DNA of 64,000 bases from Zymomonas mobilis (GTDB lineage: Bacteria > Pseudomonadota > Alphaproteobacteria > Sphingomonadales > Sphingomonadaceae). Shown one piece after another: positions 1 through 64,000 of this stretch. The translations under genes and the position numbers were made by a program. The notes under the pieces were generated by a model. That model saw only the letters and a list, made by a program, of their open reading frames with translations, was not told the DNA's origin and did no database searches. Position 1 is the first letter of the stretch. Each line of letters begins with the position of its first letter. Location of the stretch: NCBI RefSeq assembly GCF_006715975.1, contig NZ_VFOF01000001.1:1829001-1893000 (forward strand). The letters run 5' to 3'.

Positions 1-1
1 G

Positions 2-106
2 ATTTATTTCTGGATCATTGGACTGGGCTTGGTTGTCGGTATTCATTTGAATGCAACACTGGCATTTGACAGGGCAACCTCTGTTGCCCCAAAAAGTAGT
101 AAATAA
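2..106 (+). CDS. C-terminal end of a membrane protein, possibly YihY/BrkB family (partial)
   Basis: The frame starting at base 2 is open from the window edge to a TAA at 104-106, giving 34 residues. The segment starts with a hydrophobic stretch (IYFWIIGLGLVVGIHLNA) followed by a short polar tail. The pattern of a last membrane helix running into 'LNA.L..' resembles the end of YihY/BrkB (formerly ribonuclease BN) inner-membrane proteins, which I recall lying next to fabI in sphingomonads. Only the tail is visible, so the family is an inference. The stop lies 20 bp before the fabI ATG, which suggests co-transcription. Confidence 0.4.
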   Translation: MYFWIIGLGLVVGIHLNATLAFDRATSVAPKSSK

Positions 107-126
107 TTTTGATAGACGAGGTATGT

Positions 127-933
127 ATGGCCGGATTGATGGATGGGAAAAGAGGACTGATCATGGGGCTTGCCAATGATCGTTCTTTGGCATGGGGAAT
201 TGCCTGCGCTCTTAAAGAGCAAGGTGCTGAACTGGCTTTCGCATATCAAGGCGATGCCTTAAAAAAACGGGTGCAACCGCTGGCAGAAAAGTTGGGATCA
301 GATATTCTGATCGACTGTGATGTCAGTGATATGGCGGCAATTGATAACGCTTTTGATAATCTGGCAGAACGTTGGCCAACGATTGATTTTGTGGTTCATG
401 CCATTGGCTTTTCTGACAAAAATGAACTGCGTGGTCATTTTGCAGATACCAGCCTTGAAAATTTCCAGATGACGATGACGATTTCTGCTTATTCCTTGAT
501 TGCGGTAACCAGAAAAGCCCGTGACATGATGCCAAATGGCGGTAGCGTTTTGACGCTGACCTATTATGGCGCAGAAAAAGTCATGCCGAATTATAATATT
601 ATGGGTGTTGCAAAAGCCGCCTTGGAAACCTCGGTAAAATATCTGGCTGCAGATCTTGGTGACCAGAATATTCGGGTTAATGCTATTTCGGCAGGTCCAA
701 TCCAAACGATGGCAGCCCGTGGCATTGGTGATTTTTCTTATATCCTGAAATGGAATCAGCTGAACACCCCATTGAAGCGGACGGTTTCGATCGAAGAAGT
801 CGGGAAGTCATCGCTTTATTTACTGTCCGATCTGGCTTCAGGCGTTACGGGCGAAATTCATCATGTGGATGCCGGATATAATATTGTCGGTATGAAGCGC
901 ATTGATGCGCCAGATATTGTGCTCGCAAAATGA
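127..933 (+). CDS. fabI: Enoyl-[acyl-carrier-protein] reductase (NADH) FabI
   Basis: This gene encodes a 268-residue short-chain-dehydrogenase-type enoyl-ACP reductase, which performs the last reduction of each fatty-acid elongation cycle in the cytoplasm. The N-terminus carries the FabI nucleotide-binding pattern ([13 protein letters not shown]). The HAIGFSD segment and the active-site pair Y-x6-K (YNIMGVAK, about residues 155-162) match FabI rather than FabG. An in-frame TTG lies 18 bp upstream at 109, but the ATG at 127 is preceded by GACGAGG at good spacing and gives the usual FabI length. The stop overlaps the aroC start by 4 bp (ATGA), so the two genes are probably translationally coupled. 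Confidence 0.96.
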
Positions 934-2009
934 GTTTCAACAGCTTTGGTCACCTCTTCCGCTTTACCAGCTGGGGAGAAAGTCACGGCCCTGCCCTTGG
1001 TGCTGTGGTGGATGGCTGCCCGCCCGGATTGGCCTTGTCTGAAAAAGATATTCAGCCTTGGCTAGACCGCCGGAAACCCGGTTCTTCTCGCTTTACAACG
1101 CAGAGACGTGAAGCGGATGAAGTGAAAATTTTGTCAGGTGTTTTCGAAGGCCAGACAACTGGCACGCCAATCAGCCTGATGATTGAGAATACAGACCAGC
1201 GTTCCCGTGATTACAGTAATGTCGCGCAACAATACCGTCCGGCGCATGGTGATTTCGCCTATGATGCAAAATATGGTTTGCGCGATTATCGCGGTGGTGG
1301 TCGGTCTTCGGCAAGAGAAACAGCCGCCCGTGTTGCCGCCGGTGCTGTAGCAAGGCTAGTCATTCCGGAAGTGAAAATTCAGGGATATCTAGTTGAACTG
1401 GGCGGTGACAAAATTGATCGTCAGGCGTTTGATGAAGCAGAGATCAACAATAATCCTTTTTTCTGCCCTGATAAAAAGGCCGTCGAAAGATGGGAACAAA
1501 TTGTCGATAATGCTCGAAAAGACGGCAATTCTGTTGGTGCCATTGTTGAATGCGTTGCAACGCAGGTAGCTGCAGGCTGGGGGGCGCCCCTTTATGCCAA
1601 ACTGGATTCAGAATTAGCCGCAGCCTGTATGGGCATTAATGCTGTTAAAGGCGTTGAAATCGGCGATGGCTTTGATGCTGCACGGTCAACAGGACGCGAT
1701 AACGCTGATGCGCTGCGCCCTGCCTTAGAAGGACATGGTCAGGCACGTTTCGTATCCAATCATGCAGGCGGTGTGACAGCTGGTATTGCGACAGGACAAC
1801 CGGTTGTTATCCGCTGCGCATTAAAGCCGACCCCTTCTATTCTGTCACCCTTGCCATCGATCAATCGCGATGGTGAGGCGGTAGAGATCAGCACGAAAGG
1901 CCGTCATGACCCTTGTGTCGGTATTCGAGCTGTTCCTGTCGTAGAAGCCATGGTGGCATTAGTTTTGGCAGATCAAAAACTTTTGCATCGCGCCCAGACG
2001 GGTCGCTAA
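930..2009 (+). CDS. aroC: Chorismate synthase
   Basis: This 359-residue protein is chorismate synthase, the flavin-dependent last enzyme of the shikimate pathway, which converts EPSP to chorismate. Family hallmarks are visible: N-terminal [18 protein letters not shown], the central [19 protein letters not shown] block (about residues 119-137), and the C-terminal [18 protein letters not shown] block. The length is typical. It overlaps fabI by 4 bp and is followed after about 20 bp by a strong hairpin terminator, so fabI-aroC form the end of a transcription unit. Confidence 0.97.
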
Positions 2010-2024
2010 TATTTCTTTCAAATA

Positions 2025-2062
2025 TAAAAAAAGCCGGAAGTCCTAAAACCTCCGGCTTTTTT
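2025..2062. terminator. Bidirectional rho-independent terminator between aroC and the TonB receptor gene
   Basis: The hairpin arms AAGCCGGA and TCCGGCTT surround a short loop, with an A-run before and a T-run after. It therefore reads as an intrinsic terminator on both strands and serves the two convergent genes. Confidence 0.85.
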
Positions 2063-2082
2063 TATAGGTTTTGAGTGTAAGC

Positions 2083-4539
2083 TTAGATACCGCGTTTCAG
2101 GGTAATGAAGAAACGACGAGGTGCACCAGCCTGTAAATTCTGAGCATCACCACTGGCAACAAAGCCGGTTGTGCCGATGGTCGAAACATAACGCTGACCC
2201 GTCATATTGGTGACGTTACCAATGACCGTCCAGCCCTTCAGATAAGGCACTTCATCACCGAAGTGATAACCGATAGCACCGTTCAAGATATACTGACCGG
2301 GGACATGGACGCTGTTCACGGCATCAGCCAAACGATGCACCATAAAGGTACCACCGACCCGCATTAACAAGTGATGGTCGTCATAAACGATATCAGCTTT
2401 GAACATGTTCCGCGGAATACCGGGAACCCATTTATTTTTGGTATCGTAAAGAACCGAACCGTTTTCGCCCATTATATTATTGGCATAGGTTGCATGGGTA
2501 TAAGAATACCCGGCCAAGACAGATAATGGCCGCAAAATGCGATACATGGCGGTGACATCAACGCCATAATTCTTCACACCGCCGACATTATAAACATTGA
2601 TAGGGGCGTTAGCGCTTTTAGTCGAAGTCGCCAGCAGATTATTGGTTATATAGCTGTAATAGGCAGCAATGCTGGTCTGGAAACGACCTTCATGATACCG
2701 CATACCGATTTCATAATTGGTCGATTTTTCAGGCCGAAGCTTGTGATCGCTGGATAAATTATTGAAATTAGCCTGCGAGGTGGCTGCCAAAAGATTGGCA
2801 TTCATCGCCTGCATATTTTCGGAATAATTAAAGAACAAATCGATGCGGCTATCCGGTTTCCACAAGATACCGAATTGCGGCAAGAACCAATCCGTTGAGT
2901 TCAGCTTGCCCGTTGCACGATTGTAATCGGAAAGATTACCGGCGGCTTTATTCTGGCTGGTGGTCTGGAATCCTTTCCATCCACCGGACAAAGTCACCTT
3001 ACCAAAGTCCATGCGATCAGACACATAATACATCGTCGTTTCGGAACCGATGGTATGCGCCCATTGTGAACTGAAAGGATTGCTTTGATATTGCAAGATA
3101 TTACGGGATGGCCCGCTTTGATTGGCGGCTAAATCGTAATAATCAGTGGCCTGATGGCTCGTGCTGGATTCATACCAGCCACCGGCTTCCAAATGGTTTT
3201 TGAAGATTGAGAAATCATGATCCCATGCAACATGACCGGTAACGCCACCACGATTCTGGGTCGAGGTCACGCCCATAACGGATAATGAAGAGCCGCCCGG
3301 GGTTGCAACATAAGGATTATACATCAAATCCTGACCATATTCGCGGTTGTAATAACCAGTCAGGTCAACACTGATTTCTTTGGTCACATGCCGTTTGAAA
3401 TGCAGACCACCAATATAATCACGTCTTAAAGTCGATGCACTGTAATAGGTGTCATTGACCGAATTGTAAGGCGATGGATAAGCATTGCTGCCATTCTGGT
3501 AGGCTGTTCCCATTTGCTGGGCGACATCCCAGTTATGGGTATAATCGGTATCGGTGCCCAAGCCTTTTTGCATGTCATAACTACTATTCATGTAGTTATT
3601 TTCACGAAGGCTGGAATAGTCGAAGAAGACACCGACTTCGCCATCATAGCCATCATGCAGATCCTGCGTGATTTTGGCGTTGACCTGATGCTCTTTTTCT
3701 TTACCCCAACCGCGGCTTTTACCGCTGGTTAAATAGCCATAGCTGAAAGATCCGCGCAAACCGTTTCCGGTGACGTCACCGCTTTCAACACGGGCAAAGC
3801 CACGCCATGTATTGTTAGAGCCATAGGTGCCTGAACCGACGATATCGAGTTTATCACCCGGACGGTGTGATGCGAACTGAACCGAGCCACCGACATTATT
3901 ATTAGCCGCTAAACCAAGGCTGCCCGTCGAGGAATTGACCGTCACGCTGTCGATATTTTCAGGCATGATCATCCGGTTGATCGACAAGCCATTGCTGCTG
4001 TCCATCATATTACCAAGAGGCACACCATCAATCGTAAAACCGATCTGATCCTGTGAAAAGCCACGGATAGTCAGGTTACTGGATTTTTCATCCAGACCGA
4101 AAGAGTCAGCAGACTGGAAATTAACACTTGGCAAGGTGGCCATGACACTGAGTGCGGATGTACCAGGGGTCATCCGGCTGAAATTGTCTTGTGTTATAGT
4201 TATTTGCTGGCGGGTTTGTCCAAAACCGATATTGGCAATATCATCCCGTCCGACCCGACGGCTGATTAAGCCACCAGCGCCATCATCTTTGGCGGGCGGT
4301 TGCGTGATATCGACTTTCCGAAGCATGGGTCTATCAGGCACAGGATGCGAAACAGCGGTCGGCGTCTGGCCTCTTGTGCCGGCACCGGTTGTTTGCGCGG
4401 GCGCCGGATAAGCAGCGGAAGATGGCGGATTGCCCGTAGGATTATTCGGTTTCTTATATTGAACCCCCTGCGCGTAAGCTGATTGCACACAAGCAAGAAG
4501 GGCGGTACCTGCCAGTAACTGACAAAAATATCTTGTCAT
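2083..4539 (-). CDS. TonB-dependent outer-membrane receptor
   Basis: The 818-residue product is a TonB-dependent receptor, a ligand-gated outer-membrane beta-barrel driven by TonB-ExbBD. It has a signal peptide (about residues 1-23, ending AYA), a proline/threonine-rich segment (about 25-95), a plug domain (about 110-230, with SNLTIRGFSQDQIGFTIDGV) and a long Tyr/Asn/Gly-rich barrel ending in RRFFITLKRGI. Such genes import siderophores, cobalamin or other solutes; the substrate cannot be told from sequence, and no siderophore gene is adjacent. The ATG is preceded by a near-ideal ribosome-binding site, AAAGGAGAGG. It is monocistronic, converging on aroC, and presumably depends on the TonB operon at 22-25 kb. 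Confidence 0.92.
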   Translation of the reverse strand: MTRYFCQLLAGTALLACVQSAYAQGVQYKKPNNPTGNPPSSAAYPAPAQTTGAGTRGQTPTAVSHPVPDRPMLRKVDITQPPAKDDGAGGLISRRVGRDDIANIGFGQTRQQITITQDNFSRMTPGTSALSVMATLPSVNFQSADSFGLDEKSSNLTIRGFSQDQIGFTIDGVPLGNMMDSSNGLSINRMIMPENIDSVTVNSSTGSLGLAANNNVGGSVQFASHRPGDKLDIVGSGTYGSNNTWRGFARVESGDVTGNGLRGSFSYGYLTSGKSRGWGKEKEHQVNAKITQDLHDGYDGEVGVFFDYSSLRENNYMNSSYDMQKGLGTDTDYTHNWDVAQQMGTAYQNGSNAYPSPYNSVNDTYYSASTLRRDYIGGLHFKRHVTKEISVDLTGYYNREYGQDLMYNPYVATPGGSSLSVMGVTSTQNRGGVTGHVAWDHDFSIFKNHLEAGGWYESSTSHQATDYYDLAANQSGPSRNILQYQSNPFSSQWAHTIGSETTMYYVSDRMDFGKVTLSGGWKGFQTTSQNKAAGNLSDYNRATGKLNSTDWFLPQFGILWKPDSRIDLFFNYSENMQAMNANLLAATSQANFNNLSSDHKLRPEKSTNYEIGMRYHEGRFQTSIAAYYSYITNNLLATSTKSANAPINVYNVGGVKNYGVDVTAMYRILRPLSVLAGYSYTHATYANNIMGENGSVLYDTKNKWVPGIPRNMFKADIVYDDHHLLMRVGGTFMVHRLADAVNSVHVPGQYILNGAIGYHFGDEVPYLKGWTVIGNVTNMTGQRYVSTIGTTGFVASGDAQNLQAGAPRRFFITLKRGI

Positions 4540-4803
4540 TCATCCTCTCCTTTACCGCAATATGACCGGATTTTTCCGGTTCCTGCAGATATTCTTTTAG
4601 TCTTTTTATTGTATCCAAGAGAATGGATGGATGACATTATCAGACCACCCCATTTCATTCCCCTGATAGATAACTGAAACGTCCTGTTCTGTAGGCTATA
4701 TTAGCGAAAAAGCAAAAGCCTAACAGCGAACAAAATGTCCAGTGACAATTTGTTATAAAGCTGTGCTGTGATGTCTACATAGCTGTTATTAGGCTTGATA
4801 GCT
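4540..4803 (-). promoter_or_regulatory. Upstream region of the TonB-dependent receptor
   Basis: This 264-bp AT-rich stretch separates the receptor start from the L,D-transpeptidase stop. It must hold the receptor promoter. I see no convincing Fur box. A short inverted pair TATCAG/CTGATA lies at about 4638-4672, too short to call an operator. Confidence 0.4.
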
Positions 4804-5343
4804 TTAAAATATCTTAAGACTATCCCCTAATTGTAATCTGATGAGCAGATTCTCTAAGAAATCTGGCATAACAGCCACACATCCAGCCGTTTGACGACCA
4901 AAAATACGACAATGTAGGAAAATCGCACTGCCTAAATAGGGAAAAGCCGGTCGGTCGTTATAACCAAGCGTGATAATAATGTCGTAGAGAGAATCTTGAC
5001 GCCACAAAGACTCAGCTGACCCTGAAAAAGGCAAAGTCACGGGTCGGTTATAGCAGGGATATTGGCTGTCATCGCACCAACCATCATTGGGACGAATCCA
5101 GCGCCATGGGATTTTGATATCCTGAACATTAAAAGGCGGATGAGCGGCGGTATTAAAACGGTCAGGCCGTAATAACGCTCCCCGAATAGGCCAACATCCA
5201 AGCGGGGTTTTATTGTCCCCTTCCCGTTTAGCCTCCGCTGCGACAACCCCGTTTTTCCCCAAGGCGCAGGAAGTCTGATAGCATTGACCCTTCCGGTTTT
5301 CGGTCAGGATTCGAGACTGACTGTCGATGTAGATTTCTACCAT
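4804..5343 (-). CDS. L,D-transpeptidase (YkuD) family protein
   Basis: The 179-residue protein has the core of a YkuD-type L,D-transpeptidase. A substrate-loop histidine (IFLHC, about residue 145) is followed by the catalytic motif T-x-G-C (QTAGCVAV, about residues 152-159). YkuD enzymes form 3-3 peptidoglycan crosslinks or attach proteins to peptidoglycan through this cysteine. It has no clear signal peptide or LysM domain and resembles the short, single-domain proteobacterial group whose role is poorly known. An upstream segment with GDNKTPLGCWP fits the family ('GD..TP.G'). It is flanked by gaps of more than 160 bp and is probably transcribed alone. Confidence 0.8.
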   Translation of the reverse strand: MVEIYIDSQSRILTENRKGQCYQTSCALGKNGVVAAEAKREGDNKTPLGCWPIRGALLRPDRFNTAAHPPFNVQDIKIPWRWIRPNDGWCDDSQYPCYNRPVTLPFSGSAESLWRQDSLYDIIITLGYNDRPAFPYLGSAIFLHCRIFGRQTAGCVAVMPDFLENLLIRLQLGDSLKIF

Positions 5344-5507
5344 TATCGGGAAGAATGCCTTCTATTATCCTGCAACATTACGAGCTGTTTATTAAAATAC
5401 CCCAAAATCTATTCAAGCACCGTTTAGAAACTAGCTGATTAAAATAAAGGTAGCGTTAAAAGATTAACGCTACCTCAAAATAGTTTAATTTAGAAAACGA
5501 CTATCTT

Positions 5508-6524
5508 TTAGAAGCCTTCAAGAACGATCTTGCCTTTACTATGTCCCGCTTCGATAAATTGATGCGCCTGTTTAAGATTTTTGGCGTTAATAACCCCTAA
5601 ATTTTTTGTAAGGGTTGTTCTGATGCACCCTTCATCCACAAGATCACTTAACTTATTCAAAATGGAATGCTGCTCGGACAAATCGGCAGTTTCAAACATT
5701 GAGCGGGTGAACATACATTCATAATGAAGAGACAAAGATTTTGCCTGAAAAATATCAATATTCAGGAGTCCCGGCTCATCAATCAGAGCAAAACGGCCTT
5801 GAGGTGCCATCAATTTGGCAGCTTCCTCAAAATGTTGATCGGTATGATTGGCTGAAAAAACAAAAGGTAGAGCGCCTTTGTTAAGTGCCTCTATCTGGGG
5901 AGATAAGGCTTTACTATGATCGATAACATAATGAGCGCCCATCATAGTAACCCATTCACTGCTTTCTGGTCGGGAGGCCGTGGCGATAACCGTTGCATCG
6001 CTTAACTGGCGCGCTAGTTGAATTGCGATCGAGCTGACACCACCACTGCCGCCGATAATTAAGATAGCGGGTTTAATACCGGCAACAGGTTGATGGATAT
6101 TAAGCCGGTCGAATAAAACTTCCCAAGCGGTAAGTGTGGTTAACGGTAAGGCCGCCGCTTCTGCCCAGTTAAGGCTTTTGGGTTTTTTGCCTACAATTCG
6201 TTCATCGACAAGCTGAAATTCTGCATTACTGCCGGAGCGATTCAAAGTCCCTGCATAGAAGACTTCATCGCCCACTTTGAATAATTGTGCCTCATCGCCC
6301 GTTTCGACGACAACACCCGCAGCATCCCATCCTAAAATTTTCCATTCTTCCCCTGCCTTAAGAGGCATCTTCTGTCTTACTTTTGCATCAACCGGATTAA
6401 CGGAAACCGCTTTTATCTCGATTAATAAATCACGGCCTTTGGATTTTGGCCTAGGAATCTCGATATCCACCAAGGAGTCAGGCTCTGTAAGGGAGAGCGG
6501 TTTTTGATAGCCAACTGCACGCAT
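5508..6524 (-). CDS. Zinc-type alcohol dehydrogenase-like / quinone oxidoreductase family protein
   Basis: The 338-residue protein belongs to the medium-chain dehydrogenase/reductase superfamily. The GroES-like half (about residues 25-130) includes the typical VDAKVRQK and GWDAAGVV segments, and the Rossmann half has IIGGSGGVSSIAIQLAR (about 152-170). The zinc-binding cysteines of true alcohol dehydrogenases are absent, so it is more like an NADPH-dependent quinone oxidoreductase (ZADH/YhdH-like). It is divergently arranged with an HxlR-type regulator, a layout seen with redox- or quinone-sensing regulators and their target reductases (for example QorR/QorA in Corynebacterium), so inducible detoxification of quinones or reactive electrophiles is a reasonable inference. 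Confidence 0.85.
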   Translation of the reverse strand: MRAVGYQKPLSLTEPDSLVDIEIPRPKSKGRDLLIEIKAVSVNPVDAKVRQKMPLKAGEEWKILGWDAAGVVVETGDEAQLFKVGDEVFYAGTLNRSGSNAEFQLVDERIVGKKPKSLNWAEAAALPLTTLTAWEVLFDRLNIHQPVAGIKPAILIIGGSGGVSSIAIQLARQLSDATVIATASRPESSEWVTMMGAHYVIDHSKALSPQIEALNKGALPFVFSANHTDQHFEEAAKLMAPQGRFALIDEPGLLNIDIFQAKSLSLHYECMFTRSMFETADLSEQHSILNKLSDLVDEGCIRTTLTKNLGVINAKNLKQAHQFIEAGHSKGKIVLEGF

Positions 6525-6601
6525 AATGTATTCCTTTTACAGTTTGAGGCTATCAATATCTATCTTACCTTCATAAAGAACAAGAACGCACATAAAAGGC
6601 C

Positions 6602-6625
6602 TATAGTATCTAAAAGGATACTGTA
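6602..6625. promoter_or_regulatory. Candidate HxlR-regulator operator
   Basis: An inverted repeat with perfect 6-bp arms, AGTATC and GATACT separated by 6 bp, extends to about 8 of 9 matched positions on each side. It lies in the 114-bp divergent interval between the dehydrogenase and regulator genes, directly before the regulator's ribosome-binding site. Position and symmetry fit an autoregulatory operator; binding is an inference. Confidence 0.5.
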
Positions 6626-6638
6626 AAAGGAAATGATA

Positions 6639-6983
6639 ATGCCTCGTATCCGACATAAAAGCTTTGAATGTAACGCGGGTTGCCCCGTGGAAGGGACGCT
6701 CAATTTGATTGATGGCAAATGGAAAGGCGTTATTCTCTATCATCTTTTTGAGAAAACATTGCGTTTCAACGAGTTACGCCGCAGACTTCCTGATATTACG
6801 CAGCGTATGCTCACCAAACAATTAAGAGAATTAGAGAAAAATAATCTAATTATCCGAACCGTTTATCCTGTCATTCCGCCCAAGGTTGAATATAGTTTGT
6901 CTGAATTGGGGCGTAGTCTTGAGCCTGTTATAGCGGCGCTTAAAACATGGGGTGACCGATATTTGAGCAGTAATGAGGTATAG
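6639..6983 (+). CDS. HxlR-family winged-helix transcriptional regulator
   Basis: The product is about 114 residues, a single HxlR/MarR-like winged-helix domain. It has the family's N-terminal cysteine region (ECNAGCPVEGTLNLIDGKWK) and the recognition-helix region (RFNELRRRLPDITQRMLTKQLRELE). HxlR proteins such as YodB, CatR and QorR bind as dimers and often sense quinones or diamide through an N-terminal cysteine; two cysteines are available here. Two ATGs lie 6 bp apart; the second (6639) is chosen because the AAAGG site at 6626-6630 is then 8 bp upstream, while it is only 2 bp from the first (6633). It probably represses itself and the divergent oxidoreductase. Confidence 0.88.
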   Translation: MPRIRHKSFECNAGCPVEGTLNLIDGKWKGVILYHLFEKTLRFNELRRRLPDITQRMLTKQLRELEKNNLIIRTVYPVIPPKVEYSLSELGRSLEPVIAALKTWGDRYLSSNEV

Positions 6984-7127
6984 ATCGGAAGATGATAAGA
7001 GCCTCCAAAGGATTGTCTCTGCTAGGCCTTATCATTACCCCTTGAATAACAGATATGCGGCCATATTAAGAATGTAGCAAGGCAGCCAACACATCACCGC
7101 ATATCCAAGATTAGAGAGCCTATTTTT

Positions 7128-8222
7128 TTATAGTTGATGACCGCTACGGTCGCGCTTGGTTTCAAGATAGGCCTGATTATGGGGATTGGGTTCGATTTTC
7201 AAAGGCAATCGTTCGACAACGTCAATGCCTGCGTTTTTGAGCCCCTGAACCTTATCGGGATTGTTGGTCAGCAATCGGATTTGTTTCACTTCTAATTCCT
7301 GCAACATTTGGGCAGCGAGCCTGAAATCACGGGCATCATTGACAAATCCCAATCGAACATTGGCATCTACCGTATCGAAGCCCTGATCTTGCAAGCTATA
7401 GGCGCGCAATTTGTTGATAAGTCCGATACCGCGCCCTTCCTGCCGTAAATAAAGCAGGATACCATAGCCGGAATTATCCATAATCCGCAAAGCCTGATGA
7501 AGCTGGGGGCCGCAATCGCATTTAAGCGATCCGAAAACATCGCCGGTTAAACATTCGCTATGCAGACGAACAACGGGTGGCTGTCCATCAGGATGACCGA
7601 TAATGACGGCCACATGTTCAACAGCATCGGCATTATTTCGAAAAGCGACGATCTGACTGTTTTCGATCGCTTTACCATGATCGCCCAAGGAAATCGGCAA
7701 CCGCGCTCTTGCTGCGATATAGACGCCCTGCCCTTGGAAAAAATCGACAATGTCTTCAGCGGGCACCGTTAAAAGCGCCTGATTGGAGTTACCTTCCTGC
7801 ACAAAGAAAGCCGGTAAAAGACCCGCCATTCTGGCTAAATCTAAGGCAGAGGCCGCAGCTTGTTTGGCAGGAGTTTTTCTAACTTTGAAGGGGCCTTTCA
7901 TAGGCTTTTCAAGATCCATAGAAGGATCAGCCAAAGCCAAAGCCGAAGAACAGTCAATCCAAGGCGTTCTGGCCAAGGTCACTGGCTGTTCAGGCGTGGC
8001 GGCTTCTTTGTCATTAGCGAGATTCAAGATGGCTGCCCGTGCCGCCGAAAGGAGCACATCTGCTTTTTTATCTGGATCAAAGACTTTTAACCGCTGATCG
8101 TCTGCCCGTTCGATAGCCAGCAAACTTAAGACATTTTCCTTATCCGCTATTGAGATAGGCCAGCCTCGACGCAAGGCATCAATGGCCTGTGCGATGACTA
8201 TCGCTTTACGATCCTCAACCAT
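7128..8222 (-). CDS. ribA: GTP cyclohydrolase II (with degenerate RibB-like N-terminal region)
   Basis: The 364-residue protein carries a complete C-terminal GTP cyclohydrolase II domain (about residues 165-355), which starts riboflavin synthesis from GTP. Zinc ligands appear as C...C-x-C (SECLTGDVFGSLKCDCGPQL), followed by LRQEGRGIGL and the NNPDKV substrate-binding motif. The first 165 residues resemble the size and position of a dihydroxybutanone-phosphate synthase domain but lack its recognisable acidic active-site signature, so the protein is probably monofunctional; this is an inference. The ATG overlaps the 3' end of xth by 8 bp, indicating an xth-ribA operon. Confidence 0.9.
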   Translation of the reverse strand: MVEDRKAIVIAQAIDALRRGWPISIADKENVLSLLAIERADDQRLKVFDPDKKADVLLSAARAAILNLANDKEAATPEQPVTLARTPWIDCSSALALADPSMDLEKPMKGPFKVRKTPAKQAAASALDLARMAGLLPAFFVQEGNSNQALLTVPAEDIVDFFQGQGVYIAARARLPISLGDHGKAIENSQIVAFRNNADAVEHVAVIIGHPDGQPPVVRLHSECLTGDVFGSLKCDCGPQLHQALRIMDNSGYGILLYLRQEGRGIGLINKLRAYSLQDQGFDTVDANVRLGFVNDARDFRLAAQMLQELEVKQIRLLTNNPDKVQGLKNAGIDVVERLPLKIEPNPHNQAYLETKRDRSGHQL

Positions 8223-9024
8223 TAAAATTAAACTCCGTTAGCAGAGGAACATGATCAGAAGGTTTTGTCCAACTGCGGCAAGATTCATAAACTTTATGGG
8301 CGACAAGATTTTCTAAGAGAGAGGGGCTTGCCCACATATGGTCGAGACGCCTGCCCCGATCAGATTTCGTCCAGTCTTTCGAACGATAACTCCACCATGT
8401 ATATAAACGGTTGGGCGCTGGGTGAAAATGCCGGCCAAGGTCTATCCAGTTATGGCTGGATTGCAGACGTGTGAGATGATCGACCTCTATCGGGGTATGG
8501 CTGACCACTTTTAAAAGCTGTTTATGGCTCCACACATCAGATTCCAAAGGCGCGATATTAAAATCACCAACCAGAATAGTCGGTTTTTCCAAATGGGATG
8601 ACCATTCGATCATACGGCTTATAAAATCGAGTTTTTGACCAAATTTAGGATTAAGATCCCGATCGGGAATATCACCGCCGGCTGGAATATAAACATTTTC
8701 GAGGCGCACACCATTTTCAAGCGTGATGCCTATATGGCGGGCTTCCTGATTATTTTGCCAATCATGACGGGTCATATCAGAAGGAGAAAAAGCAATCCGG
8801 CTGAGAATGGCTACGCCATTATATCCGGGTTGGCCATGCACGGCCTGATGAATATAGCCGAGATCATGGAAAAGACCGGACGGGAAAACATCATTTGTTG
8901 CCTTGGTTTCTTGCAAACAAAGAATATCCGGCTGTTCTTCTTTCAAGAAACGCTCAACATGCACCAATCTGGCACGTACTGAATTGATATTCCATGAGAC
9001 TATACGCAAAATATTTCCTGCCAT
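8215..9024 (-). CDS. xth: Exodeoxyribonuclease III (AP endonuclease)
   Basis: The 269-residue protein is an ExoIII-type AP endonuclease/3'-5' exonuclease for base-excision repair. Diagnostic blocks are RIVSWNINSVRAR at the N-terminus, ILCLQETKA with the catalytic Glu, VGDFNIAP (Asp/Asn), WWSYR and the C-terminal SDHVPLL with the catalytic Asp-His. The length is typical. It is the first gene of a two-gene unit with ribA, overlapping it by 8 bp. No strong ribosome-binding site precedes the ATG. Confidence 0.95.
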   Translation of the reverse strand: MAGNILRIVSWNINSVRARLVHVERFLKEEQPDILCLQETKATNDVFPSGLFHDLGYIHQAVHGQPGYNGVAILSRIAFSPSDMTRHDWQNNQEARHIGITLENGVRLENVYIPAGGDIPDRDLNPKFGQKLDFISRMIEWSSHLEKPTILVGDFNIAPLESDVWSHKQLLKVVSHTPIEVDHLTRLQSSHNWIDLGRHFHPAPNRLYTWWSYRSKDWTKSDRGRRLDHMWASPSLLENLVAHKVYESCRSWTKPSDHVPLLTEFNFNG

Positions 9025-9173
9025 TTATGACCAACAGAATACCACGTTATGGCGTCTTGTGACGTGAAAGACAGCCTTTATCCGGCCAGTATTCAGCTAA
9101 AATGGGCATGATTTAAGCATAGAGAATGCTTGCCTAGCAAGCGGATATTCATATAGATTTTTCAACAAGATAA

Positions 9174-9212
9174 AAAAAGGCCCTCGCTTCGGGGGCGTGA
9201 AGCGAGGGCTGA
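9174..9212 (-). terminator. Strong minus-strand terminator with no annotated gene in front
   Basis: An 11-bp perfect stem (GCCCTCGCTTC / GAAGCGAGGGC, 8-nt loop) is followed on the minus strand by seven Ts. This is a textbook intrinsic terminator on the minus strand only. No protein-coding gene lies upstream on that strand for about 900 bp, which implies a short non-coding transcript. Confidence 0.8.
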
Positions 9213-9330
9213 CCTACATATTGGTCACGCGAGGTGGCCTAGGCTGACAGACAACAGGGGGGAATTCTGCCAGCGGATTGACCACAGAAAAGTCACTACA
9301 CCTTAAAAGCTGTCACTAAGATGAATAAAA
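9174..9330 (-). ncRNA. Putative small RNA
   Basis: About 120-160 bp of comparatively GC-rich sequence sits in very AT-rich surroundings and ends at the strong minus-strand terminator at 9174-9212. It contains a second imperfect hairpin (GGTCAC/GTGGCC, about 9223-9239), a C-run, and no convincing open reading frame. The 5' end is uncertain; the GC content drops beyond about 9320. Two direct GTCACTA copies, 20 bp apart (9292-9298 and 9312-9318 on the plus strand), lie near the expected promoter. I do not recognise a known RNA family. Confidence 0.45.
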
Positions 9331-9680
9331 GACAATCTTTTATTTAAATTTTCCAAATTTTTGCCGTTAATATATATCCTTAAATTTTACATATAAAAAA
9401 AATACAAAAATTATCTAAAATTAGACATCTAATTTCAAAAATATAGTTTGGAGTTAAGTCCTTTTAATAAGGCAATAAAAATCCTTGGATTTAGCGGTCA
9501 AGGATGTCAAAAGATAAGAATAGGCTTTCTGGATTATCCATTTTCATATTAAATATATTTATTTTTAAAATATAAACGAAAGTGAAATAATTTTATTATA
9601 TTTTTATATTTTTGAAAATAATGTTTATTTTTTAATAAAAATACCAATATTTTTATTAGTTAAAAATAAATGGAAAAAAG
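9331..9680. other. Extremely AT-rich intergenic region
   Basis: About 350 bp are dominated by A/T runs. They lie between the putative small RNA and the orphan gene at 9681 and would contain divergent promoters for both. No gene or clear repeat is seen. Confidence 0.5.
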
Positions 9681-10103
9681 ATGAAAATAAAAACCACCAA
9701 AGAGATAAAAAGTATACTTTTGAACATGGTCGATATTCTTATCGAGAATAAAGACTATTGTCGGGGAAGAATTCTTTATCACTTTGCGGATAAAATCGAG
9801 AAAGAGCCTAACTACACCCGCCAGAACATAAAAAAATTATACGGGCATTTTGGCAATTTTTTTGACCTTGAAAATAATAATGAGTTCAAAATATTAAAAG
9901 ATAGGCTTCACGCCTTCCTGTTCAGGGATTTCCAATTGGTTACCCAAACAGCCCATTCTGACGTGATACAGGAAGAATATAAAATGAAACCACTTAATCA
10001 GGACAACAAAAGCCCCATCTCGCCAGTCAATGCCGTAATAAACCGCATTGCGAAAATCAAAAATGACGTTCGCAGAACATATTCATTTCTTTTTAAAAAA
10101 TAG
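9681..10103 (+). CDS. Hypothetical protein, AT-rich orphan gene
   Basis: This 140-residue protein is rich in Lys, Asn, Ile and Phe, and its codons are clearly more AT-rich than those of its neighbours. GGAAAAAAG lies just before the ATG. The central part (about residues 45-80: KLYGHFGNFFDLEN...LKDRLHAFLF) loosely recalls the GMGS-ND-L pattern of small DUF6966-like proteins, but I would not assign it. There is no signal peptide or membrane segment; the C-terminus is basic. Base composition, isolation and the AT-rich flank suggest recent acquisition. It converges on lolA with a 3-bp gap. Confidence 0.6.
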   Translation: MKIKTTKEIKSILLNMVDILIENKDYCRGRILYHFADKIEKEPNYTRQNIKKLYGHFGNFFDLENNNEFKILKDRLHAFLFRDFQLVTQTAHSDVIQEEYKMKPLNQDNKSPISPVNAVINRIAKIKNDVRRTYSFLFKK

Positions 10104-10106
10104 CCT

Positions 10107-10775
10107 TTAGCGAGGGCCATTATTGCCGCGAGGATCATTCCAGCGGAACATATTGTTCGAAACAGGTTGATTAAACTTTTGTTCGGACAAAATAATTTGC
10201 GAGCGGTTATTCTGGGCATCAATAACCGTCCAGCCCATTAACATTAATTGTGCTGGTGCCGAGCGATCTCGTTGGAAATCAATCGCAATCGTTCCGAAAT
10301 CAGGATGTTTCGGATCACGACCGGTAATGATAATATTTTTGCCGTCATCGGATGTCAGCGTCGCATAGCCAGCGATATCCTTTGAAGGATCAATCAAAAT
10401 AGATAACGGGGAATCCCCGATCGGCCAGCGAGAAACCTGCCTGACCGAATAATCGATCATCACCAAAGCTTTACCGTCCCCGACGACGAGTAAGGGCACA
10501 TCTTTTTGATATTGGAAACGGATTAAGCCCGGCTTTTTCAGGGTTAAGTTTCCTTCAAGCGCCTGCCCGTTTCTATCCACCTGAATAAAATGAGCGGTCA
10601 TGGTAGAAACTTCCCGCAGATGTTTTTGTATCTGCGGAAAAATAGTAGAAGAGGCTTCATTTGCAGGCGCGGCCATCGCCGGAAGCCCTGATAGACAGAA
10701 GCCTGCTGTCAAAAACGTGGCAGCAACAGCCTTGCAAAAAAACCGTTTTGAATTTGACCGAACCAACTCTTCCAC
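10107..10775 (-). CDS. lolA: Outer-membrane lipoprotein carrier protein LolA
   Basis: The 222-residue periplasmic protein has a signal peptide (about residues 1-35, ending AMA) and a LolA-type fold. It ferries lipoproteins released by LolCDE across the periplasm to the outer membrane. Recognisable pieces are the QIQKHLREVSTMTAHFIQ helix start, LTLKKPGLIRFQY and the terminal MFRWNDPR. The start is a GTG at 10773-10775 with a weak ribosome-binding site. It lies 88 bp downstream of ftsK on the same strand, the common ftsK-lolA order of proteobacteria. The window also encodes several lipoproteins that would be its clients (MlaA, BamD, 55048, 55480). Confidence 0.85.
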   Translation of the reverse strand: MEELVRSNSKRFFCKAVAATFLTAGFCLSGLPAMAAPANEASSTIFPQIQKHLREVSTMTAHFIQVDRNGQALEGNLTLKKPGLIRFQYQKDVPLLVVGDGKALVMIDYSVRQVSRWPIGDSPLSILIDPSKDIAGYATLTSDDGKNIIITGRDPKHPDFGTIAIDFQRDRSAPAQLMLMGWTVIDAQNNRSQIILSEQKFNQPVSNNMFRWNDPRGNNGPR

Positions 10776-10863
10776 GTTTTTCTAACCCTTCAACGATAAA
10801 AGATTAAAGACCTTTATCTTTCTTGCTCATGAGCAGAATTCAGGTGAACTCAACGTTAATTAG

Positions 10864-13275
10864 CTACAGTAACGAAACAAGTTCATCCGCCTGAATAAGC
10901 ACTTCCCGCCGTCCGACATGGTCAGCCGCCGAGACGATCCCTTCTTTTTCCATACGTTCAATTAAGCGAGCCGCATTATTATAGCCAACTCGTAATTGGC
11001 GTTGGAGCCAACTGGTTGAAGCTTTTCGGCTTTCGACAACCAACTGGACAGCATCGCGATACCGTTTTGTTTCGGGATCATGGTCGCCATCAGGTTGGCC
11101 TTCGAGTTTATAGCCACCATCTGCAGGTTCTTCTGTGACTGAAGAAATATATTCCGGCGTGCCTTGCTCCCGCCAATGATCGGCAACGGCCTGCACTTCG
11201 CCATCACTGACAAAAGGACCGTGAACACGTAAGACCTGTTTTCCACCCGGCATATAGAGCATGTCACCCTTGCCCAAAAGCTGTTCAGCTCCCTGTTCAC
11301 CGAGAATAGTGCGGGAGTCGATTTTGGACGTCACCTGAAAACTGATACGGGTTGGCAAGTTGGCTTTAATCACACCCGTAATAACGTCAACGGAAGGCCG
11401 CTGCGTTGCCATAATGAGATGGATACCGGCGGCACGGGCTTTCTGTGCCAAACGTTGGATAAGATATTCAACTTCTTTACCTGCCGTCATCATCAAATCG
11501 GCCAATTCGTCAACAACGATAACGATTTGCGGCAAAGGTTCATATTCTAAGGTTTCATCTTCATAAATCGGCTGGCCGCTGACCTTGTCATATCCGGTTT
11601 GCACCTTGCGGCTAAGCGGTTCGCCTCGAGCCTGTGCTTCTTTCACTTTTTGATTGAAACCGGCAAGGCCACGAACACCGGCAGAAGCCATCATCCGATA
11701 GCGTTCTTCCATCTGCTCAACAGCCCATTTCAAAGCCCGAACGGCTTTTGCCGGTTCGGTCACAACTGGAGAAAGAAGATGGGGAATGCCGTCATAGATA
11801 GAAAGTTCCAACATCTTTGGATCGATCATGATCATGCGGCATTGATCGGGTGTCAGGCGATATAACAATGACAAAATCATGCAGTTGATACCAACCGATT
11901 TACCAGAACCGGTAGTACCCGCAACCAGAAGATGAGGCATTGGCGCAAGATCGGTAATAACTGGGTCACCAGCAATATTTTTACCGAGGATTAGAGGTAA
12001 TGACCCTTGCTGGTTGTCATAGACTTCTGATCCAACCAACTCCCGAAGCGAGACCATATCTCTTTTGGGGTTAGGTAATTCGATACCAATAACCGTCCGC
12101 CCCGGAATAACCGCAATACGGGCGGATTCAGCCGACATATAACGTGCGATATCATCCGCCAGAGCGATAACGCGGCTGGCTTTGATACCAGCGTCGGGTT
12201 CCAGTTCATACATGGTAACCACGGGCCCCGGACGGATTTCTACAATCTGGCCACGGACATGAAAATCTTGAAGAACGGTTTCTAGCAACCGAGCATTACG
12301 TTCCAAGGCGTCATGATCAACTGCATGCACAGAATGAACCGGAATTTCCTGTAAAAAGTCGATGGTAGGTAAGGCGTAATTTGTTTGCTCGTGGGGTGTT
12401 TTTCTTTTGGCTGGATCACTGGAATCTATTTTGGGTGAATAGGTCGTAATAATTGGGCGAGAATCCGATTTTTCGACTGTTTTTTCTTCCTCGGCGAGGA
12501 TTTCTTCCAGTTCAATATTCTCCACTTCCTTGCTGCCGCCTAAGCTGGGGGAGAATAAAGGTTCCTTAGAAGCTATCCGTTCATTTGAAGCCGGTTGATT
12601 ATTTTTAGCTGATGATTTTTGCTTTTCTGTTTTCTTCGAACGGAAACGTAAGCCAGAAAAGACGCGACGTAAAATCGCCTTTTCATAGGCATCAAAGCCC
12701 AATCCCCATAACCAGACAGCACAACCGCCTGCCAAGCAAAGACAAAACGCAAAACCATGGATAGCGGAAGAAAAGGAAGGCGAAAAAAATGACTGTATTT
12801 TATACGTAACCGCGTTGGTTAATAAGCCAATACCGCCGCCCCATCCGGCGGGTAAGCCGCTTTGGCTGTCATTCATTAAACCAGCCGAAGCGGAGACCAG
12901 CATTATGCCTAAAATCATAAAAGCAATATGCCGGAAAGGATGCTCTTGCTGCACATTACGCCATAGGCGAAAAGCAATTACCAGCATCGGGGGCAAAACC
13001 ATTAAAACAGGCAGCCCGATAAAGCTTAGCAAAAGATCCGAAAACCATGCCCCGATATCGCCCGTAATATTACGAGCAGGCCCTGCGGCGGCAGTATTAA
13101 AGGCAGGATCAGTTGAATTATAGCCCATTAAGGCAGCAAAAAGAAAAGCCGCACCGGCAAATAAAGCAACCGCCATAATAAAGCTGGCGCTGCGTGCCGT
13201 TACATGACGCATCCGTGCTTGCCATTCCGATCCGGTTATTTCGGAAATGATGCCTGTGGCCATAGATGAATTCAA
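10864..13275 (-). CDS. ftsK: DNA translocase FtsK
   Basis: The 803-residue protein couples chromosome segregation to division. The N-terminal part has four predicted membrane helices (about residues 30-195), followed by a short charged linker (about 205-310), unlike the very long linker of E. coli FtsK. The ATPase motor has Walker A GTTGSGKSVG (about residue 455), Walker B IVIVVDELADLM, and the MATQRPSVDVITG block. The C-terminal winged-helix gamma domain (about 735-800: LQRQLRVGYNNAARLIERME) recognises polar chromosome sequences. lolA follows on the same strand. Confidence 0.95.
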   Translation of the reverse strand: MNSSMATGIISEITGSEWQARMRHVTARSASFIMAVALFAGAAFLFAALMGYNSTDPAFNTAAAGPARNITGDIGAWFSDLLLSFIGLPVLMVLPPMLVIAFRLWRNVQQEHPFRHIAFMILGIMLVSASAGLMNDSQSGLPAGWGGGIGLLTNAVTYKIQSFFSPSFSSAIHGFAFCLCLAGGCAVWLWGLGFDAYEKAILRRVFSGLRFRSKKTEKQKSSAKNNQPASNERIASKEPLFSPSLGGSKEVENIELEEILAEEEKTVEKSDSRPIITTYSPKIDSSDPAKRKTPHEQTNYALPTIDFLQEIPVHSVHAVDHDALERNARLLETVLQDFHVRGQIVEIRPGPVVTMYELEPDAGIKASRVIALADDIARYMSAESARIAVIPGRTVIGIELPNPKRDMVSLRELVGSEVYDNQQGSLPLILGKNIAGDPVITDLAPMPHLLVAGTTGSGKSVGINCMILSLLYRLTPDQCRMIMIDPKMLELSIYDGIPHLLSPVVTEPAKAVRALKWAVEQMEERYRMMASAGVRGLAGFNQKVKEAQARGEPLSRKVQTGYDKVSGQPIYEDETLEYEPLPQIVIVVDELADLMMTAGKEVEYLIQRLAQKARAAGIHLIMATQRPSVDVITGVIKANLPTRISFQVTSKIDSRTILGEQGAEQLLGKGDMLYMPGGKQVLRVHGPFVSDGEVQAVADHWREQGTPEYISSVTEEPADGGYKLEGQPDGDHDPETKRYRDAVQLVVESRKASTSWLQRQLRVGYNNAARLIERMEKEGIVSAADHVGRREVLIQADELVSLL

Positions 13276-13709
13276 CCTCGATTTTTAAAATTGCGAATGA
13301 TGTAGCCTAGCAGAAATATACATTTCATCCGGCCTTCAATAGAAATTTTTCAAGCCTTTATGCTTGATATATCTTATCTCAAAATCAACTAACATTATCA
13401 CTGAATAACTATAAAATAATAGCCATATCAAATTTAACGATTGTTTCCTTTTTCCTTTTAAAAAACTCTATATATGACAGGCTATATAACAGTAATGATA
13501 TAAAAATTTATCTTTACCAGTTAGTAATATTACATAGTTATCATATAAAAAAATTTGATAAAGATTAGCTATAAAACAATCATTTTAGAATAAATTTCCT
13601 TACTATATTCTGGATATAATAAACAGCTTGCCACGTTCTTCATAGACTGGACTGTTTTTGTATAAGCATCACGCTATAGGATAGGAAGCTGCCAGCAGGA
13701 GAAATCACC
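13276..13709. promoter_or_regulatory. Divergent AT-rich promoter region (ftsK / UbiH-family gene)
   Basis: These 434 bp contain no plausible gene on either strand. They must hold the divergent promoters of ftsK and the FAD hydroxylase. A short hairpin TCAAGC...GCTTGA lies at about 13350-13368. No further structure stands out. Confidence 0.4.
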
Positions 13710-14927
13710 ATGCATTTAAAAGCGGATGTTTTGATATTGGGTGGCGGTTTTGCCGGTATGGCGCTCGCTGTTGCCCTTGATCGTTACAAAATCTCTTCTG
13801 TGGTGGTGGATACATCCGATCCTGTCAAAATGCTGGAAAAGAACTTTGATGGACGAACCACGGCTATCGCCAGTTCTTGTTGGAAATTATTACAAGCTAT
13901 CGGTTTAGACAGTCTTCAAGATAAAGGCTGCCCCATTCAAACCGTTCGTGCAAGCGACCAGCTAAAAACGCCTGACCTGTGCTTCAAATCATCAGAATCT
14001 ACCGGCCCGTCGGGCTATATGTTGGAAAATCGTTATTTGCGGCAGGCGCTTTATGAAGCAACTTTGGCAGCCGAGCATGTCACCTTATTACAGCCAGCCC
14101 ATGCGGTGGAAGTAGAACGTCATCATGATGGTGTTTCTGCGACATTGGAAGATGGCAGAAAAATAACAGCCCCCTTGCTTGTCGGTGCCGAAGGGCGAGG
14201 CTCTCCCACGCGTCAAGCGGCGGGCATAAATTTAACGCGCTGGAATTATAATCATGCCGCCGTTATCAGCACACTGTTTCATGAAAAGCCCCATCATCAT
14301 ATCGCGCATGAGATTTTCTATCCCAAAGGACCGATTGCCCTTTTACCGATGCAGGATGAAGAGGGTCGCCATCGTTCTGCGTTAGTATGGACAGTGCCTC
14401 GCCAAGAAGCCGAGGCCGTCAAAAACTTACCTAAACAGCCTTTTTTGATAGAAGTATCGCGTCTGACAGGCGATATCTTGGGCGAGCTGGACTTCGCATC
14501 CCAGCCGGTCGCTTATCCTCTCTCTTTTCAATTCAGCTCGAAAATGACGGATCTTAGACTGGCATTAATTGCGGATGCTGCCCATGGTATTCACCCGATC
14601 GCTGGACAAGGTTTAAATTTGGGCTTGCGCGATGTCGCCGCCTTAACAGAAGTCTTAGTTGAAGGGCGACGGCTCGGCATGGATTTGGGCGATGCTATAT
14701 TATTAGAACGCTATGAACGGTGGCGTAGCCTTGATAATTTTACTATCGCAGCAGGCACGGATGCCCTTGTCCGTTTGTTTTCTGTGCCAGGGCCAATGGC
14801 TTCTTTTGTCAGAAGGATCGGTTTTAAATTTATTAACCGCCTAGACTTTATCAAAAGCTTTTTTCTAGCCGAGGCACGTGGGGACAGTGGTAAATTACCG
14901 CGTTTATTAACGGGTAATAGCCTTTAA
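13710..14927 (+). CDS. FAD-dependent UbiH/UbiF/VisC-family hydroxylase
   Basis: The 405-residue flavoprotein monooxygenase belongs to the family that hydroxylates the ubiquinone ring. It has the N-terminal dinucleotide-binding motif LGGGFAGMALA (about residues 10-20), the DGRTTAIA segment typical of UbiH-like enzymes, and the second FAD motif ADAAHGIHPIAGQGLNLGLRD (about 287-307, shown in part), in which the usual GD is AD. It probably acts in ubiquinone biosynthesis at the inner membrane. Which ring position it hydroxylates cannot be decided here. AGGAG lies about 9 bp before the ATG, and a strong terminator follows. Confidence 0.88.
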   Translation: MHLKADVLILGGGFAGMALAVALDRYKISSVVVDTSDPVKMLEKNFDGRTTAIASSCWKLLQAIGLDSLQDKGCPIQTVRASDQLKTPDLCFKSSESTGPSGYMLENRYLRQALYEATLAAEHVTLLQPAHAVEVERHHDGVSATLEDGRKITAPLLVGAEGRGSPTRQAAGINLTRWNYNHAAVISTLFHEKPHHHIAHEIFYPKGPIALLPMQDEEGRHRSALVWTVPRQEAEAVKNLPKQPFLIEVSRLTGDILGELDFASQPVAYPLSFQFSSKMTDLRLALIADAAHGIHPIAGQGLNLGLRDVAALTEVLVEGRRLGMDLGDAILLERYERWRSLDNFTIAAGTDALVRLFSVPGPMASFVRRIGFKFINRLDFIKSFFLAEARGDSGKLPRLLTGNSL

Positions 14928-14935
14928 AAATACAG

Positions 14936-14970
14936 ACCGGCCCTGTTACGAATCCCGTAATCAGGCCGGT
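14936..14970. terminator. Bidirectional terminator
   Basis: A long hairpin (ACCGGCC...GGCCGGT, with an inner TTACG/CGTAA stem) is followed by TTGTTTTT on the plus strand. It separates the convergent UbiH-family gene and the Lon-domain gene. Confidence 0.8.
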
Positions 14971-14976
14971 TTGTTT

Positions 14977-15621
14977 TTAATGAAGCGTCATTCTTTTATC
15001 TTCGCCTTGCTGATGACCAAAGAAGTTAAGCGCACTCATTAAGAGCCCTGCCCGTTCTGTTAGATCAGTGCTTTCCAGCAAAGCTTGTTTGATAGCGGTA
15101 TCGAAAGGTGAAAGCTGGATGATGTTATTCATCAAAGATTCGTCATCCAATTGGTCGGCAGATTGCCAATCAATATTCAGGCCTTGTGTTTGAGCAAACC
15201 AATGCGCCCTTTCTTCAATCTGGCACCGAAGTGCTAGATCGAGCGGGCTTGGCATTTTTTTGTCATCAAAGCCTTCAAGCGTGGCCTCTACCTGACGAAA
15301 AGGTGTATCTGACTCTACTTCATTCACGAGATTAAAACGGCTGATACCTTCTAGCACAAGGTTGAAGCAGCCATCATCCAAAGCTTCGACATCGGTAATC
15401 TGGCCGACACTTCCAACGGAATAAAGCGGGGTTTCGCGTTTCAGGCTTTCTCCAATACCCAGACGTGGCTGAATAATGCCAATTCTGCGATCACGGACAA
15501 GCGCATTTGAAACGAGCGTTCGATAGGGCATAGCAAAGACATGCAAAGGCAGTACCGAACGCGGAAACAGAACGATCCCCGGCAATGGAAAAATAGGTAT
15601 TGTAAAGGTCTTTATAGTCAT
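14977..15621 (-). CDS. Lon-substrate-binding-domain (LON/PUA-like) protein
   Basis: The 214-residue protein consists of a stand-alone Lon N-terminal (substrate-binding) domain without ATPase or protease parts. The signature IFPLPGIVLFPRSVLPLHVF lies at about residues 8-27, with IGIIQPR and VGSVGQITDVEALDDGCFNLVLEG-type segments following. Such proteins are common in alphaproteobacteria next to a thioredoxin-TPR gene; their role in proteostasis is not settled. An open extension to 15669 exists, but the ATG at 15621 overlaps the upstream stop (TAATG) and gives the family's usual N-terminus, so it is preferred. Confidence 0.85.
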   Translation of the reverse strand: MTIKTFTIPIFPLPGIVLFPRSVLPLHVFAMPYRTLVSNALVRDRRIGIIQPRLGIGESLKRETPLYSVGSVGQITDVEALDDGCFNLVLEGISRFNLVNEVESDTPFRQVEATLEGFDDKKMPSPLDLALRCQIEERAHWFAQTQGLNIDWQSADQLDDESLMNNIIQLSPFDTAIKQALLESTDLTERAGLLMSALNFFGHQQGEDKRMTLH

Positions 15622-16535
15622 TAGCGAAATAATACAGCTGACAAACGACGCCGCTGGGCTGCCACCCAAGGGTCTTCAATGCCAACAACCTCAAAAAGTT
15701 GAAGAAGTTTAGTGCGTGCTGCCCCCTCATTCCAGTCACGATTATGTGCCAGAATAGCCAATAATTGATCAGCCGCACCGTCCCGATCACTAACAGCTAT
15801 CAGATCACAAGCCAGTGCGAAACGGGCTTCATCATCATCCGGATAGTTTTCAACCTTGGCACGCAGGTTTTCGAGCTGGTCAACATTAACAGACATCGCC
15901 TGTTTTGCCAAAGCCAGTGCAGTATCGGCGCGGTGGATATCCGGTTTGTTTTTCATTTCTTCGGGCAAAGCTGCCAGTAAGGCTTCTGCTTTTTGAAGCT
16001 GCCCTGCCAAAATAAGCGCCCGCGCATATGAGCCCGCGACCACAGCATCTTCCGGTGTCATATCATAGATCTGACCGAAAACAGCGACAGCCGTCTCTGC
16101 ATCACCATCTTCAAGCGCTTTATTACCTATCGGCAGCAGTTGTTCGATATCACCCGAAATGTCGTTATCGGCAACAACTGGTAGCTGTTTTAATAATTGA
16201 TCGAGAGCTTCTTTAAGCTGCTGTTCGCTATTGGCCGGAGTCAGGTCAGCAACCAACTGCCCTTGGAATAAGGCATAAACGGTAGGAACCGATTGCACCC
16301 TTAGCTGATCTGCGATGATTTTATTTTCATCGATATCGAATGTGCATAAAACAACGCCCCTGCTGGCGTAGCTTTTGGCCAAATTCGCCAGCATCTCCCC
16401 GAATGTTTTACAAGGGTTAGACCATGCTGCTGTAAAATAAAGCAGAACAAGCTTTGTCTCGGATGGCTCAACCGCTTCACGACGAAACTTCTCAATCGCT
16501 TTTTGATCAGTGCTGCTTAGTCCTAATGTTGACAC
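15621..16535 (-). CDS. Thioredoxin-fold TPR protein, CnoX/YbbN-like chaperedoxin
   Basis: The 304-residue protein joins an N-terminal thioredoxin-like domain (about residues 5-115) to C-terminal tetratricopeptide-like helices (about 135-300), the architecture of the CnoX (YbbN) holdase that protects proteins under bleach stress and passes them to GroEL. The normal CxxC is SNPC here (AAWSNPCKTF), so only the second cysteine remains, as in the E. coli protein, and classical disulfide reduction is not expected. It is coupled (TAATG) to the Lon-domain gene, pointing to a shared role in protein quality control. Confidence 0.85.
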   Translation of the reverse strand: MSTLGLSSTDQKAIEKFRREAVEPSETKLVLLYFTAAWSNPCKTFGEMLANLAKSYASRGVVLCTFDIDENKIIADQLRVQSVPTVYALFQGQLVADLTPANSEQQLKEALDQLLKQLPVVADNDISGDIEQLLPIGNKALEDGDAETAVAVFGQIYDMTPEDAVVAGSYARALILAGQLQKAEALLAALPEEMKNKPDIHRADTALALAKQAMSVNVDQLENLRAKVENYPDDDEARFALACDLIAVSDRDGAADQLLAILAHNRDWNEGAARTKLLQLFEVVGIEDPWVAAQRRRLSAVLFR

Positions 16536-16927
16536 AATCAGCGTCCTTTTTATTACCCGTTCATTGTGTATTTATGTGGGGAAAGAAAAGAAATTGCCAA
16601 CCCCCGCCCAGGCTTGATTGGGGATGAAATTATCAATGCGGTTATCTTTGAAATAGATATGTTTTCAAAGGACCCCGATCAAATTCCAGCAATGTCTTTT
16701 CCAAAAAGGCGATAGGGTTATCCTGCCTTGTTCGCGATGATTTTTCATAAGTTATAAGCGATTTTAAGATAACCAATTGATCTTGCTAACAAATGGACAT
16801 TCGTTACAGGAAAAGGCTAGTAGAAGAATAACAAGAACGATAAGACCGGCTGCGTTTTATGCCGGAGCTATCTTGATCCAAATAACCATTCCGGCTTCGT
16901 CCGATTACATCTAACGAAAGATCGAAC
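16536..16927. promoter_or_regulatory. Divergent upstream region of cnoX-like gene and pyrE
   Basis: These 392 bp lack a convincing gene. The half next to pyrE is less AT-rich and presumably holds the promoter and leader of the pyrE-pdxJ-acpS unit. I find no attenuator-like hairpin plus T-run, so no pyrimidine attenuation is claimed. Confidence 0.4.
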
Positions 16928-17515
16928 ATGACAGATGCAGAGATATTAGCTGAATTCCGCGATGCGGGTGCCTTATTGGAAGGTCATTTTATTCTTTCAT
17001 CCGGTTTAAGATCGCCTCGTTATCTGCAATGCGCCCGCGTTTTGATGAATCCGGCACGGGCTGGACGGCTTGCTTCCACTTTGGTGTCACGAATCCCTGA
17101 CAGCCTGAAACAGGAAATTTCTGCCGTTATTTCTCCTGCCATGGGTGGCATTATCATCGGTCAGGAAGTTGCCCGTGCGTTGAATGTCGATGCCATGTTC
17201 ATGGAACGCCCAACCGGTGTTTTTGAACTGCGTCGCGGTTTCTCCATCACCGAAGGTCAAAAAATCTTGATGGTAGAAGATGTCGTCACGACGGGCTTGT
17301 CATCACGTGAAACAATCAATGCGATAGAAAAGGCTGGCGGCAAGGTTATTGCGGCGGCTTCTTTGGTAGATCGTTCTAATGGGAAAGCGGGCTTTGATGT
17401 TCCCTTCTTTCCCTTGCTGAAACTGGATGTCCCGACCTATGCTGTCGATGAGCTTCCCCCGGAACTGGCCGCGATTCCTGCGGTAAAACCCGGCAGCCGG
17501 GCTAAGCCCGCTTAA
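16928..17515 (+). CDS. pyrE: Orotate phosphoribosyltransferase
   Basis: This 195-residue enzyme transfers phosphoribose from PRPP to orotate, giving OMP in pyrimidine synthesis. The PRPP-binding loop MVEDVVTTGLSSRE lies at about residues 117-130. FILSSGLRSPRYLQCARVL at the N-terminus and ISPAMGGIIIGQEVAR fit the longer PyrE type of alphaproteobacteria. It is the first gene of a co-directional run pyrE-pdxJ-acpS-lepB-permease with short gaps. Confidence 0.94.
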   Translation: MTDAEILAEFRDAGALLEGHFILSSGLRSPRYLQCARVLMNPARAGRLASTLVSRIPDSLKQEISAVISPAMGGIIIGQEVARALNVDAMFMERPTGVFELRRGFSITEGQKILMVEDVVTTGLSSRETINAIEKAGGKVIAAASLVDRSNGKAGFDVPFFPLLKLDVPTYAVDELPPELAAIPAVKPGSRAKPA

Positions 17516-17536
17516 AATTAGGCTCAAGAGGACGAA

Positions 17537-18307
17537 ATGACTAAGAGAATAAGGCTTGGGGTCAATATTGACCATGTTGCCACTATTCGTAATGCCCGTG
17601 GTGGAGAACATCCCGATCCGGTAAGAGCCGCTCAATTGGCGGCTCATGCGGGTGCCGATGGTATTACTACCCATCTTCGGGAAGATCGCCGTCATATCAG
17701 CGATGATGATCTGAATAATCTGGAGAAAGGGATTACTCTTCCCTTGAATCTGGAGATGGCAGCAACAGAAGAAATGCTGGAGATAGCTCTCCAACATCGT
17801 CCACATGCCGTATGCCTTGTTCCTGAAAAGCGTGAAGAGCAGACGACCGAAGGCGGTTTGGATGCCGCTGGCCAGATCAATACGTTAAAGCCGATTGTTG
17901 AAAAGCTAACGGCTGCGAGTATTCGGGTAAGTTTGTTCATTGAACCCGACGAAACCCAAATCAAAGCGGCAAAGGCGCTGAATGTGCCTGTTATCGAGCT
18001 TCATACCGGCCATTATGCCAATAGCGTTAATGAAGAGCTTGCCTCTGAACTGATTCGCATAGAGCAAGCTGCTAAGCTTGCAAAAAGCCTGAATATCGAA
18101 GTTCATGCGGGTCATGGGCTGACATATGAAAATGTGATGCCGATTGCAGCATTAGATGAAATCGCCGAATTGAATATCGGGCATTTCCTGATCGGTGAAG
18201 CAATTTTCATAGGGCTGGAAGCCAGTATCAAGCGGATGCGCTATCTGATGGATGCCGCGCGTGCTGAAGATAAGCTTGATTTCTTGGTTAAACATATTCC
18301 CCTATGA
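17537..18307 (+). CDS. pdxJ: Pyridoxine 5'-phosphate synthase PdxJ
   Basis: The 256-residue TIM-barrel enzyme condenses 1-deoxyxylulose-5-phosphate with 3-amino-2-oxopropyl phosphate to make pyridoxine 5'-phosphate. Characteristic segments are [18 protein letters not shown] (residues 5-22), [15 protein letters not shown], and the late [11 protein letters not shown] and [13 protein letters not shown] blocks. GAGG precedes the ATG. The end overlaps acpS by 4 bp (ATGA), the pdxJ-acpS arrangement found in many proteobacteria. Confidence 0.96.
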
Positions 18308-18708
18308 TTATAGGCATTGGCACAGATCTTTGTAATATTGATCGTATCGCGACCATTCTTGATAAAAAGGAAAGCGGGCGTTTTTTAAAACGCCTGTTTT
18401 CTTGTGAAGAAATTGAAGCATCCTCGGCTTTTTCAATGACAAAGGCCGGTTTTTTTGCCAAACGCTTTGCAGCGAAAGAAGCTTTTGTAAAAGCTTTGGG
18501 GACGGGCTTTCGCCATTCGATATCTTTTCAAGATATCAGCATATCGAATGACAAGTTAGGCGCACCACGTCTTAATATATCGGGAAAGGCTGCGCTTTTA
18601 CTTGAGGAAAAGAAACCGCCACGGCATAACATCTCCATTCATCTTAGTCTGAGTGATGACCAACCGTGGGCATTAGCTTTCGTTGTAATCGAAGCCTACC
18701 CTGAATAA
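18304..18708 (+). CDS. acpS: Holo-[acyl-carrier-protein] synthase
   Basis: The 134-residue enzyme transfers 4'-phosphopantetheine from CoA to apo-ACP, making it competent for lipid synthesis. [14 protein letters not shown] at the N-terminus supplies the metal-binding Asp, and [19 protein letters not shown] is the second signature (about residues 54-72). The late [16 protein letters not shown] block completes the family pattern. It is coupled to pdxJ by a 4-bp overlap. Confidence 0.96.
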
Positions 18709-18752
18709 CTTCAATGATATAATTAACCTGACTCAAAAAGGTAAAAGCCTGA

Positions 18753-19628
18753 ATGAATCACGATAAAAGTTTAGACAACGGCGAGATGAGCCAGTCACCA
18801 GAGGACATGCCAAAAAAATTCAATTTATGGCATGAGATCAAAGGCATTTTTTATATTTTACTTTTAGTCGGTATCGTTCAGAGCTTTCTAGTAAAACCTT
18901 TCTACATTCCGTCAGAATCAATGATGCCGACCTTGTTAAATGGGGATCGTTTGGTCGTTTCCAAATATCCTTATGGTTGGTCTTATGCGTCACCGATTTT
19001 TCATTTTCTGCCTTTTTTCCATGGTCGGCTTTTTGGCCATATGCCAAAACGAGGCGATGTTGTTATCGTTGTGCCGCGTGGTCAGAAAAGTGATTATATC
19101 AAACGCGTTATCGGTTTACCGGGTGACACACTTTCGGTTGAGAATGGTATTCTGATTATTAATGGTAAGCCCGTTAAACGGAAAATGATGGCACCGGCCA
19201 TGATTCCGATAGATCAGAACATGCCTTGCGAAAGCAATGGTTACCTCGCCATGGAGCAGGTGACGAAAGATGGGCGGCTTTATTGTAAAATGCCACGCAT
19301 CGAGGAAACTCTACCGAATGGCGTTCGTTATGAAACCTTGGATCTGGGGTACATCCCGCAGGCAGATGACTATGGACCGGTCACAATTCCGGACGGTTAT
19401 GTCTTCTTGATGGGTGATAATCGCGATCAATCGGCAGATAGTCGTTTCCCGTTGGAAGAGCATGGATTAGGTGGCCCCGTTCCGGTCGAAAGTCTGGGGG
19501 GACGAGCCGAATTCATTACTTTTTCACTGGATGGCTCTGCTAAACTTTGGAATCCGCTGAGCTGGTTTAAATCTTTCCGTGCCGGTAGAAGTGGTGTCAA
19601 TCTTCATCCAACCGCAGCCAAACCATAA
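18753..19628 (+). CDS. lepB: Signal peptidase I
   Basis: The 291-residue membrane protease removes signal peptides from secreted proteins. After a short cytoplasmic N-terminus, one predicted helix (about residues 28-46) leads into the catalytic serine block FYIPSESMMPTLLNGDRLVV. The catalytic lysine is in SDYIKRVIGLPGD (about residues 112-124), and the MGDNRDQSADSR box lies near residue 225. All expected catalytic residues are present. It lies 44 bp after acpS and 9 bp before the permease gene, so it may belong to the same unit. Confidence 0.95.
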   Translation: MNHDKSLDNGEMSQSPEDMPKKFNLWHEIKGIFYILLLVGIVQSFLVKPFYIPSESMMPTLLNGDRLVVSKYPYGWSYASPIFHFLPFFHGRLFGHMPKRGDVVIVVPRGQKSDYIKRVIGLPGDTLSVENGILIINGKPVKRKMMAPAMIPIDQNMPCESNGYLAMEQVTKDGRLYCKMPRIEETLPNGVRYETLDLGYIPQADDYGPVTIPDGYVFLMGDNRDQSADSRFPLEEHGLGGPVPVESLGGRAEFITFSLDGSAKLWNPLSWFKSFRAGRSGVNLHPTAAKP

Positions 19629-19637
19629 GGTTTTTAA

Positions 19638-20756
19638 ATGCCGGAAACAAAGAAGCGACCACCGGAAAAGCCCGGTCCTAGTGATCTCTTCCATGATTTC
19701 ACGACGCGGGAATTTAAAAAGGCCGCAGTCTGGATTTCAATGGCGGGAGGTGCAGCATTGCTTTGCCTCCTTATCCAGCCGATCCTTCTTATCATTGCCG
19801 GTCTGGTTTTTGCTTCTCTATTGGATGACGGCACGCGCCTGTTAGGCCATGTCCTAAAAATAGGACGTGGATATAGATTGGCGATCGTCTGCATCTGTGT
19901 AGCTATTTTTCTGGCATTCACTTTATATCTGGCGGTCTATCAATTAGGCGGCCAGCTGGATGCTTTGCAGTCCACTTTATCCACTCAATTTATTCATATT
20001 CGCGACTGGTTAGTCAGCAATGGGTTGATGTCGCCCCATGTTTCCAGCAGCGATATTGCCCAGCGGCTTTTTGGTTCATTCGGTGAAGTGAGCGCCTTTG
20101 TTGGCAACGCCCTTGGTGCGGTCTCTGGCGGGGCGATGATTTTAGTCATTGGTATTTTTGTTGCCATTGAACCGCATCTTTACGAACGGGGCTTTGCATG
20201 GATGATCCCGATTGCCAAACGCCCAGATTTTTACCGTATCTTTAATATCGCCAATAATAACTTACGGCGGTTAATGGCCGGACGCCTTCTAGGCATGGCG
20301 ATAGAGGGCGTAGGAACGTGGTTGCTGTTATTGGCTACTGGCGTCCCAATGGCAACACTTTTGGGCTTGTTGACGGGCTTGCTGGCGTTCCTGCCTAATA
20401 TTGGCGCGTTGATATCAGGTCTGTTGATATGTTTGGTTGGATTTAGCCAGAACGTTCAGACCGGTCTTTGGGCTATGGGTGTCTATGCCATCGTGCAAAT
20501 GATTGATGGCTATCTGATTGTGCCTATCGTTGCACGCCGCTCTGTCAACCTACCTCCGGCCTTGGAATTAGGCGCCCAGATTTTGCTAGGCGCTCTTTTT
20601 GGCGTGATGGGGTTGGCTTTGGCTGACCCGCTCGTTGCTATCGCGAAGGTATCGCTTGAGGAATATTCAAAAATCGTGACTGAGCGGGAAGAACATCAGC
20701 AGCGTAATCATGTTAAACAATTTATGTTTAACAAAGAGAATAAAAACAAAGATTGA
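19638..20756 (+). CDS. AI-2E family (PerM/YhhT-like) membrane protein
   Basis: The 372-residue integral membrane protein has about seven to eight predicted helices and the AI-2E transporter-family C-terminal pattern, including GLLAFLPNIGALISGLL and QMIDGYLIVPIVARRSVNLPP. Members have been linked to autoinducer-2 export, ion/H+ exchange or unknown transport, so substrate is not assigned. Its start is 9 bp after lepB. Its stop abuts the convergent FKBP gene's stop with no intervening base and no terminator hairpin between them. Confidence 0.85.
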   Translation: MPETKKRPPEKPGPSDLFHDFTTREFKKAAVWISMAGGAALLCLLIQPILLIIAGLVFASLLDDGTRLLGHVLKIGRGYRLAIVCICVAIFLAFTLYLAVYQLGGQLDALQSTLSTQFIHIRDWLVSNGLMSPHVSSSDIAQRLFGSFGEVSAFVGNALGAVSGGAMILVIGIFVAIEPHLYERGFAWMIPIAKRPDFYRIFNIANNNLRRLMAGRLLGMAIEGVGTWLLLLATGVPMATLLGLLTGLLAFLPNIGALISGLLICLVGFSQNVQTGLWAMGVYAIVQMIDGYLIVPIVARRSVNLPPALELGAQILLGALFGVMGLALADPLVAIAKVSLEEYSKIVTEREEHQQRNHVKQFMFNKENKNKD

Positions 20757-21314
20757 TTATTGTACTGAAGGTAGGTCGATAGCCCCCGCAGGCGGTGCGG
20801 GCACAACAGAGACAAGTTTCACATCGAAAATAAGTACAGCGTTCGGCGGAATAACGCCCCCTGCACCTTCGGCACCATAGCCAAGCTGAGGAGGAATCCA
20901 GAAGCGGTATCGACCGCCCTGCTTCATCAGCTGCAAAGCTTCGGAAAAGCCGGGAATTACTCTTGCAACCGGCATCATGACCGGCGCGCCCCCATTACGG
21001 GCTGTAGAATCAAAGACTGTGCCGTCTGTCAGGCTGCCCTGATATTCGACAGAAACCACATCATTGATTTTAGGCTGAGCGCCTTTTCCGTTTTTGATGA
21101 CTTTGTATTGCAAGCCGGATGGTGTTTTTTGAACGCCTGAATGGTGTTCATTATCAGCCAAAAATTTTTCAGGTGATTGCGCTAGCCGCGAAGGCGAAGC
21201 TGTCCCAGCCAAAGCAAGACCCGCTCCGGCGACAGCAAGAAAAACCGCACCCAGTAATGGTAAACGTATTGCACGCCCGATAGACGTCAAGGAAGAAGAC
21301 TGATCAGAGGCCAT
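20757..21314 (-). CDS. FKBP-type peptidyl-prolyl cis-trans isomerase
   Basis: The 185-residue protein has an N-terminal hydrophobic segment (about residues 17-36), either a signal peptide or an anchor, followed by one FKBP domain (about 75-170). Conserved pieces are VSVEYQGSLTDGTVFDST, VIPGFSEALQLMKQGGRYRFWIPP and GYGAEGAGGVIPPNAVLIFDVKL, which form the proline-isomerase pocket. It probably helps fold periplasmic or secreted proteins. It stands alone, convergent with and directly abutting the AI-2E permease gene. Confidence 0.92.
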   Translation of the reverse strand: MASDQSSSLTSIGRAIRLPLLGAVFLAVAGAGLALAGTASPSRLAQSPEKFLADNEHHSGVQKTPSGLQYKVIKNGKGAQPKINDVVSVEYQGSLTDGTVFDSTARNGGAPVMMPVARVIPGFSEALQLMKQGGRYRFWIPPQLGYGAEGAGGVIPPNAVLIFDVKLVSVVPAPPAGAIDLPSVQ

Positions 21315-21507
21315 GTCATTCCTTAAATATTATTATCGTTACCAAGGACGATTTTCAGCATCACACTGTTGGGTAAAGTAAATGACAACCTGAACTGATT
21401 TGATCAGGAAAGGCAATTGCCACAACTCGCCCGTTAGCGTTGAACGAAACAAACGTCATCACTTGTTATTCATTTTTTCGGGAGTCGTTAAAACATCCCG
21501 AATAAAT

Positions 21508-21544
21508 GAAAACAAATCGCCACCCCATAAAAGGGAGGCGATTT
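21508..21544 (-). terminator. Terminator of rpsU
   Basis: Perfect 8-bp arms AAATCGCC/GGCGATTT enclose a 15-nt loop and are followed on the minus strand by TTTGTTTTC. It lies about 65 bp beyond the rpsU stop. Confidence 0.65.
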
Positions 21545-21607
21545 ATCATATGAAACAGGCACGCTTCTTGGATCAGGTTAGATCAAGAAGGTGTATCCAG
21601 TTAAAAC

Positions 21608-21814
21608 TTAACGGATACCATCACGTTCTGCCCGTTTACGTTCCAGCTTGCGGGAACGACGGACAGCAGCAGCACGTTCACGCGCGCGCTTTTCAGAAGG
21701 CTTTTCATAGTGACGACGCAGTTTCATCTCGCGATAGACACCTTCACGCTGTAATTTTTTCTTAAGGGCGCGAAGAGCTTGATCGACATTATTGTCGCGA
21801 ACGATGATCTGCAT
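21608..21814 (-). CDS. rpsU: 30S ribosomal protein S21
   Basis: The 68-residue basic protein begins [20 protein letters not shown] and continues with the S21 pattern ([19 protein letters not shown]), ending in a strongly Arg/Lys-rich tail. It is a small-subunit protein involved in translation initiation. AGGAG precedes the ATG at good distance. It appears monocistronic, with its own terminator. Confidence 0.95.
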
Positions 21815-22141
21815 AAGAATTCATATCTCCTGCTAGACAGAAAAATACCCCAAAGGACTCCCCTTCGAAATACCTGTCGCATAAATTCGTTAATATACCA
21901 GACATCCGGCATACATATTCAGATGGGGCGCTTATCAAAATACGAATGATTCCACAAGCAATTCTGCGCCATCTTTCGGCAAATTCAAAAAATTTATAGC
22001 ATATGGTGTTAAAAAAAACAGTAAAAACAATGCCGAAAATCTTGCGATAGAAAACTCTATCCAGATTTCCGGCATTACTTTCCCGATATACTAGCGGCAC
22101 TTTAGAAAAATCTGGCTATATCGATAGAATCGATTGGCCTA
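21815..22141. other. Intergenic region between rpsU and exbD2
   Basis: These 327 bp hold the promoter and leader of rpsU and the 3' flank of the exbD-type gene. A frame of about 100 codons exists on the minus strand but has no family features and is cysteine/isoleucine-rich as expected of chance AT-rich sequence, so it is not called. No clear terminator for the exb operon is visible here. Confidence 0.4.
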
Positions 22142-22570
22142 TCAAAAAGCGCGATATGCTTCATTTCCGACAAAGCCCATTTTTTCTACCTGAGCTTTTT
22201 TGCATTCGGCGAGAACCTTATCCACAACGTCATAGCGAACCTGCGGATCTGGCTGGATCTGCAATTCTGGAATAGGATTCATCGTCTGGCTTTCGTCCAG
22301 ATAACGGCGCAAATCAGCAAGTTCCGTCGGCTTGCCATTCCAGAAAATGATCCCCGATGCGTCGATCATAATTTTGTTTTTAACCGGATCAATCGGATCC
22401 TGATTTTGCGAGTTATTCTGCGGAAGATTTAATTTTACAGCGTGAGTCTCAATCGGGATGGTAATAATGAACATAATCAGCAACACCAACATGACATCAA
22501 TAAGTGGTGTCGTATTGATATCCATCATCGGTTCGTCACTGTCGCCGCCGGCCGATATCGCCATAGCCAA
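22142..22570 (-). CDS. exbD: ExbD/TolR-family biopolymer transport protein (second copy)
   Basis: The 142-residue inner-membrane protein has one N-terminal helix (about residues 24-42) with the ion-pathway aspartate in INTTPLIDVMLVLLIMFI, followed by a periplasmic domain. With ExbB it converts proton-motive force into energy for TonB. A clear AAGGAG precedes the ATG. It is the last of four co-directional genes tonB-exbB-exbD-exbD; the first exbD lies 59 bp upstream. The two copies share the helix but differ in the periplasmic part, so they are not a recent duplication. Confidence 0.92.
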   Translation of the reverse strand: MAMAISAGGDSDEPMMDINTTPLIDVMLVLLIMFIITIPIETHAVKLNLPQNNSQNQDPIDPVKNKIMIDASGIIFWNGKPTELADLRRYLDESQTMNPIPELQIQPDPQVRYDVVDKVLAECKKAQVEKMGFVGNEAYRAF

Positions 22571-22629
22571 AACTCCTTAAATTAAATCATCGATAAGATG
22601 ATACGGAGAAAACGAAATAAGTGTTTGCT

Positions 22630-23109
22630 CTATTCATCTGCCGGTACAGGTCCGGGAGGCGGTTCAGAAATAAATCCGACCTTGGCGAAACCGGCTTCCT
22701 GCATGGTATAGATAACACCCCCGATACAACGATAAGGCGTGTTAACATCCCCGCGGATATGAACTTCCGGTAAAAGCAGTCCCGGCGTATGGGGGCCACC
22801 CTGACGATCGATCTCGGATTTTAGTTTTTTGACAGCCCGATCACTTAAATCCTGCGAATTAACACGCGTCAAATTCCAATAGACTTCACAAGCATCGTTA
22901 GGGCCGGCTCTGACCGAGAGAGCAACGTCTTCCGGTTGAGTTCGAGCTGGTTCATAACGGGTGTCCGGTAATTTAACCGGCACCGTTTCAACCACCACCG
23001 GGACCGTAATCAGAAAAATGATGAGCAACACCAGCATAACATCCACAAGGGGCGTTGTGTTGATGTTTGACATTGGGGCATCATCATCCCCTCCTAAGCT
23101 CATTCCCAT
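22630..23109 (-). CDS. exbD: ExbD/TolR-family biopolymer transport protein (first copy)
   Basis: The 159-residue protein has the ExbD layout: a short acidic N-terminus, a single helix containing the conserved aspartate (NINTTPLVDVMLVLLIIFLI, about residues 15-34) and a longer periplasmic domain with two cysteines (EVYWN and TPYRC regions) that the second copy does not share. A second in-frame ATG lies 6 bp downstream and could be the true start. It follows exbB by 126 bp, an interval that contains a perfect hairpin. Confidence 0.9.
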   Translation of the reverse strand: MGMSLGGDDDAPMSNINTTPLVDVMLVLLIIFLITVPVVVETVPVKLPDTRYEPARTQPEDVALSVRAGPNDACEVYWNLTRVNSQDLSDRAVKKLKSEIDRQGGPHTPGLLLPEVHIRGDVNTPYRCIGGVIYTMQEAGFAKVGFISEPPPGPVPADE

Positions 23110-23189
23110 TGGTGATAGTTCCTATAGCATCAATTGTCTGGTCATCCTTGAATAACAGTCTTGGAGAAGACGTTATTTTTGAAGGAATG

Positions 23190-23221
23190 TGACCGGAGGA
23201 AGAAAATTTTCCTCCGGTCAA
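23190..23221. repeat. Perfect intercistronic hairpin between exbB and the first exbD
   Basis: TGACCGGAGGAA and TTCCTCCGGTCA form a perfect 12-bp inverted repeat around a 7-nt A/T loop, 15 bp beyond the exbB stop. On the minus (coding) strand the T-run lies before, not after, the stem, so it is not a classical terminator. It could stabilise the exbB message end or partially attenuate read-through to the exbD genes. Confidence 0.7.
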
Positions 23222-23235
23222 AAAACGGCCGGGGC

Positions 23236-23982
23236 TTAATGCTTAACCGGAGCCGGTTTGTTCGCGCTTGCAACAGGTGAAGCTTTCTTGAACTCAGGAC
23301 GGACTGCGCCGCCTGAAACCAGATAAGCATGAACATCAATGGCAAAAGAACCGATCCGTTCAGCAATAGTTTTGTTCCGACGGCTCAACCAGTTGTAGCC
23401 CAAAACAGCAGGCACAGCGACGGCAAGACCGATGGAAGTCATAATCAGAGCTTCACCGACAGGACCGGCAACTTTACCGATAGAAGCCTGACCAGAAGCA
23501 CCAATCTGAACCAAGGCGCCGTAAATACCGTTAACGGTACCGAACAGACCAACGAACGGAGAGGTTGCACCAACCGTTGCGAGAATGGCCAAACCGGAAC
23601 CAAGACGAGCATTAATAGAAGCAACGCTGCGTTCCAGTGAATCATTCAGCCATTCATGCTGATCGATAGCATTCGGAATTTTGACGTATTGTGCATCGGC
23701 ATCCAGACCATCTTCAACAATCTGACGATAAGCCGTATTTTCTTCGAGTTTTTTGCCAGCGTCTTTCAAAGACGAGGCGTTCCAGAATGCTGCACCGATT
23801 GCGCGGCTTTGAGCTAGAACGCGGTGCTGCTCCCACAATTTGGTAAAGATTACGTACCAGGAAGCGGCAGACATCAATACCAAGATAATAAGAACCGTCC
23901 ATGTCGGAGCACCCCCCTGTTGAAGGGCACCGGTAAGACCGTAAGCACTGGCATCGACGGCAGGAGCTGCTGGGGTAGCCAT
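23236..23982 (-). CDS. exbB: ExbB/TolQ-family (MotA-like) proton channel protein
   Basis: The 248-residue inner-membrane protein has the ExbB topology: an N-terminal helix (about residues 27-45), then a cytoplasmic loop with WLNDSLERSVASINARLGSGLAIL and two closely packed C-terminal helices with VGATSPFVGLFGTVNGIYGAL and VAGPVGEALIMTSIGLAVAVPAVLGYNW. It forms the proton channel with ExbD and energises TonB. It follows tonB by 163 bp on the same strand. TolQ is a close relative, but the adjacent tonB supports the ExbB call. Confidence 0.93.
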   Translation of the reverse strand: MATPAAPAVDASAYGLTGALQQGGAPTWTVLIILVLMSAASWYVIFTKLWEQHRVLAQSRAIGAAFWNASSLKDAGKKLEENTAYRQIVEDGLDADAQYVKIPNAIDQHEWLNDSLERSVASINARLGSGLAILATVGATSPFVGLFGTVNGIYGALVQIGASGQASIGKVAGPVGEALIMTSIGLAVAVPAVLGYNWLSRRNKTIAERIGSFAIDVHAYLVSGGAVRPEFKKASPVASANKPAPVKH

Positions 23983-24145
23983 GACTAGTATTTCCTCTTA
24001 GCAAAATATAGATGATATCAAGATTAAAATGAGAATTTGCGAAGCACTTTTTAAAAAGTAAATCGCATTTTCTTAAAATATTACACTATCAAATGCGCAA
24101 TTTTGTGAACCAATTTTACGCATTATTATAGTCAAGTTATCCCGA

Positions 24146-24877
24146 TCAATCATCCGGAATACGCCAAATAATGCGCTGTACACCAGTACTTGCGACAGGA
24201 TCACCGGAAGCTGTTTTTGCCGGATAATAACGCGCACGCATTGTGAAGTATTTACAAGTTGCCTCGTCAAGTTCGGGAGTCCCGCTTGATGAAGTAACAT
24301 GGCATTGTGAAACACGCCCATCGGTTCCAATGGTGAAGGCAATGGCGGTTACACCGGATTTACCATCACGCATGGCTCGGGATGGATAATCATCCTGAGT
24401 AACCCACTGGGTTTGATCACCATGTGGACGGGCGGCGGATGCTACACCACCACTTTGTCCCGTACCATCGGGTGTCCCGACCGAAGGTGGACCAATTGGC
24501 CCTTTACCGACTGGCCCGGCAAGTGCGGTCATCGGTGCCACGGGTTGACTAGTAACCGTCTGAATAGCCGGAGCCTCGACATGAGGAACATCGACTTTGA
24601 CAGGAGGCGTTACAATCTGTGGCGGCGTGGTCTGTTTCGGCTGTGGTGTTGGTTTTTGAACAATTTTTGGCTGTTCTTTTTTGGGCGGTTCAGGCGGCTT
24701 TGGCGGTGGTGGCGGTGTTTTAACATCAAACACCTTCAAATCTGTTGTGGCATGTTTATAGACTTTGACCGCTAAGCCAGAGACCATGCCATAAATAAGT
24801 ATTATATGAACCACCACCACTAAGCCGATAGCGACGATTTTACGTCGGCTCATTGGTTGTTGATCAGCGTAAGCCAT
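24146..24877 (-). CDS. tonB: TonB energy-transducing protein
   Basis: The 243-residue protein has the TonB architecture: one N-terminal helix (about residues 12-34), a long Pro/Lys-rich periplasm-spanning segment starting with VKTPPPPPKPPEPPKK (about 50-100), a Gly-rich part, and a C-terminal TonB domain (about 160-240) with DYPSRAMRDGKSGVTAIAF and the YYPAKTASG region. It spans the periplasm and pulls on the TonB boxes of outer-membrane receptors such as the one at 2083-4539. It is the first gene of the four-gene operon. Confidence 0.93.
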   Translation of the reverse strand: MAYADQQPMSRRKIVAIGLVVVVHIILIYGMVSGLAVKVYKHATTDLKVFDVKTPPPPPKPPEPPKKEQPKIVQKPTPQPKQTTPPQIVTPPVKVDVPHVEAPAIQTVTSQPVAPMTALAGPVGKGPIGPPSVGTPDGTGQSGGVASAARPHGDQTQWVTQDDYPSRAMRDGKSGVTAIAFTIGTDGRVSQCHVTSSSGTPELDEATCKYFTMRARYYPAKTASGDPVASTGVQRIIWRIPDD

Positions 24878-25233
24878 TCAGGAAATTTACTCCCTCCAGT
24901 CCTCAAGCTGTGGCACCCGCCAGACAGTCGAATTTATCGAATCCCCCATAACGAGCACACACGCAAGTTCCGTGATTGTCGATAACCATTCATGTTCCCT
25001 ATCATAAATGGAATCTTAGACGACCATGGCCGCGAACGGCTCTACGTCCCGATCTTATCGTGACAAGGGGAGACATGCAATTGCTTTATCATATGATTAC
25101 AAGAGTGTATTTTATTAAAAATCAAGAGGGTATTTTTTAACAAAAAAAGTTTTCATTTTTGTTACAAATGATAAAATCAAATAAAAAATAAACTATAAAT
25201 CAAGTCATAAAATAAATATCAAGGAATGACATA
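24878..25233. promoter_or_regulatory. Divergent upstream region of the tonB operon
   Basis: These 356 bp contain the tonB-operon promoter(s) and that of the divergent secreted-protein gene. The distal half is extremely AT-rich. An iron-regulated operator would be expected, but I could not identify a convincing Fur-type 19-mer by eye. Confidence 0.4.
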
Positions 25234-26090
25234 ATGAAATGGATGAGAAATGTATTTTTACTAACAACTTTAAGTTTATCACCTCTTATGGTGGCGCAAG
25301 CAGAAACGAATCAGGAAGTAAAAATTATATCTGAATCGTCTTTTACTTATGCCGACTTTGTGGATATTACCCTTATGTCTCCGATTGTTGCTTCAATCGA
25401 GGTCACGAGAGCTAAAAATTATCCTCGAAACTCGCACCTGATTTACCAGAAGGTAAAACCCGATTTTATATTGAAGCCAAAGTTTCCACATTGATTCGCG
25501 GTGCCGACGGAATTGCTAACAATATTTCTTATCTCCTTGATGTCGCGAATGATAACAAAGGGCGTGCAAAACGCATTCCTGAAAAAACCCGTTTTTTAAT
25601 ATTTGGACAGCCGGTATCAGGGCATCCTGATCAAATCATGCTGACCCGACCAGACTCCAATCTTGATTGGGATGCGAAGAGTGAAGCGGTCGTAAGTGGG
25701 ATCACCCGTGACCTTCTTTCAAATGCACCTGCACCTCAGATCACATCTATCACGAGTGCCTTTTACGTGCCGGGTTCAGTACCGGGCGAAAGTGAAACCC
25801 AGATCTTTTTGCAAACCGTAAGCAAGCAACCGATCTCTTTGAATATTTTACGCCGACCACAGGAAAAGCCGCAATGGGCTGTTGCGTTAGGTGAAATGAC
25901 AGATGAAGCCGCAACGCCCCCCGCTCCGAATAGCCTTTTATGGTATCGGTTGGCCTGTGGATTACCTCGGAATATTCCACAATCCGTTTTATCGACATTA
26001 TCCGAGCATGATATGATGGCCGTCATTGATGATTATAAAGTTGTTCTCTCTGGATTGGGTTCGTGCAGTCGCAACCATCATTTTAAATAA
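25234..26090 (+). pseudogene. Secreted protein gene of unknown function, split by a homopolymer frameshift
   Basis: Two consecutive frames clearly form one gene. The first (25234-25494) encodes a signal peptide (MKWMRNVF...VAQA, about 23 residues) and FTYADFVDITLMSPIVASIEVTRAK, then drifts into non-homologous residues. In the shifted frame the protein continues as LSSKLAPDLPEGKTRFYIEAKVS into the second frame, which runs to 26090 and includes FLIFGQPVSGHPDQ. Adding one A to the AAAAA run at 25414-25418 restores a continuous reading frame of about 285 residues. This could be a real null allele, phase variation, or a sequencing error. Sphingomonads have similar-looking secreted proteins of unknown role. 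Confidence 0.75.
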
Positions 26091-26137
26091 AAAATTAGAA
26101 TATTGGGAAATATTCGAAAAACTTTTGTGCCTGAATG

Positions 26138-26179
26138 CCGGTATTCTGAATTATCTATTATAAGGATTGAGAATACCGG
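26138..26179. repeat. Inverted repeat downstream of the frameshifted gene
   Basis: CCGGTATTCT and AGAATACCGG are perfect 10-bp arms around a 22-nt AT-rich loop, about 48 bp after the stop. It has no T-run, so it may be a weak terminator or message-stabilising structure. Confidence 0.5.
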
Positions 26180-26829
26180 TGCGTGAAAGCTCATCATTTT
26201 CAAAAACAACGATTTTTTTATTAAAACACAAAATAAAATTTACTTTTTTACAATAAAAATCATCGTCTTTCATTTTATCAAAAATCAAAATTACTTATTT
26301 TTTCATCCAAAACAAATATTTCATGACAACGTTGACAAAAAAACTTTTATTTTTTCCATAAAAAAACACAAATAATACAAGAGAGAATTATTTACAGGCA
26401 AGAAAATCACAGAAAAATAACAAAATATTACTTTAAAATCGACAACACTTCTTTCGATAAAAAGAAAACCATCCGAGATTCACGATATCCAAATTATTTC
26501 CATAAAAAAACAAAATACATCTAATTCCCTATTAATTTACTTTTAAATATATACAAAAATATAATTTTTACTTCAAACTTCTCAAAAAAAATTAACATTA
26601 CTTTAATTAACAAAAGAAAATATTTGGAAAATATTTTTGATATCTTCCTTAATTAAGAAGGAAAACTTAGTTATAATCCTATCAGTTGGCCGAATCGCTG
26701 GTAGTCAATTTTGATTTATTGGAAATGCCTTTTGACATATCTGAAAAATCAAAACCGCCTACATAATTTAAAGCGAACGGACAGCATTTACCTCCGTGAT
26801 ACGGGGTGATTTTGTGAGTGGTGAGAATA
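26180..26829 (+). promoter_or_regulatory. AT-rich upstream region of frk
   Basis: About 650 bp contain no plausible gene. A perfect TATAAT at 26672-26677 with TTAATT 17 bp upstream is a possible sigma-70 promoter, and a CTTAATTAAG palindrome (26648-26657) overlaps the region between them. A long leader of about 150 bp before frk would follow. The rest is A/T-tract DNA. Confidence 0.4.
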
Positions 26830-27840
26830 ATGAAAAACGATAAAAAAATTTATGGATGCATTGAAGGCGGCGGAACGAAATTCATGCTCGCCCTTATCGA
26901 CTCTGACCGGCAGGTCTTGGCTGTGGAACGTGTTCCAACCACAACCCCTGAAGAAACGCTTGGTAAAAGCATTGAATTCTTCAAGAAAGCCCTTCCCGAT
27001 TATGCTGATTCCTATGCAGCTTTCGGTATTGCGACTTTTGGCCCGCTTTGCTTGGATCGCAAAAACCCGAAATGGGGTTACATCACGAATACCCCGAAAC
27101 CTTTCTGGCCAGATACTGACGTTGTAACGCCTTTCAAAGAAGCGTTCGGATGCCCGATCGAAATCGATACGGACGTTAACGGTGCAGCTATCGCTGAACA
27201 TTGCTGGGGTGCATCGCAGAACACCGGCACATCGGTTTATGTCACTGTCGGCACCGGTTTCGGTGGTGGTGTATTAATTGATGGTAAGCCAATTCACGGT
27301 CTGGCTCATCCTGAAATGGGTCATGGCATTCCTATCCGTCACCCTGATGATCGCGATTTTGAAGGCTGCTGCCCATTCCATGGCGGTTGCTATGAAGGTC
27401 TTGCCAGCGGCACGGCTATTCGCAAACGCTGGGGTAAAGCGCTTAATGAAATGAGCCCTTCGGAATTTGAAAAAGCAAGAGAAATCATTGCTTTCTATCT
27501 GGCTCATTTCAACGTAACGCTTCAGGCCTTTATTTCACCAGAACGTATCGTTTTCGGCGGTGGCGTCATGCATGTTGAAGGTATGCTGGATTCTGTCCGT
27601 CGTCAGACGGCTGAAATTGCCAATGGTTATTTCGGTGGTGCAGACTTTAGCAAAATCATCGTATTGCCAGGATTAGGCGATCAGGCCGGTATGATGGGTG
27701 CTTTTGCTTTGGCATTGGCCGCAAAAAATAATGTGGACAAGCCTTCCAATGCACAGCTTGCAGATGTCAAAGAAGGTTTTGAAGATGTAGGTGGTTTATC
27801 CTCTTCTTCGACCATTACTTCCAGACAGCCTGCAGAATAA
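26830..27840 (+). CDS. frk: Fructokinase (ROK family)
   Basis: The 336-residue enzyme phosphorylates fructose to fructose 6-phosphate, feeding the Entner-Doudoroff pathway after glucose-6-phosphate isomerisation. The N-terminal phosphate loop is YGCIEGGGTKFMLALID. The ROK sugar-binding region has DTDVNGAAIAEHCWG and GTGFGGGVLIDG, and zinc ligands appear in HPEMGHG...GCCPFHGGCYEGLASG. I recognise the sequence as Zymomonas Frk. A GTG 12 bp upstream is also in frame, but the ATG at 26830 starts MKNDKKIYG, the known N-terminus. It is monocistronic with a strong terminator. Confidence 0.95.
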   Translation: MKNDKKIYGCIEGGGTKFMLALIDSDRQVLAVERVPTTTPEETLGKSIEFFKKALPDYADSYAAFGIATFGPLCLDRKNPKWGYITNTPKPFWPDTDVVTPFKEAFGCPIEIDTDVNGAAIAEHCWGASQNTGTSVYVTVGTGFGGGVLIDGKPIHGLAHPEMGHGIPIRHPDDRDFEGCCPFHGGCYEGLASGTAIRKRWGKALNEMSPSEFEKAREIIAFYLAHFNVTLQAFISPERIVFGGGVMHVEGMLDSVRRQTAEIANGYFGGADFSKIIVLPGLGDQAGMMGAFALALAAKNNVDKPSNAQLADVKEGFEDVGGLSSSSTITSRQPAE

Positions 27841-27868
27841 TTTCCTGATATATTAATCAGGATCGGAA

Positions 27869-27906
27869 AAATAAAAGCCGCTTCTTTTTAGAAGCGGCTT
27901 TTATTT
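27869..27906. terminator. Bidirectional terminator between frk and rpoZ
   Basis: A 16-bp perfect stem (AAATAAAAGCCGCTTC / GAAGCGGCTTTTATTT) encloses a 6-nt loop. The A- and T-rich bases of the arms supply the U-tract on either strand, so it serves both convergent genes. Confidence 0.88.
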
Positions 27907-27934
27907 AACTTAAGCTATTCAAAAAATAGCAAGA

Positions 27935-28312
27935 TCAGTCGTAATCGACCGCCGCAGCTGCGGCAGCTGCGGCAGCTGCACGACGGGAAGACGTCTGGTT
28001 ACGAGCCGGTGTTTCCGCAGTTAAGCGTAAAGCTTCGGCAGAAGCCGAAAGCGAACCGACTTCATCCGGCACATCATCATCGTCCAAGTGAACCTGCTGA
28101 AGATCATTCAGCAAAGCCTCACGTAATTGCACAGGTGTAACTGTTTCTTCTGCGATTTCACGCAGAGCAACTACTGGATTTTTATCACGATCCCGATCAA
28201 GCGTCAGTTCAGCACCACCGGAAATCTGGCGAGCACGCTGAGCTGCTAATAAGATCAAATCGAAACGATTATGAACTTTATCGATACAGTCTTCGACAGT
28301 TACGCGCGCCAT
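27935..28312 (-). CDS. rpoZ: RNA polymerase omega subunit
   Basis: The 125-residue protein starts [30 protein letters not shown] in two conserved blocks diagnostic of omega, which helps assemble and stabilise RNA polymerase. The start is set at 28312 because GGAG lies upstream at proper spacing and because omega begins MARVTVEDC; an ATG 12 bp further upstream is also open. The C-terminus ends in ten consecutive alanines before VDYD, encoded by a GCN repeat with period GCA-GCT-GCC, which is unusual. No spoT-type gene is adjacent. Confidence 0.94.
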
Positions 28313-28450
28313 AGCTCGCTCCATTTATATGCAAAGAAGGATGGTGAAAGGTATCAGACTTTTACCTAAAAATCAAAAATATTCATCACCAAAAACAGCC
28401 CTGATAAATTTATTATCAAGGCGAAAGCAAAAATGACAAATATCACCACC

Positions 28451-28482
28451 AAAAAAGCAGGGCTATTTATTTATAGCCCTGC
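28451..28482 (-). terminator. Terminator of the VOC-protein gene
   Basis: A 10-bp perfect stem (GCAGGGCTAT / ATAGCCCTGC, 6-nt loop) is followed on the minus strand by six Ts, 12 bp after the VOC stop. Confidence 0.85.
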
Positions 28483-28493
28483 GTTAATAGGCG

Positions 28494-28880
28494 TTATTTA
28501 AAATTAAAGGCGCAAATTTTGTTACCATCGGGATCGTATAAATAAGCCCCGCGAGAATTATTAGCAGCTGGACGTGGGCCTGGTTCACCGGCGTCTTTAC
28601 CACCATTGGCTAATCCAGCTTCATAGAAAGCATCAACGGCCTGATCGGAAGGAGCGGCTAAACCGATCGTTATGCCATTTCCGGCGGAAGCGACTTCTCC
28701 GTTAATAGGTTTAACAATAATGATACGGCCTTCTTCGCCGTCTTTTCCATAAGCAAGACGCTGTCCTTCGACCTCGCGAATGAGCTTAATTCCGAGAGGT
28801 GCCAAAATGGCATCATAAAACGCACGCGCTTTTTTCAGATCATTTGAACCGATTGTCAGATGTGTCAGAATACTACTCAT
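28494..28880 (-). CDS. VOC (glyoxalase/bleomycin-resistance) family protein
   Basis: The 128-residue protein has the paired beta-alpha-beta-beta-beta modules of the vicinal-oxygen-chelate family, starting LTHLTIGSNDLKKARAFYDAIL and ending GAYLYDPDGNKICAF. The specific reaction is unknown. It lies 40 bp downstream of the glutathione-dependent formaldehyde dehydrogenase and shares its strand, a common pairing in proteobacteria that suggests a role in aldehyde or glutathione-adduct handling. The ATG at 28880 is chosen because AAGG precedes it by 8 bp; an ATG 21 bp upstream is open but less well placed. Confidence 0.82.
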   Translation of the reverse strand: MSSILTHLTIGSNDLKKARAFYDAILAPLGIKLIREVEGQRLAYGKDGEEGRIIIVKPINGEVASAGNGITIGLAAPSDQAVDAFYEAGLANGGKDAGEPGPRPAANNSRGAYLYDPDGNKICAFNFK

Positions 28881-28920
28881 TGAACCGACCTTTATATCCA
28901 CAGGTTAACAGGACAGGTAA

Positions 28921-30030
28921 TCAGAAAAGAACAACAGAACGGATTGATTTGCCTTCATGCATCAGATCAAAGCCTTTGTTGATTTCTTCCAAAGACAATA
29001 CATGGGTAATCATCGGGTCAATTTCAATTTTGCCCTTCATATACCAATCAACGATTTTCGGGACGCCGGTTCTGCCTTTTACGCCACCGAAAGCTGAGCC
29101 TTTCCAAACGCGTCCAGTAACCAATTGGAATGGCCGAGTCGAAATCTCTTTCCCAGCGTCAGCGACCCCGATCACAACGGAAACGCCCCAACCCCGATGG
29201 CAAGCTTCTAGCGCCTGACGCATGACGTCAGTATTGCCTGTGCAATCAAAGGTATAATCCGCGCCGCCTTCCGTTAATCGGATCAAATGCGAAACAATAT
29301 CTTCGTCAATTTTGTTCGGGTTAACAAAGGAGGTCATCCCAAAACGATGTCCCCATTCGGCCTTTGAATCGTTGGTATCGACGCCAATGATCTTGTCAGC
29401 ACCAACCATTCTAGCCGCCTGAATAACATTGAGACCAATGCCCCCCAGGCCAAAAACGACGACATTCGCACCTGCTTCGACCTTGGCTGTATTGATGACG
29501 GCACCAACGCCGGTCGATACCCCACAGCCACAATAGCAGGCCGATTTAAAAGGCGCATCTTCACGAATTTTGGCAACCGCAATTTCAGGTAGCACCGTAA
29601 AATTCGAAAAGGTTGAGCAACCCATATAATGATAAATAGGTTGTCCTTTATAAGAGAAACGGGTGGTGCCGTCAGGCATAACGCCCCTACCCTGCGTTTC
29701 ACGAATAGCGGTACAGAGATTAGTTTTGCCCGATAAGCAGCTTTTACATTGCCGACATTCTGGCGTGTAAAGAGGGATGACATGATCGCCCGCTTTCACT
29801 GACGTCACGCCTTTTCCGACGTCTCTCACGATACCGGCACCCTCATGCCCCAAAACAACAGGAAAGATACCTTCGCTATCAAAACCACCCAGAGTATAGG
29901 CATCTGTATGGCAAATACCGGTTGCCATGATTTCGACTAGGACTTCACCCTCTTTGGGCCCTTCAAGGTCAAGTTCGACGATTTCCAAGGGTTGTTTTTC
30001 GGCAAAAGCGACAGCAGCACGTGTTTTCAT
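28921..30030 (-). CDS. frmA: S-(hydroxymethyl)glutathione dehydrogenase / class III alcohol dehydrogenase
   Basis: The 369-residue zinc enzyme oxidises the formaldehyde-glutathione adduct and can reduce S-nitrosoglutathione. Catalytic-zinc ligands are in [14 protein letters not shown] and LGHEGAGIV, structural-zinc cysteines in [17 protein letters not shown] (about residues 90-106), and the NAD fold has [17 protein letters not shown]. The ending IRSVVLF is typical of class III enzymes. An upstream ATG at 30051 is in frame, but GGGAG precedes the ATG at 30030 and this gives the family length. No S-formylglutathione hydrolase gene is adjacent. Confidence 0.95.
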
Positions 30031-30113
30031 GAAAGGCTCCCTGACCGTCAATCTTCTATAAGAAGATGAAAGGCACTGAAATATTTACGCCTGAAATAAG
30101 AGTCTAAGCTATT

Positions 30114-30878
30114 TTACAGCGCAATAATTGAAACTTGGCGCCCATAATCGGGCTCACCGGAAAGGCAGGCACGACGATAACTGAAAAATGCCTCACTATT
30201 TTGACAAGTATCCAGCGAAGATCGGCTAATCATACCCAACCCAGCTTTTTTAAGCCGTTTTTCAACATAGGCCGGTAAGTTGAATTGCCAATGTCCGACA
30301 CGTCCCTTCAAAAAGAAGGCTTGGTTGCCTAAATTATCGGCGACGAATTTTTGATAGAAACTGTCATCGACTTCATAAGAAGCCTGTTGAATGGCAGGGC
30401 CAATGGCAGCGACGATATTATGCCTTAATGCGCCCTTTTCGACCATAAGATCGATCGTTGCATCCGTGACACCAGCCACAGCACCTTTCCACCCCGCATG
30501 AGCCGCACCAATCAGACCAGAAATGGGATCTGCAAATAGAACGGGCACGCAATCAGCCGTCAGAATACCCAATCCCAGATTGGGCCGATTGGTAACCATA
30601 GCATCCGCGTCAATGCGATCATCATCGGCAACGGGCTTATCAACAAAAACGGCGGTAGCAGAATGAACCTGCCGTAAAGTGACCAACGCCGCAGATGGCG
30701 CAACCGCAAAAATAGCGCGTTGCCGATTTTCGGCAATATCAGCGCGGCTATCCTTTGTGCCTAAACCGATATTCAAGCTTTGATAAATACCTGTGGAAAC
30801 GCCGCCCTTCCGACCTAAAAAGCCATGCGCAATTCCAGACAGAACAGAGGATTCATAAAAAGGTGGTAAATTACTCAT
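30114..30878 (-). CDS. pgeF: PgeF/YfiH-family protein (peptidoglycan editing factor, laccase domain)
   Basis: The 254-residue protein belongs to the YfiH/PgeF family, cytoplasmic metal-binding proteins that remove wrongly incorporated L-Ser from UDP-MurNAc-peptide and were earlier called polyphenol oxidases. Motifs are LRQVHSATAVFV (His), LTADCVPVLFAD (Cys) and GAAHAGWKGAVAGV (His), the three metal ligands. The start at 30878 overlaps the stop of the upstream membrane protein (ATGA). An open extension 15 bp upstream is not needed. Family length is normal. Confidence 0.88.
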   Translation of the reverse strand: MSNLPPFYESSVLSGIAHGFLGRKGGVSTGIYQSLNIGLGTKDSRADIAENRQRAIFAVAPSAALVTLRQVHSATAVFVDKPVADDDRIDADAMVTNRPNLGLGILTADCVPVLFADPISGLIGAAHAGWKGAVAGVTDATIDLMVEKGALRHNIVAAIGPAIQQASYEVDDSFYQKFVADNLGNQAFFLKGRVGHWQFNLPAYVEKRLKKAGLGMISRSSLDTCQNSEAFFSYRRACLSGEPDYGRQVSIIAL

Positions 30879-31318
30879 CCAATGCGTCCCCAAGGTAGCA
30901 GATTAAAAGCCTGTCCTACTGCCCAAAGGGAGAGACCAAAAAACAGGCAAGGCAGCATCAGATCCCTTACTAAAAAAAGCGCTTTCAGTTTGGGGAAGAT
31001 GACCGCACGGATAACAAAATTCCGCATATTACGAGGCATTCGAGACCATAAAACAAAAAAGGTCAGGAAAGAAGGCGCCCAAGTCAATCTTGCGAGTCCC
31101 ATCGCATGGGCAGAAGGACCTAGTCGCCAGCTTAAAGCTGCCAGCAACCACGCAAGAGCGCCCATTAGGAGCAAAAATAGACGTTGTTTATGAAAGCGAC
31201 GAATAGCGGCCGCTTTAGCGGCGGGCTCAAGCTGATCATAGGGGTCTTCTTCTGGTAACGGAGCCTTATTTTCCGCTGGATTTATTTTATGATCGTCCAA
31301 ATGCGCAGACCCTGTCAT
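30875..31318 (-). CDS. Hypothetical membrane protein
   Basis: The 147-residue protein has a charged cytoplasmic-looking N-terminus (about residues 1-45, rich in Pro/Glu/Asp) followed by three likely membrane helices (about 48-64, 75-90 and 118-138). I recognise no family. It overlaps pgeF by 4 bp (ATGA), implying translational coupling, and follows murA by about 97 bp on the same strand, so it may link to cell-wall functions; that is inference from position only. Confidence 0.7.
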   Translation of the reverse strand: MTGSAHLDDHKINPAENKAPLPEEDPYDQLEPAAKAAAIRRFHKQRLFLLLMGALAWLLAALSWRLGPSAHAMGLARLTWAPSFLTFFVLWSRMPRNMRNFVIRAVIFPKLKALFLVRDLMLPCLFFGLSLWAVGQAFNLLPWGRIG

Positions 31319-31384
31319 TAGCTACTCGATACAAGAAAAGAAAAAAGAATGCGTAATATCCGCTCGTCTTATTTTGAAAGCGGA

Positions 31385-31408
31385 AGAGCTGGAAGTTAAT
31401 CCAGCTCT
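31385..31408. terminator. Hairpin after murA, possible weak terminator
   Basis: Perfect 9-bp arms AGAGCTGGA/TCCAGCTCT enclose a 6-nt loop just beyond the murA stop. On the minus strand only TCCGCTTT follows, so termination may be partial and allow read-through to the membrane-protein/pgeF pair. Confidence 0.5.
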
Positions 31409-31415
31409 TTGAGGA

Positions 31416-32696
31416 TTAACCGCCAATACGTTCAATATCAGCACCAACAGCCGAGAGTTTTTCTTCCAGCCGTTCGTAACCGCGATCAAGATGATAGACA
31501 CGGTGGACTTGCGTTTCACCTTCGGCAGCGAGCGCCGCGATAATCAGGCTCATGGAAGCTCTTAAGTCCGTTGCCATAACTTCGGCTCCGACCAAGCCAG
31601 AGACGCCTTTCACAACAGCGACCCGCCCTTTAACCTGAATATCAGCCCCCATCCTTACTAATTCAGGGACATGCATATAACGGTTTTCAAAGATGGTTTC
31701 AGTGAGAACGCTGGTACCCTGTCCTAAAGCCAGCATCGCCATAAATTGCGCCTGCATATCGGTCGGGAAGCCAGGGAATGGCGCAGTAGACAAAGTTAGG
31801 CCCTTTAACGGGCCATCAGCCTGAACACGGATGCCCTCTTCTTCTACGGAGATATTGAGGCCGCTTTGTTTCAGCTCGACCAAGACTTCGGCCATGTCAG
31901 CAGAACGCGCGCCCTGCAATAAAACGTCACCGCCTGTAATGGCCGCAGCACAAGCATAGCTTCCTGCTTCAATCCGGTCAGGCATAACCACATGGGTGGC
32001 GCCATGGAGACGATCACAACCATGAATAACCAGACGGCTGTTCCCGACTCCGTCGATTTTTGCACCCATTGCAATGAGGCAATGGCAAAGGTCAACAATT
32101 TCAGGTTCACGGGCGGCATTGTTAATGACGGTTTCGCCATGGGCCAAAACAGCTGCCATGACGGCATTTTCAGTTGCACCGACAGAAACTACCGGAAAGC
32201 TAATAATACCACCACGGAGGCCACCGTCAGGAGCCCTTGCCCGAACATATCCGGCAGCTAATTCAATATCAGCGCCCAAGGCTTCTAATGCACGGAGATG
32301 CAAATCGATCGGACGATTCCCGATAGCGCAACCACCCGGTAAAGAAACAGTGGCTTCGCCTTCTCTTGCCAATAAAGGCCCAAGAACCAGAATCGAAGCG
32401 CGCATTTTTCGAACGATATCGTAAGGCGCAATCGTTGAAGCGATAGTATCCGCCGTCAACGTAATTTCGCGTCCGGGATGTGCGCCTTTACTACGGGCGA
32501 CCATCGTTGAAACGCCTAATTCATTCAACAGATGGCAGCAGCTATCGACATCCGCGAGACGCGGAAGATTGATAAGCGTCAAAGGTTCACTGGTTAAAAG
32601 ACTGGCAGGCATTAACGCCAAAACGGCATTTTTAGCACCGGAAATAGGGATTTGGCCTTTCAAGCGATGGCCACCGCGAATTTTGATACGATCCAT
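31416..32696 (-). CDS. murA: UDP-N-acetylglucosamine 1-carboxyvinyltransferase
   Basis: The 426-residue enzyme transfers enolpyruvate to UDP-GlcNAc, the first committed peptidoglycan step in the cytoplasm. The conserved lysine is in [17 protein letters not shown] (about residues 19-35), and the catalytic/fosfomycin-target cysteine is present in [17 protein letters not shown] (about 115-131), so the enzyme is expected to be fosfomycin-sensitive in kind. The late [19 protein letters not shown] and MRADLRA-like blocks fit MurA. The length is typical. Confidence 0.96.
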
Positions 32697-32798
32697 AGCC
32701 CGTTTCTATCTTCAAACTATCGCAGCGCCAAGCATTTAGCCTAGAATATCAGAGAAAATTACAATCCTTTTGATCCAGTTGCCTGCCAGAAAATAGGG

Positions 32799-33122
32799 TC
32801 AGGCCTTTTCCAAGGTGCATTGTAAAGGATGTTGATGCTGACGGGCAAAATCAACAACCTGATTAACCTTGGTTTCGGCTACCTCATAGGTAAAAACGCC
32901 GCAAATACCGACGCCACGCTGGTGAACCTGCAACATTACTTTGGTTGCATCTTCAATGCCCATACGAAAAAAACGCTGAAGACAAAGCACCACAAATTCC
33001 ATGGGTGTGTAATCGTCGTTCAGCATCAAGACCTTATAGGGTTGTGGCTTTTTCGTTTGGGGCGTGGTGCGGGTAATGACTGTGACATCACTATCCTTAT
33101 CAAAATCCTTGTCGCCGCTCAT
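32799..33122 (-). CDS. clpS: ATP-dependent Clp protease adaptor ClpS
   Basis: The 107-residue adaptor binds N-degron substrates and delivers them to ClpAP. After a flexible N-terminus, the core has [21 protein letters not shown] (about residues 27-47, with the N-degron-pocket Asn-Asp) and the [20 protein letters not shown] segment that contacts ClpA. clpA is not in this window next to it, unlike in many proteobacteria. Confidence 0.95.
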
Positions 33123-33455
33123 AAAACCCCCGGATTGTAGATTGTTAATATATAAGACGGCATGCCAGAACTCTGGTTATACAAAGAGACGACCGCCAAT
33201 TTCGGGTTTAAAATTTGTCAATGATATGACACCGCTCTTTATCAGAAACAAGGTGATCTGAACGCTATTATTCATAAAACACGACAAAAAATATCTTGGA
33301 AACGTCTTTAGGCAACATAAAATTTTTGCCAGTTTTTTTTAAAATTCCGAATAGTATCTTACTATCTATTATAGAAAATCCTATAGTCACGCTCCCCGAA
33401 TAAAAGCATATCGTTAAAACAAAGAACCAATTTATTATTCGGCCAAGGAGTAAAA
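33123..33455. promoter_or_regulatory. Divergent upstream region of clpS and the aminotransferase
   Basis: These 333 bp contain no plausible gene. The part next to the aminotransferase is AT-rich and includes an AAGGAG ribosome-binding site at 33445-33450. No operator or riboswitch was recognised. Confidence 0.4.
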
Positions 33456-34667
33456 ATGTCCGAGCCATTCTACCGCATCCGTCGCTTGCCCCCTTATGTT
33501 ATCGCCGAAGTAAACGCGATGCGGGCCGCTGCACGGGCGGCAGGAGAGGATATTATTGATCTTGGTATGGGCAATCCGGATCAACCACCCCCCTCCCATG
33601 TTATTGATAAATTAGCAGAAGTTGCCAATAAACCGGATGCACACGGCTATTCTGCATCCCGTGGTATCCCCGGTTTGAGAAAAGCACAGGCTGCTTATTA
33701 TCAGCGCCGTTTTGGTGTCGATATTGATCCCGATAGTGAAGTCGTTGTGACTTTGGGATCAAAAGAGGGGCTGGCCAATCTGGCACAGGCTATCACTGCA
33801 CCGGGTGATGTCATTCTGGCACCGAATCCGAGTTATCCGATTCACATGTTCGGTTTCATCATTGCGGGTGCAACGATTCGTTCTATCCCGACCACTCCGG
33901 ATGAAAATTTCTTTAAAGATCTGGAGCGCGCGGTTAATTTTACGGTTCCAAAACCGAGTGCGATGGTTATCGGCTATCCATCGAATCCGACCGCAGAAGT
34001 GGCCAATCTGGCTTTTTACGAACGAGTTGTTGATTTTGCCCGTCGGCATAACATCTGGGTATTGTCCGATTTAGCCTATTCCGAAATATATTTTGATGGC
34101 AATCCCCCGCCCTCGATTCTTCAGATTCCCGGTGCAAAAGATGTCGCTGTAGAGTTCACCTCTTTGTCGAAAACCTATTCAATGGCCGGTTGGCGTATTG
34201 GTTTTGCGGTCGGTAACAAAAAATTGATTGCGGCTCTGACCCGCGTCAAAAGCTATCTTGATTATGGTGCGTTCACGCCTATTCAGGCCGCTGCCGTTGC
34301 CGCAATCAATGGCCCACAAGAGATTATCGAAAAGAACCGCGAATTATACAAACGGCGGCGTGATGTAATGGTGGAAAGCTTTACCCGCGTGGGTTGGCCA
34401 ATTCCGGCACCAAAGGCGTCAATGTTTGCATGGGCACCCCTGCCAAAAGAATTAGCGCATTTAGGTAGTCTCGAATTTTCAAAGCAATTGCTTACCCATG
34501 CAAAGGTCGCTGTTGCGCCTGGTGTAGGCTATGGTGAGAAAGGCGAAGGCTATGTTCGTTTGGCTTTTGTCGAAAACGAACATCGTATTCGTCAGGCTGC
34601 CCGTAATATTAAACGCTATTTCTCGTCACTGGGTATTAACACCAATGACAGTATTGCGGCTGAATAA
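33456..34667 (+). CDS. PLP-dependent class I/II aminotransferase (AlaC / LL-DAP-aminotransferase-like)
   Basis: The 403-residue fold-type I aminotransferase carries the PLP lysine in SLSKTYSMAGWRIGFAVG (about residues 235-252), the phosphate/ring contacts in TLGSKEGLANL and NPSYPIHMFG, and the conserved IDLGMGNPDQPPP near the N-terminus. This pattern fits the AlaC/YfdZ glutamate-pyruvate aminotransferase group, often annotated LL-diaminopimelate aminotransferase; alanine synthesis is the likelier role, since most proteobacteria make diaminopimelate by the succinylase route. AAGGAG precedes the ATG. It converges on the next gene with a 3-bp gap. Confidence 0.88.
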   Translation: MSEPFYRIRRLPPYVIAEVNAMRAAARAAGEDIIDLGMGNPDQPPPSHVIDKLAEVANKPDAHGYSASRGIPGLRKAQAAYYQRRFGVDIDPDSEVVVTLGSKEGLANLAQAITAPGDVILAPNPSYPIHMFGFIIAGATIRSIPTTPDENFFKDLERAVNFTVPKPSAMVIGYPSNPTAEVANLAFYERVVDFARRHNIWVLSDLAYSEIYFDGNPPPSILQIPGAKDVAVEFTSLSKTYSMAGWRIGFAVGNKKLIAALTRVKSYLDYGAFTPIQAAAVAAINGPQEIIEKNRELYKRRRDVMVESFTRVGWPIPAPKASMFAWAPLPKELAHLGSLEFSKQLLTHAKVAVAPGVGYGEKGEGYVRLAFVENEHRIRQAARNIKRYFSSLGINTNDSIAAE

Positions 34668-34670
34668 ATC

Positions 34671-35156
34671 TTAATGCCAACAATATTGGGTAATGCGGGA
34701 AAGCTGACGGTTATTCTGCATTACCCATTTTTGAGATTTACTGCCTTCGAAGGTGACAGAAGTCGTTCCAGAGGATAATTTTTTAATAAAGCTATCATGG
34801 GGTTTGAAGACCAGCGTCATCTTGCCTTTTTCATCTGGAATAAGCGTGTAATGTTCAGAGAAACCACGCGCTTCGATATGCAAATGGGAATCAGAATAGC
34901 TATTGAAAGTTAAAACAAGGCGTTGCGCGGCCTTGTCGCATTTTACCGTAAAAGATGAAGCATCATGGGCATTGAGGAAATCCGCTTGGGATTCCTGAAT
35001 ATTTTGCCAATGGCCATAGGTAGAATATTTTTGGTGAAAAGCCGAAGCCTGCGCCAATAAGCCAACAGGAATGGCCAATAATAAAGGCAAAATATAAAGT
35101 GTATGAAACCGCCCTTTGGTAGACAGATGAAAACCAGAATCGGTATTTTCTAACAC
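34671..35156 (-). CDS. Hypothetical single-pass membrane/exported protein
   Basis: The 161-residue protein has an N-terminal hydrophobic segment (about residues 19-38, TLYILPLLLAIPVGLLAQASA), acting as a signal peptide or anchor, and a soluble part of beta-rich character with two cysteines (residue about 75 and the near-terminal QYCWH). No family recognised. It has its own 120-bp upstream gap and converges on the aminotransferase gene. Confidence 0.65.
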   Translation of the reverse strand: MLENTDSGFHLSTKGRFHTLYILPLLLAIPVGLLAQASAFHQKYSTYGHWQNIQESQADFLNAHDASSFTVKCDKAAQRLVLTFNSYSDSHLHIEARGFSEHYTLIPDEKGKMTLVFKPHDSFIKKLSSGTTSVTFEGSKSQKWVMQNNRQLSRITQYCWH

Positions 35157-35275
35157 TACAGCCTTTTCCTTAGCAGTTATTCCTATTCTTGTTCATGCAG
35201 CAGAAAGGAAAAAGACACAAGAAAAAGCTAAATTTTTAATAAAATTTTAACAATGATAAATAACAATAAACGGAT

Positions 35276-35620
35276 TCAATCAGCAATAAGCTTGATCAGA
35301 CGGCGCTCTATAGGCGCCAACACATTCCCCAATTCATGCGAACGTTTTAGAACTTGTCCTCCTTCGCCATACAGAATCCACATACCCTGCTTTAACCGAA
35401 GAGCTGGTTGTTTTTCGATCCGACATTCAGGATGCTCTGCTGTTCGACGAAATGCCGCAAAAGACGCCTTGGAAGATTCAAAACTAAGGGCATAATCACG
35501 CCAGTGACCAGCTGATACCATGCGCCCGTAGATATCCATTAACCGTAAAATTTCAGGTCGCGTGAAGCCGACTTGGCTAGATGAGCGCGACAGGGAAGAA
35601 ATTGGCGTAACAACACTCAT
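35276..35620 (-). CDS. DUF2794 domain-containing protein
   Basis: The 114-residue protein matches the alphaproteobacterial DUF2794 pattern: VGFTRPEILRLMDIYGRMVSAGHWRDYAL, then FAAFRRTAEHPECRIEKQPAL and a closing GQVLKRSHELGNVL. The function is unknown; the family is small, cytoplasmic and restricted to alphaproteobacteria. The start overlaps the cysE stop by 4 bp (ATGA), so it is the second gene of that operon. Confidence 0.88.
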   Translation of the reverse strand: MSVVTPISSLSRSSSQVGFTRPEILRLMDIYGRMVSAGHWRDYALSFESSKASFAAFRRTAEHPECRIEKQPALRLKQGMWILYGEGGQVLKRSHELGNVLAPIERRLIKLIAD

Positions 35621-36393
35621 TCGGCAGGAAAGCTTTCTCCACCTTTTTTATCAAGGCGAATCTTGTCAGGAATGACCTCTGGTAAATTTTTATCAGAATC
35701 ATGAACGCGGTCTGTTTTTTCTTGAGAAGCAACAAAGCTCGCTATTTTTTGCTTCAGCGCATCAATTTCAGCATGAATTTCATGGAGTTCCTGAAGATTA
35801 GGATCTTTGCGGTCATCACAAGGCGTTCCATAGGGGACAAATTCAGTCTTGGGAGTTTCTGATTTTAGATCGGAGGTTTCTTCATGAATCGATCGTGCAG
35901 GAATGCCCACCATAACGGCATTTTTTTCTACATCGCGCGTTACCACAGCATTGGCACCGACACGGGCGTTTTCGCCTATCTCGATAGGCCCCAATATTTG
36001 CGCCCCCGATCCAACAATAACGCCATCACAAAGAGTCGGATGGCGTTTCCCACCGATACCATTTGAAGGATCGGTGCCTCCCAATGTCGAACATTGATAG
36101 AGGGTCACATTATCCCCAATGCGCGCCGTCTCACCGATCACGACAAAACCATGATCAACAAAGAAATTACGACCTATTTTAGCGCCTGGATGGATATCAA
36201 TACTGGTTAAGAAGCGGCTACAATGATTGACGATTCGAGCCAGAAAATACAATTCCCCCTGATATAACCAATGTGCCAAGCGATGAAAAACCAAAGCCCA
36301 GACACCGGGATAGAGCAGGATTTCCCAACGCGAACGCGGCGCCGGGTCACGCATTTTAATGGATTCAAGATAAGAAACAAAAGAATTGAACAT
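35617..36393 (-). CDS. cysE: Serine O-acetyltransferase (CysE/EpsC type)
   Basis: The 258-residue enzyme acetylates L-serine for cysteine synthesis. A helical N-terminal domain (RSRWEILLYPGVWALVFHRLAHWLY) precedes the left-handed beta-helix with hexapeptide repeats: DIHPGAKIGRNFFVDHG, GDNVTLYQCSTLGG and KRHPTLCDGVIVGSGA, including the catalytic His residues. A C-terminal extension (about residues 175-258) is charged and low in complexity. The upstream ATG at 36429 is open, but the ATG at 36393 has a GAGAAG site and a conventional N-terminus. It is coupled to DUF2794. Confidence 0.9.
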   Translation of the reverse strand: MFNSFVSYLESIKMRDPAPRSRWEILLYPGVWALVFHRLAHWLYQGELYFLARIVNHCSRFLTSIDIHPGAKIGRNFFVDHGFVVIGETARIGDNVTLYQCSTLGGTDPSNGIGGKRHPTLCDGVIVGSGAQILGPIEIGENARVGANAVVTRDVEKNAVMVGIPARSIHEETSDLKSETPKTEFVPYGTPCDDRKDPNLQELHEIHAEIDALKQKIASFVASQEKTDRVHDSDKNLPEVIPDKIRLDKKGGESFPAE

Positions 36394-36660
36394 AAACTGG
36401 CTTCTCTTTGAAAAGAGATGTTCGATCAAGACGTCTAATATATGACGTCTTTTTTATAATCTGAAACAGCTCTTTTCGTAAAAATTTGATCCATCTAAAA
36501 AATGGAAAAGATATCAGATCCTCTCATTGGCGCTTCGTTACAAAGAGGAAGCTGTAGTTTTAGAAAAAAAATCTATCTTTGGCCATAAAAAACGAAAAAT
36601 TTTATTCCAAGAAAAGATGAAAGCCTGTTTCTTTGCGCATCTCATATTTTAGACTGAGGA

Positions 36661-36698
36661 CACAAAAAAAGCAGCCCGCTAAAAATCGGACTGCTTTT
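36661..36698 (-). terminator. Terminator of the peroxiredoxin gene
   Basis: Arms AAAAGCAG/CTGCTTTT plus an inner CCG/CGG pair form a hairpin followed by a T-run on the minus strand, about 35 bp after the peroxiredoxin stop. Confidence 0.8.
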
Positions 36699-36731
36699 AT
36701 AAAGTTAAACTAGGAGGGGTAGTTTTGGCTA

Positions 36732-37274
36732 TTAGGCGTTCGGGTCAAGAACCTCTTCGCCTTTATGCCAGTTGCAAGGGCAAAGGTCGTCGGTCTGCAG
36801 CGCATCCAAGACACGCAGAGCTTCCGCTGGATTACGACCAACATTCAAAGAATTGACTGTTACATGCTGGATCACATTGTTCGGATCAACAATGAAGGTA
36901 GCCCGATAAGCAACGCCGGCTTCTTCATTCACAATACCCAAAGCAGAGGCGAGCTTTTTGGAATTATCCGCAATCCACGGGAAATCAGCATTGGCAAGAC
37001 GTTCGTCTGACTTCCGCCAAGCGTAATGGACAAAAGCGGTATCACAAGAACCACCGATCAAAACGGCATCGCGCAGAGCGAGGTCTTCTTTGATGTCATT
37101 ATAGCCGACGATTTCGGTCGGGCAGACAAAAGTGAAATCCATCGGCCAAAAAAAGACAACCTTCCACTTGCCATTTGTCTCACCAAGGTCAATAGTTTCG
37201 CCATTCGGCAAGGCTGAAACACCCTGCTGAACAGGTAATTTCAAGGCAGGAAATTTATCACCAACAGTAAGCAT
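36732..37274 (-). CDS. ahpC: Peroxiredoxin (AhpC/TSA family)
   Basis: The 180-residue 2-Cys peroxiredoxin reduces hydrogen peroxide and organic hydroperoxides. The peroxidatic cysteine is in FWPMDFTFVCPTEIVGY (about residue 51) and the resolving cysteine(s) in LQTDDLCPCNWHKGE near the C-terminus. The CPC form resembles AhpC proteins reduced by AhpD or thioredoxin rather than AhpF; no ahpF or ahpD is adjacent. The ATG at 37274 is chosen because GGGAG lies 8 bp upstream. It is divergent from oxyR, the usual regulatory pairing. Confidence 0.93.
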   Translation of the reverse strand: MLTVGDKFPALKLPVQQGVSALPNGETIDLGETNGKWKVVFFWPMDFTFVCPTEIVGYNDIKEDLALRDAVLIGGSCDTAFVHYAWRKSDERLANADFPWIADNSKKLASALGIVNEEAGVAYRATFIVDPNNVIQHVTVNSLNVGRNPAEALRVLDALQTDDLCPCNWHKGEEVLDPNA

Positions 37275-37388
37275 TTCTAATACTCCCAAATTTCAAAATA
37301 CGATTGATATCGGCTATAATGTTACAAGCGTAAAGCCATTCAATCAAAAACACAGTCACAAGCTATCGTAAGGTCATATTTGTTTTAC

Positions 37389-37411
37389 AACTGATGTTAT
37401 AAATAACAGTT
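37389..37411. promoter_or_regulatory. Candidate OxyR operator between the peroxiredoxin gene and oxyR
   Basis: A nested inverted repeat (AACTG...CAGTT outside, GTTAT-AA-ATAAC inside) spans 23 bp in the 191-bp divergent interval, about 55 bp before the oxyR start. The symmetry and the LysR-type T-N11-A spacing are right for a regulator site, but it does not match the classical ATAG/CTAT OxyR half-sites well. A GATA-CGG-CTAT-like element lies nearer the peroxiredoxin gene at about 37309-37320. Confidence 0.45.
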
Positions 37412-37465
37412 GCTCTTCTGTGATCAAATTGATTATGAAGCTTGCATTGATCGAGAGGGACAATA

Positions 37466-38407
37466 ATGACGACTTACCTCCCTACGCTCAAACAACTGCA
37501 GTATCTGGTCTCCCTCAAGGATCACGGACATTTCGGACGGGCAGCCGATGCCTGTTTCGTAACCCAGTCAACCTTGTCGGCAGGACTGCGTGAGCTTGAG
37601 TCTCTGATTGGAGTTACGCTGGTTGAAAGAACACGCCGCGTAGTCCGTTTTACCCCGCTGGGGTTGCGTATCTCAGAAAAAGCACAACGTGTGCTTCGTG
37701 AAGCTGAAGAATTAAGTGATATGGCGCGCGCTGCAGGCAAACCGCTTTGTGGCGAACTGCGGATGGGCGTTATCCCGACGATAGCGCCTTTTCTATTGCC
37801 GCGTATTTTGCCAGATTTAAGAGCGGAATGGCCCGAGTTAAAACTTTTTCTTCGGGAAGAAACCACAAATGCAGCCTGCGATTCTCTGCATCGTGGGCAT
37901 GTTGACTGTGTTCTCTTAGCTTTGCCTTATCATTGTGGTGACATTGCTTCGGTCGATTTATTTGAAGATCGGCTCTATGTGGCTTTCCCGCAGGGCGAAA
38001 ATCCTAATCTGCCTGACGTAATTACGCCTGATCAGATCGACGAAAAACGGCTTTTGTTATTAGAAGACGGTCATTGTCTGAAAGATCACGCTCTTGCAGC
38101 ATGTAACCGTCCTGAATTAAGGGCGGAAGCAACAATGATGGGAACCTCTTTGCACACGCTGGTGCAAATGGTCGATAACGGTCTTGGGATTACATTGTTG
38201 CCTAAAATGGCAATTGATGCAGGCTTATTGGATAATACCCATATTGATGCACGGCCATTGGCGTCTCAGCATCCTTCCAGAACGATTTCTTTGGTATGGC
38301 GTAAAGGTAGCCCCTGTGAGAAAGAATTCCACTTGCTCGCAGAAACACTGACTAACATTTACCAGAGAAAATTTGGACTTTTGGAAGAAGCCAGCGGCGC
38401 TGCTTAA
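37466..38407 (+). CDS. oxyR: Hydrogen-peroxide-responsive LysR-family regulator OxyR
   Basis: The 313-residue regulator has an N-terminal LysR helix-turn-helix (about residues 5-65: LKQLQYLVSLKDHGHFGRAAD) and a periplasmic-binding-protein-like sensor domain. The OxyR redox pair is intact: LLEDGHCLKDHALAAC has two cysteines with eight residues between, as in E. coli Cys199/Cys208, so peroxide sensing by disulfide formation is expected. GAGAGGGAC precedes the ATG. It is divergent from the peroxiredoxin gene it presumably controls. Confidence 0.93.
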   Translation: MTTYLPTLKQLQYLVSLKDHGHFGRAADACFVTQSTLSAGLRELESLIGVTLVERTRRVVRFTPLGLRISEKAQRVLREAEELSDMARAAGKPLCGELRMGVIPTIAPFLLPRILPDLRAEWPELKLFLREETTNAACDSLHRGHVDCVLLALPYHCGDIASVDLFEDRLYVAFPQGENPNLPDVITPDQIDEKRLLLLEDGHCLKDHALAACNRPELRAEATMMGTSLHTLVQMVDNGLGITLLPKMAIDAGLLDNTHIDARPLASQHPSRTISLVWRKGSPCEKEFHLLAETLTNIYQRKFGLLEEASGAA

Positions 38408-38432
38408 AAAGATTTTCAAATTTTTAAAGATT

Positions 38433-38474
38433 AAAAAGTCGGTTTCTTTCACAATGGAAGAAGCCGGCTTTTTT
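38433..38474 (+). terminator. Terminator of oxyR
   Basis: Arms AAGTCGGTTTCTT and AAGAAGCCGGCTT pair over 13 positions with two G-U wobbles on the plus-strand RNA, followed by TTTTTTATTA. Confidence 0.8.
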
Positions 38475-38788
38475 ATTATTAAAAGCTCATGATCTTTCAA
38501 TTTTCACATCAAAAGATATCTTTTTTAAAATTCTTAAAAATAGAAAAAAGATAGTTTTGATAATTTATTTTATTCTCTTGAATTTTATTTTCAAATTTAA
38601 AAATATTTTGTCATAAAATCGGCTTTTTTAGATTTTAGATAACGGTCTTGTAAAAAATAATAGCAAAGATGGATAAACAATCGAGATCAGCTAAAGTCAG
38701 ATAGTCATAGAGAATGATATCCGGTCTTTCACATGATCCGAATAAAAATGTTTATACAGAATTCCTGTTTTTAGGGACGACTTAAAGC
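38475..38788. other. AT-rich intergenic region with a GATATC palindrome
   Basis: These 314 bp contain no gene. A perfect 14-bp palindrome AAAAGATATCTTTT lies at 38511-38524; its core is identical to the palindrome before the ArsR-methyltransferase/metF operon (52797-52812). The promoter of the gene at 38789 must lie here. Confidence 0.45.
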
Positions 38789-39994
38789 ATGGCCTCTGAA
38801 TCAATTAGAATTGCATTTTTATTTAATCACGATCAGGCACATCAAATTGCCCATGCTCTCCCTACGGCTATCGCTCTGATGCAGCTTGCGCCTGAGCTGG
38901 ATATTATCATTGCAACAACTAACGATCATCTGACGCAGGAAATCAGACGGCTTGCGGCCAAATTACAAAAACCAGATATTCCCATAGTTGAATTAAAGCT
39001 GGTGAATCCCGTTACTCGGCTTGCCGCCTACACACTTGAAAAATTTCTTCCAGCTAAAAAGCTTGGCATTTATAAGGACAATCTTGATTTTTTTCGGTCT
39101 TTGGACATTTTGGTTGTCTCGGAAAAGACATCCCTCATCCTAAAAAGCCGCTACAATCTAGAACATTTAAAGATCATTCATACGCGTCACGGTGCAGGAG
39201 ATCGAGCAGTAGGATTTGATAAAGTAAGTGCCTTATTTGACCATGTGTTGGTTTCTGGCGCCAAAATCAAAGACCGTCTTATTCAAGATGCGGGTGTCAG
39301 CCCTGATAAAATTTCAGTAATCGGCTATCCCAAATTTAGTATTTTACCCGAAAAACCGCCTTTATTACCCATACAGGCCAATGGTCGCCCAACGGTCTTA
39401 TATAATCCGCACCCTGCACCTCATCTTTCTTCATGGTATGAAGATGGACGAAAAGTGCTCGATTATTTTTTGAATAGTGATCGCTACAATCTGATTTTTG
39501 CGCCGCACGTCATGCTGTTTCATCGGCCTTTTGTTCTGACAATTGACCAGCTACGCCTGAAAAGACCTGGAAAAATCGAGAAAAAATACTGGGATGCGCC
39601 CAATATTCATATCGATCTTGGAAGCTCTGCCTCGAATGATATGACCTATACGATGGCGGCAGATATCTATCTGGGAGATGTGTCTAGCCAGATCTACGAA
39701 TTTTTATATCACCCACGCCCCAGCATTTTCCTTAATAGTCATCACGTAGACTGGGAAAATGATCCCAATTATCTCCATTGGAAAACTGGGGATGTGCTGT
39801 CTGATATAGAGAATCTTGATACAGCTTTGGCAAATAGCAGCCAAAGACATGCTGATATTTATAAACCTGTCCAAGAATTCCTATTCGATCAGAGTTTTAA
39901 TCTTACGGAAGAAAGCTCGGAAGCCAGAGCCGCGCAGGCTATTTTAAAAATAGCCCGTGACATGGAGAAAAAGCGGCAGAAGCAAAGCTCATAA
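38789..39994 (+). CDS. GT-B-fold transferase of CDP-glycerol glycerophosphotransferase-like type
   Basis: The 401-residue protein looks like a two-domain GT-B enzyme. The C-terminal half has TVLYNPHPAPHLSSWYEDGRKVLDY, APHVMLFHRP and DIHIDLGSS-like segments followed by AADIYLGDVSSQIYEFLYHPRPSIFLN, a pattern seen in CDP-glycerol/teichoic-acid-type transferases ('ad.yigDySSi.yefl...P.if'). Gram-negative members act in capsule or glycolipid assembly; substrate unknown. There is no signal peptide. It overlaps the convergent glycosyltransferase gene by 6 bp at the 3' ends. Confidence 0.7.
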   Translation: MASESIRIAFLFNHDQAHQIAHALPTAIALMQLAPELDIIIATTNDHLTQEIRRLAAKLQKPDIPIVELKLVNPVTRLAAYTLEKFLPAKKLGIYKDNLDFFRSLDILVVSEKTSLILKSRYNLEHLKIIHTRHGAGDRAVGFDKVSALFDHVLVSGAKIKDRLIQDAGVSPDKISVIGYPKFSILPEKPPLLPIQANGRPTVLYNPHPAPHLSSWYEDGRKVLDYFLNSDRYNLIFAPHVMLFHRPFVLTIDQLRLKRPGKIEKKYWDAPNIHIDLGSSASNDMTYTMAADIYLGDVSSQIYEFLYHPRPSIFLNSHHVDWENDPNYLHWKTGDVLSDIENLDTALANSSQRHADIYKPVQEFLFDQSFNLTEESSEARAAQAILKIARDMEKKRQKQSS

Positions 39995-41071
39995 TTTTTG
40001 AAGAGCGGAAACAATTTTAAGTCCTGTTCTTTCAAAATTTTCAGGATTTAAAAACCGGAATAATTTTTGACGCCCTTTCTGTCCCATGGAGAATAGCTTT
40101 TCTGGTTGTGCCAAGGCTTCCAGAAAAGCCTTTTCCAAAGCCTCTTTATCATAGGGAGGTGCCAAAAAACCGGTTTCACGATCATCGACAGAATGAGGAA
40201 TTTCACCCACGGCTGAAGCGATGACAGGAAGACCGGCCTGTATTGCTTCATGGACGGCGACACAGAAACCTTCCCAATAAGAAGGCTGAACATAAAGATG
40301 GAGGCCAGCCAGAAATTTTTGTGGCTGGTCAACATAGCCCACTAAACGGATTGTATCTTGTAAACCGGCTTCTTTGATAGCGGCTGATAATTTGGCTTCA
40401 TCTTGCCCTTCCCCGCCAATATCGAGGGTAAAGGGAAGACGCGTTTTGGCTTTCACTTCTTTGATGGCTTCAATCAGAAGGTCATAGCCTTTGCAAGGAT
40501 GGAGCCGCCCCAATGTTCCTATCCGTAAAACTTCGCCAGAATGCCATTCTTTGGCTGTCGGGGCATCAGGATTTGCCCGAAAAATTGGCCAGCAGAAAAG
40601 ACGCGAAGCTGGGATGTTCAACCTTTCGCCTGTGAGTTTTGTTACCTGTTGAGAATCGCCAATCCAAAAAGCCGATCGCTTTTGAAAATGGCGCAACAGG
40701 AAAGCATTGATCTTTTTGAGGCGGGCAGAATGTTGCCAGCTGATAACCGGCAAATGATAATGATGTCCGACCATTTGGCCTAATAATGTCGCACGAGAGA
40801 GCGACGTCCAAATATGGGTCGCGCCCCAAGCCTCAATTTGCTTTTTAAGCCAGAAATAGGCGACTAAATGATCTTTCTCACCGCCTTCGCGTACAACAAC
40901 ATCAAGGCCCGCTTGTTGGATGGCGCCTAATGCCCGACCATTGCGGCGCGTCAGGGCAAAAATACGCAGATCTGCGCCGCCTTTTTGGATGACTTGACCA
41001 ATGGAAGGCACAGGAAGCGCGGCGCCGCCGCCTTCAACCGAATTGATAACATAGGCTATTTTGAAAGACAT
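39989..41071 (-). CDS. Glycosyltransferase family 4-like protein (GT1 domain)
   Basis: The 360-residue enzyme is a retaining GT-B glycosyltransferase. The N-terminal acceptor domain starts KIAYVINSVEGGGAALPV. The donor domain has IGTLGRLHPCKGYDLLIEAI, then DIGGEGQDEAKL and the signature EGFCVAVHEAIQAGLPVIAS with the EX7E glutamates (about residues 272-280), followed by GEIPHSV. It probably adds a sugar to a surface polysaccharide or lipid; the substrate is unknown. Together with the convergent transferase at 38789, it suggests a small envelope-glycan locus. Confidence 0.88.
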   Translation of the reverse strand: MSFKIAYVINSVEGGGAALPVPSIGQVIQKGGADLRIFALTRRNGRALGAIQQAGLDVVVREGGEKDHLVAYFWLKKQIEAWGATHIWTSLSRATLLGQMVGHHYHLPVISWQHSARLKKINAFLLRHFQKRSAFWIGDSQQVTKLTGERLNIPASRLFCWPIFRANPDAPTAKEWHSGEVLRIGTLGRLHPCKGYDLLIEAIKEVKAKTRLPFTLDIGGEGQDEAKLSAAIKEAGLQDTIRLVGYVDQPQKFLAGLHLYVQPSYWEGFCVAVHEAIQAGLPVIASAVGEIPHSVDDRETGFLAPPYDKEALEKAFLEALAQPEKLFSMGQKGRQKLFRFLNPENFERTGLKIVSALQKL

Positions 41072-41148
41072 AAGAGGAGTCTGATCATTAAAAGGGACAA
41101 AAACAAGAAAAGAAAAACGAAAGCCGTTAATCTATCTGGCTTATCTGA

Positions 41149-41397
41149 TCATGCCCGATAGATATCAAGGCGCTGGGTAAGGTGGTTTGGCAAAGCATGA
41201 TAAAAGCCATACCGAGAAAAGATTTCAGATTTGTAGAACAATATCAAAGGCAGGACGCCAGCCCGCAACCGTCTATCTTTTGGGATAAAAGACGGACGAT
41301 AATCTGGCAGCCATAGTTGAGACCATGTTAATTTTAGCTTTGTGAGAGCACAGCAGAACAGCCGAAAGGCATCGACAGAGAGGATAGCCGCGCTACC
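41149..41397 (-). pseudogene. Possible gene remnant: 82-codon open frame without a normal start
   Basis: On the minus strand, between the LytTR regulator and the glycosyltransferase, one frame is open for 82 codons from just after a TAA (41398-41400) to a TGA (41149-41151). It has no ATG or GTG start. Its translation, for example WSQLWLPDYRPSFIPKDRRL then ILFYKSEIFSRYGFYHALPN, has protein-like composition without low complexity. I recognise no family. It could be the 3' remnant of a decayed gene or simply a chance open frame; the remaining 100 bp of the 346-bp gap show nothing. Confidence 0.25.
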
Positions 41398-41417
41398 TTA
41401 TCGAGGCGGGGTTCTGC

Positions 41418-42218
41418 CTAATAGACGAAACGGGCGACGACTTCACGATAACTACGGCTGACTTTCACTTCTGCACCCGATTGGAGAATAAGAAAGCATT
41501 CGCCATTGGTATGGGGGCGGACTTGTCGCACCAGATCAAGGTTGACGATGGTTGAACGATGCACCCGTTGGAAGCGGCGGGGATCCAGGCGGCGTTCGAG
41601 GTCTTTCATCGTTTCCCGCAGAATCAGGGTATTATCGCCGGTATTGATGCACATATAGTCACCGGCGGCATCAATGCGTTCGATGGTATCGACATCGACC
41701 CGAAAAATCTGTCCGCGATCTTTGATATTAATGATTTTTTCGTAACGGCTGGCCGTCGGTTGTTTATTGATATCTGTCAGATTTTCAGCGGCATCCGGTG
41801 CCACTTCAGCCAGAACTTCTTTTAACCTTGCTGCTTCATCAACAGCGCGACGATTTTTCAGACGCCCTCTCACCCGTTCCAAGGTATCGGCAAGACGTTC
41901 GGTTTCAACCGGCTTCATCAAGTAATCAACCGCGTTGGCTTCAAAAGCCCGTAACGCATGGTCGATATAGGCCGTCACAAAGACGACCAAAGGGGGTTCA
42001 ACCTCCATAATGCCTTGCAGCACCGAAAATCCGTCAAAGCCCGGCATCTGAATATCCAGAAAGACAAGGTCGGGTTTATGGGTTTTGATCGCCCGAATAG
42101 CTTCCCGCCCATTAAGACATGTTTCGATGATCTGGATATCAGGATATTCTTCTAGCCTAAGCTGCAAGCCTTGGATCGCGAGCGGTTCATCATCAACAAT
42201 AATGGTACGAATAGCCAT
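41418..42218 (-). CDS. LytTR-family response regulator
   Basis: The 266-residue regulator has an N-terminal receiver domain (about residues 4-118) with the acidic pair (VDDEP) and phospho-acceptor Asp in PDLVFLDIQMPGFDGFS, and the conserved Lys in DYLMKPVE. A linker leads to a C-terminal LytTR DNA-binding domain (about 165-262: GDYMCINTGDNTLILRETMK, FQRVHRSTIVNLDLVRQV). Such AlgR/LytR-type regulators bind imperfect direct repeats and often control envelope, carbohydrate or biofilm genes. It lies 1 bp after its cognate kinase gene. Confidence 0.93.
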   Translation of the reverse strand: MAIRTIIVDDEPLAIQGLQLRLEEYPDIQIIETCLNGREAIRAIKTHKPDLVFLDIQMPGFDGFSVLQGIMEVEPPLVVFVTAYIDHALRAFEANAVDYLMKPVETERLADTLERVRGRLKNRRAVDEAARLKEVLAEVAPDAAENLTDINKQPTASRYEKIINIKDRGQIFRVDVDTIERIDAAGDYMCINTGDNTLILRETMKDLERRLDPRRFQRVHRSTIVNLDLVRQVRPHTNGECFLILQSGAEVKVSRSYREVVARFVY

Positions 42219-42219
42219 A

Positions 42220-43458
42220 TTACTTCCTGACTGGTTTATCTTCCGTCTGGTAAGGTATTTCTATAACAACAGCAAAACCACCTTCTGGCCTGTTAAAGGT
42301 CTGAAAGCTTTGTTCTGTTCCGTATGTCTGGAAAAGCCTATCCCTTATATTAGGGAGACCGACGCCTGTTGAAGCTGAGATAGGGTGTTTTTTTGGGTTT
42401 ACTATCGGCTTTGGGGCATCGGCTTCCAGATTTTTATGTGGAATGATAGCCGTACTGCTCTTTTCCGGCTGTATGGCGGATGAATCTTCTGGCTCGATGA
42501 TGATTTCTTCATCATCATCATCTTCGTCGATTGCACCGGGGCCGCTATCAATAACATCAATGCGGACGTGACCATTTTCGAAACGAGCGGTGACTGAAAT
42601 ATCGGCGCCGTTTTCGCAAGGCGTTACCGCATATTTGATCGCGTTTTCGATCAAAGGTTGCAGTAGCAAAGAAGGCAATCGAACCTGCGCCACCGCTGGG
42701 TCAATATCGAAATGCGGCCGCAAGCGGTCTTCAAAGCGCATCTTTTCAATTTCGAGATACAGCTTGAGCGTTTCAACTTCTTGTTCCAGCGTAACCATCG
42801 CTGTGGGTTCATTCGCCAAGGTGTAACGCAAGAAAGAGGATAATCGAGAAAGCATCGCATTGGCACGGCTGGTTTGTTTCAACAGCACCAGCGTGGAAAT
42901 TGAGTTCAGAGTGTTAAACAGAAAATGAGGATTAAGCTGGTAGCGCAGCATCGCAAGCTGGGCAGCAGAAGCCTGTGCTTCGATACGGTGAATCCGTCCC
43001 ATATGTTTTTCAAGCATCAGATAATAATTGATGCCATAATAAAGGGCAGACCATGCGATCAGAAGTGCGAAATCGAGCAGAATAGCGCCCAGAAATTCGA
43101 TACCTGCCGGCATTGAAACCGAACGGTAGAAAGTGGCATGCGCCCAGACTTCGATCATCGAGAACAGTGCCGATGCCGTCACCAAAATAAAGATGGAGAT
43201 GCTCCATGTTATTAAGGGTTTGGCGTGAATTAATTGGCGGTAAGCAACCGACATCAATAAAGTGATGGAATAGCCGGTAACGGTCGCAAGCGCCGTCGGC
43301 ACAATATAGAGCAGCCCCATCGAATTGGCGAGGCCACCCAAAGCCCTTAAGACAAAATAGCCCGTCCAGCCGACGGATTGAAGCATCCAGAAGGCACGGT
43401 TTTTATCTTCGAAAAAAGGTTGTGAACGCAAATCGACAAGCGGGAAACCTGCGAACAT
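42220..43458 (-). CDS. LytS/AlgZ-type sensor histidine kinase
   Basis: The 412-residue kinase has about four to five predicted membrane helices (about residues 25-150), then the His_kinase (LytS/YehU) domain: the phospho-acceptor His in YQLNPHFLFNTLNSIS (about residue 180), the N-box LLLQPLIENAIKYAV (about 262-276) and the G-box VGLPNIRDRL. Between the D-containing IDVIDSGPGA motif and the G-box sits an unusual insert of about 55 residues with DDDDEEIIIEPED and proline/lysine segments, replacing the short ATP lid. It forms a two-component operon with the LytTR regulator. The signal is unknown. Confidence 0.92.
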   Translation of the reverse strand: MFAGFPLVDLRSQPFFEDKNRAFWMLQSVGWTGYFVLRALGGLANSMGLLYIVPTALATVTGYSITLLMSVAYRQLIHAKPLITWSISIFILVTASALFSMIEVWAHATFYRSVSMPAGIEFLGAILLDFALLIAWSALYYGINYYLMLEKHMGRIHRIEAQASAAQLAMLRYQLNPHFLFNTLNSISTLVLLKQTSRANAMLSRLSSFLRYTLANEPTAMVTLEQEVETLKLYLEIEKMRFEDRLRPHFDIDPAVAQVRLPSLLLQPLIENAIKYAVTPCENGADISVTARFENGHVRIDVIDSGPGAIDEDDDDEEIIIEPEDSSAIQPEKSSTAIIPHKNLEADAPKPIVNPKKHPISASTGVGLPNIRDRLFQTYGTEQSFQTFNRPEGGFAVVIEIPYQTEDKPVRK

Positions 43459-43606
43459 CAGCTTTTGGCTCCTGAATGAAAGCTGTTATCCGTATAAGAT
43501 AAACAACGCCGGAGATCATGTCCGGTCAAGAGAACACCATTCTCATAACAGGCCAAAAAGAGCCGCTTGTCAAAATGCGTTTCAAAGGTCGTCTTTTTCC
43601 TTGTTT

Positions 43607-43885
43607 TTATGATGCCTGACTATCTTCAGCCGCATCGTCTTTCTGTTCCATATCCTGATAAAAAGATTCTACCGGACCCGTTAATTTGACCGTCATCGGA
43701 CGACCAAAGCGGTCGCGACTGCGTCCAGCGGCAACCTTAACCCAGCTTTCGGAGATGCAATATTCTTCGACATCCGTCCGTTCTTGACCTTTGAAACGGA
43801 TACCGACGCCACGGCGCAATGCGTCGGCATCGAAGAAGTCGCTGTCAGGAAAAACGGAAAGATGATCTGGAGGCGTATCGGTCAT
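43607..43885 (-). CDS. DUF3297 family protein
   Basis: The 92-residue protein matches the small DUF3297 family: TDTPPDHLSVFPDSDFFDAD, then RRGVGIRFKGQERTDVEEYCISESWVKVAAG and GRPMTVKLTGPVESFY. The function is unknown; the family is common in proteobacteria and often lies near housekeeping genes. It follows lepA by 50 bp on the same strand. A mildly acidic C-terminal tail ends the protein. Confidence 0.9.
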   Translation of the reverse strand: MTDTPPDHLSVFPDSDFFDADALRRGVGIRFKGQERTDVEEYCISESWVKVAAGRSRDRFGRPMTVKLTGPVESFYQDMEQKDDAAEDSQAS

Positions 43886-43935
43886 AAATAGATTCCTTGA
43901 ATTGAACTTGTAACTTGGGAAAAGGTAATAATAGA

Positions 43936-45744
43936 TTAACTATCATCACCCATTCGTAAAGCGGCGATAAAGGCTTCTTGCGGGATATCAACACTGCCAT
44001 ATTGCCGCATCCGCTTTTTACCTTCTTTCTGCTTTTCCAGAAGTTTCTTTTTACGGGAAATATCACCGCCATAACATTTGGCCGTAACATCTTTCCGCAT
44101 AGCGCCGATAGTTTCGCGGGCAATCACCTTGCCACCGATGGCAGCCTGAATCGGAATTTTAAACAGATGACGAGGAATGAGGTCTTTCATCCGCTGGCAC
44201 ATCTGGCGCCCACGGCCTTCGGCCGCATGACGGTGAACGATCATAGACAGAGCATCGACCACTTCGCCATTGACCATAATGGTCATTTTGACGAGGTCAC
44301 CCTGTTTATATTCGGTCTGATGGTAGTCAAAGCTAGCATAACCACGGCTGATTGATTTCAAACGATCATAAAAATCAAAGACAACTTCGTTCAACGGCAA
44401 TTCGTAGATTAACTGCACCCGACCGCCTACATAGGTCATATTTTTTTGAATGCCGCGCCGATCCTGACAAAGCTTCAAAATCGCGCCGAGATATTGGTCT
44501 GGCACGTAGATTGTGGCTTCAATCCACGGTTCGTCAATGGATTCAATGCGGGTAACATCAGGCATATCCGCCGGATTATGAAGGTCAATGCTGCCTTCGC
44601 CATGCGTCATATTAAGATGGTAAACAACGGATGGTGCGGTCGTGATAAGATCAAGATCATATTCGCGAGACAAACGTTCTTGAATAATTTCAAGATGAAG
44701 CAAGCCAAGGAAACCACAACGGAAACCAAAACCCAAAGCCGCAGAATTTTCAGCTTCAAAAGAGAAAGAAGCATCATTCAAACGCAGCTTGCCAAGCGAT
44801 TCTTTTAATTTGTCAAAATCAGCGGCATCGACAGGAAACAAACCGCAGAAAACAACGGGCTGAACTTCTTTAAAGCCCGGTAATGCTGTCTTTGTCGGAT
44901 TCTTGGCATCGGTAATCGTGTCACCGACAGCGGTCTGGCTGACTTCTTTGATCTGAGCGGTGATAAAACCAATTTCACCGGGTCCCAAGGAATCCAGTAT
45001 TTCGATTTTAGGACGGAAGCAGCCGACCCGATCAATAAGATGGGTCGTGCCCGCCTGCATGAAGCGGACTTGCTGTCCTTTTTTCAAAGAACCATCGATG
45101 ATGCGCACCAAGATGACAACGCCCAGATAGGGGTCATACCAGCTATCAACCAGCATGGCTTTCAAAGGTGCGTTGATATCGCCTTTAGGTGCCGGAATAC
45201 GTTCAACCAAGGCTTCTAAGATATCATCAATACCGATACCAGATTTAGCCGAAGCCAAAACAGCACCGTCAGCAGGCAAGCCAATAATTTCTTCGATTTC
45301 CTGCTTTACCTTTTCAGGTTCAGCCGCAGGCAAGTCGATTTTATTGATGACCGGCACGATTTCATGATCATGCTCTATCGATTGATAGACATTCGCCAAT
45401 GTTTGAGCTTCGACACCCTGTGAGGCATCAACAACCAGCAAAGCCCCTTCACAGGCCGCAAGAGAGCGGCTGACCTCATAGGCAAAATCGACATGGCCAG
45501 GGGTATCCATCAAATTCAGGACATAGGTTTGTCCATCCTTTGCGGTGTAATCAAGACGCACCGTTTGTGCCTTGATCGTGATACCCCTTTCCTTTTCGAT
45601 ATCCATGTTATCAAGCACTTGTTCGGACATTTCGCGAGCGGTCAGGCCGCCAGTTGTCTGAATTAAACGATCAGCCAGCGTCGATTTACCGTGATCTATA
45701 TGTGCAATAATCGAAAAATTGCGGATATGGTCGAGTGGAGTCAC
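43936..45744 (-). CDS. lepA: Elongation factor 4 (LepA), ribosomal back-translocase GTPase
   Basis: The 602-residue GTPase has G1 [15 protein letters not shown] (residues 14-28), the effector region [16 protein letters not shown]3 DTPGHVDF, and G4 NKIDLP, followed by EF-G-like domains II, III and V and the LepA-specific C-terminal domain (ending about [14 protein letters not shown]). It acts on ribosomes to correct translocation or aid biogenesis under stress. Unlike E. coli it is not next to lepB (18753 here), but precedes a DUF3297 gene. Confidence 0.97.
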
Positions 45745-45849
45745 AGATTACCCATCAGGTGAGAGCAAAAAAGAAAGTTAGCCTTTATCGTATTTTGTGC
45801 CGGAATAAAATCATCCTCTTCCGAGCAGCGTGGAAAGACCAAGCCATAA

Positions 45850-46758
45850 TCAGAAAGCCTTGAGGATAAAGGGCAAGCGCCCTTCTTTCAAAGAATCTGC
45901 CCCGACAACGCCCGGTTGTCCCGAAGCCAGCAACCAGCGTGATCGCCCTTCAAGCCCGACCGACGTCAAACGCCCCGAAGTTGTATAAGCGCCGGTATCA
46001 ATACCGATACGGTTTACACGGATTTCCGGTTCTGATCGCATGCTGTGGCCATGGACGACAACGACACCATGATCGCGGCGATCTTTCAGAAATTGCCCCC
46101 GAATACGCCGGAGATCATCACTTTTCTGATTTTCGACAGCAATACCCGGTCGAATACCGGCATGAGCGAAGAAATAATCGCCGAATTGCAGATAATCCGG
46201 CAGAGAAAATAAAAATTCGAAATGGGCGGGTGGAATTTTGGCGCGCCATGACATCAGCAATTTATCAGCAAATTCCAAAGTCACATGTTTGGATTTCAGT
46301 TGCAGAGCCGCATTGTCGATTTCGCCCGCAGCAATGCCATAGCTGATCATGGTTTCTCGTCCCCCATAGCGAGAAAGCCAATCGGCCAATTTTTCGGGTG
46401 ATACTTTTCGAGGCGCAGACGAAAAAATTTCGATCATCGCGGTTTCATGATTACCGCCGATAAAATGCCAATGGAAATCAGACGGTTGTGGATTGAGAAA
46501 GAAATCAATCAACCCTTTGGAATCCATACCGCGATCAATATAGTCGCCCAAAAGAACAATATGCGTGCCGCCACGTCCGGCAGAACCACGTAAACCATTA
46601 TCTTCGGTAATTTGTTTTAATAGGACGTCGAAGCGGTCTTTCCGTCCATGCACGTCACCAATCGCATAAAGGCGCATTCCGGCCGGTAAAGTTGGAGCAC
46701 GACCGCCCGCAACCATTTCCCCCATAATATCAATACTATCTTGCCCCCTTTTAGGCAT
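45850..46758 (-). CDS. Serine/threonine-type metallophosphoesterase
   Basis: The 302-residue protein belongs to the calcineurin-like phosphoesterases, close to bacterial PrpA/ApaH-like phosphatases. Metal-binding blocks are YAIGDVHGRKDRF (about residues 31-43), LLGDYIDRG, FIGGNHETAM, AHAGIRPG and VVVHGHSM. Targets may be phosphoproteins or dinucleoside polyphosphates. The ATG at 46758 gives a 28-residue leader before the domain; a methionine at the 28th codon is an alternative start. It is separated by about 105 bp from lepA, on the same strand. Confidence 0.88.
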   Translation of the reverse strand: MPKRGQDSIDIMGEMVAGGRAPTLPAGMRLYAIGDVHGRKDRFDVLLKQITEDNGLRGSAGRGGTHIVLLGDYIDRGMDSKGLIDFFLNPQPSDFHWHFIGGNHETAMIEIFSSAPRKVSPEKLADWLSRYGGRETMISYGIAAGEIDNAALQLKSKHVTLEFADKLLMSWRAKIPPAHFEFLFSLPDYLQFGDYFFAHAGIRPGIAVENQKSDDLRRIRGQFLKDRRDHGVVVVHGHSMRSEPEIRVNRIGIDTGAYTTSGRLTSVGLEGRSRWLLASGQPGVVGADSLKEGRLPFILKAF

Positions 46759-46983
46759 TAGCCTCTCCTCAAGTATTATCCGGCCGAGGCAATGATATCG
46801 TCCCAGTCAACCATCAACAGACGATCAATCTTGTTGCGAGAAAGCCCCCGTTCTCAGCCCACAAATATCTTATGTTAAAAGATGCCGAAGGGAAGCCTTT
46901 GCGAGAATATCGGCCGACCGCTACCACCCTGACATTCATATAATCGGTTTAGTGATAAAAATCACGAAAACTAATCTGAATTT

Positions 46984-49596
46984 TTACAAGTTCGGTGTCA
47001 ACCATCTTCTCGCTATATCGAGTTCAACGCCGCGACGAACCGCATAATCTTCCAATTGGTCTTCACCTATACGGGCAACACCAAAATAACTGGATTGCGG
47101 ATGGCCGAAGTAAAATCCGGAAACGGCGGCGGTTGGCCACATCGCCAAGCTGTCTGTCAGAGTAATATTGATAGAGCGTGTTACGTCCATCATATCAAAA
47201 AGGATCGTTTTTAGACTGTGATCGGGACAGGCTGGATAACCAGGGGCTGGACGGATGCCTTTGTATTTTTCCTGTATCAAAGCGAGATTGTCGCAATCTT
47301 CCTCAGCCGCATAGCCCCAAAGGGTCGTTCGGACATATTGATGCAGCCTTTCAGCCAAGGCTTCAGCGAAGCGATCAGCCAATGCCTTTAACAAGATATC
47401 GCGATAGTCATCATTTTCAGCCCGAAAACGTGCGAGATGGGGTTCAATGCCGTGGCCGGTTGTAAGCGCAAAGCCGCCGATCCAGTCATCTTCTTCTGTG
47501 ATGAAATCGGCGAGGCACATATTGGCGCGATCCGCTCTCTTTGCCATTTGTTGGCGCAGCATCGGGAGACAGATTTCTTTTCCGTTATGGTTCACCAAAA
47601 CATCATCGCCACGACGACGACATGGCCATAATCCGACAACGGCCTGTGCCGTAAGCCATTTTTCTTCGATAATTTGATCAAGCATGGCCTGTGCATCTTG
47701 ATAAAGTGAGCGTGCGGTTTCGCCGACCACTTCGTCATCAAGAATGGCTGGGAAATTACCTGCCAATTCCCATGCACGGAAGAAAGGTGTCCAGTCGATA
47801 TAAGAACGTAATTCAGCCAAATCCCAATCTTTAAATTGGTGAATACCGGCCTGTTTCGGCGCAGGCGGTTTCAGATTAGGATCAATAACAAAGGCATTTT
47901 TGCGGGCTTTTTCAATCGACAGCAGCTGTGATTGTTTGCTGCCCTCTCTCGTTTCCCTGATTTTTTGATATGCCTCGGCGGTATCGGTTACAAATTGGTC
48001 ATGTTGGGTATCGGACAACAAGGCCGAAGCGACACCGACCGAACGGGAGGCATCCAACACATGGATGACGCAACCCGAATAAACGGGATCAATCCGTAAA
48101 GCGGTATGCGCCTTTGAAGTGGTAGCGCCGCCGATCATCAGAGGAATCGTTAATCCGGCACGTTCCATTTCCGTTGCAACGGTAACCATTTCATCCAAGG
48201 AAGGCGTAATCAATCCAGATAGACCGACGATATCGGCATCATGTTCCTTGATTGCTTCAATAATGGTTTCCCATGGCACCATCACGCCAAGATCAATCAC
48301 TTCATAGCCGTTACATTGTAGAACGACGCCGACGATATTTTTGCCGATATCATGCACGTCACCTTTGACGGTTGCCATGATGATACGCCCTTTGGCACGG
48401 GCATTTTTGTCTTTGGCGGCTTCGATATAAGGCAGCAAATGAGCTACGGCTTTTTTCATGACACGGGCGGATTTCACCACCTGAGGCAGGAACATTTTTC
48501 CGCTGCCAAACAGATCTCCGACAACATTCATGCCGTCCATTAAAGGCCCTTCGATCACTTCGATCGGGCGCTCGCTGACTAAACGGGCTTCTTCGGTGTC
48601 TTCAACAATATGGGAATCAATGCCTTTGACCAAAGCATATTCAAGGCGTTTGCGGACTTCATAACTACGCCATTCTTCGGTCTTTTTTTCCTGTTGCCCA
48701 CCATCATGACGGAAATTTTCGGCAAGCGTGATCAGCCGTTCGGTCGAATCTTCTCGACGATCCCAGATGACATCTTCGCAGGCTTCGCGAAGCACCGGAT
48801 CAATAACGTCATAAACATCAAGCTGTCCGGCATTCACAATTCCCATGTCCATACCGGCCTGAACCGTATGGTAGAGAAAAACGCTATGCATGGCTCGGCG
48901 GACAGGCTCATTCCCACGGAAAGAAAAGGACAGATTGGAAACCCCACCCGAAATATGGGTGTGAGGGCAAATCCGTCTAATTTCCTTACAAGCTTCGATG
49001 AAATCAATGGCGTAGCCACGATGTTCGTCGATGCCAGTGGCGACCGCAAAAATATTCGGATCGAAGATGATGTCTTCTGCCGGAAAGCCGATACCCGTCA
49101 GGAGATCATAAGCCCGTTTGCAAATTTCGATTTTGCGATCGCGGGTATCCGCCTGCCCTTTTTCATCGAAGGCCATCACCACAACTGCCGCACCATAGCT
49201 CATGGCGACACGGGCATGATCTAAGAAGATGTCTTCACCTTCTTTCATGCTGATCGAATTGATGATCGGTTTACCGGAGACGCATTGCAGTCCAGCTTCG
49301 ATCACTTCCCAACGGGAGCTATCGACCATGATCGGCAAGCGCGCGATATCAGGTTCAGCCATTAACAGATGCAAAAAGGTAACCATGGCCTCTTTGGCGT
49401 CCAACAGACCTTCGTCCATATTGACATCAATGATCTGCGCACCGTTTTCAACCTGTTGACGCGCGACTTCGACTGCGGTCGCATAATCCCCTGACAAAAT
49501 CAGCTTTTTGAAACGGGCGGAGCCGGTCACATTGGTGCGTTCACCAATATTGAAGAAACGGGCTGCTTTGTTGTTGTCAGCAGAAAGGTCTGTCAC
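46984..49596 (-). CDS. metH: Methionine synthase, cobalamin-dependent: pterin, B12 and activation modules
   Basis: The 870-residue protein contains the C-terminal three modules of MetH. A methyltetrahydrofolate-binding domain (about residues 10-290: [26 protein letters not shown]) precedes the B12 cap and binding domain, with the cobalt-ligand His in [15 protein letters not shown] (near residue 410). The S-adenosylmethionine activation domain (about 590-870) has [13 protein letters not shown] and [11 protein letters not shown]. The homocysteine-binding module is a separate upstream protein, so the enzyme works as two polypeptides. The last gene of the operon, it makes methionine and needs cobalamin. 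Confidence 0.95.
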
Positions 49597-49647
49597 TGTT
49601 ATAATATCCGGAAAATGAAAGGGCAGGCAAAAGGAATTAAACGCGGG

Positions 49648-50706
49648 TTATTCAGCCGGAACGATCATCGGATCAAGTCCGGCGAGACGCATTGCGGGCG
49701 CTAATTCTGCCATTTTTCTGGGAGGATAGCCTTTTACTGCCGTGGCCATAGCAGCGATATGTTCCGGCGTAGAACCACAGCAACCGCCGACGATATTGAC
49801 CATGCCGGTTTGCGCCCATTCTTCGATAAAATGGCCGGTTGTTTCCGGCATTTCATCATATTGGCCAAGATCGTTTGGCAAGCCTGCATTTGGGTAGGCC
49901 ATCAGCAGGGTATCCGCCAAACCGGAAAGCGTTTTGACATGAGAGCGGAGCTTGTCCGCACCAAAGGAGCAGTTAAGACCGATGGTTAACGGATTGGCAT
50001 GACGCACCGAATACCAGAAGGCTTCAATCGAATGGCCGGAAAGATTGCGTCCCGACATATCGGTGATGGTCATCGAAATCATCATCGGAATTTCGCGTTG
50101 TAGACGCTGGCTTTCTTGCATCACAGCCATGATGCCTGCTTTGGCATTCAAGGTATCAAAAATCGTTTCGATAAGGATGAAATCCGCACCGCCTTCCATC
50201 AAACCGGCGATTTGATGGGCGTAAACGTCTTTTAAAGTATCAAAATCAATCGCCCGATATCCCGGATCATTAACGTCAGGCGATAAAGACAAGGTTTTAT
50301 TGGTGGGGCCAACTGCTCCGGCGACGAAGCGAGGGCGACCGTCTTTGGCCTGATATTCATCAGCAGCTTTTCTAGCAATCGCCGCCGCCTGCCGGTTCAT
50401 TTCGGTTACCAGAGCTTCTGCCTTGTAATCAGATTGGCTGATTTTATTGGCATTAAAGCTGTTAGTCGAAACCATATCAGAACCGGCATCAAGATAGGCA
50501 CGGGTGATGGCATCAATAACGTCAGGGCGGGTCAAAACCAGAAGGTCATTATTCCCTTTTTGGTCATGATCTAGCTTGTAATCGCCCCGATAAGCGGCCT
50601 CATCGAGATTATAGCGTTGAATCATGGTGCCAAAAGCACCGTCCGTCAGCAAAATGCGCTTGCTTGCTTCTTCCCGCAGACGTTGTGCTGCTGCACTTTT
50701 TTTCAT
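49648..50706 (-). CDS. metH: Methionine synthase, homocysteine-binding module
   Basis: The 352-residue protein is the stand-alone homocysteine S-methyltransferase barrel of MetH. It starts the fold with LLTDGAFGTMIQRYNLDE (about residues 19-36) and keeps the three zinc cysteines, one in GLNCSFGAD and two in GGCCGSTPEHI. It supplies zinc-activated homocysteine to the B12-containing partner encoded 51 bp downstream. The split fits what I know of alphaproteobacterial MetH. AGGG lies 9 bp before the ATG. Confidence 0.94.
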   Translation of the reverse strand: MKKSAAAQRLREEASKRILLTDGAFGTMIQRYNLDEAAYRGDYKLDHDQKGNNDLLVLTRPDVIDAITRAYLDAGSDMVSTNSFNANKISQSDYKAEALVTEMNRQAAAIARKAADEYQAKDGRPRFVAGAVGPTNKTLSLSPDVNDPGYRAIDFDTLKDVYAHQIAGLMEGGADFILIETIFDTLNAKAGIMAVMQESQRLQREIPMMISMTITDMSGRNLSGHSIEAFWYSVRHANPLTIGLNCSFGADKLRSHVKTLSGLADTLLMAYPNAGLPNDLGQYDEMPETTGHFIEEWAQTGMVNIVGGCCGSTPEHIAAMATAVKGYPPRKMAELAPAMRLAGLDPMIVPAE

Positions 50707-50772
50707 GGCTTTTATCCCTTTTAACCGCTTTGATTAGCTAGATAGCCATTGTTCTTCGAACTGTCATCACTT

Positions 50773-51678
50773 TCAAAGAGCGGGCTGCCTACCAAGCAAC
50801 CGACAAAGTGCGGACGTAATTTTAGCCCGATTCATGGTGTAAAAATGGAAAGACTCGACGCCTTCTTTTGCAAGTTGGCTACACAGGTCGGAAACAACCG
50901 CCATCGAAACCATCTGTTTGACGGAAGGTTCGTCTTGATCGAGACTGGCCATCAGATGATCCAGCTTTTCAGGTATCGCAATACCACAGCTAAGCGCCAT
51001 ACGCTTTAAGCCGCTGATATTAGAAGTCGGCATGATGCCCGGTAGAATTTCAGCGGTGATACCAGCGGCGACCACCCGATCACGAAAGCGCAAGAAGGCT
51101 TCTGGTGAAAGGAAAAATTGGCTGATTGCGCGCGTGGCTCCGGCATCGAATTTGCGTTTTAAAAAGTCGATATCGGCTTCTGGGCTGAGCGCTTGCGGAT
51201 GTGTTTCGGGGTAACAGGCCACCGATATTTCAAAATCGGCAATCCGTTTCAGACCCTCGACCAACTCGATAGCATTGGCATAACCATCGGGATGTGCCTG
51301 AAAACGCTCTCCACCGGGAGGATCGCCCCTTAACGCAACGATATGGCGGATGCCGGCATTCCAGTAATCCCGTGCAATATCGTCGATTTCGTCACGGCTG
51401 GCATTGACGCAGGTCAGATGCGCGACCGCAGGAATAGTCGTTTCCCGAGCGATACGGGTGACCGTCGCCCGCGTTCTTTCGCGGGTTGATCCCCCTGCCC
51501 CATAGGTAACAGACATGAAGCGCGGTTTAAGCGGTGCCAAACGTTCGACCGATTGCCATAAAAGCTTGTCGGATTCTTCATTTTTAGGCGGGAAGAACTC
51601 AAAAGAAATATGGGGTTCTTTATCACCCAGAAAAGGCACTGTGGCAAAATCCGGATTTTCTTTAAGTATCCTATCCAT
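50773..51678 (-). CDS. metF: 5,10-Methylenetetrahydrofolate reductase
   Basis: The 301-residue flavoenzyme reduces methylene-THF to methyl-THF, the methyl donor of MetH. Recognisable blocks are ISFEFFPPKNEESDKLLW (with the catalytic Glu), FMSVTYGAGGSTRERT, HLTCVNASRDE, ALRGDPPGG and ISQFFLSPEAFLRFRD. It starts 5 bp after the ArsR-methyltransferase gene and precedes metH-N by 66 bp, forming a methyl-cycle operon. Confidence 0.96.
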   Translation of the reverse strand: MDRILKENPDFATVPFLGDKEPHISFEFFPPKNEESDKLLWQSVERLAPLKPRFMSVTYGAGGSTRERTRATVTRIARETTIPAVAHLTCVNASRDEIDDIARDYWNAGIRHIVALRGDPPGGERFQAHPDGYANAIELVEGLKRIADFEISVACYPETHPQALSPEADIDFLKRKFDAGATRAISQFFLSPEAFLRFRDRVVAAGITAEILPGIMPTSNISGLKRMALSCGIAIPEKLDHLMASLDQDEPSVKQMVSMAVVSDLCSQLAKEGVESFHFYTMNRAKITSALCRLLGRQPAL

Positions 51679-51683
51679 GTAAT

Positions 51684-52628
51684 TCAGCTCTTTCGTGAAA
51701 GATTATCCGAACGCGTTGCCAGCCATAACTTAACCGTCAAGCTGCCCCCCTTTAACTGTTCGATTTGTTTAGTCTCAAGGCCAGAAGCCAAAAACCATTC
51801 GTTGATTTGTTCGTCCGAAAAACCAAGGCGGGCATGGGCATTGTTGATACGGAGTTCTTCTTTGTCATGAGATGCGAAATCAATAATCAACAAATGCCCG
51901 TTTTTATCGAGAACCCTTGTTGCCTCCTCTATCGCGAGGGCAGGCTGTTGGGCATAATGCAAGACCTGATGTAAAATGACCCAGTCAGCCGTTTGCTCTT
52001 CCAAAGGCAAGGCATACATGTCACCCTGACAAAGGCTGGTCGGGGGTAAATTTTTGCCTGTCAATTTGGTGCGGGCGATCCGAAGCATTTCAGGGCTGCG
52101 ATCAAGGCCGATCATCTTTTCGGCTTTTGATCCAAGCAATTCCAACATGCGTCCTGTGCCGGTGCCTATATCAACCAATCGTCCGATTTTCCGATTACCG
52201 ACCATAGCCAGTATCGCCTGTTCGACTTCGGATTCAGCGATATGCATCGAGCGAATCGTATCCCATTCCAAGGCATGGGCTTCGAAATAGCGGGAAGCGG
52301 CAGCTGCCCGATCAAGCAAGACCGCCTTTAAGCGTGCCTGATCGGTATTGCGCCAAGATTTTTCTTGATCCCAGATATCCAGCGCAGAAAAAAGCGGTTT
52401 AAGGCGCTCTTTTTTTCCAAGGTGAAGAAAAACCCAGCTGCCTTCCTTCCGTCGGACGACCAGACCGGCATCAACCAAAACTTTTACATGACGAGAGACT
52501 CGGGGTTGGCTTTGCCCTAATATTTGGGCTATTTCCCCAATGGATAATTCCATTTCATGCAATAACAATAAAATACGTATGCGCGTCGAATCCGTTAAAG
52601 CACGAAAAATCGCCAGTAAATCATCCAT
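51684..52628 (-). CDS. ArsR-family regulator fused to a SAM-dependent methyltransferase domain (SahR-like)
   Basis: The 314-residue protein has an N-terminal ArsR winged helix (about residues 5-85: MELSIGEIAQILGQSQPRVS, RHVKVLVDAGLVVRRKEG) without obvious metal-binding cysteines, and a C-terminal class I methyltransferase-like domain (about 120-300) with the SAM motif VDIGTGTGRMLELLG. It leads the operon with metF and both metH parts. ArsR-type SahR regulators are known to repress methionine-cycle genes and to sense S-adenosylhomocysteine in proteobacteria; by context this is likely the same function, with the fused domain as a possible SAH/SAM sensor. Whether it also methylates is unknown. 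Confidence 0.85.
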   Translation of the reverse strand: MDDLLAIFRALTDSTRIRILLLLHEMELSIGEIAQILGQSQPRVSRHVKVLVDAGLVVRRKEGSWVFLHLGKKERLKPLFSALDIWDQEKSWRNTDQARLKAVLLDRAAAASRYFEAHALEWDTIRSMHIAESEVEQAILAMVGNRKIGRLVDIGTGTGRMLELLGSKAEKMIGLDRSPEMLRIARTKLTGKNLPPTSLCQGDMYALPLEEQTADWVILHQVLHYAQQPALAIEEATRVLDKNGHLLIIDFASHDKEELRINNAHARLGFSDEQINEWFLASGLETKQIEQLKGGSLTVKLWLATRSDNLSRKS

Positions 52629-52796
52629 AAATGTTGATGGCCTTTTCTACCCTGTTATCATTTTGTTACTTTTAACTTTTTGAAAATATAATAATAGGAA
52701 CTGTCACTTTGATAGAAATCTAAGAAACCGTTTCCTTTTGCTTGATTTGTCGGAGAAACGCTGGATATGGATCATTTCCAATGATTAATTCAAGAT

Positions 52797-52812
52797 ATAA
52801 AGATATCTTTAT
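52797..52812. promoter_or_regulatory. Candidate operator of the ArsR-methyltransferase/metF/metH operon
   Basis: ATAAAGATATCTTTAT is a perfect 16-bp palindrome in the divergent interval, about 170 bp before the regulator start and 70 bp before the mlaA start. A partial third half-site (AAGATAT) lies directly upstream at 52792-52798. It is the strongest symmetric element here and a good candidate site for the regulator; binding is inferred. Confidence 0.55.
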
Positions 52813-52882
52813 GAGGATAATCGTTGATACTAATAAAAGTCAACGACTTGTGTAATTGTTTTTGCTATGGCACCGGTTTGTG

Positions 52883-53908
52883 ATGATTGCGCCAAAATAT
52901 CTTCTTAGGCCCAGCCTTGTTTCTCTGTCCGCGCTCGCCCTTTTGGGCGGTTGTACCATTACGCCTGGTACAGATTCCCTTGCCCAGAAAGATCCTCTGG
53001 AAAAATTTAACCGCAAGGTTTGGATGGTAAACACCAAGGCGGATAAATGGGTGATGCAGCCGGTAGCTAAATATTATAACCGGAAAGTGCCCGAGCCGGT
53101 TCGTAAAGCTGTTATCCGCATCTTTGCCAATCTTGAAGAGCCTTTTAACGCCATTAACAACCTATTGCAGGGGAAACCCTATCTGGCAGGTAAGAATATC
53201 GCCCGTTTGGCTATTAATTCAACGGTCGGTATTGGAGGTATTCGCGATCCAGCTACCAAGGTAGGTGTGGTTTCTACCGTTGAAGATTTCGGTCAAACCA
53301 TGGGACGTTGGGGCATGAATGGTGGCCCTTATTTCGTCTTGCCTTTCATGGGGCCGACAACCATGCGGGATGCGATTGGCACCGGTATTGCCCAATGGGT
53401 TGACCCCTTTAGCTATTGTGTCCGCGAATGTCATTTCGTTCCCAATGCGGCGACTTATGCCATTGGTATCGTCAGCGTTGTTAAAATGCGGGCGCAAGTG
53501 GCGGAATCTGGCGCAGATTCTTTTCTGGAAAGCAGTCTTGATCCTTATGCGGCTGCCCGTTCGGCTTATTTGCAGCATCGCCATGCTCAAATTCTGGATC
53601 AGGATGCAGCAGGCAATAAATCGAGCAATGCTTCTATAACCGATGCCGATTTGAGTGGCAGCGGATTGGATGATCCTTCATCCTCTTCAACAGGTGATCC
53701 TGCATTGGATAATGCGGTCGCTGATTTGGAATCCAAGGCCAATAACAAGACCCCAGATCAGACAAGTCAGACTGTTACACCAAAAGATGCAGCCGCAGCA
53801 GCCACGCCCAAAACGATAGAAAATAATAGTTCACCAGCAGCACCCCAAGAACAAAATCCCCTGTCTTCTTCCAAAGAGAATCCGAAGCCGAATAAAATCG
53901 GCCAATAA
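52883..53908 (+). CDS. mlaA: MlaA (VacJ) family outer-membrane lipoprotein
   Basis: The product is 341 residues, with a lipoprotein signal ending in LLGGC (Cys24), then the MlaA/VacJ domain (about residues 40-235: DPLEKFNRKVWMVNTKADKW, INSTVGIGGIRDPA, EDFGQTMGRWGMNGGPYFVLPFMGP). MlaA sits in the outer membrane and starts retrograde phospholipid transport. The C-terminal 100 residues are low-complexity Ser/Asn/Pro/Ala and unlike the E. coli protein. Several in-frame starts exist (TTG 52856, GTG 52880); ATG 52883 gives a clean lipoprotein signal. No other mla genes are adjacent. Confidence 0.9.
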   Translation: MIAPKYLLRPSLVSLSALALLGGCTITPGTDSLAQKDPLEKFNRKVWMVNTKADKWVMQPVAKYYNRKVPEPVRKAVIRIFANLEEPFNAINNLLQGKPYLAGKNIARLAINSTVGIGGIRDPATKVGVVSTVEDFGQTMGRWGMNGGPYFVLPFMGPTTMRDAIGTGIAQWVDPFSYCVRECHFVPNAATYAIGIVSVVKMRAQVAESGADSFLESSLDPYAAARSAYLQHRHAQILDQDAAGNKSSNASITDADLSGSGLDDPSSSSTGDPALDNAVADLESKANNKTPDQTSQTVTPKDAAAAATPKTIENNSSPAAPQEQNPLSSSKENPKPNKIGQ

Positions 53909-53941
53909 GTCGGGATAAAAAGACATCTATTGTCTCCCGAC
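53909..53941 (+). terminator. Hairpin directly after mlaA
   Basis: Arms GTCGGGA/TCCCGAC with an inner AGACA/TGTCT stem form a good hairpin starting at the base after the mlaA stop codon, but no T-run follows. It is probably a message-end stabiliser or weak terminator. Confidence 0.45.
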
Positions 53942-55047
53942 AAATCGGAAACTAACCGGAATTAGAGGTGCTTTGCTCTTGGTGATAGGACTTATCTGCC
54001 GGATTTTTTAGGTTTGGGACGAAGGCAACCTTGGCGAAAGGCATATTCTCATTTCAACAAACCCGCAGGTTGCCTTCCCTACATATGGGCTGAGGATATA
54101 AATGATGGCACGGCGAATGAAGGTCAGTTGAGAGCAGAAAGCCAATAGGTTTCCTGCTGAGAGCAGAAGGACAGGATATCAGCGGCAAAAATGAGGGTAG
54201 GTCGAGATTCGGTTCAATGAAAGCCATACGGCAAGGGCGGCTTTAAAAAACGACGGAAGCCTCTAATTACAACAAATACAGGTATTTTTGATGCAATATA
54301 TTTCTAATAAATCGATGCTTTATTAAAAACGAAAAATAAATCTTATGGCGTCAAGATATCGGCGGCAAAGGACAGCCGCTTTATTCATTATATATTATCT
54401 ATCCTTTTTTTATATTCATATTTCTTAATTAAAGGTCATATTACAGCAAGAAACAGCTTGTTTATCGTCATATAAAATTATTAATCTTCCTACAAAATAA
54501 GCGCATAATTTTAAAAATCTTATTATTTTTACATCTTGTAATTTTAAATATTAGTAAGAAATTTATCTTAAATTCAAATATTTTCAGAGCACTTGCATAA
54601 TATGTACCAATAATAAAAAATGAAAACCATAAATAAAAATAATAAAAAGTATCCATTACCAAAATATTATTTTTATATATTTCAAAAAAGCACAAAAAAC
54701 GGAATAAATGAAAATATTTTGTATTTTAATGATATTTATTTGTTATTTTAAAACTTTCGCATATTATTTTATAAAGAAAAAATGGGGCATCTAAATCATT
54801 TTTGATATTTATAAGCCCGATTAAAATATCAGAAAAAAGATTGACCCTTTCATAAGAAAATATAGTAAGTATATTTGATTTCAGCTTGGTTCCCGATAGC
54901 CTATAATGGCTTTTTCATTGCGGAAACCTATAGTTTTCGTTAAAGAGCGAAATGCAGGTTTCTACAGGAAACAGGCTGAATAAATAAAATAAACACAATA
55001 TAGTGCTTTTTTCAGGTTTGCATTACATTCAAAAGGTTAGCCTTATT
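53942..55047. other. 1.1-kb non-coding region with inverted and direct repeats
   Basis: No credible gene is present. The first 320 bp are less AT-rich and contain a perfect 11-bp inverted repeat GAAGGCAACCT (54021-54031)/AGGTTGCCTTC (54067-54077), two TGAGAGCAGAA direct copies (about 54127 and 54161), and two near-identical GATATCxGCGGCAAA copies (about 54175 and 54355). The remainder to 55000 is extremely AT-rich; a 75-codon minus-strand frame at 54468-54695 has chance-like composition. The pattern may mark a decayed gene or RNA. Confidence 0.5.
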
Positions 55048-55302
55048 ATGAAGAAGATTATCGCCCTGTCACTCGTTGCTGCTGCTTCTATCGGTCTGTC
55101 AGCTTGCTCGAAGCCTGCCAATGAAACAGCTACTGAAAACAGCAGTGTCGTCATCGACACCAATGGCGCTGATAACGAAGCCATCTTGGACACCAACGCA
55201 GCCGACAACGCTGCTGTTGACAATGCGGTAGTTGAAAATGGCGTTGCCAACTCCACCAGCGTTCACGTCACCAAGACGAAAACCACCAAAACCGAAAAAT
55301 AA
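55048..55302 (+). CDS. Small acidic lipoprotein
   Basis: The 84-residue protein has a lipoprotein signal (MKKIIALSLVAAASIGLSAC, Cys20). The mature part is made of short acidic repeats rich in Asn, Asp, Ala and Val (DTNGADNEA, DTNAADNAA, DNAVVENG) and ends in a Lys/Thr-rich tail. No family recognised; such proteins sit in the envelope. An open extension to 55003 exists, but the ATG at 55048 starts a clean signal peptide. It is followed by a strong terminator and then by a second small lipoprotein gene. Confidence 0.75.
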   Translation: MKKIIALSLVAAASIGLSACSKPANETATENSSVVIDTNGADNEAILDTNAADNAAVDNAVVENGVANSTSVHVTKTKTTKTEK

Positions 55303-55341
55303 TTTTTTCGTAATAGCGCGGTTCATCCCGCTGCTGTTTTC

Positions 55342-55375
55342 AAAAAAGGCCGTTTTTCAGGAAACGGCCTTTTTT
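55342..55375 (+). terminator. Terminator of the small lipoprotein gene
   Basis: A perfect 14-bp stem (AAAAAAGGCCGTTT / AAACGGCCTTTTTT) encloses a 6-nt loop, about 40 bp after the stop. Confidence 0.88.
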
Positions 55376-55479
55376 TGTACCCTTTTTGGGTAAAACTCCT
55401 AAAACTCTTTCTATTCACCGCCTTTTTGTTGCGATGGCGGAATATTTCGTGGAACATAGATTCTCCAGAAAGGAGAAAT

Positions 55480-55767
55480 ATGCTCACCCCTGTCCGCATT
55501 CTTAAGCCATTAGCTCTTGCTGCTTCCTTTATTTTTTTGGGAGCGTGCCATCATTCTTCCAATCGTGCTTTACCTGACCAGAATCAGGAAATGGCGAATG
55601 CTGACGAAATTGCAGCCGATGACGATGAAAATAGCAGTAATATCGAAGCCGATATTGAAGATGTCCCGTCTGACAATCTGAAGATGCCAGAAAATGCTGC
55701 CCTTGATTCAGAGAGTGCGCGTTATCCTTCTGCCGTGGAGCATCCGTCCAAAACGAAAAAGAAATAA
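55480..55767 (+). CDS. Second small acidic lipoprotein
   Basis: The 95-residue protein begins with a lipoprotein signal (about 22 residues, ending FLGAC, Cys23) and continues as a strongly acidic, disordered-looking chain (IAADDDENSSNIEADIEDV) with a basic KTKKK tail. The AGGAGA site 4-5 bp before 55480 fixes the start; the longer frame from 55375 would begin inside the preceding terminator. No family recognised. It resembles the previous gene in design (lipobox, acidic body, basic tail) but not in sequence. Confidence 0.72.
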   Translation: MLTPVRILKPLALAASFIFLGACHHSSNRALPDQNQEMANADEIAADDDENSSNIEADIEDVPSDNLKMPENAALDSESARYPSAVEHPSKTKKK

Positions 55768-56109
55768 GACTTCCCTTTTCCGATTTTTACAAAACAAAGG
55801 CTTGTTGATCGTTTTTTACGATAACTGTTATTGTGATTTATTCGCAAAAACAACTTGTCTCTTCACTGTTATATCGGCATTTTCGATTATCATTATAGCA
55901 ATCGAATATAAGACATCTTTCGTAAATAAATATTTAATTTAGATTGCCGTATTTTTGCAAAAGAAATAAAAATTTTACAAAAATTCGAGAATCAAAGGAT
56001 CACAACCTTAATATTACCATTATAAAATAAATCTATTCTATAATAAATAGTAATATTTATTATTTTATACCGGAAATATAAATTTTAATCGGATTGTTAA
56101 GGAAAGAAA
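55768..56109. promoter_or_regulatory. AT-rich upstream region of fpr
   Basis: These 342 bp contain no credible gene and presumably carry the fpr promoter. AAGGAAAG (56100-56107) is the fpr ribosome-binding site. No SoxR- or OxyR-type site was recognised. Confidence 0.4.
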
Positions 56110-56937
56110 ATGAGCGAATTCGCTGAAATCTTAGACGAGACCACGGGATTACAGCCGAATAAAGTCCTGACGGTTGAAAAGGTACAATGGGTAAAGCATT
56201 GGAATGACAGGCTGTTTAGCTTTGCGATTTCAAGACCTGGTAGCTTTCGTTTCCGTTCCGGTGAATTCGTGATGATCGGTTTACCCGGTGAAAGCAAGAA
56301 GCCGTTGTTGCGCGCTTATTCCGTCGCAAGCCCTTCTTATGCCGAGGAACTGGAATTTCTTTCCATTAAAGTTGAAGATGGCCCGTTAACATCGCATCTT
56401 CAGAAAATCAAAGCAGGCGATGAAATCTATTTGGGACGCAAGCCCACCGGCACATTGGTAGCGGACACCTTGCTGCCCGGTAAGCGCCTTTTCCTGTTGG
56501 CAACGGGCACCGGATTGGCACCTTTCCTGAGCATTATCCGCGATCCTGATATTTATGATCGTTTCGAAAAAATCATTTTGGTGCATAGTGTTCGCAGAGT
56601 AAGCGACCTTGCTTATTATGATGACCTCGTAAACCAGATTGCAGATGATCCTTTGGTTTCTGAAGAAGCTGCGCAGCAGTTCACCTATATTCCAACGGTT
56701 ACCAGAGAAGAATTTGAACGCACCAGCAGGATCAACACCATGATCGAAGATGGTTCGCTGTTCACTGATCGCGTTGGTTTACCGAAAAAGCTTGATCCTG
56801 CCAGTGATCGTTTAATGCTGTGTGGCAGCATGGAAATGATTAAAGATTTTGAAGACATGTTGAATGAGCATGGATTCAAAGAAGGTTCGAATAGCCAACC
56901 CGGTGATTTCGTGATCGAACGCGCTTTTGTTGACTAG
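56110..56937 (+). CDS. fpr: Ferredoxin/flavodoxin--NADP+ reductase
   Basis: The 275-residue FAD enzyme exchanges electrons between NADPH and ferredoxin or flavodoxin. The FAD-binding half has FRSGEFVMIGLPG and LLRAYSVASPSY (the RxYS motif, about residues 77-88); the NADP half has LFLLATGTGLAPFLSIIRD and LCGSMEMIKD. The length and end (VERAFVD-like, here VIERAFVD) fit the bacterial subclass I Fpr. It is monocistronic, with a strong terminator. It may supply reductant for nitrogenase or Fe-S chemistry, which is inference. Confidence 0.94.
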   Translation: MSEFAEILDETTGLQPNKVLTVEKVQWVKHWNDRLFSFAISRPGSFRFRSGEFVMIGLPGESKKPLLRAYSVASPSYAEELEFLSIKVEDGPLTSHLQKIKAGDEIYLGRKPTGTLVADTLLPGKRLFLLATGTGLAPFLSIIRDPDIYDRFEKIILVHSVRRVSDLAYYDDLVNQIADDPLVSEEAAQQFTYIPTVTREEFERTSRINTMIEDGSLFTDRVGLPKKLDPASDRLMLCGSMEMIKDFEDMLNEHGFKEGSNSQPGDFVIERAFVD

Positions 56938-56960
56938 AATTTAAAAGCAGTTTTCCAGTT

Positions 56961-56992
56961 AAAAACAGGCCATCGATGATGGCCTGTTTTTT
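56961..56992 (+). terminator. Terminator of fpr
   Basis: A 14-bp stem (AAAAACAGGCCATC / GATGGCCTGTTTTT) around a 3-nt loop is followed by further Ts. Confidence 0.88.
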
Positions 56993-57009
56993 TAGATATA
57001 CTACATAAT

Positions 57010-57042
57010 AAAAGCCGATCTGGGATATCCAGACCGGCTTTT
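57010..57042 (-). terminator. Terminator of the aldehyde dehydrogenase gene
   Basis: Outer arms AAAAGCCG/CGGCTTTT and inner TCTGG/CCAGA form a hairpin between the convergent genes; the T-rich outer arm gives a short U-tract on either strand. It lies 36 bp beyond the dehydrogenase stop. Confidence 0.7.
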
Positions 57043-57077
57043 CTATTTGCTCGATTTAAACGTGATTTTGAGAAATT

Positions 57078-58454
57078 TTAGGCAGCCGAGCCGTCTATCA
57101 ATTTCCAGTTGATGAATTCCTGAATACCGAAATGAGACAATTCACGTCCGTAACCAGAATGTTTCACACCACCAAAAGGCAGTTCCGGTGCCGTCCATAA
57201 TGGTTTGTTGATGGCGACCATGCCGGTTTCGATTTGTTCAGCTACTTCGCGGCCTTTGTCTAGATCCGGCGCAAAGACAGCCCCACCAAGACCATAAGGA
57301 GAGTCATTGGCCAATTCGATGGCAGCGGCTTCATCCTTGACCGCATAAACATGTGCAACGGGCCCGAAGAATTCTTCAAAATAGGCCGGATTGTCACGTT
57401 TAATATTGGTAAGAATACCGGCTTCCATGAAGGCACCCTTGCCTTTTATGGCTTTACCACCGCAGACCAGTTTTGCCCCGTTCTTTACGGCCTTTTCAAC
57501 CTGTTCAACGATTTGGTCACGGGCTCCGGTTGATGAAAGAGGCCCCAACTGGGTGGATTCATCCATTGGATCGCCGATTTTGAGCGATTCAAACCGCTGT
57601 TTTAGCTTTTCGGTAAAAAGCTCGGCACGTTTTTCGCCGACAATGATGAAGCGCTTGGCTGCACAGCAAACCTGTCCGGCGTTAAACAACCGACCATAGG
57701 CTGCTTTTTCAATCAATTTATCGTCAATATCGACCCCATCCAGAACGATAAAGGCATCACTGCCCCCAAGTTCCATGACGGATTTTTTCCACATTTTCCC
57801 TGCCTTGGCGGCCAATTCGGCACCAACAGAGGCACTGCCCGTCACCGTGACACCGCGCACCCGAGGATCTTCGATGATCTGGCTGATCTGATCGGGAGAG
57901 GCATCAAGATTGGTGTAAATACCTTTTGGTGCGCCCGCTTCTTCTAAAACGGCTTCAAAGGCATGCGCGCTTTGTGGCACAGAGGAAGAATGCTTGACCA
58001 ACAAAGCATTACCCGCAACCAGATAAGGCCCTGCAATACGGGCAAGCTGGTAATAAGGGAAGTTCCAAGGCTCAATTGCCAAAAGGAGGCCAAGCGGGAA
58101 TGCCTTGATAACGGCACCCGGTTTTTCTTCTACCTTCTGTGGAGCCAGAAAGGCCGCCCCATTTTTGGCGTAGTAATCAAGAATATCTGCCGACAATTTG
58201 ACTTCGCCACGAGCTTCTTCAAGCCGCTTACCCATTTCGATGGTCATGAGCTTGGCGTATTTATCAATATCAGAACGGAAAATATCGGCTGCTTTATGAA
58301 GCACCTTGCTCCGTTCAGCAATCGTCCGTTGGCTCCAGTCGTTTTTGAAAACCGTCGCCGCCCGATCAACCGCTTCTTTCACCTGAGCATCAGAAAAACT
58401 GGGATATTTTTTGACCGTTTCGCCAGTGGCTGGATTGACACTTTCATATGCCAT
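57078..58454 (-). CDS. NAD(P)-dependent aldehyde dehydrogenase, succinate-semialdehyde dehydrogenase type
   Basis: The 458-residue enzyme belongs to the aldehyde dehydrogenase superfamily. The Asn of the oxyanion site is in AIEPWNFPYYQLARI, the catalytic Glu in VMELGGSDAFIVL (about residue 230), and the catalytic Cys in FNAGQVCCAAKRFI (about 264). This sequence group is usually annotated NADP-dependent succinate-semialdehyde dehydrogenase (short, Sad/GabD-like), but in a fermentative ethanologen acetaldehyde or other aldehydes may be its real substrates. It stands alone. AGGTTCCCCT precedes the ATG, a modest ribosome-binding site. Confidence 0.88.
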   Translation of the reverse strand: MAYESVNPATGETVKKYPSFSDAQVKEAVDRAATVFKNDWSQRTIAERSKVLHKAADIFRSDIDKYAKLMTIEMGKRLEEARGEVKLSADILDYYAKNGAAFLAPQKVEEKPGAVIKAFPLGLLLAIEPWNFPYYQLARIAGPYLVAGNALLVKHSSSVPQSAHAFEAVLEEAGAPKGIYTNLDASPDQISQIIEDPRVRGVTVTGSASVGAELAAKAGKMWKKSVMELGGSDAFIVLDGVDIDDKLIEKAAYGRLFNAGQVCCAAKRFIIVGEKRAELFTEKLKQRFESLKIGDPMDESTQLGPLSSTGARDQIVEQVEKAVKNGAKLVCGGKAIKGKGAFMEAGILTNIKRDNPAYFEEFFGPVAHVYAVKDEAAAIELANDSPYGLGGAVFAPDLDKGREVAEQIETGMVAINKPLWTAPELPFGGVKHSGYGRELSHFGIQEFINWKLIDGSAA

Positions 58455-58755
58455 AGGGGAACCTACCTTTCGTATTACTTCAGTTTTGATCAGTATTTCT
58501 TTTTAATAAAAAGAAATATCGCCTAATTATCATCTAATTTTTGTGGAAAATGATCTGCATCATTAAAAAAACAGCTAAAATACTCCCTTAAAAAGAGAAA
58601 TTAGTCGCAATATGCAGGTAAATTAGTTTTCAAAACCGAACTTCATTATTCCTTAACCGGAATAACATGTTGATTATTTCTACATCGGTTATCTAATCAA
58701 CGAGCCCGAAAGATAATGGTTCCCCTTTTCGAAATTTTTTAAAAATACTGTATAA
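58455..58755. other. Intergenic region between the aldehyde dehydrogenase gene and thyA
   Basis: These 301 AT-rich bp hold the dehydrogenase promoter and the thyA 3' end. No gene, repeat or clear terminator was found. Confidence 0.4.
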
Positions 58756-59646
58756 TCAGACCGCCACAGCGCCTTTGATTGGCGGGTAAGGATCGTATCC
58801 AGTGACAGCAAAATCGTCGATTGTGTAACCGGTAATACTGTCGGGATGGCTTTTTAACTGTAATGTCGGAAAGCCTCGTGGTGTGCGGCTAAGCTGTTCT
58901 TTCATCTGCTCAATATGGTTGCGGTAAATGTGGACGTCCCCGCCTGTCCAAACGAGATCTCCGAGAGCAAGGCCAGCCTGATCGGCAAGCATGGCCTGTA
59001 AGGCGGCAGCACCTACCAGATTAAAAGGCAGCCCCAAAAAGACGTCAGCGCTTCTTTGGTAAAGAAGACTGTTCAAGCGGCCATCAGAGGTAACGTGATA
59101 TTGATAAACCATATGACAAGGCGGCAAGGCCATGTCTTTTAATTCGGCAACATTCCAGCCATGAAATAACATGCGACGACTGGATGGATTGGTTTTCAGG
59201 GTTTCGATCAAAGTGGCTATCTGATCATAAACTTGCCCGTCGCTACCTTGCCACCGCCGCCATTGGCGGCCGTAAACAGGCCCGAGATCGCCCCAACGGC
59301 GCGCGAAATCATCGTTATCAAGGATACGAGCTTCAAATTCTTTTTTGGTAAGCTTTTCGCCTGTTTCTGCCTGATAATGAGCCAATGGCCAGTCAGTCCA
59401 AATAGACACGCCTTGTTCGACCAGAGGTTTAATATTGGTGTCACCAGATAAAAACCACAGCATTTCACGAATAGCTAAACGGTAAGATAATTTTTTAGTT
59501 GTCAGAATCGGGATCTGTCCGTTGGAAAGATCAAACCGCATCATGGCGCCAAATAGAGACAGTGTTCCGACTCCGGTGCGATCATTACGCTGATCGCCTT
59601 TTTCCAGAATATCCGAGACGAGGCGAAGATATTGATGCTCGGGCAA
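58756..59646 (-). CDS. thyA: Thymidylate synthase
   Basis: The 296-residue enzyme makes dTMP from dUMP using methylene-THF. The folate/phosphate loop is RNDRTGVGTLSLFGAMMRFD, and the catalytic cysteine lies in LPPCHMVYQYHV (about residue 178), followed by LYQRSADVFLGLPFNLVG and GDVHIYRNH. The C-terminus ends KGAVAV; the conserved terminal Val that closes over the active site is kept. The usual partner folA is not on its downstream side in this window. A roughly 30-residue insertion (YQAETGEKLTKKEFEARI) is a normal ThyA variant. Confidence 0.95.
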   Translation of the reverse strand: MPEHQYLRLVSDILEKGDQRNDRTGVGTLSLFGAMMRFDLSNGQIPILTTKKLSYRLAIREMLWFLSGDTNIKPLVEQGVSIWTDWPLAHYQAETGEKLTKKEFEARILDNDDFARRWGDLGPVYGRQWRRWQGSDGQVYDQIATLIETLKTNPSSRRMLFHGWNVAELKDMALPPCHMVYQYHVTSDGRLNSLLYQRSADVFLGLPFNLVGAAALQAMLADQAGLALGDLVWTGGDVHIYRNHIEQMKEQLSRTPRGFPTLQLKSHPDSITGYTIDDFAVTGYDPYPPIKGAVAV

Positions 59647-60018
59647 GTTGTATTTTCCTCTTCTTTAAAGAAAATATTACATAAGTGATATTTTTTTATA
59701 ATTACTTAGCATAGACAAAATAAAAACAAATATACATTTTAGATATATTGTTAAATTAAATTAAACCCCCTCATGTTTTTTTATTAAAAATTATTTTAAT
59801 GTAAAAATTTTTACATAAGAAGTAAATAAATTTAATTTTAAATACAGAATATTGAAAATTGATACTTAAGAGACAGTTAAAAATCATTATTAATTTTAAA
59901 AAATTTCATTATTTTCTTGCAAAATAGACTGAATGCTGGCTTTCCCATAGATGGAATTTCTGCATCTTGCGTCAGGTCTTTAAAAGGTCTGGCCAAAAAA
60001 AAGAACGGATGAGTAACC
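59647..60018. promoter_or_regulatory. Divergent AT-rich region between thyA and gntP
   Basis: These 372 bp carry the promoters of thyA and gntP. Two AGGTCT copies flank TTAAA just upstream of gntP (about 59967-59984). No GntR-like palindrome was recognised. Confidence 0.4.
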
Positions 60019-61374
60019 ATGCACTCTAATGGAACAATGCTCCTTTTATATGCATTGGCGTCCATCATCATTCTGATCTTGATGATTGCAAAGTGGCGTC
60101 TAAACCCTTTTGTCTCTCTTATTTTAGTTTCCGTTGGTATGGGCGCCGTCACTGGCATGCCTTTAACCAAAGTTTTGTCGGCTTTTCAGGATGGTCTCGG
60201 TTCCGGTATCGGATCGACGGCGAGCGTTATCGCACTCGGCACCATGCTGGGTAAGATATTGGCCGAGTCTGGTGGTGCTGAACGTATCGCTAAGACGACC
60301 ATCGATATCTTTGGCCCCAAACTTATCCACTGGGCTATGCTCGTCATCGCCTTTATCGTGGGTATTCCGATTTTCTATCAGGTCGGTTTTATCCTGTTGA
60401 TTCCTCTCGTGTTCACCTTGGGACGCGCCAGCGGAATTTCTCTTGTTAAACTGACGATCCCGCTTTGTGCTGGTCTGGCTACCGTTCACGGTCTGCTGCC
60501 TCCGCATCCCGGTTCAATGCAGTGCGTTGAAATGCTGCATGCTGACGTTGGTAAGACCATTCTTTATGGTTTCATCGTCGGTTTCCCTGCGGCTATTCTC
60601 GCCGGTCCTATCTATGGTAACTGGATTACGCCTCGTATTCATTTGCCTGCCCACAACCCATTTGCAGAAAGCCTTGAAGGCAACAGCGATCAGGACAAAA
60701 ACCTGCCGGGTTTCTGGCTGACGATCTTCTCGATCTTGCTGCCTGTGTTGCTGATGGTTTTTTCCAGCGGCGCCAATATTTTCCTGCCCCATGGTAACAA
60801 CGTTCGTGCTTTCATGAACTTCATGGGTGATCCCGTTGTATCCCTGCTTATTGCTTTGCTGGTCAGCATGGTTACCTTGGGCTTTTGGCGTGGTTTCAGC
60901 AGTGCTGACATGCTCAAATTCACCAATGACTGCCTTGGCCCAACGGCTGGTATTTTGTTGTTGATCGGTGCCGGTGGCGGATTCAGTGAAATCCTTTATC
61001 GTGCCGGTGTCAGTAACGCCATGGCCGATCTCTCCCATGTTATGCATCTGTCCCCGATCATGTTGGGCTTTATCATTGCGGCGGTTATCCGCGTTGCAAC
61101 CGGCTCACAGACCGTTGCCATGTCGATGTCCGGCGGTATGTTAGCGCCTATCATTTTCAGCACCCCGAGCTTCCATAGCCCTGAATTGCTGGTTCTTTCG
61201 ATCGGTGCAGGTTCGTCCATTCTTTCCCATGTGAATGATGGTGCTTTCTGGCTGTTAAAAGAATACCTCAATATGACGGTCAGCCAGACCTTCAAAACTT
61301 GGACGGTTTCTGTCACCATCGCTTCAATCGCTGCTCTGATCCTTACCTTCGGGCTTCAGTTACTGGGTCTTTAA
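60019..61374 (+). CDS. gntP: Gluconate permease (GntP family)
   Basis: The 451-residue protein has about 12-14 predicted membrane helices and the GntP-family signature: FQDGLGSGIGSTASVIALGT, ESGGAERIAKT, VHGLLPPHPGSMQCVEML and the late SQTVAMSMSGGMLAPI. It takes up gluconate by proton symport. It precedes a gluconokinase gene by 109 bp on the same strand, together giving 6-phosphogluconate for the Entner-Doudoroff pathway. The ribosome-binding site before the ATG is weak (GGATGAG). Confidence 0.94.
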   Translation: MHSNGTMLLLYALASIIILILMIAKWRLNPFVSLILVSVGMGAVTGMPLTKVLSAFQDGLGSGIGSTASVIALGTMLGKILAESGGAERIAKTTIDIFGPKLIHWAMLVIAFIVGIPIFYQVGFILLIPLVFTLGRASGISLVKLTIPLCAGLATVHGLLPPHPGSMQCVEMLHADVGKTILYGFIVGFPAAILAGPIYGNWITPRIHLPAHNPFAESLEGNSDQDKNLPGFWLTIFSILLPVLLMVFSSGANIFLPHGNNVRAFMNFMGDPVVSLLIALLVSMVTLGFWRGFSSADMLKFTNDCLGPTAGILLLIGAGGGFSEILYRAGVSNAMADLSHVMHLSPIMLGFIIAAVIRVATGSQTVAMSMSGGMLAPIIFSTPSFHSPELLVLSIGAGSSILSHVNDGAFWLLKEYLNMTVSQTFKTWTVSVTIASIAALILTFGLQLLGL

Positions 61375-61483
61375 TTTTGGGGAAGGAAGGCTTTTTCAAA
61401 CAAGGCCTTTCTTCCGTAAAAAAGACCTTTTATGCTCGGAAAAAGAACAGAACTTCTGTTAGACTAGTAAAAAGGAATGCGTC

Positions 61484-61981
61484 ATGATTATCGTTGTTAT
61501 GGGCGTTTCAGGTTGTGGTAAAAGCACCGTCGGTGCCGATCTTGCCAAGCATCTCCATTGCGATTTCCAAGATGCTGACGATTTTCATCCACAGGCTAAT
61601 AAAGATAAAATGTCGCAGGGTATCCCCCTGACTGATGAAGACCGTTGGCCATGGTTGCGCGCTATCCGCGACTATATGGACAAAGAAAAAGCAGCCGGAC
61701 ATGATGTTGTCTTTGCCTGCTCTGCTTTGAAAAAAGTCTATCGTGACCTGTTAAATGACAAGCATGATGTTCACTTTGTCTACCTGCAGGGTAGCGAACA
61801 GTTGATTGCTGATCGTTTGGCACATCGTTCCAGCCATTTCTTCAATCCGAAACTGCTGCACAGCCAGTTTGAAACGCTTGAAGAACCGACGGCTGATGAA
61901 GGTGCTTTTTCGGTTGATATCCGCAACGATCCAGACGCGATTGTCGAAATCGTCAAAAAAGAATTGCCGAACTGGAAATAA
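61484..61981 (+). CDS. gntK: Gluconokinase
   Basis: The 165-residue kinase phosphorylates gluconate to 6-phosphogluconate. The P-loop is VMGVSGCGKSTVGADLA (about residues 5-21), followed by the gluconokinase DADDFHPQANKDKMSQGIPL-type block and DEDRWPWLRAI, then FACSALKKVYRDLL. The length is normal for the short gluconokinases. It follows gntP and ends at a strong terminator. No regulator gene is adjacent. Confidence 0.95.
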   Translation: MIIVVMGVSGCGKSTVGADLAKHLHCDFQDADDFHPQANKDKMSQGIPLTDEDRWPWLRAIRDYMDKEKAAGHDVVFACSALKKVYRDLLNDKHDVHFVYLQGSEQLIADRLAHRSSHFFNPKLLHSQFETLEEPTADEGAFSVDIRNDPDAIVEIVKKELPNWK

Positions 61982-62001
61982 CTTTTTCAGTCCAAGCTTT
62001 C

Positions 62002-62033
62002 AAAAAAAGCCGCCTGTAAAGGCGGCTTTTTTT
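62002..62033. terminator. Bidirectional terminator between gntK and bamD
   Basis: Arms AAAAAAAGCCGCC/GGCGGCTTTTTTT around a 6-nt loop form a strong intrinsic terminator readable on both strands. Confidence 0.9.
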
Positions 62034-62083
62034 ATAGACGTTCCAAAATTTTAACCGAATTTTTGTTATCGCAAAAACCGCTA

Positions 62084-63118
62084 TTAATTACCAGAAGCAG
62101 TGCCGTTTTTTGAGGAATCCTCGGCGGATGGTGCTGATGGCAACGGTGCGGAATTAACGGGCTTATTTGCCTGTTCTGGAGGATCTTCATGGCTTCCGAC
62201 ATCATCTGATGGAACGGTTAGCTTGTCATCCTGTGAAGTCGCAGCAGCCGGAACCTTGGGATGGGAATCATCCGTGGTGTTTATGGCCGCATCAACCGTA
62301 TCATTTTCAGGATTCTGTAAATGCACCTGCGTAAAGGCTTGTGGATAATGCTCTTTGATGAGGTGGTAGGCACGGCTATACCATTTTGAACCGGGGAAGT
62401 TGGCACCCAAAACAGCCGCGGCATTACGGGCTTCGACACGTAAACCAAGTGCCAGATAGGATTCCGTCAAACGTTCCAAGGCCTCAGGCACGTAAGTCGT
62501 CGTTTGGTATTCATCAATGACGCGCCGAAATCGCAGAGTGGCAGCCAGCCAGAGATGGCTTTGTTCATAAAAACGGCCAATCGCCATTTCTTTTCCGCCC
62601 AAATGGTCATGAACCAAATCCATTTTTAATCGGGCATCAGCGGCATAGGCACTATCCGGATAACGCCGGATAAGATCATTCATGGAATCAAGGGCTAGCT
62701 GGGTCGTATGCTGATCGTGGTTAACATCCTGAATCTGTTCATAATTATCCATCATGATCAGATACATCGCATAAGGCGCATCTTTGTTACCTGTATGGAT
62801 AGATAAAAAGCGCTGTGCCGAGGCAATGGATGCCGAATAATTATGGTCCCGATAATTACAAAACGCACTCATCAACTGGGCACGCCGCGCCCAGATCGAA
62901 TAAGGATGCTGGCGCTCTACTTCGTCAAAAAAAGCCGCAGCAGCCTTGTATTGGCTGTTATCCAGACTTTGTTTGGCGGCATTATAAAGCGTATCCACAT
63001 CCCGTGCGACATAACGGGTATCGGTCTTTTTTTTACCCCGACCAGCACAGCCAGCCATGGGCAAAATCGCAATAGCGGTCAAAGCTATTACCAAGGAACG
63101 AGAAAATTTTGAGGCCAT
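62084..63118 (-). CDS. bamD: Outer-membrane protein assembly factor BamD
   Basis: The 344-residue lipoprotein has a signal ending in PMAGC (Cys24) and five tetratricopeptide-like repeats (about residues 38-245: DTLYNAAKQSLDNSQYKAAA, FDEVERQHPYSIWARRAQLM, ALDSMNDLIRRYPDSAYAAD). BamD works with BamA to insert beta-barrel proteins such as TonB receptors. The C-terminal 90 residues are a low-complexity Asp/Ser/Pro/Ala tail that is longer than in E. coli BamD (about 245 residues). It is monocistronic here and converges on gntK. Confidence 0.93.
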   Translation of the reverse strand: MASKFSRSLVIALTAIAILPMAGCAGRGKKKTDTRYVARDVDTLYNAAKQSLDNSQYKAAAAFFDEVERQHPYSIWARRAQLMSAFCNYRDHNYSASIASAQRFLSIHTGNKDAPYAMYLIMMDNYEQIQDVNHDQHTTQLALDSMNDLIRRYPDSAYAADARLKMDLVHDHLGGKEMAIGRFYEQSHLWLAATLRFRRVIDEYQTTTYVPEALERLTESYLALGLRVEARNAAAVLGANFPGSKWYSRAYHLIKEHYPQAFTQVHLQNPENDTVDAAINTTDDSHPKVPAAATSQDDKLTVPSDDVGSHEDPPEQANKPVNSAPLPSAPSAEDSSKNGTASGN

Positions 63119-63313
63119 ATTCTGCCTCTATAATATTTTTTCGTTTAAGGAAACGGGACTCTTTCATTCACAGACGGTATTTTAACAGAAAAAGAGCGCT
63201 TTTGAGCTTGAAACGGACACATATTAAAATGCTAAAATAGCCGTTTCCATGAAAAATAATTATAGAATTAAAATTTTTAGCATGGCTATCGGATTAGAAA
63301 ACAACAACTCAAG

Positions 63314-63348
63314 ACCGGATATTCTCTGGTAGAACAAAAATATCCGGT
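63314..63348. terminator. Hairpin beyond the LpoA-like gene, weak terminator candidate
   Basis: Perfect 10-bp arms ACCGGATATT/AATATCCGGT around a 15-nt loop lie about 30 bp after the stop of the LpoA-like gene. No strong T-run follows on the minus strand. Confidence 0.45.
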
Positions 63349-63378
63349 ATCTTGGTCTCAAAAAATTATATTTTCAGG

Positions 63379-63999
63379 TTATTTACTAAACCCCGATGGG
63401 GCGGGATCAATCACGTTAATACCGTCAGCAGAAACCTTTTGTATGGCTAGAGCATGTTCGGAAACGCCCTGATTATTAAAGCGGAAAGCGCCGTCGATGC
63501 CCATAAATCCATTGGGAGCAAACAGCTTCTTTTCAGGGAAATCACCATCAGACGGCCAGTTGGGTGAAATGCGAGCGGCTAATAATACCGCATCATATCC
63601 GAGGCTAGCCAAACGAGGAGGATTAACCCCGTAACGGGCTTTATATTTTACAGATAACTGACGAAACATACTGTCAGGGACAGAGGCGAACCAAGCATCA
63701 TAAAGAGCTGGAACATTTTTCAGCGTATTGTCATTTGACCATAATTCATTCCCCAATATCTGGGGTTTCACGCCGTCTTTCTTGGGCAATAAGGGTGCTA
63801 CCATTCGCGCGATCCGAGAAGAATCGGCAATCAAAACGGCATCATAATCCTGCCCCAGTTTGGTAACAGCATCGCTAATTTCTTGAGGTGTGCGATTGTA
63901 ATTAGCCATCGCGGCTACGCTACCACCGCTCGCGGCAACAGTGCGGAGCAAGGAAGCCGAGGCTTTCCGTCCATAAACGCCATTCGGGAGCAGCGCTGC
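63379..63999 (-). CDS. Penicillin-binding-protein activator (LpoA-like) periplasmic protein, partial
   Basis: The frame is open from the stop at 63379 to the window edge, so only the C-terminal 206 residues are visible; the gene continues beyond 64000. The sequence is a periplasmic ligand-binding-type fold: YGRKASASLLRTVAASGGS, then DAVLIADSSRIARMVAPLL, ILGNELWSND and PRLASLGYDAVLLA, with FMGIDGAFRFNNQGVSEHAL near the end. This pattern is shared by LpoA-like activators of penicillin-binding proteins and by branched-chain amino-acid binding proteins; a lack of neighbouring ABC-transporter genes and the sphingomonad context favour the former. Confidence 0.75.
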   Translation of the reverse strand, partial: AALLPNGVYGRKASASLLRTVAASGGSVAAMANYNRTPQEISDAVTKLGQDYDAVLIADSSRIARMVAPLLPKKDGVKPQILGNELWSNDNTLKNVPALYDAWFASVPDSMFRQLSVKYKARYGVNPPRLASLGYDAVLLAARISPNWPSDGDFPEKKLFAPNGFMGIDGAFRFNNQGVSEHALAIQKVSADGINVIDPAPSGFSK

Positions 64000-64000
64000 A

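Follow-up and report, generated by a model that had tools for sequence, protein, structure and literature searches.

A probable small RNA with a conserved C-rich loop, encoded near lolA in Zymomonas mobilis and other Sphingomonadaceae

Introduction

Among described small RNAs (sRNAs), a close parallel in shape to the one considered here is GsrN, an RNA of ∼106 nt that acts in the general stress response of Caulobacteraceae and ends in a 3′ terminator (PMC5869019). According to the available part of that report, its 5′ loop carries six tandem cytosines proposed to recognize G-rich sites in mRNAs (the pairing being proven for katG, which GsrN activates), and the gene is tied to a σ-EcfG promoter. 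The same part places its predicted homologs typically near ecfG-nepR-phyR, with BLASTn hits confined to Caulobacteraceae and no gsrN-like gene seen in Erythrobacter litoralis (PMC5869019). A second reference point is the ChvR-ChvT pair of Caulobacter, where, as described in the accessible text of PMC9731502, a response regulator switches on an sRNA that in turn represses a TonB-dependent receptor.

For sphingomonads themselves, our literature search surfaced the SuhB RNA of Sphingopyxis and the Zms RNAs of Zymomonas. In the portion of PMC6563040 available to us, SuhB of Sphingopyxis granuli is an Hfq-dependent trans-acting sRNA that acts on a 5′ UTR, and the corresponding portion of PMC6970203 gives 679 predicted candidate regions for the Zms and REFINE sRNAs of Zymomonas mobilis. 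The search, which covered PMC8632094 by search terms only, found no description of the RNA reported below. The locus may be among the published Zymomonas candidates as an unnamed entry.

Here we analyse a locus within a 64,000-nucleotide stretch of the Z. mobilis genome (hereafter the window, meaning the whole stretch of DNA that was analysed). Its minus strand at 9286-9172 is probably the gene for a small RNA of ∼115 nt, as judged from sequence comparison.

Results

Genomic setting and predicted structure of the RNA

On the minus strand of the window (from a genome of 2.1 Mb) the gene order is ftsK, lolA, the predicted RNA, xthA and ribA. The nearest upstream gene on the same strand is lolA (10107-10775, minus; Pfam LolA, 8.3e-25), which is also the conserved upstream neighbour in other genomes, and the downstream neighbour here is xthA (8215-9024, minus; Pfam Exo_endo_phos, 3.1e-26), encoding an exonuclease III-like protein and starting ∼150 bp past the terminator. 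In strain ZM4 the xth gene is ZMO1699, and exodeoxyribonuclease III Xth is constitutively down-regulated with ethanol, as stated in the accessible part of PMC3712917; ZMO1699 is probably the xthA of the window (8215-9024). Between lolA and the RNA lies a plus-strand open reading frame (ORF) at 9681-10103, of 140 aa, in AT-rich DNA and with no Pfam match; in the three congeneric genomes an ORF of 142-168 aa occupies the equivalent position. A preliminary description, made from the letters of this DNA, had noted very AT-rich surroundings and a terminator with no protein gene ending in front of it. Indeed, the kilobase 9001-10000 has a G+C content of 32%, most other kilobases of the window having 43-52%, and the nearest same-strand gene, lolA, is separated from the terminator by the opposite-strand ORF. 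Two further stretches of the window, 26001-27000 and 54001-55000, are also low in G+C (30-31%).

The predicted layout consists of a promoter block, a 5′ hairpin, a short linker hairpin and a terminator. Minus-strand transcription would start near 9286, the 5′ end of the predicted sRNA (9172-9286, minus, ∼115 nt) being placed from the position of the -10-like element and the base of the first hairpin. Hairpin 1 (9234-9285, minus) presents a C-rich apical loop, UUCCCCCCUGUU (9253-9264, minus), with six Cs in the window, which is the proposed seed. It corresponds to the second hairpin with a C-run of the preliminary description, found on the minus strand at 9285-9234 with the six Cs in the apical loop. 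Hairpin 2 (9210-9230, minus) forms the conserved linker, beginning with GCGUGACCAA and containing a GCGUGAC-type block. Hairpin 3 is an intrinsic terminator (9172-9209, minus; loop ACGCCCCC), and the 11-bp stem with seven Ts on the minus strand that had been reported for it is present at 9209-9172: a stem at 9209-9180 with 11 pairs (8 of them G-C) and an 8-base loop, followed by a C and seven Ts at 9178-9172. The stretch 9330-9173, which includes the promoter region, folds at -57.8 kcal/mol versus -38.6 kcal/mol (sd 3.7) for 200 dinucleotide shuffles, none of which is equally stable (z of -5.2). The number of terminator-like sites in 8000-11000, 5 compared with 3.3 (sd 2.0) after shuffling, is within what chance gives; it is by their conservation, and not by this count, that the features of the locus exceed chance.

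Conservation and distribution

A 211-bp query from the locus found its own genome and four more among 40: three belong to the genus, at 85-89% identity, and the fourth, in a different genus of the same family, aligned over 59 nt at 83%. Comparison with the three congeners puts the identity of the RNA (9173-9288) at 88-90% and that of the promoter at 90-97%, the flanks being at 54-68% (upstream) and 52-74% (downstream).

To sample loci independently of the RNA, we took the best 30 loci found by the XthA protein. The sequence CCCCCCTGTT occurs exactly in 14 of these 30, and the covariance model R1 matches 27 (9 of the 27 went into alignment A4, from which R1 was built), with no match in L016, L019 and L035. 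The loop reads exactly TTCCCCCCTGTT in 12 of the 27 matches and its CUGUU is constant in all 27; 14 matches have a C-run of six, 12 a run of five and one (L032, the weakest match) a run of three.

A two-block pattern that includes the GCGUGAC-type block, scanned against 84,980 genomes, retrieved at least 119 stretches, with ∼1 chance match calculated. The 80 record titles among the matches listed belong to what we take to be Sphingomonadales, except for one MAG named only as Alphaproteobacteria. At the level of the order, R1 matches 217 of 296 genomes (53 of 79 genera), 213 of them in the family of the window. The other four are weak matches in other families (E-values of 2.8e-8 to 7.0e-5), and the 20 listed of the 79 genomes of the order that have no match all belong to other families. 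In a sample of the class, 19 of 385 genomes were matched, 5 in the family and 14 elsewhere at no more than 44.4 bits; those outside the family were rejected as mostly plain terminators or other C-rich hairpins (judged by eye, with three folded). One hairpin in another family of the class (L182:1490-1580, genome G481) has the identical 12-nt loop TTCCCCCCTGTT on an 8-bp stem and a terminator, with no linker and with different neighbours; it is possibly a distant relative or a convergent sRNA.

Comparison with Rfam 15 gave no match at gathering score in the window or in 12 loci of other species. Lax E-values returned chance-level matches only (anti-hemB at 16.2 bits, Ms_AS-8 and SorX). The suhB model (RF00519) scores above its cut-off elsewhere in the same genome, at G000:C1:870898-870969; no suhB match was found in the window at gathering (41 bits), nor at E ≤ 10 in 9020-9690. 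The sole match of the genome to 6S RNA (RF00013) is at C1:271111-271269, with 43.6 bits under a cut-off of 46.4.

Covariation of the stems

When 14 genomes were folded singly, hairpin 2 and the terminator formed in all 14, and hairpin 1 with the C-run in its loop in 13, the exception being L132, where the C-run is partly paired. On alignment A3 (48 hand-picked sequences) RNAalifold predicted hairpins 2 and 3 and missed hairpin 1, in our reading because its arms, being of unequal length, were misaligned; hairpin 1 was therefore assessed by swapping arms between genomes, using 63 non-redundant sequences of the at least 119. With their own arms the hairpins fold at -26.4 kcal/mol on average, versus -17.7 kcal/mol (sd 4.7) with swapped arms; the own pairing is more stable than over 95% of the swaps in 45 of the 63 genomes (∼3 expected) and than all 62 in 24.

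Alignment A4 comprises 56 of 58 non-redundant sequences, all holding TTCCCCCCTGTT (L025 and L161 were excluded, and L059 and L091 are truncated at the end of the locus). Its covariation score is 0.360 versus 0.158 in shuffles, none of 500 being as high, while slid controls reach at most 0.137; the shuffle control ignores the relatedness of the sequences, which the slid control corrects for in part. Paired cells amount to 96.4% versus 87.0% in shuffles, and cells altered on both sides to 127 versus 29. For A5, the XthA-fetched set aligned to R1 and hence leaning towards that model, the score is 0.323 versus 0.195 in the control.

The covariation signal resides mostly in the terminator, whose helix is paired in 99.9% of the cells of A4, with 9 of 12 pairs doubly changed in at least one sequence. 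The helix of hairpin 2 is paired in 96.9% (A4) and 96.1% (A5) of cells, no pair being doubly changed in A4. In the inner helix of hairpin 1, 3 of 4 pairs are doubly changed in A4, only 74-86% of its cells being paired (A4 and A5). The sequences of A3 and A4 were selected by the loop, which is thus invariant there by construction.

The preliminary description had proposed an unannotated small RNA of about this size on this strand, and the comparative evidence argues for it. The compensatory changes that it had suggested looking for among sphingomonads are seen in the stems. It had also named beforehand, as its own test, whether the RNA body is conserved beyond the terminator; here the loop, the linker and the promoter are kept, and the 5′ stem covaries.

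Promoter block

Upstream of the RNA on the minus strand lie a first half-site TTCAT (9321-9325), present as [AG]TTCA[TC] in 117 of the 119 loci among the matches listed, a second half-site GACAG (9310-9314) placed 11 bp after the first and reading GCTCAT in some genomes, and a -10-like element TAGTGA (9293-9298). Column counts were made on 106 of the 119 listed loci, anchored on TTCAT, which is thereby fixed by construction. In these, within the second half-site, position 12 is G in 97%, position 15 is A in 98% and position 16 is G in 86%, and the TA of the -10-like element is found at positions 28-29 in 97% and 96%, giving the consensus TTCAT-N6-G-[AC]-[AC]-A-G-N11-TA. Half-sites 11 bp apart, with 11 bp more to the -10 element, resemble the sites of activators of the OmpR/PhoB type, and the start would be activated by a regulator binding the two half-sites. 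No LexA site (GTTC-N7-GTTC) was found in any of the 119 listed loci, nor was a σ-EcfG site (GGAAC-N15-19-GTT) in the stretch from 120 bp to 15 bp before the loop. A doubled GCGACA, with 3-5 bases between the copies, occurs upstream in 21 of the 119.

Two copies of GTCACTA had earlier been taken for a regulator site. The copies do exist, 20 bp apart (9292-9298 and 9312-9318); their reading as a site pair finds no support. Of the two, 9292-9298 coincides with the -10 region; it is altered in two genomes of the genus (G001 and G003) and intact in a third (G002). The other, 9312-9318, shares bases with the conserved second half-site and is unchanged in every one of the four genomes of the genus, so the pair is taken as incidental. 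What is conserved family-wide is TTCAT-N6-G(A/C)(A/C)AG with its 11-bp step, rather than the 20-bp pair. In its own genome, TTCAT-N6-TTCAT has 14 sites versus one for the reversed pattern; 8 of the 14 are inside mechanically called ORFs and the remaining ones have no function in common, no regulon being evident.

Neighbouring genes and alternative readings

Since 114 of the 119 loci among the matches listed have a same-strand LolA match no more than 1.5 kb upstream, and 68 have XthA at up to 1.5 kb downstream (another 27 at 1.5-2 kb), lolA is the tighter neighbour and xthA the looser one. The proximity of lolA, whose end lies 72-219 nt ahead of the loop for 110 of the 113 loci measured among the matches listed, is what a terminator with a 3′-UTR fragment of the lolA transcript, possibly freed as an sRNA, would look like. 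We consider this unlikely: the conserved promoter block sits between lolA and the RNA, and in the genus of the window the opposite-strand ORF and ∼800 bp separate the two. Moreover, of the five loci without a LolA match, three have ∼200 nt or less of upstream sequence, and in the remaining two (L064 and L136) the RNA is present and no LolA match is seen.

The short distance to xthA in the window, together with its downstream position in many other loci, would equally suit a 5′ leader or attenuator, in which the terminator stops most transcripts and a signal permits read-through into xthA. This is improbable in view of the 17 of the 119 listed loci that have room for xthA and show no match to it in the retrieved stretch (7 more have no room), and of the 27 in which it is more than 1.5 kb away; besides, the terminator helix is near-perfect in every row and no conserved alternative partner was noticed. 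As for a small-protein gene, nothing was seen in its favour; the longest closed ORF within the region ranges from fewer than 5 to 30-34 codons, every bin being occupied among the 119 listed sequences, and the stems vary by compensatory substitutions and by indels, which leaves this reading hardly credible. We favour a stand-alone gene for a trans-acting sRNA of ∼115 nt that pairs through its C-rich loop with G-rich ribosome-binding sites, a reading that, on sequence grounds, we hold to be quite probable.

Candidate targets

An unpaired C-rich loop retained on a freely changing stem is the profile expected of a seed for G-rich ribosome-binding sites. The loop UUCCCCCCUGUU would pair with such sites, probably aided by Hfq at the U-tail, and translation of the targets would mostly be lowered. 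Outer-membrane transport genes, such as one for a TonB-dependent receptor, are our best guess for these targets. In its own genome, the motif CAGGGGGR occurs 2-12 bases before an ATG in 17 matches at 15 distinct places, versus 2 when the pattern is reversed; the three alternative first bases sum to 34 (9 reversed), so CAGGGGGR is not enriched before starts. Two of the 15 places precede long ORFs, encoding a TonB-dependent receptor (by Pfam) and a NicO-like protein (an assignment below the Pfam cut-off, with 70 residues scanned).

The candidate site ACAGGGGGAAA precedes the receptor start in three of the four genomes of the genus and only partially, as GGGGGA, in G002. The duplex with the loop is worth -17.1, -17.0 and -17.0 kcal/mol in the three and -12.6 kcal/mol in G002, the best of 56 start regions picked mechanically across the window being -13.8 kcal/mol; as the receptor was picked by its motif, this ranking is biased and only the conservation is informative. 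The reading frame of the receptor is open for a further 234 nt upstream, which makes its start codon uncertain. TTCAT-N6-TTCAT is found upstream of the receptor in all four genomes (L214-L217), and one regulator may control both genes, given that half-sites of the TTCAT type, with an 11-bp step, precede the sRNA and the receptor alike. All four genomes also keep, upstream of the receptor, a TTAGAA element and the inverted repeat GTTATGT...ACATAAC.

Discussion

The wide retention of this C-run RNA across one large bacterial family makes it likely to be an undescribed switch acting on other genes. We put forward more tentatively, and with considerable doubt, that it represents an undescribed core sRNA family of Sphingomonadaceae, linked to the cell-envelope gene lolA and using its C-rich loop to control a set of transporters of the outer membrane. 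If real, the RNA would offer a testable core regulator for sphingomonads, with loop and promoter both conserved and a covariance model already available; Zymomonas, a tractable ethanol producer, is an organism in which to study it.

SuhB is, like the RNA of the window, a sphingomonad sRNA, yet it is a separate RNA of the same genome. The ChvR-ChvT circuit is of the kind that we guess for the RNA of the window, although the ChvI motif TTGC-N3-GCAA, as given in the accessible text of PMC9731502, differs from its promoter block. Unlike GsrN, the RNA of the window lacks a σ-EcfG site (in all 119 listed loci) and is found in records titled Erythrobacter among the matches listed; its neighbour is lolA in 114 of the 119. 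What it has in common with GsrN is the loop of six Cs (held by 14 of the 27 XthA-fetched matches, with five Cs in 12), a likeness of shape only. By analogy, the mechanism that fits best is that the RNA would work as GsrN and other sRNAs with C-rich loops do, membership in their families not being implied.
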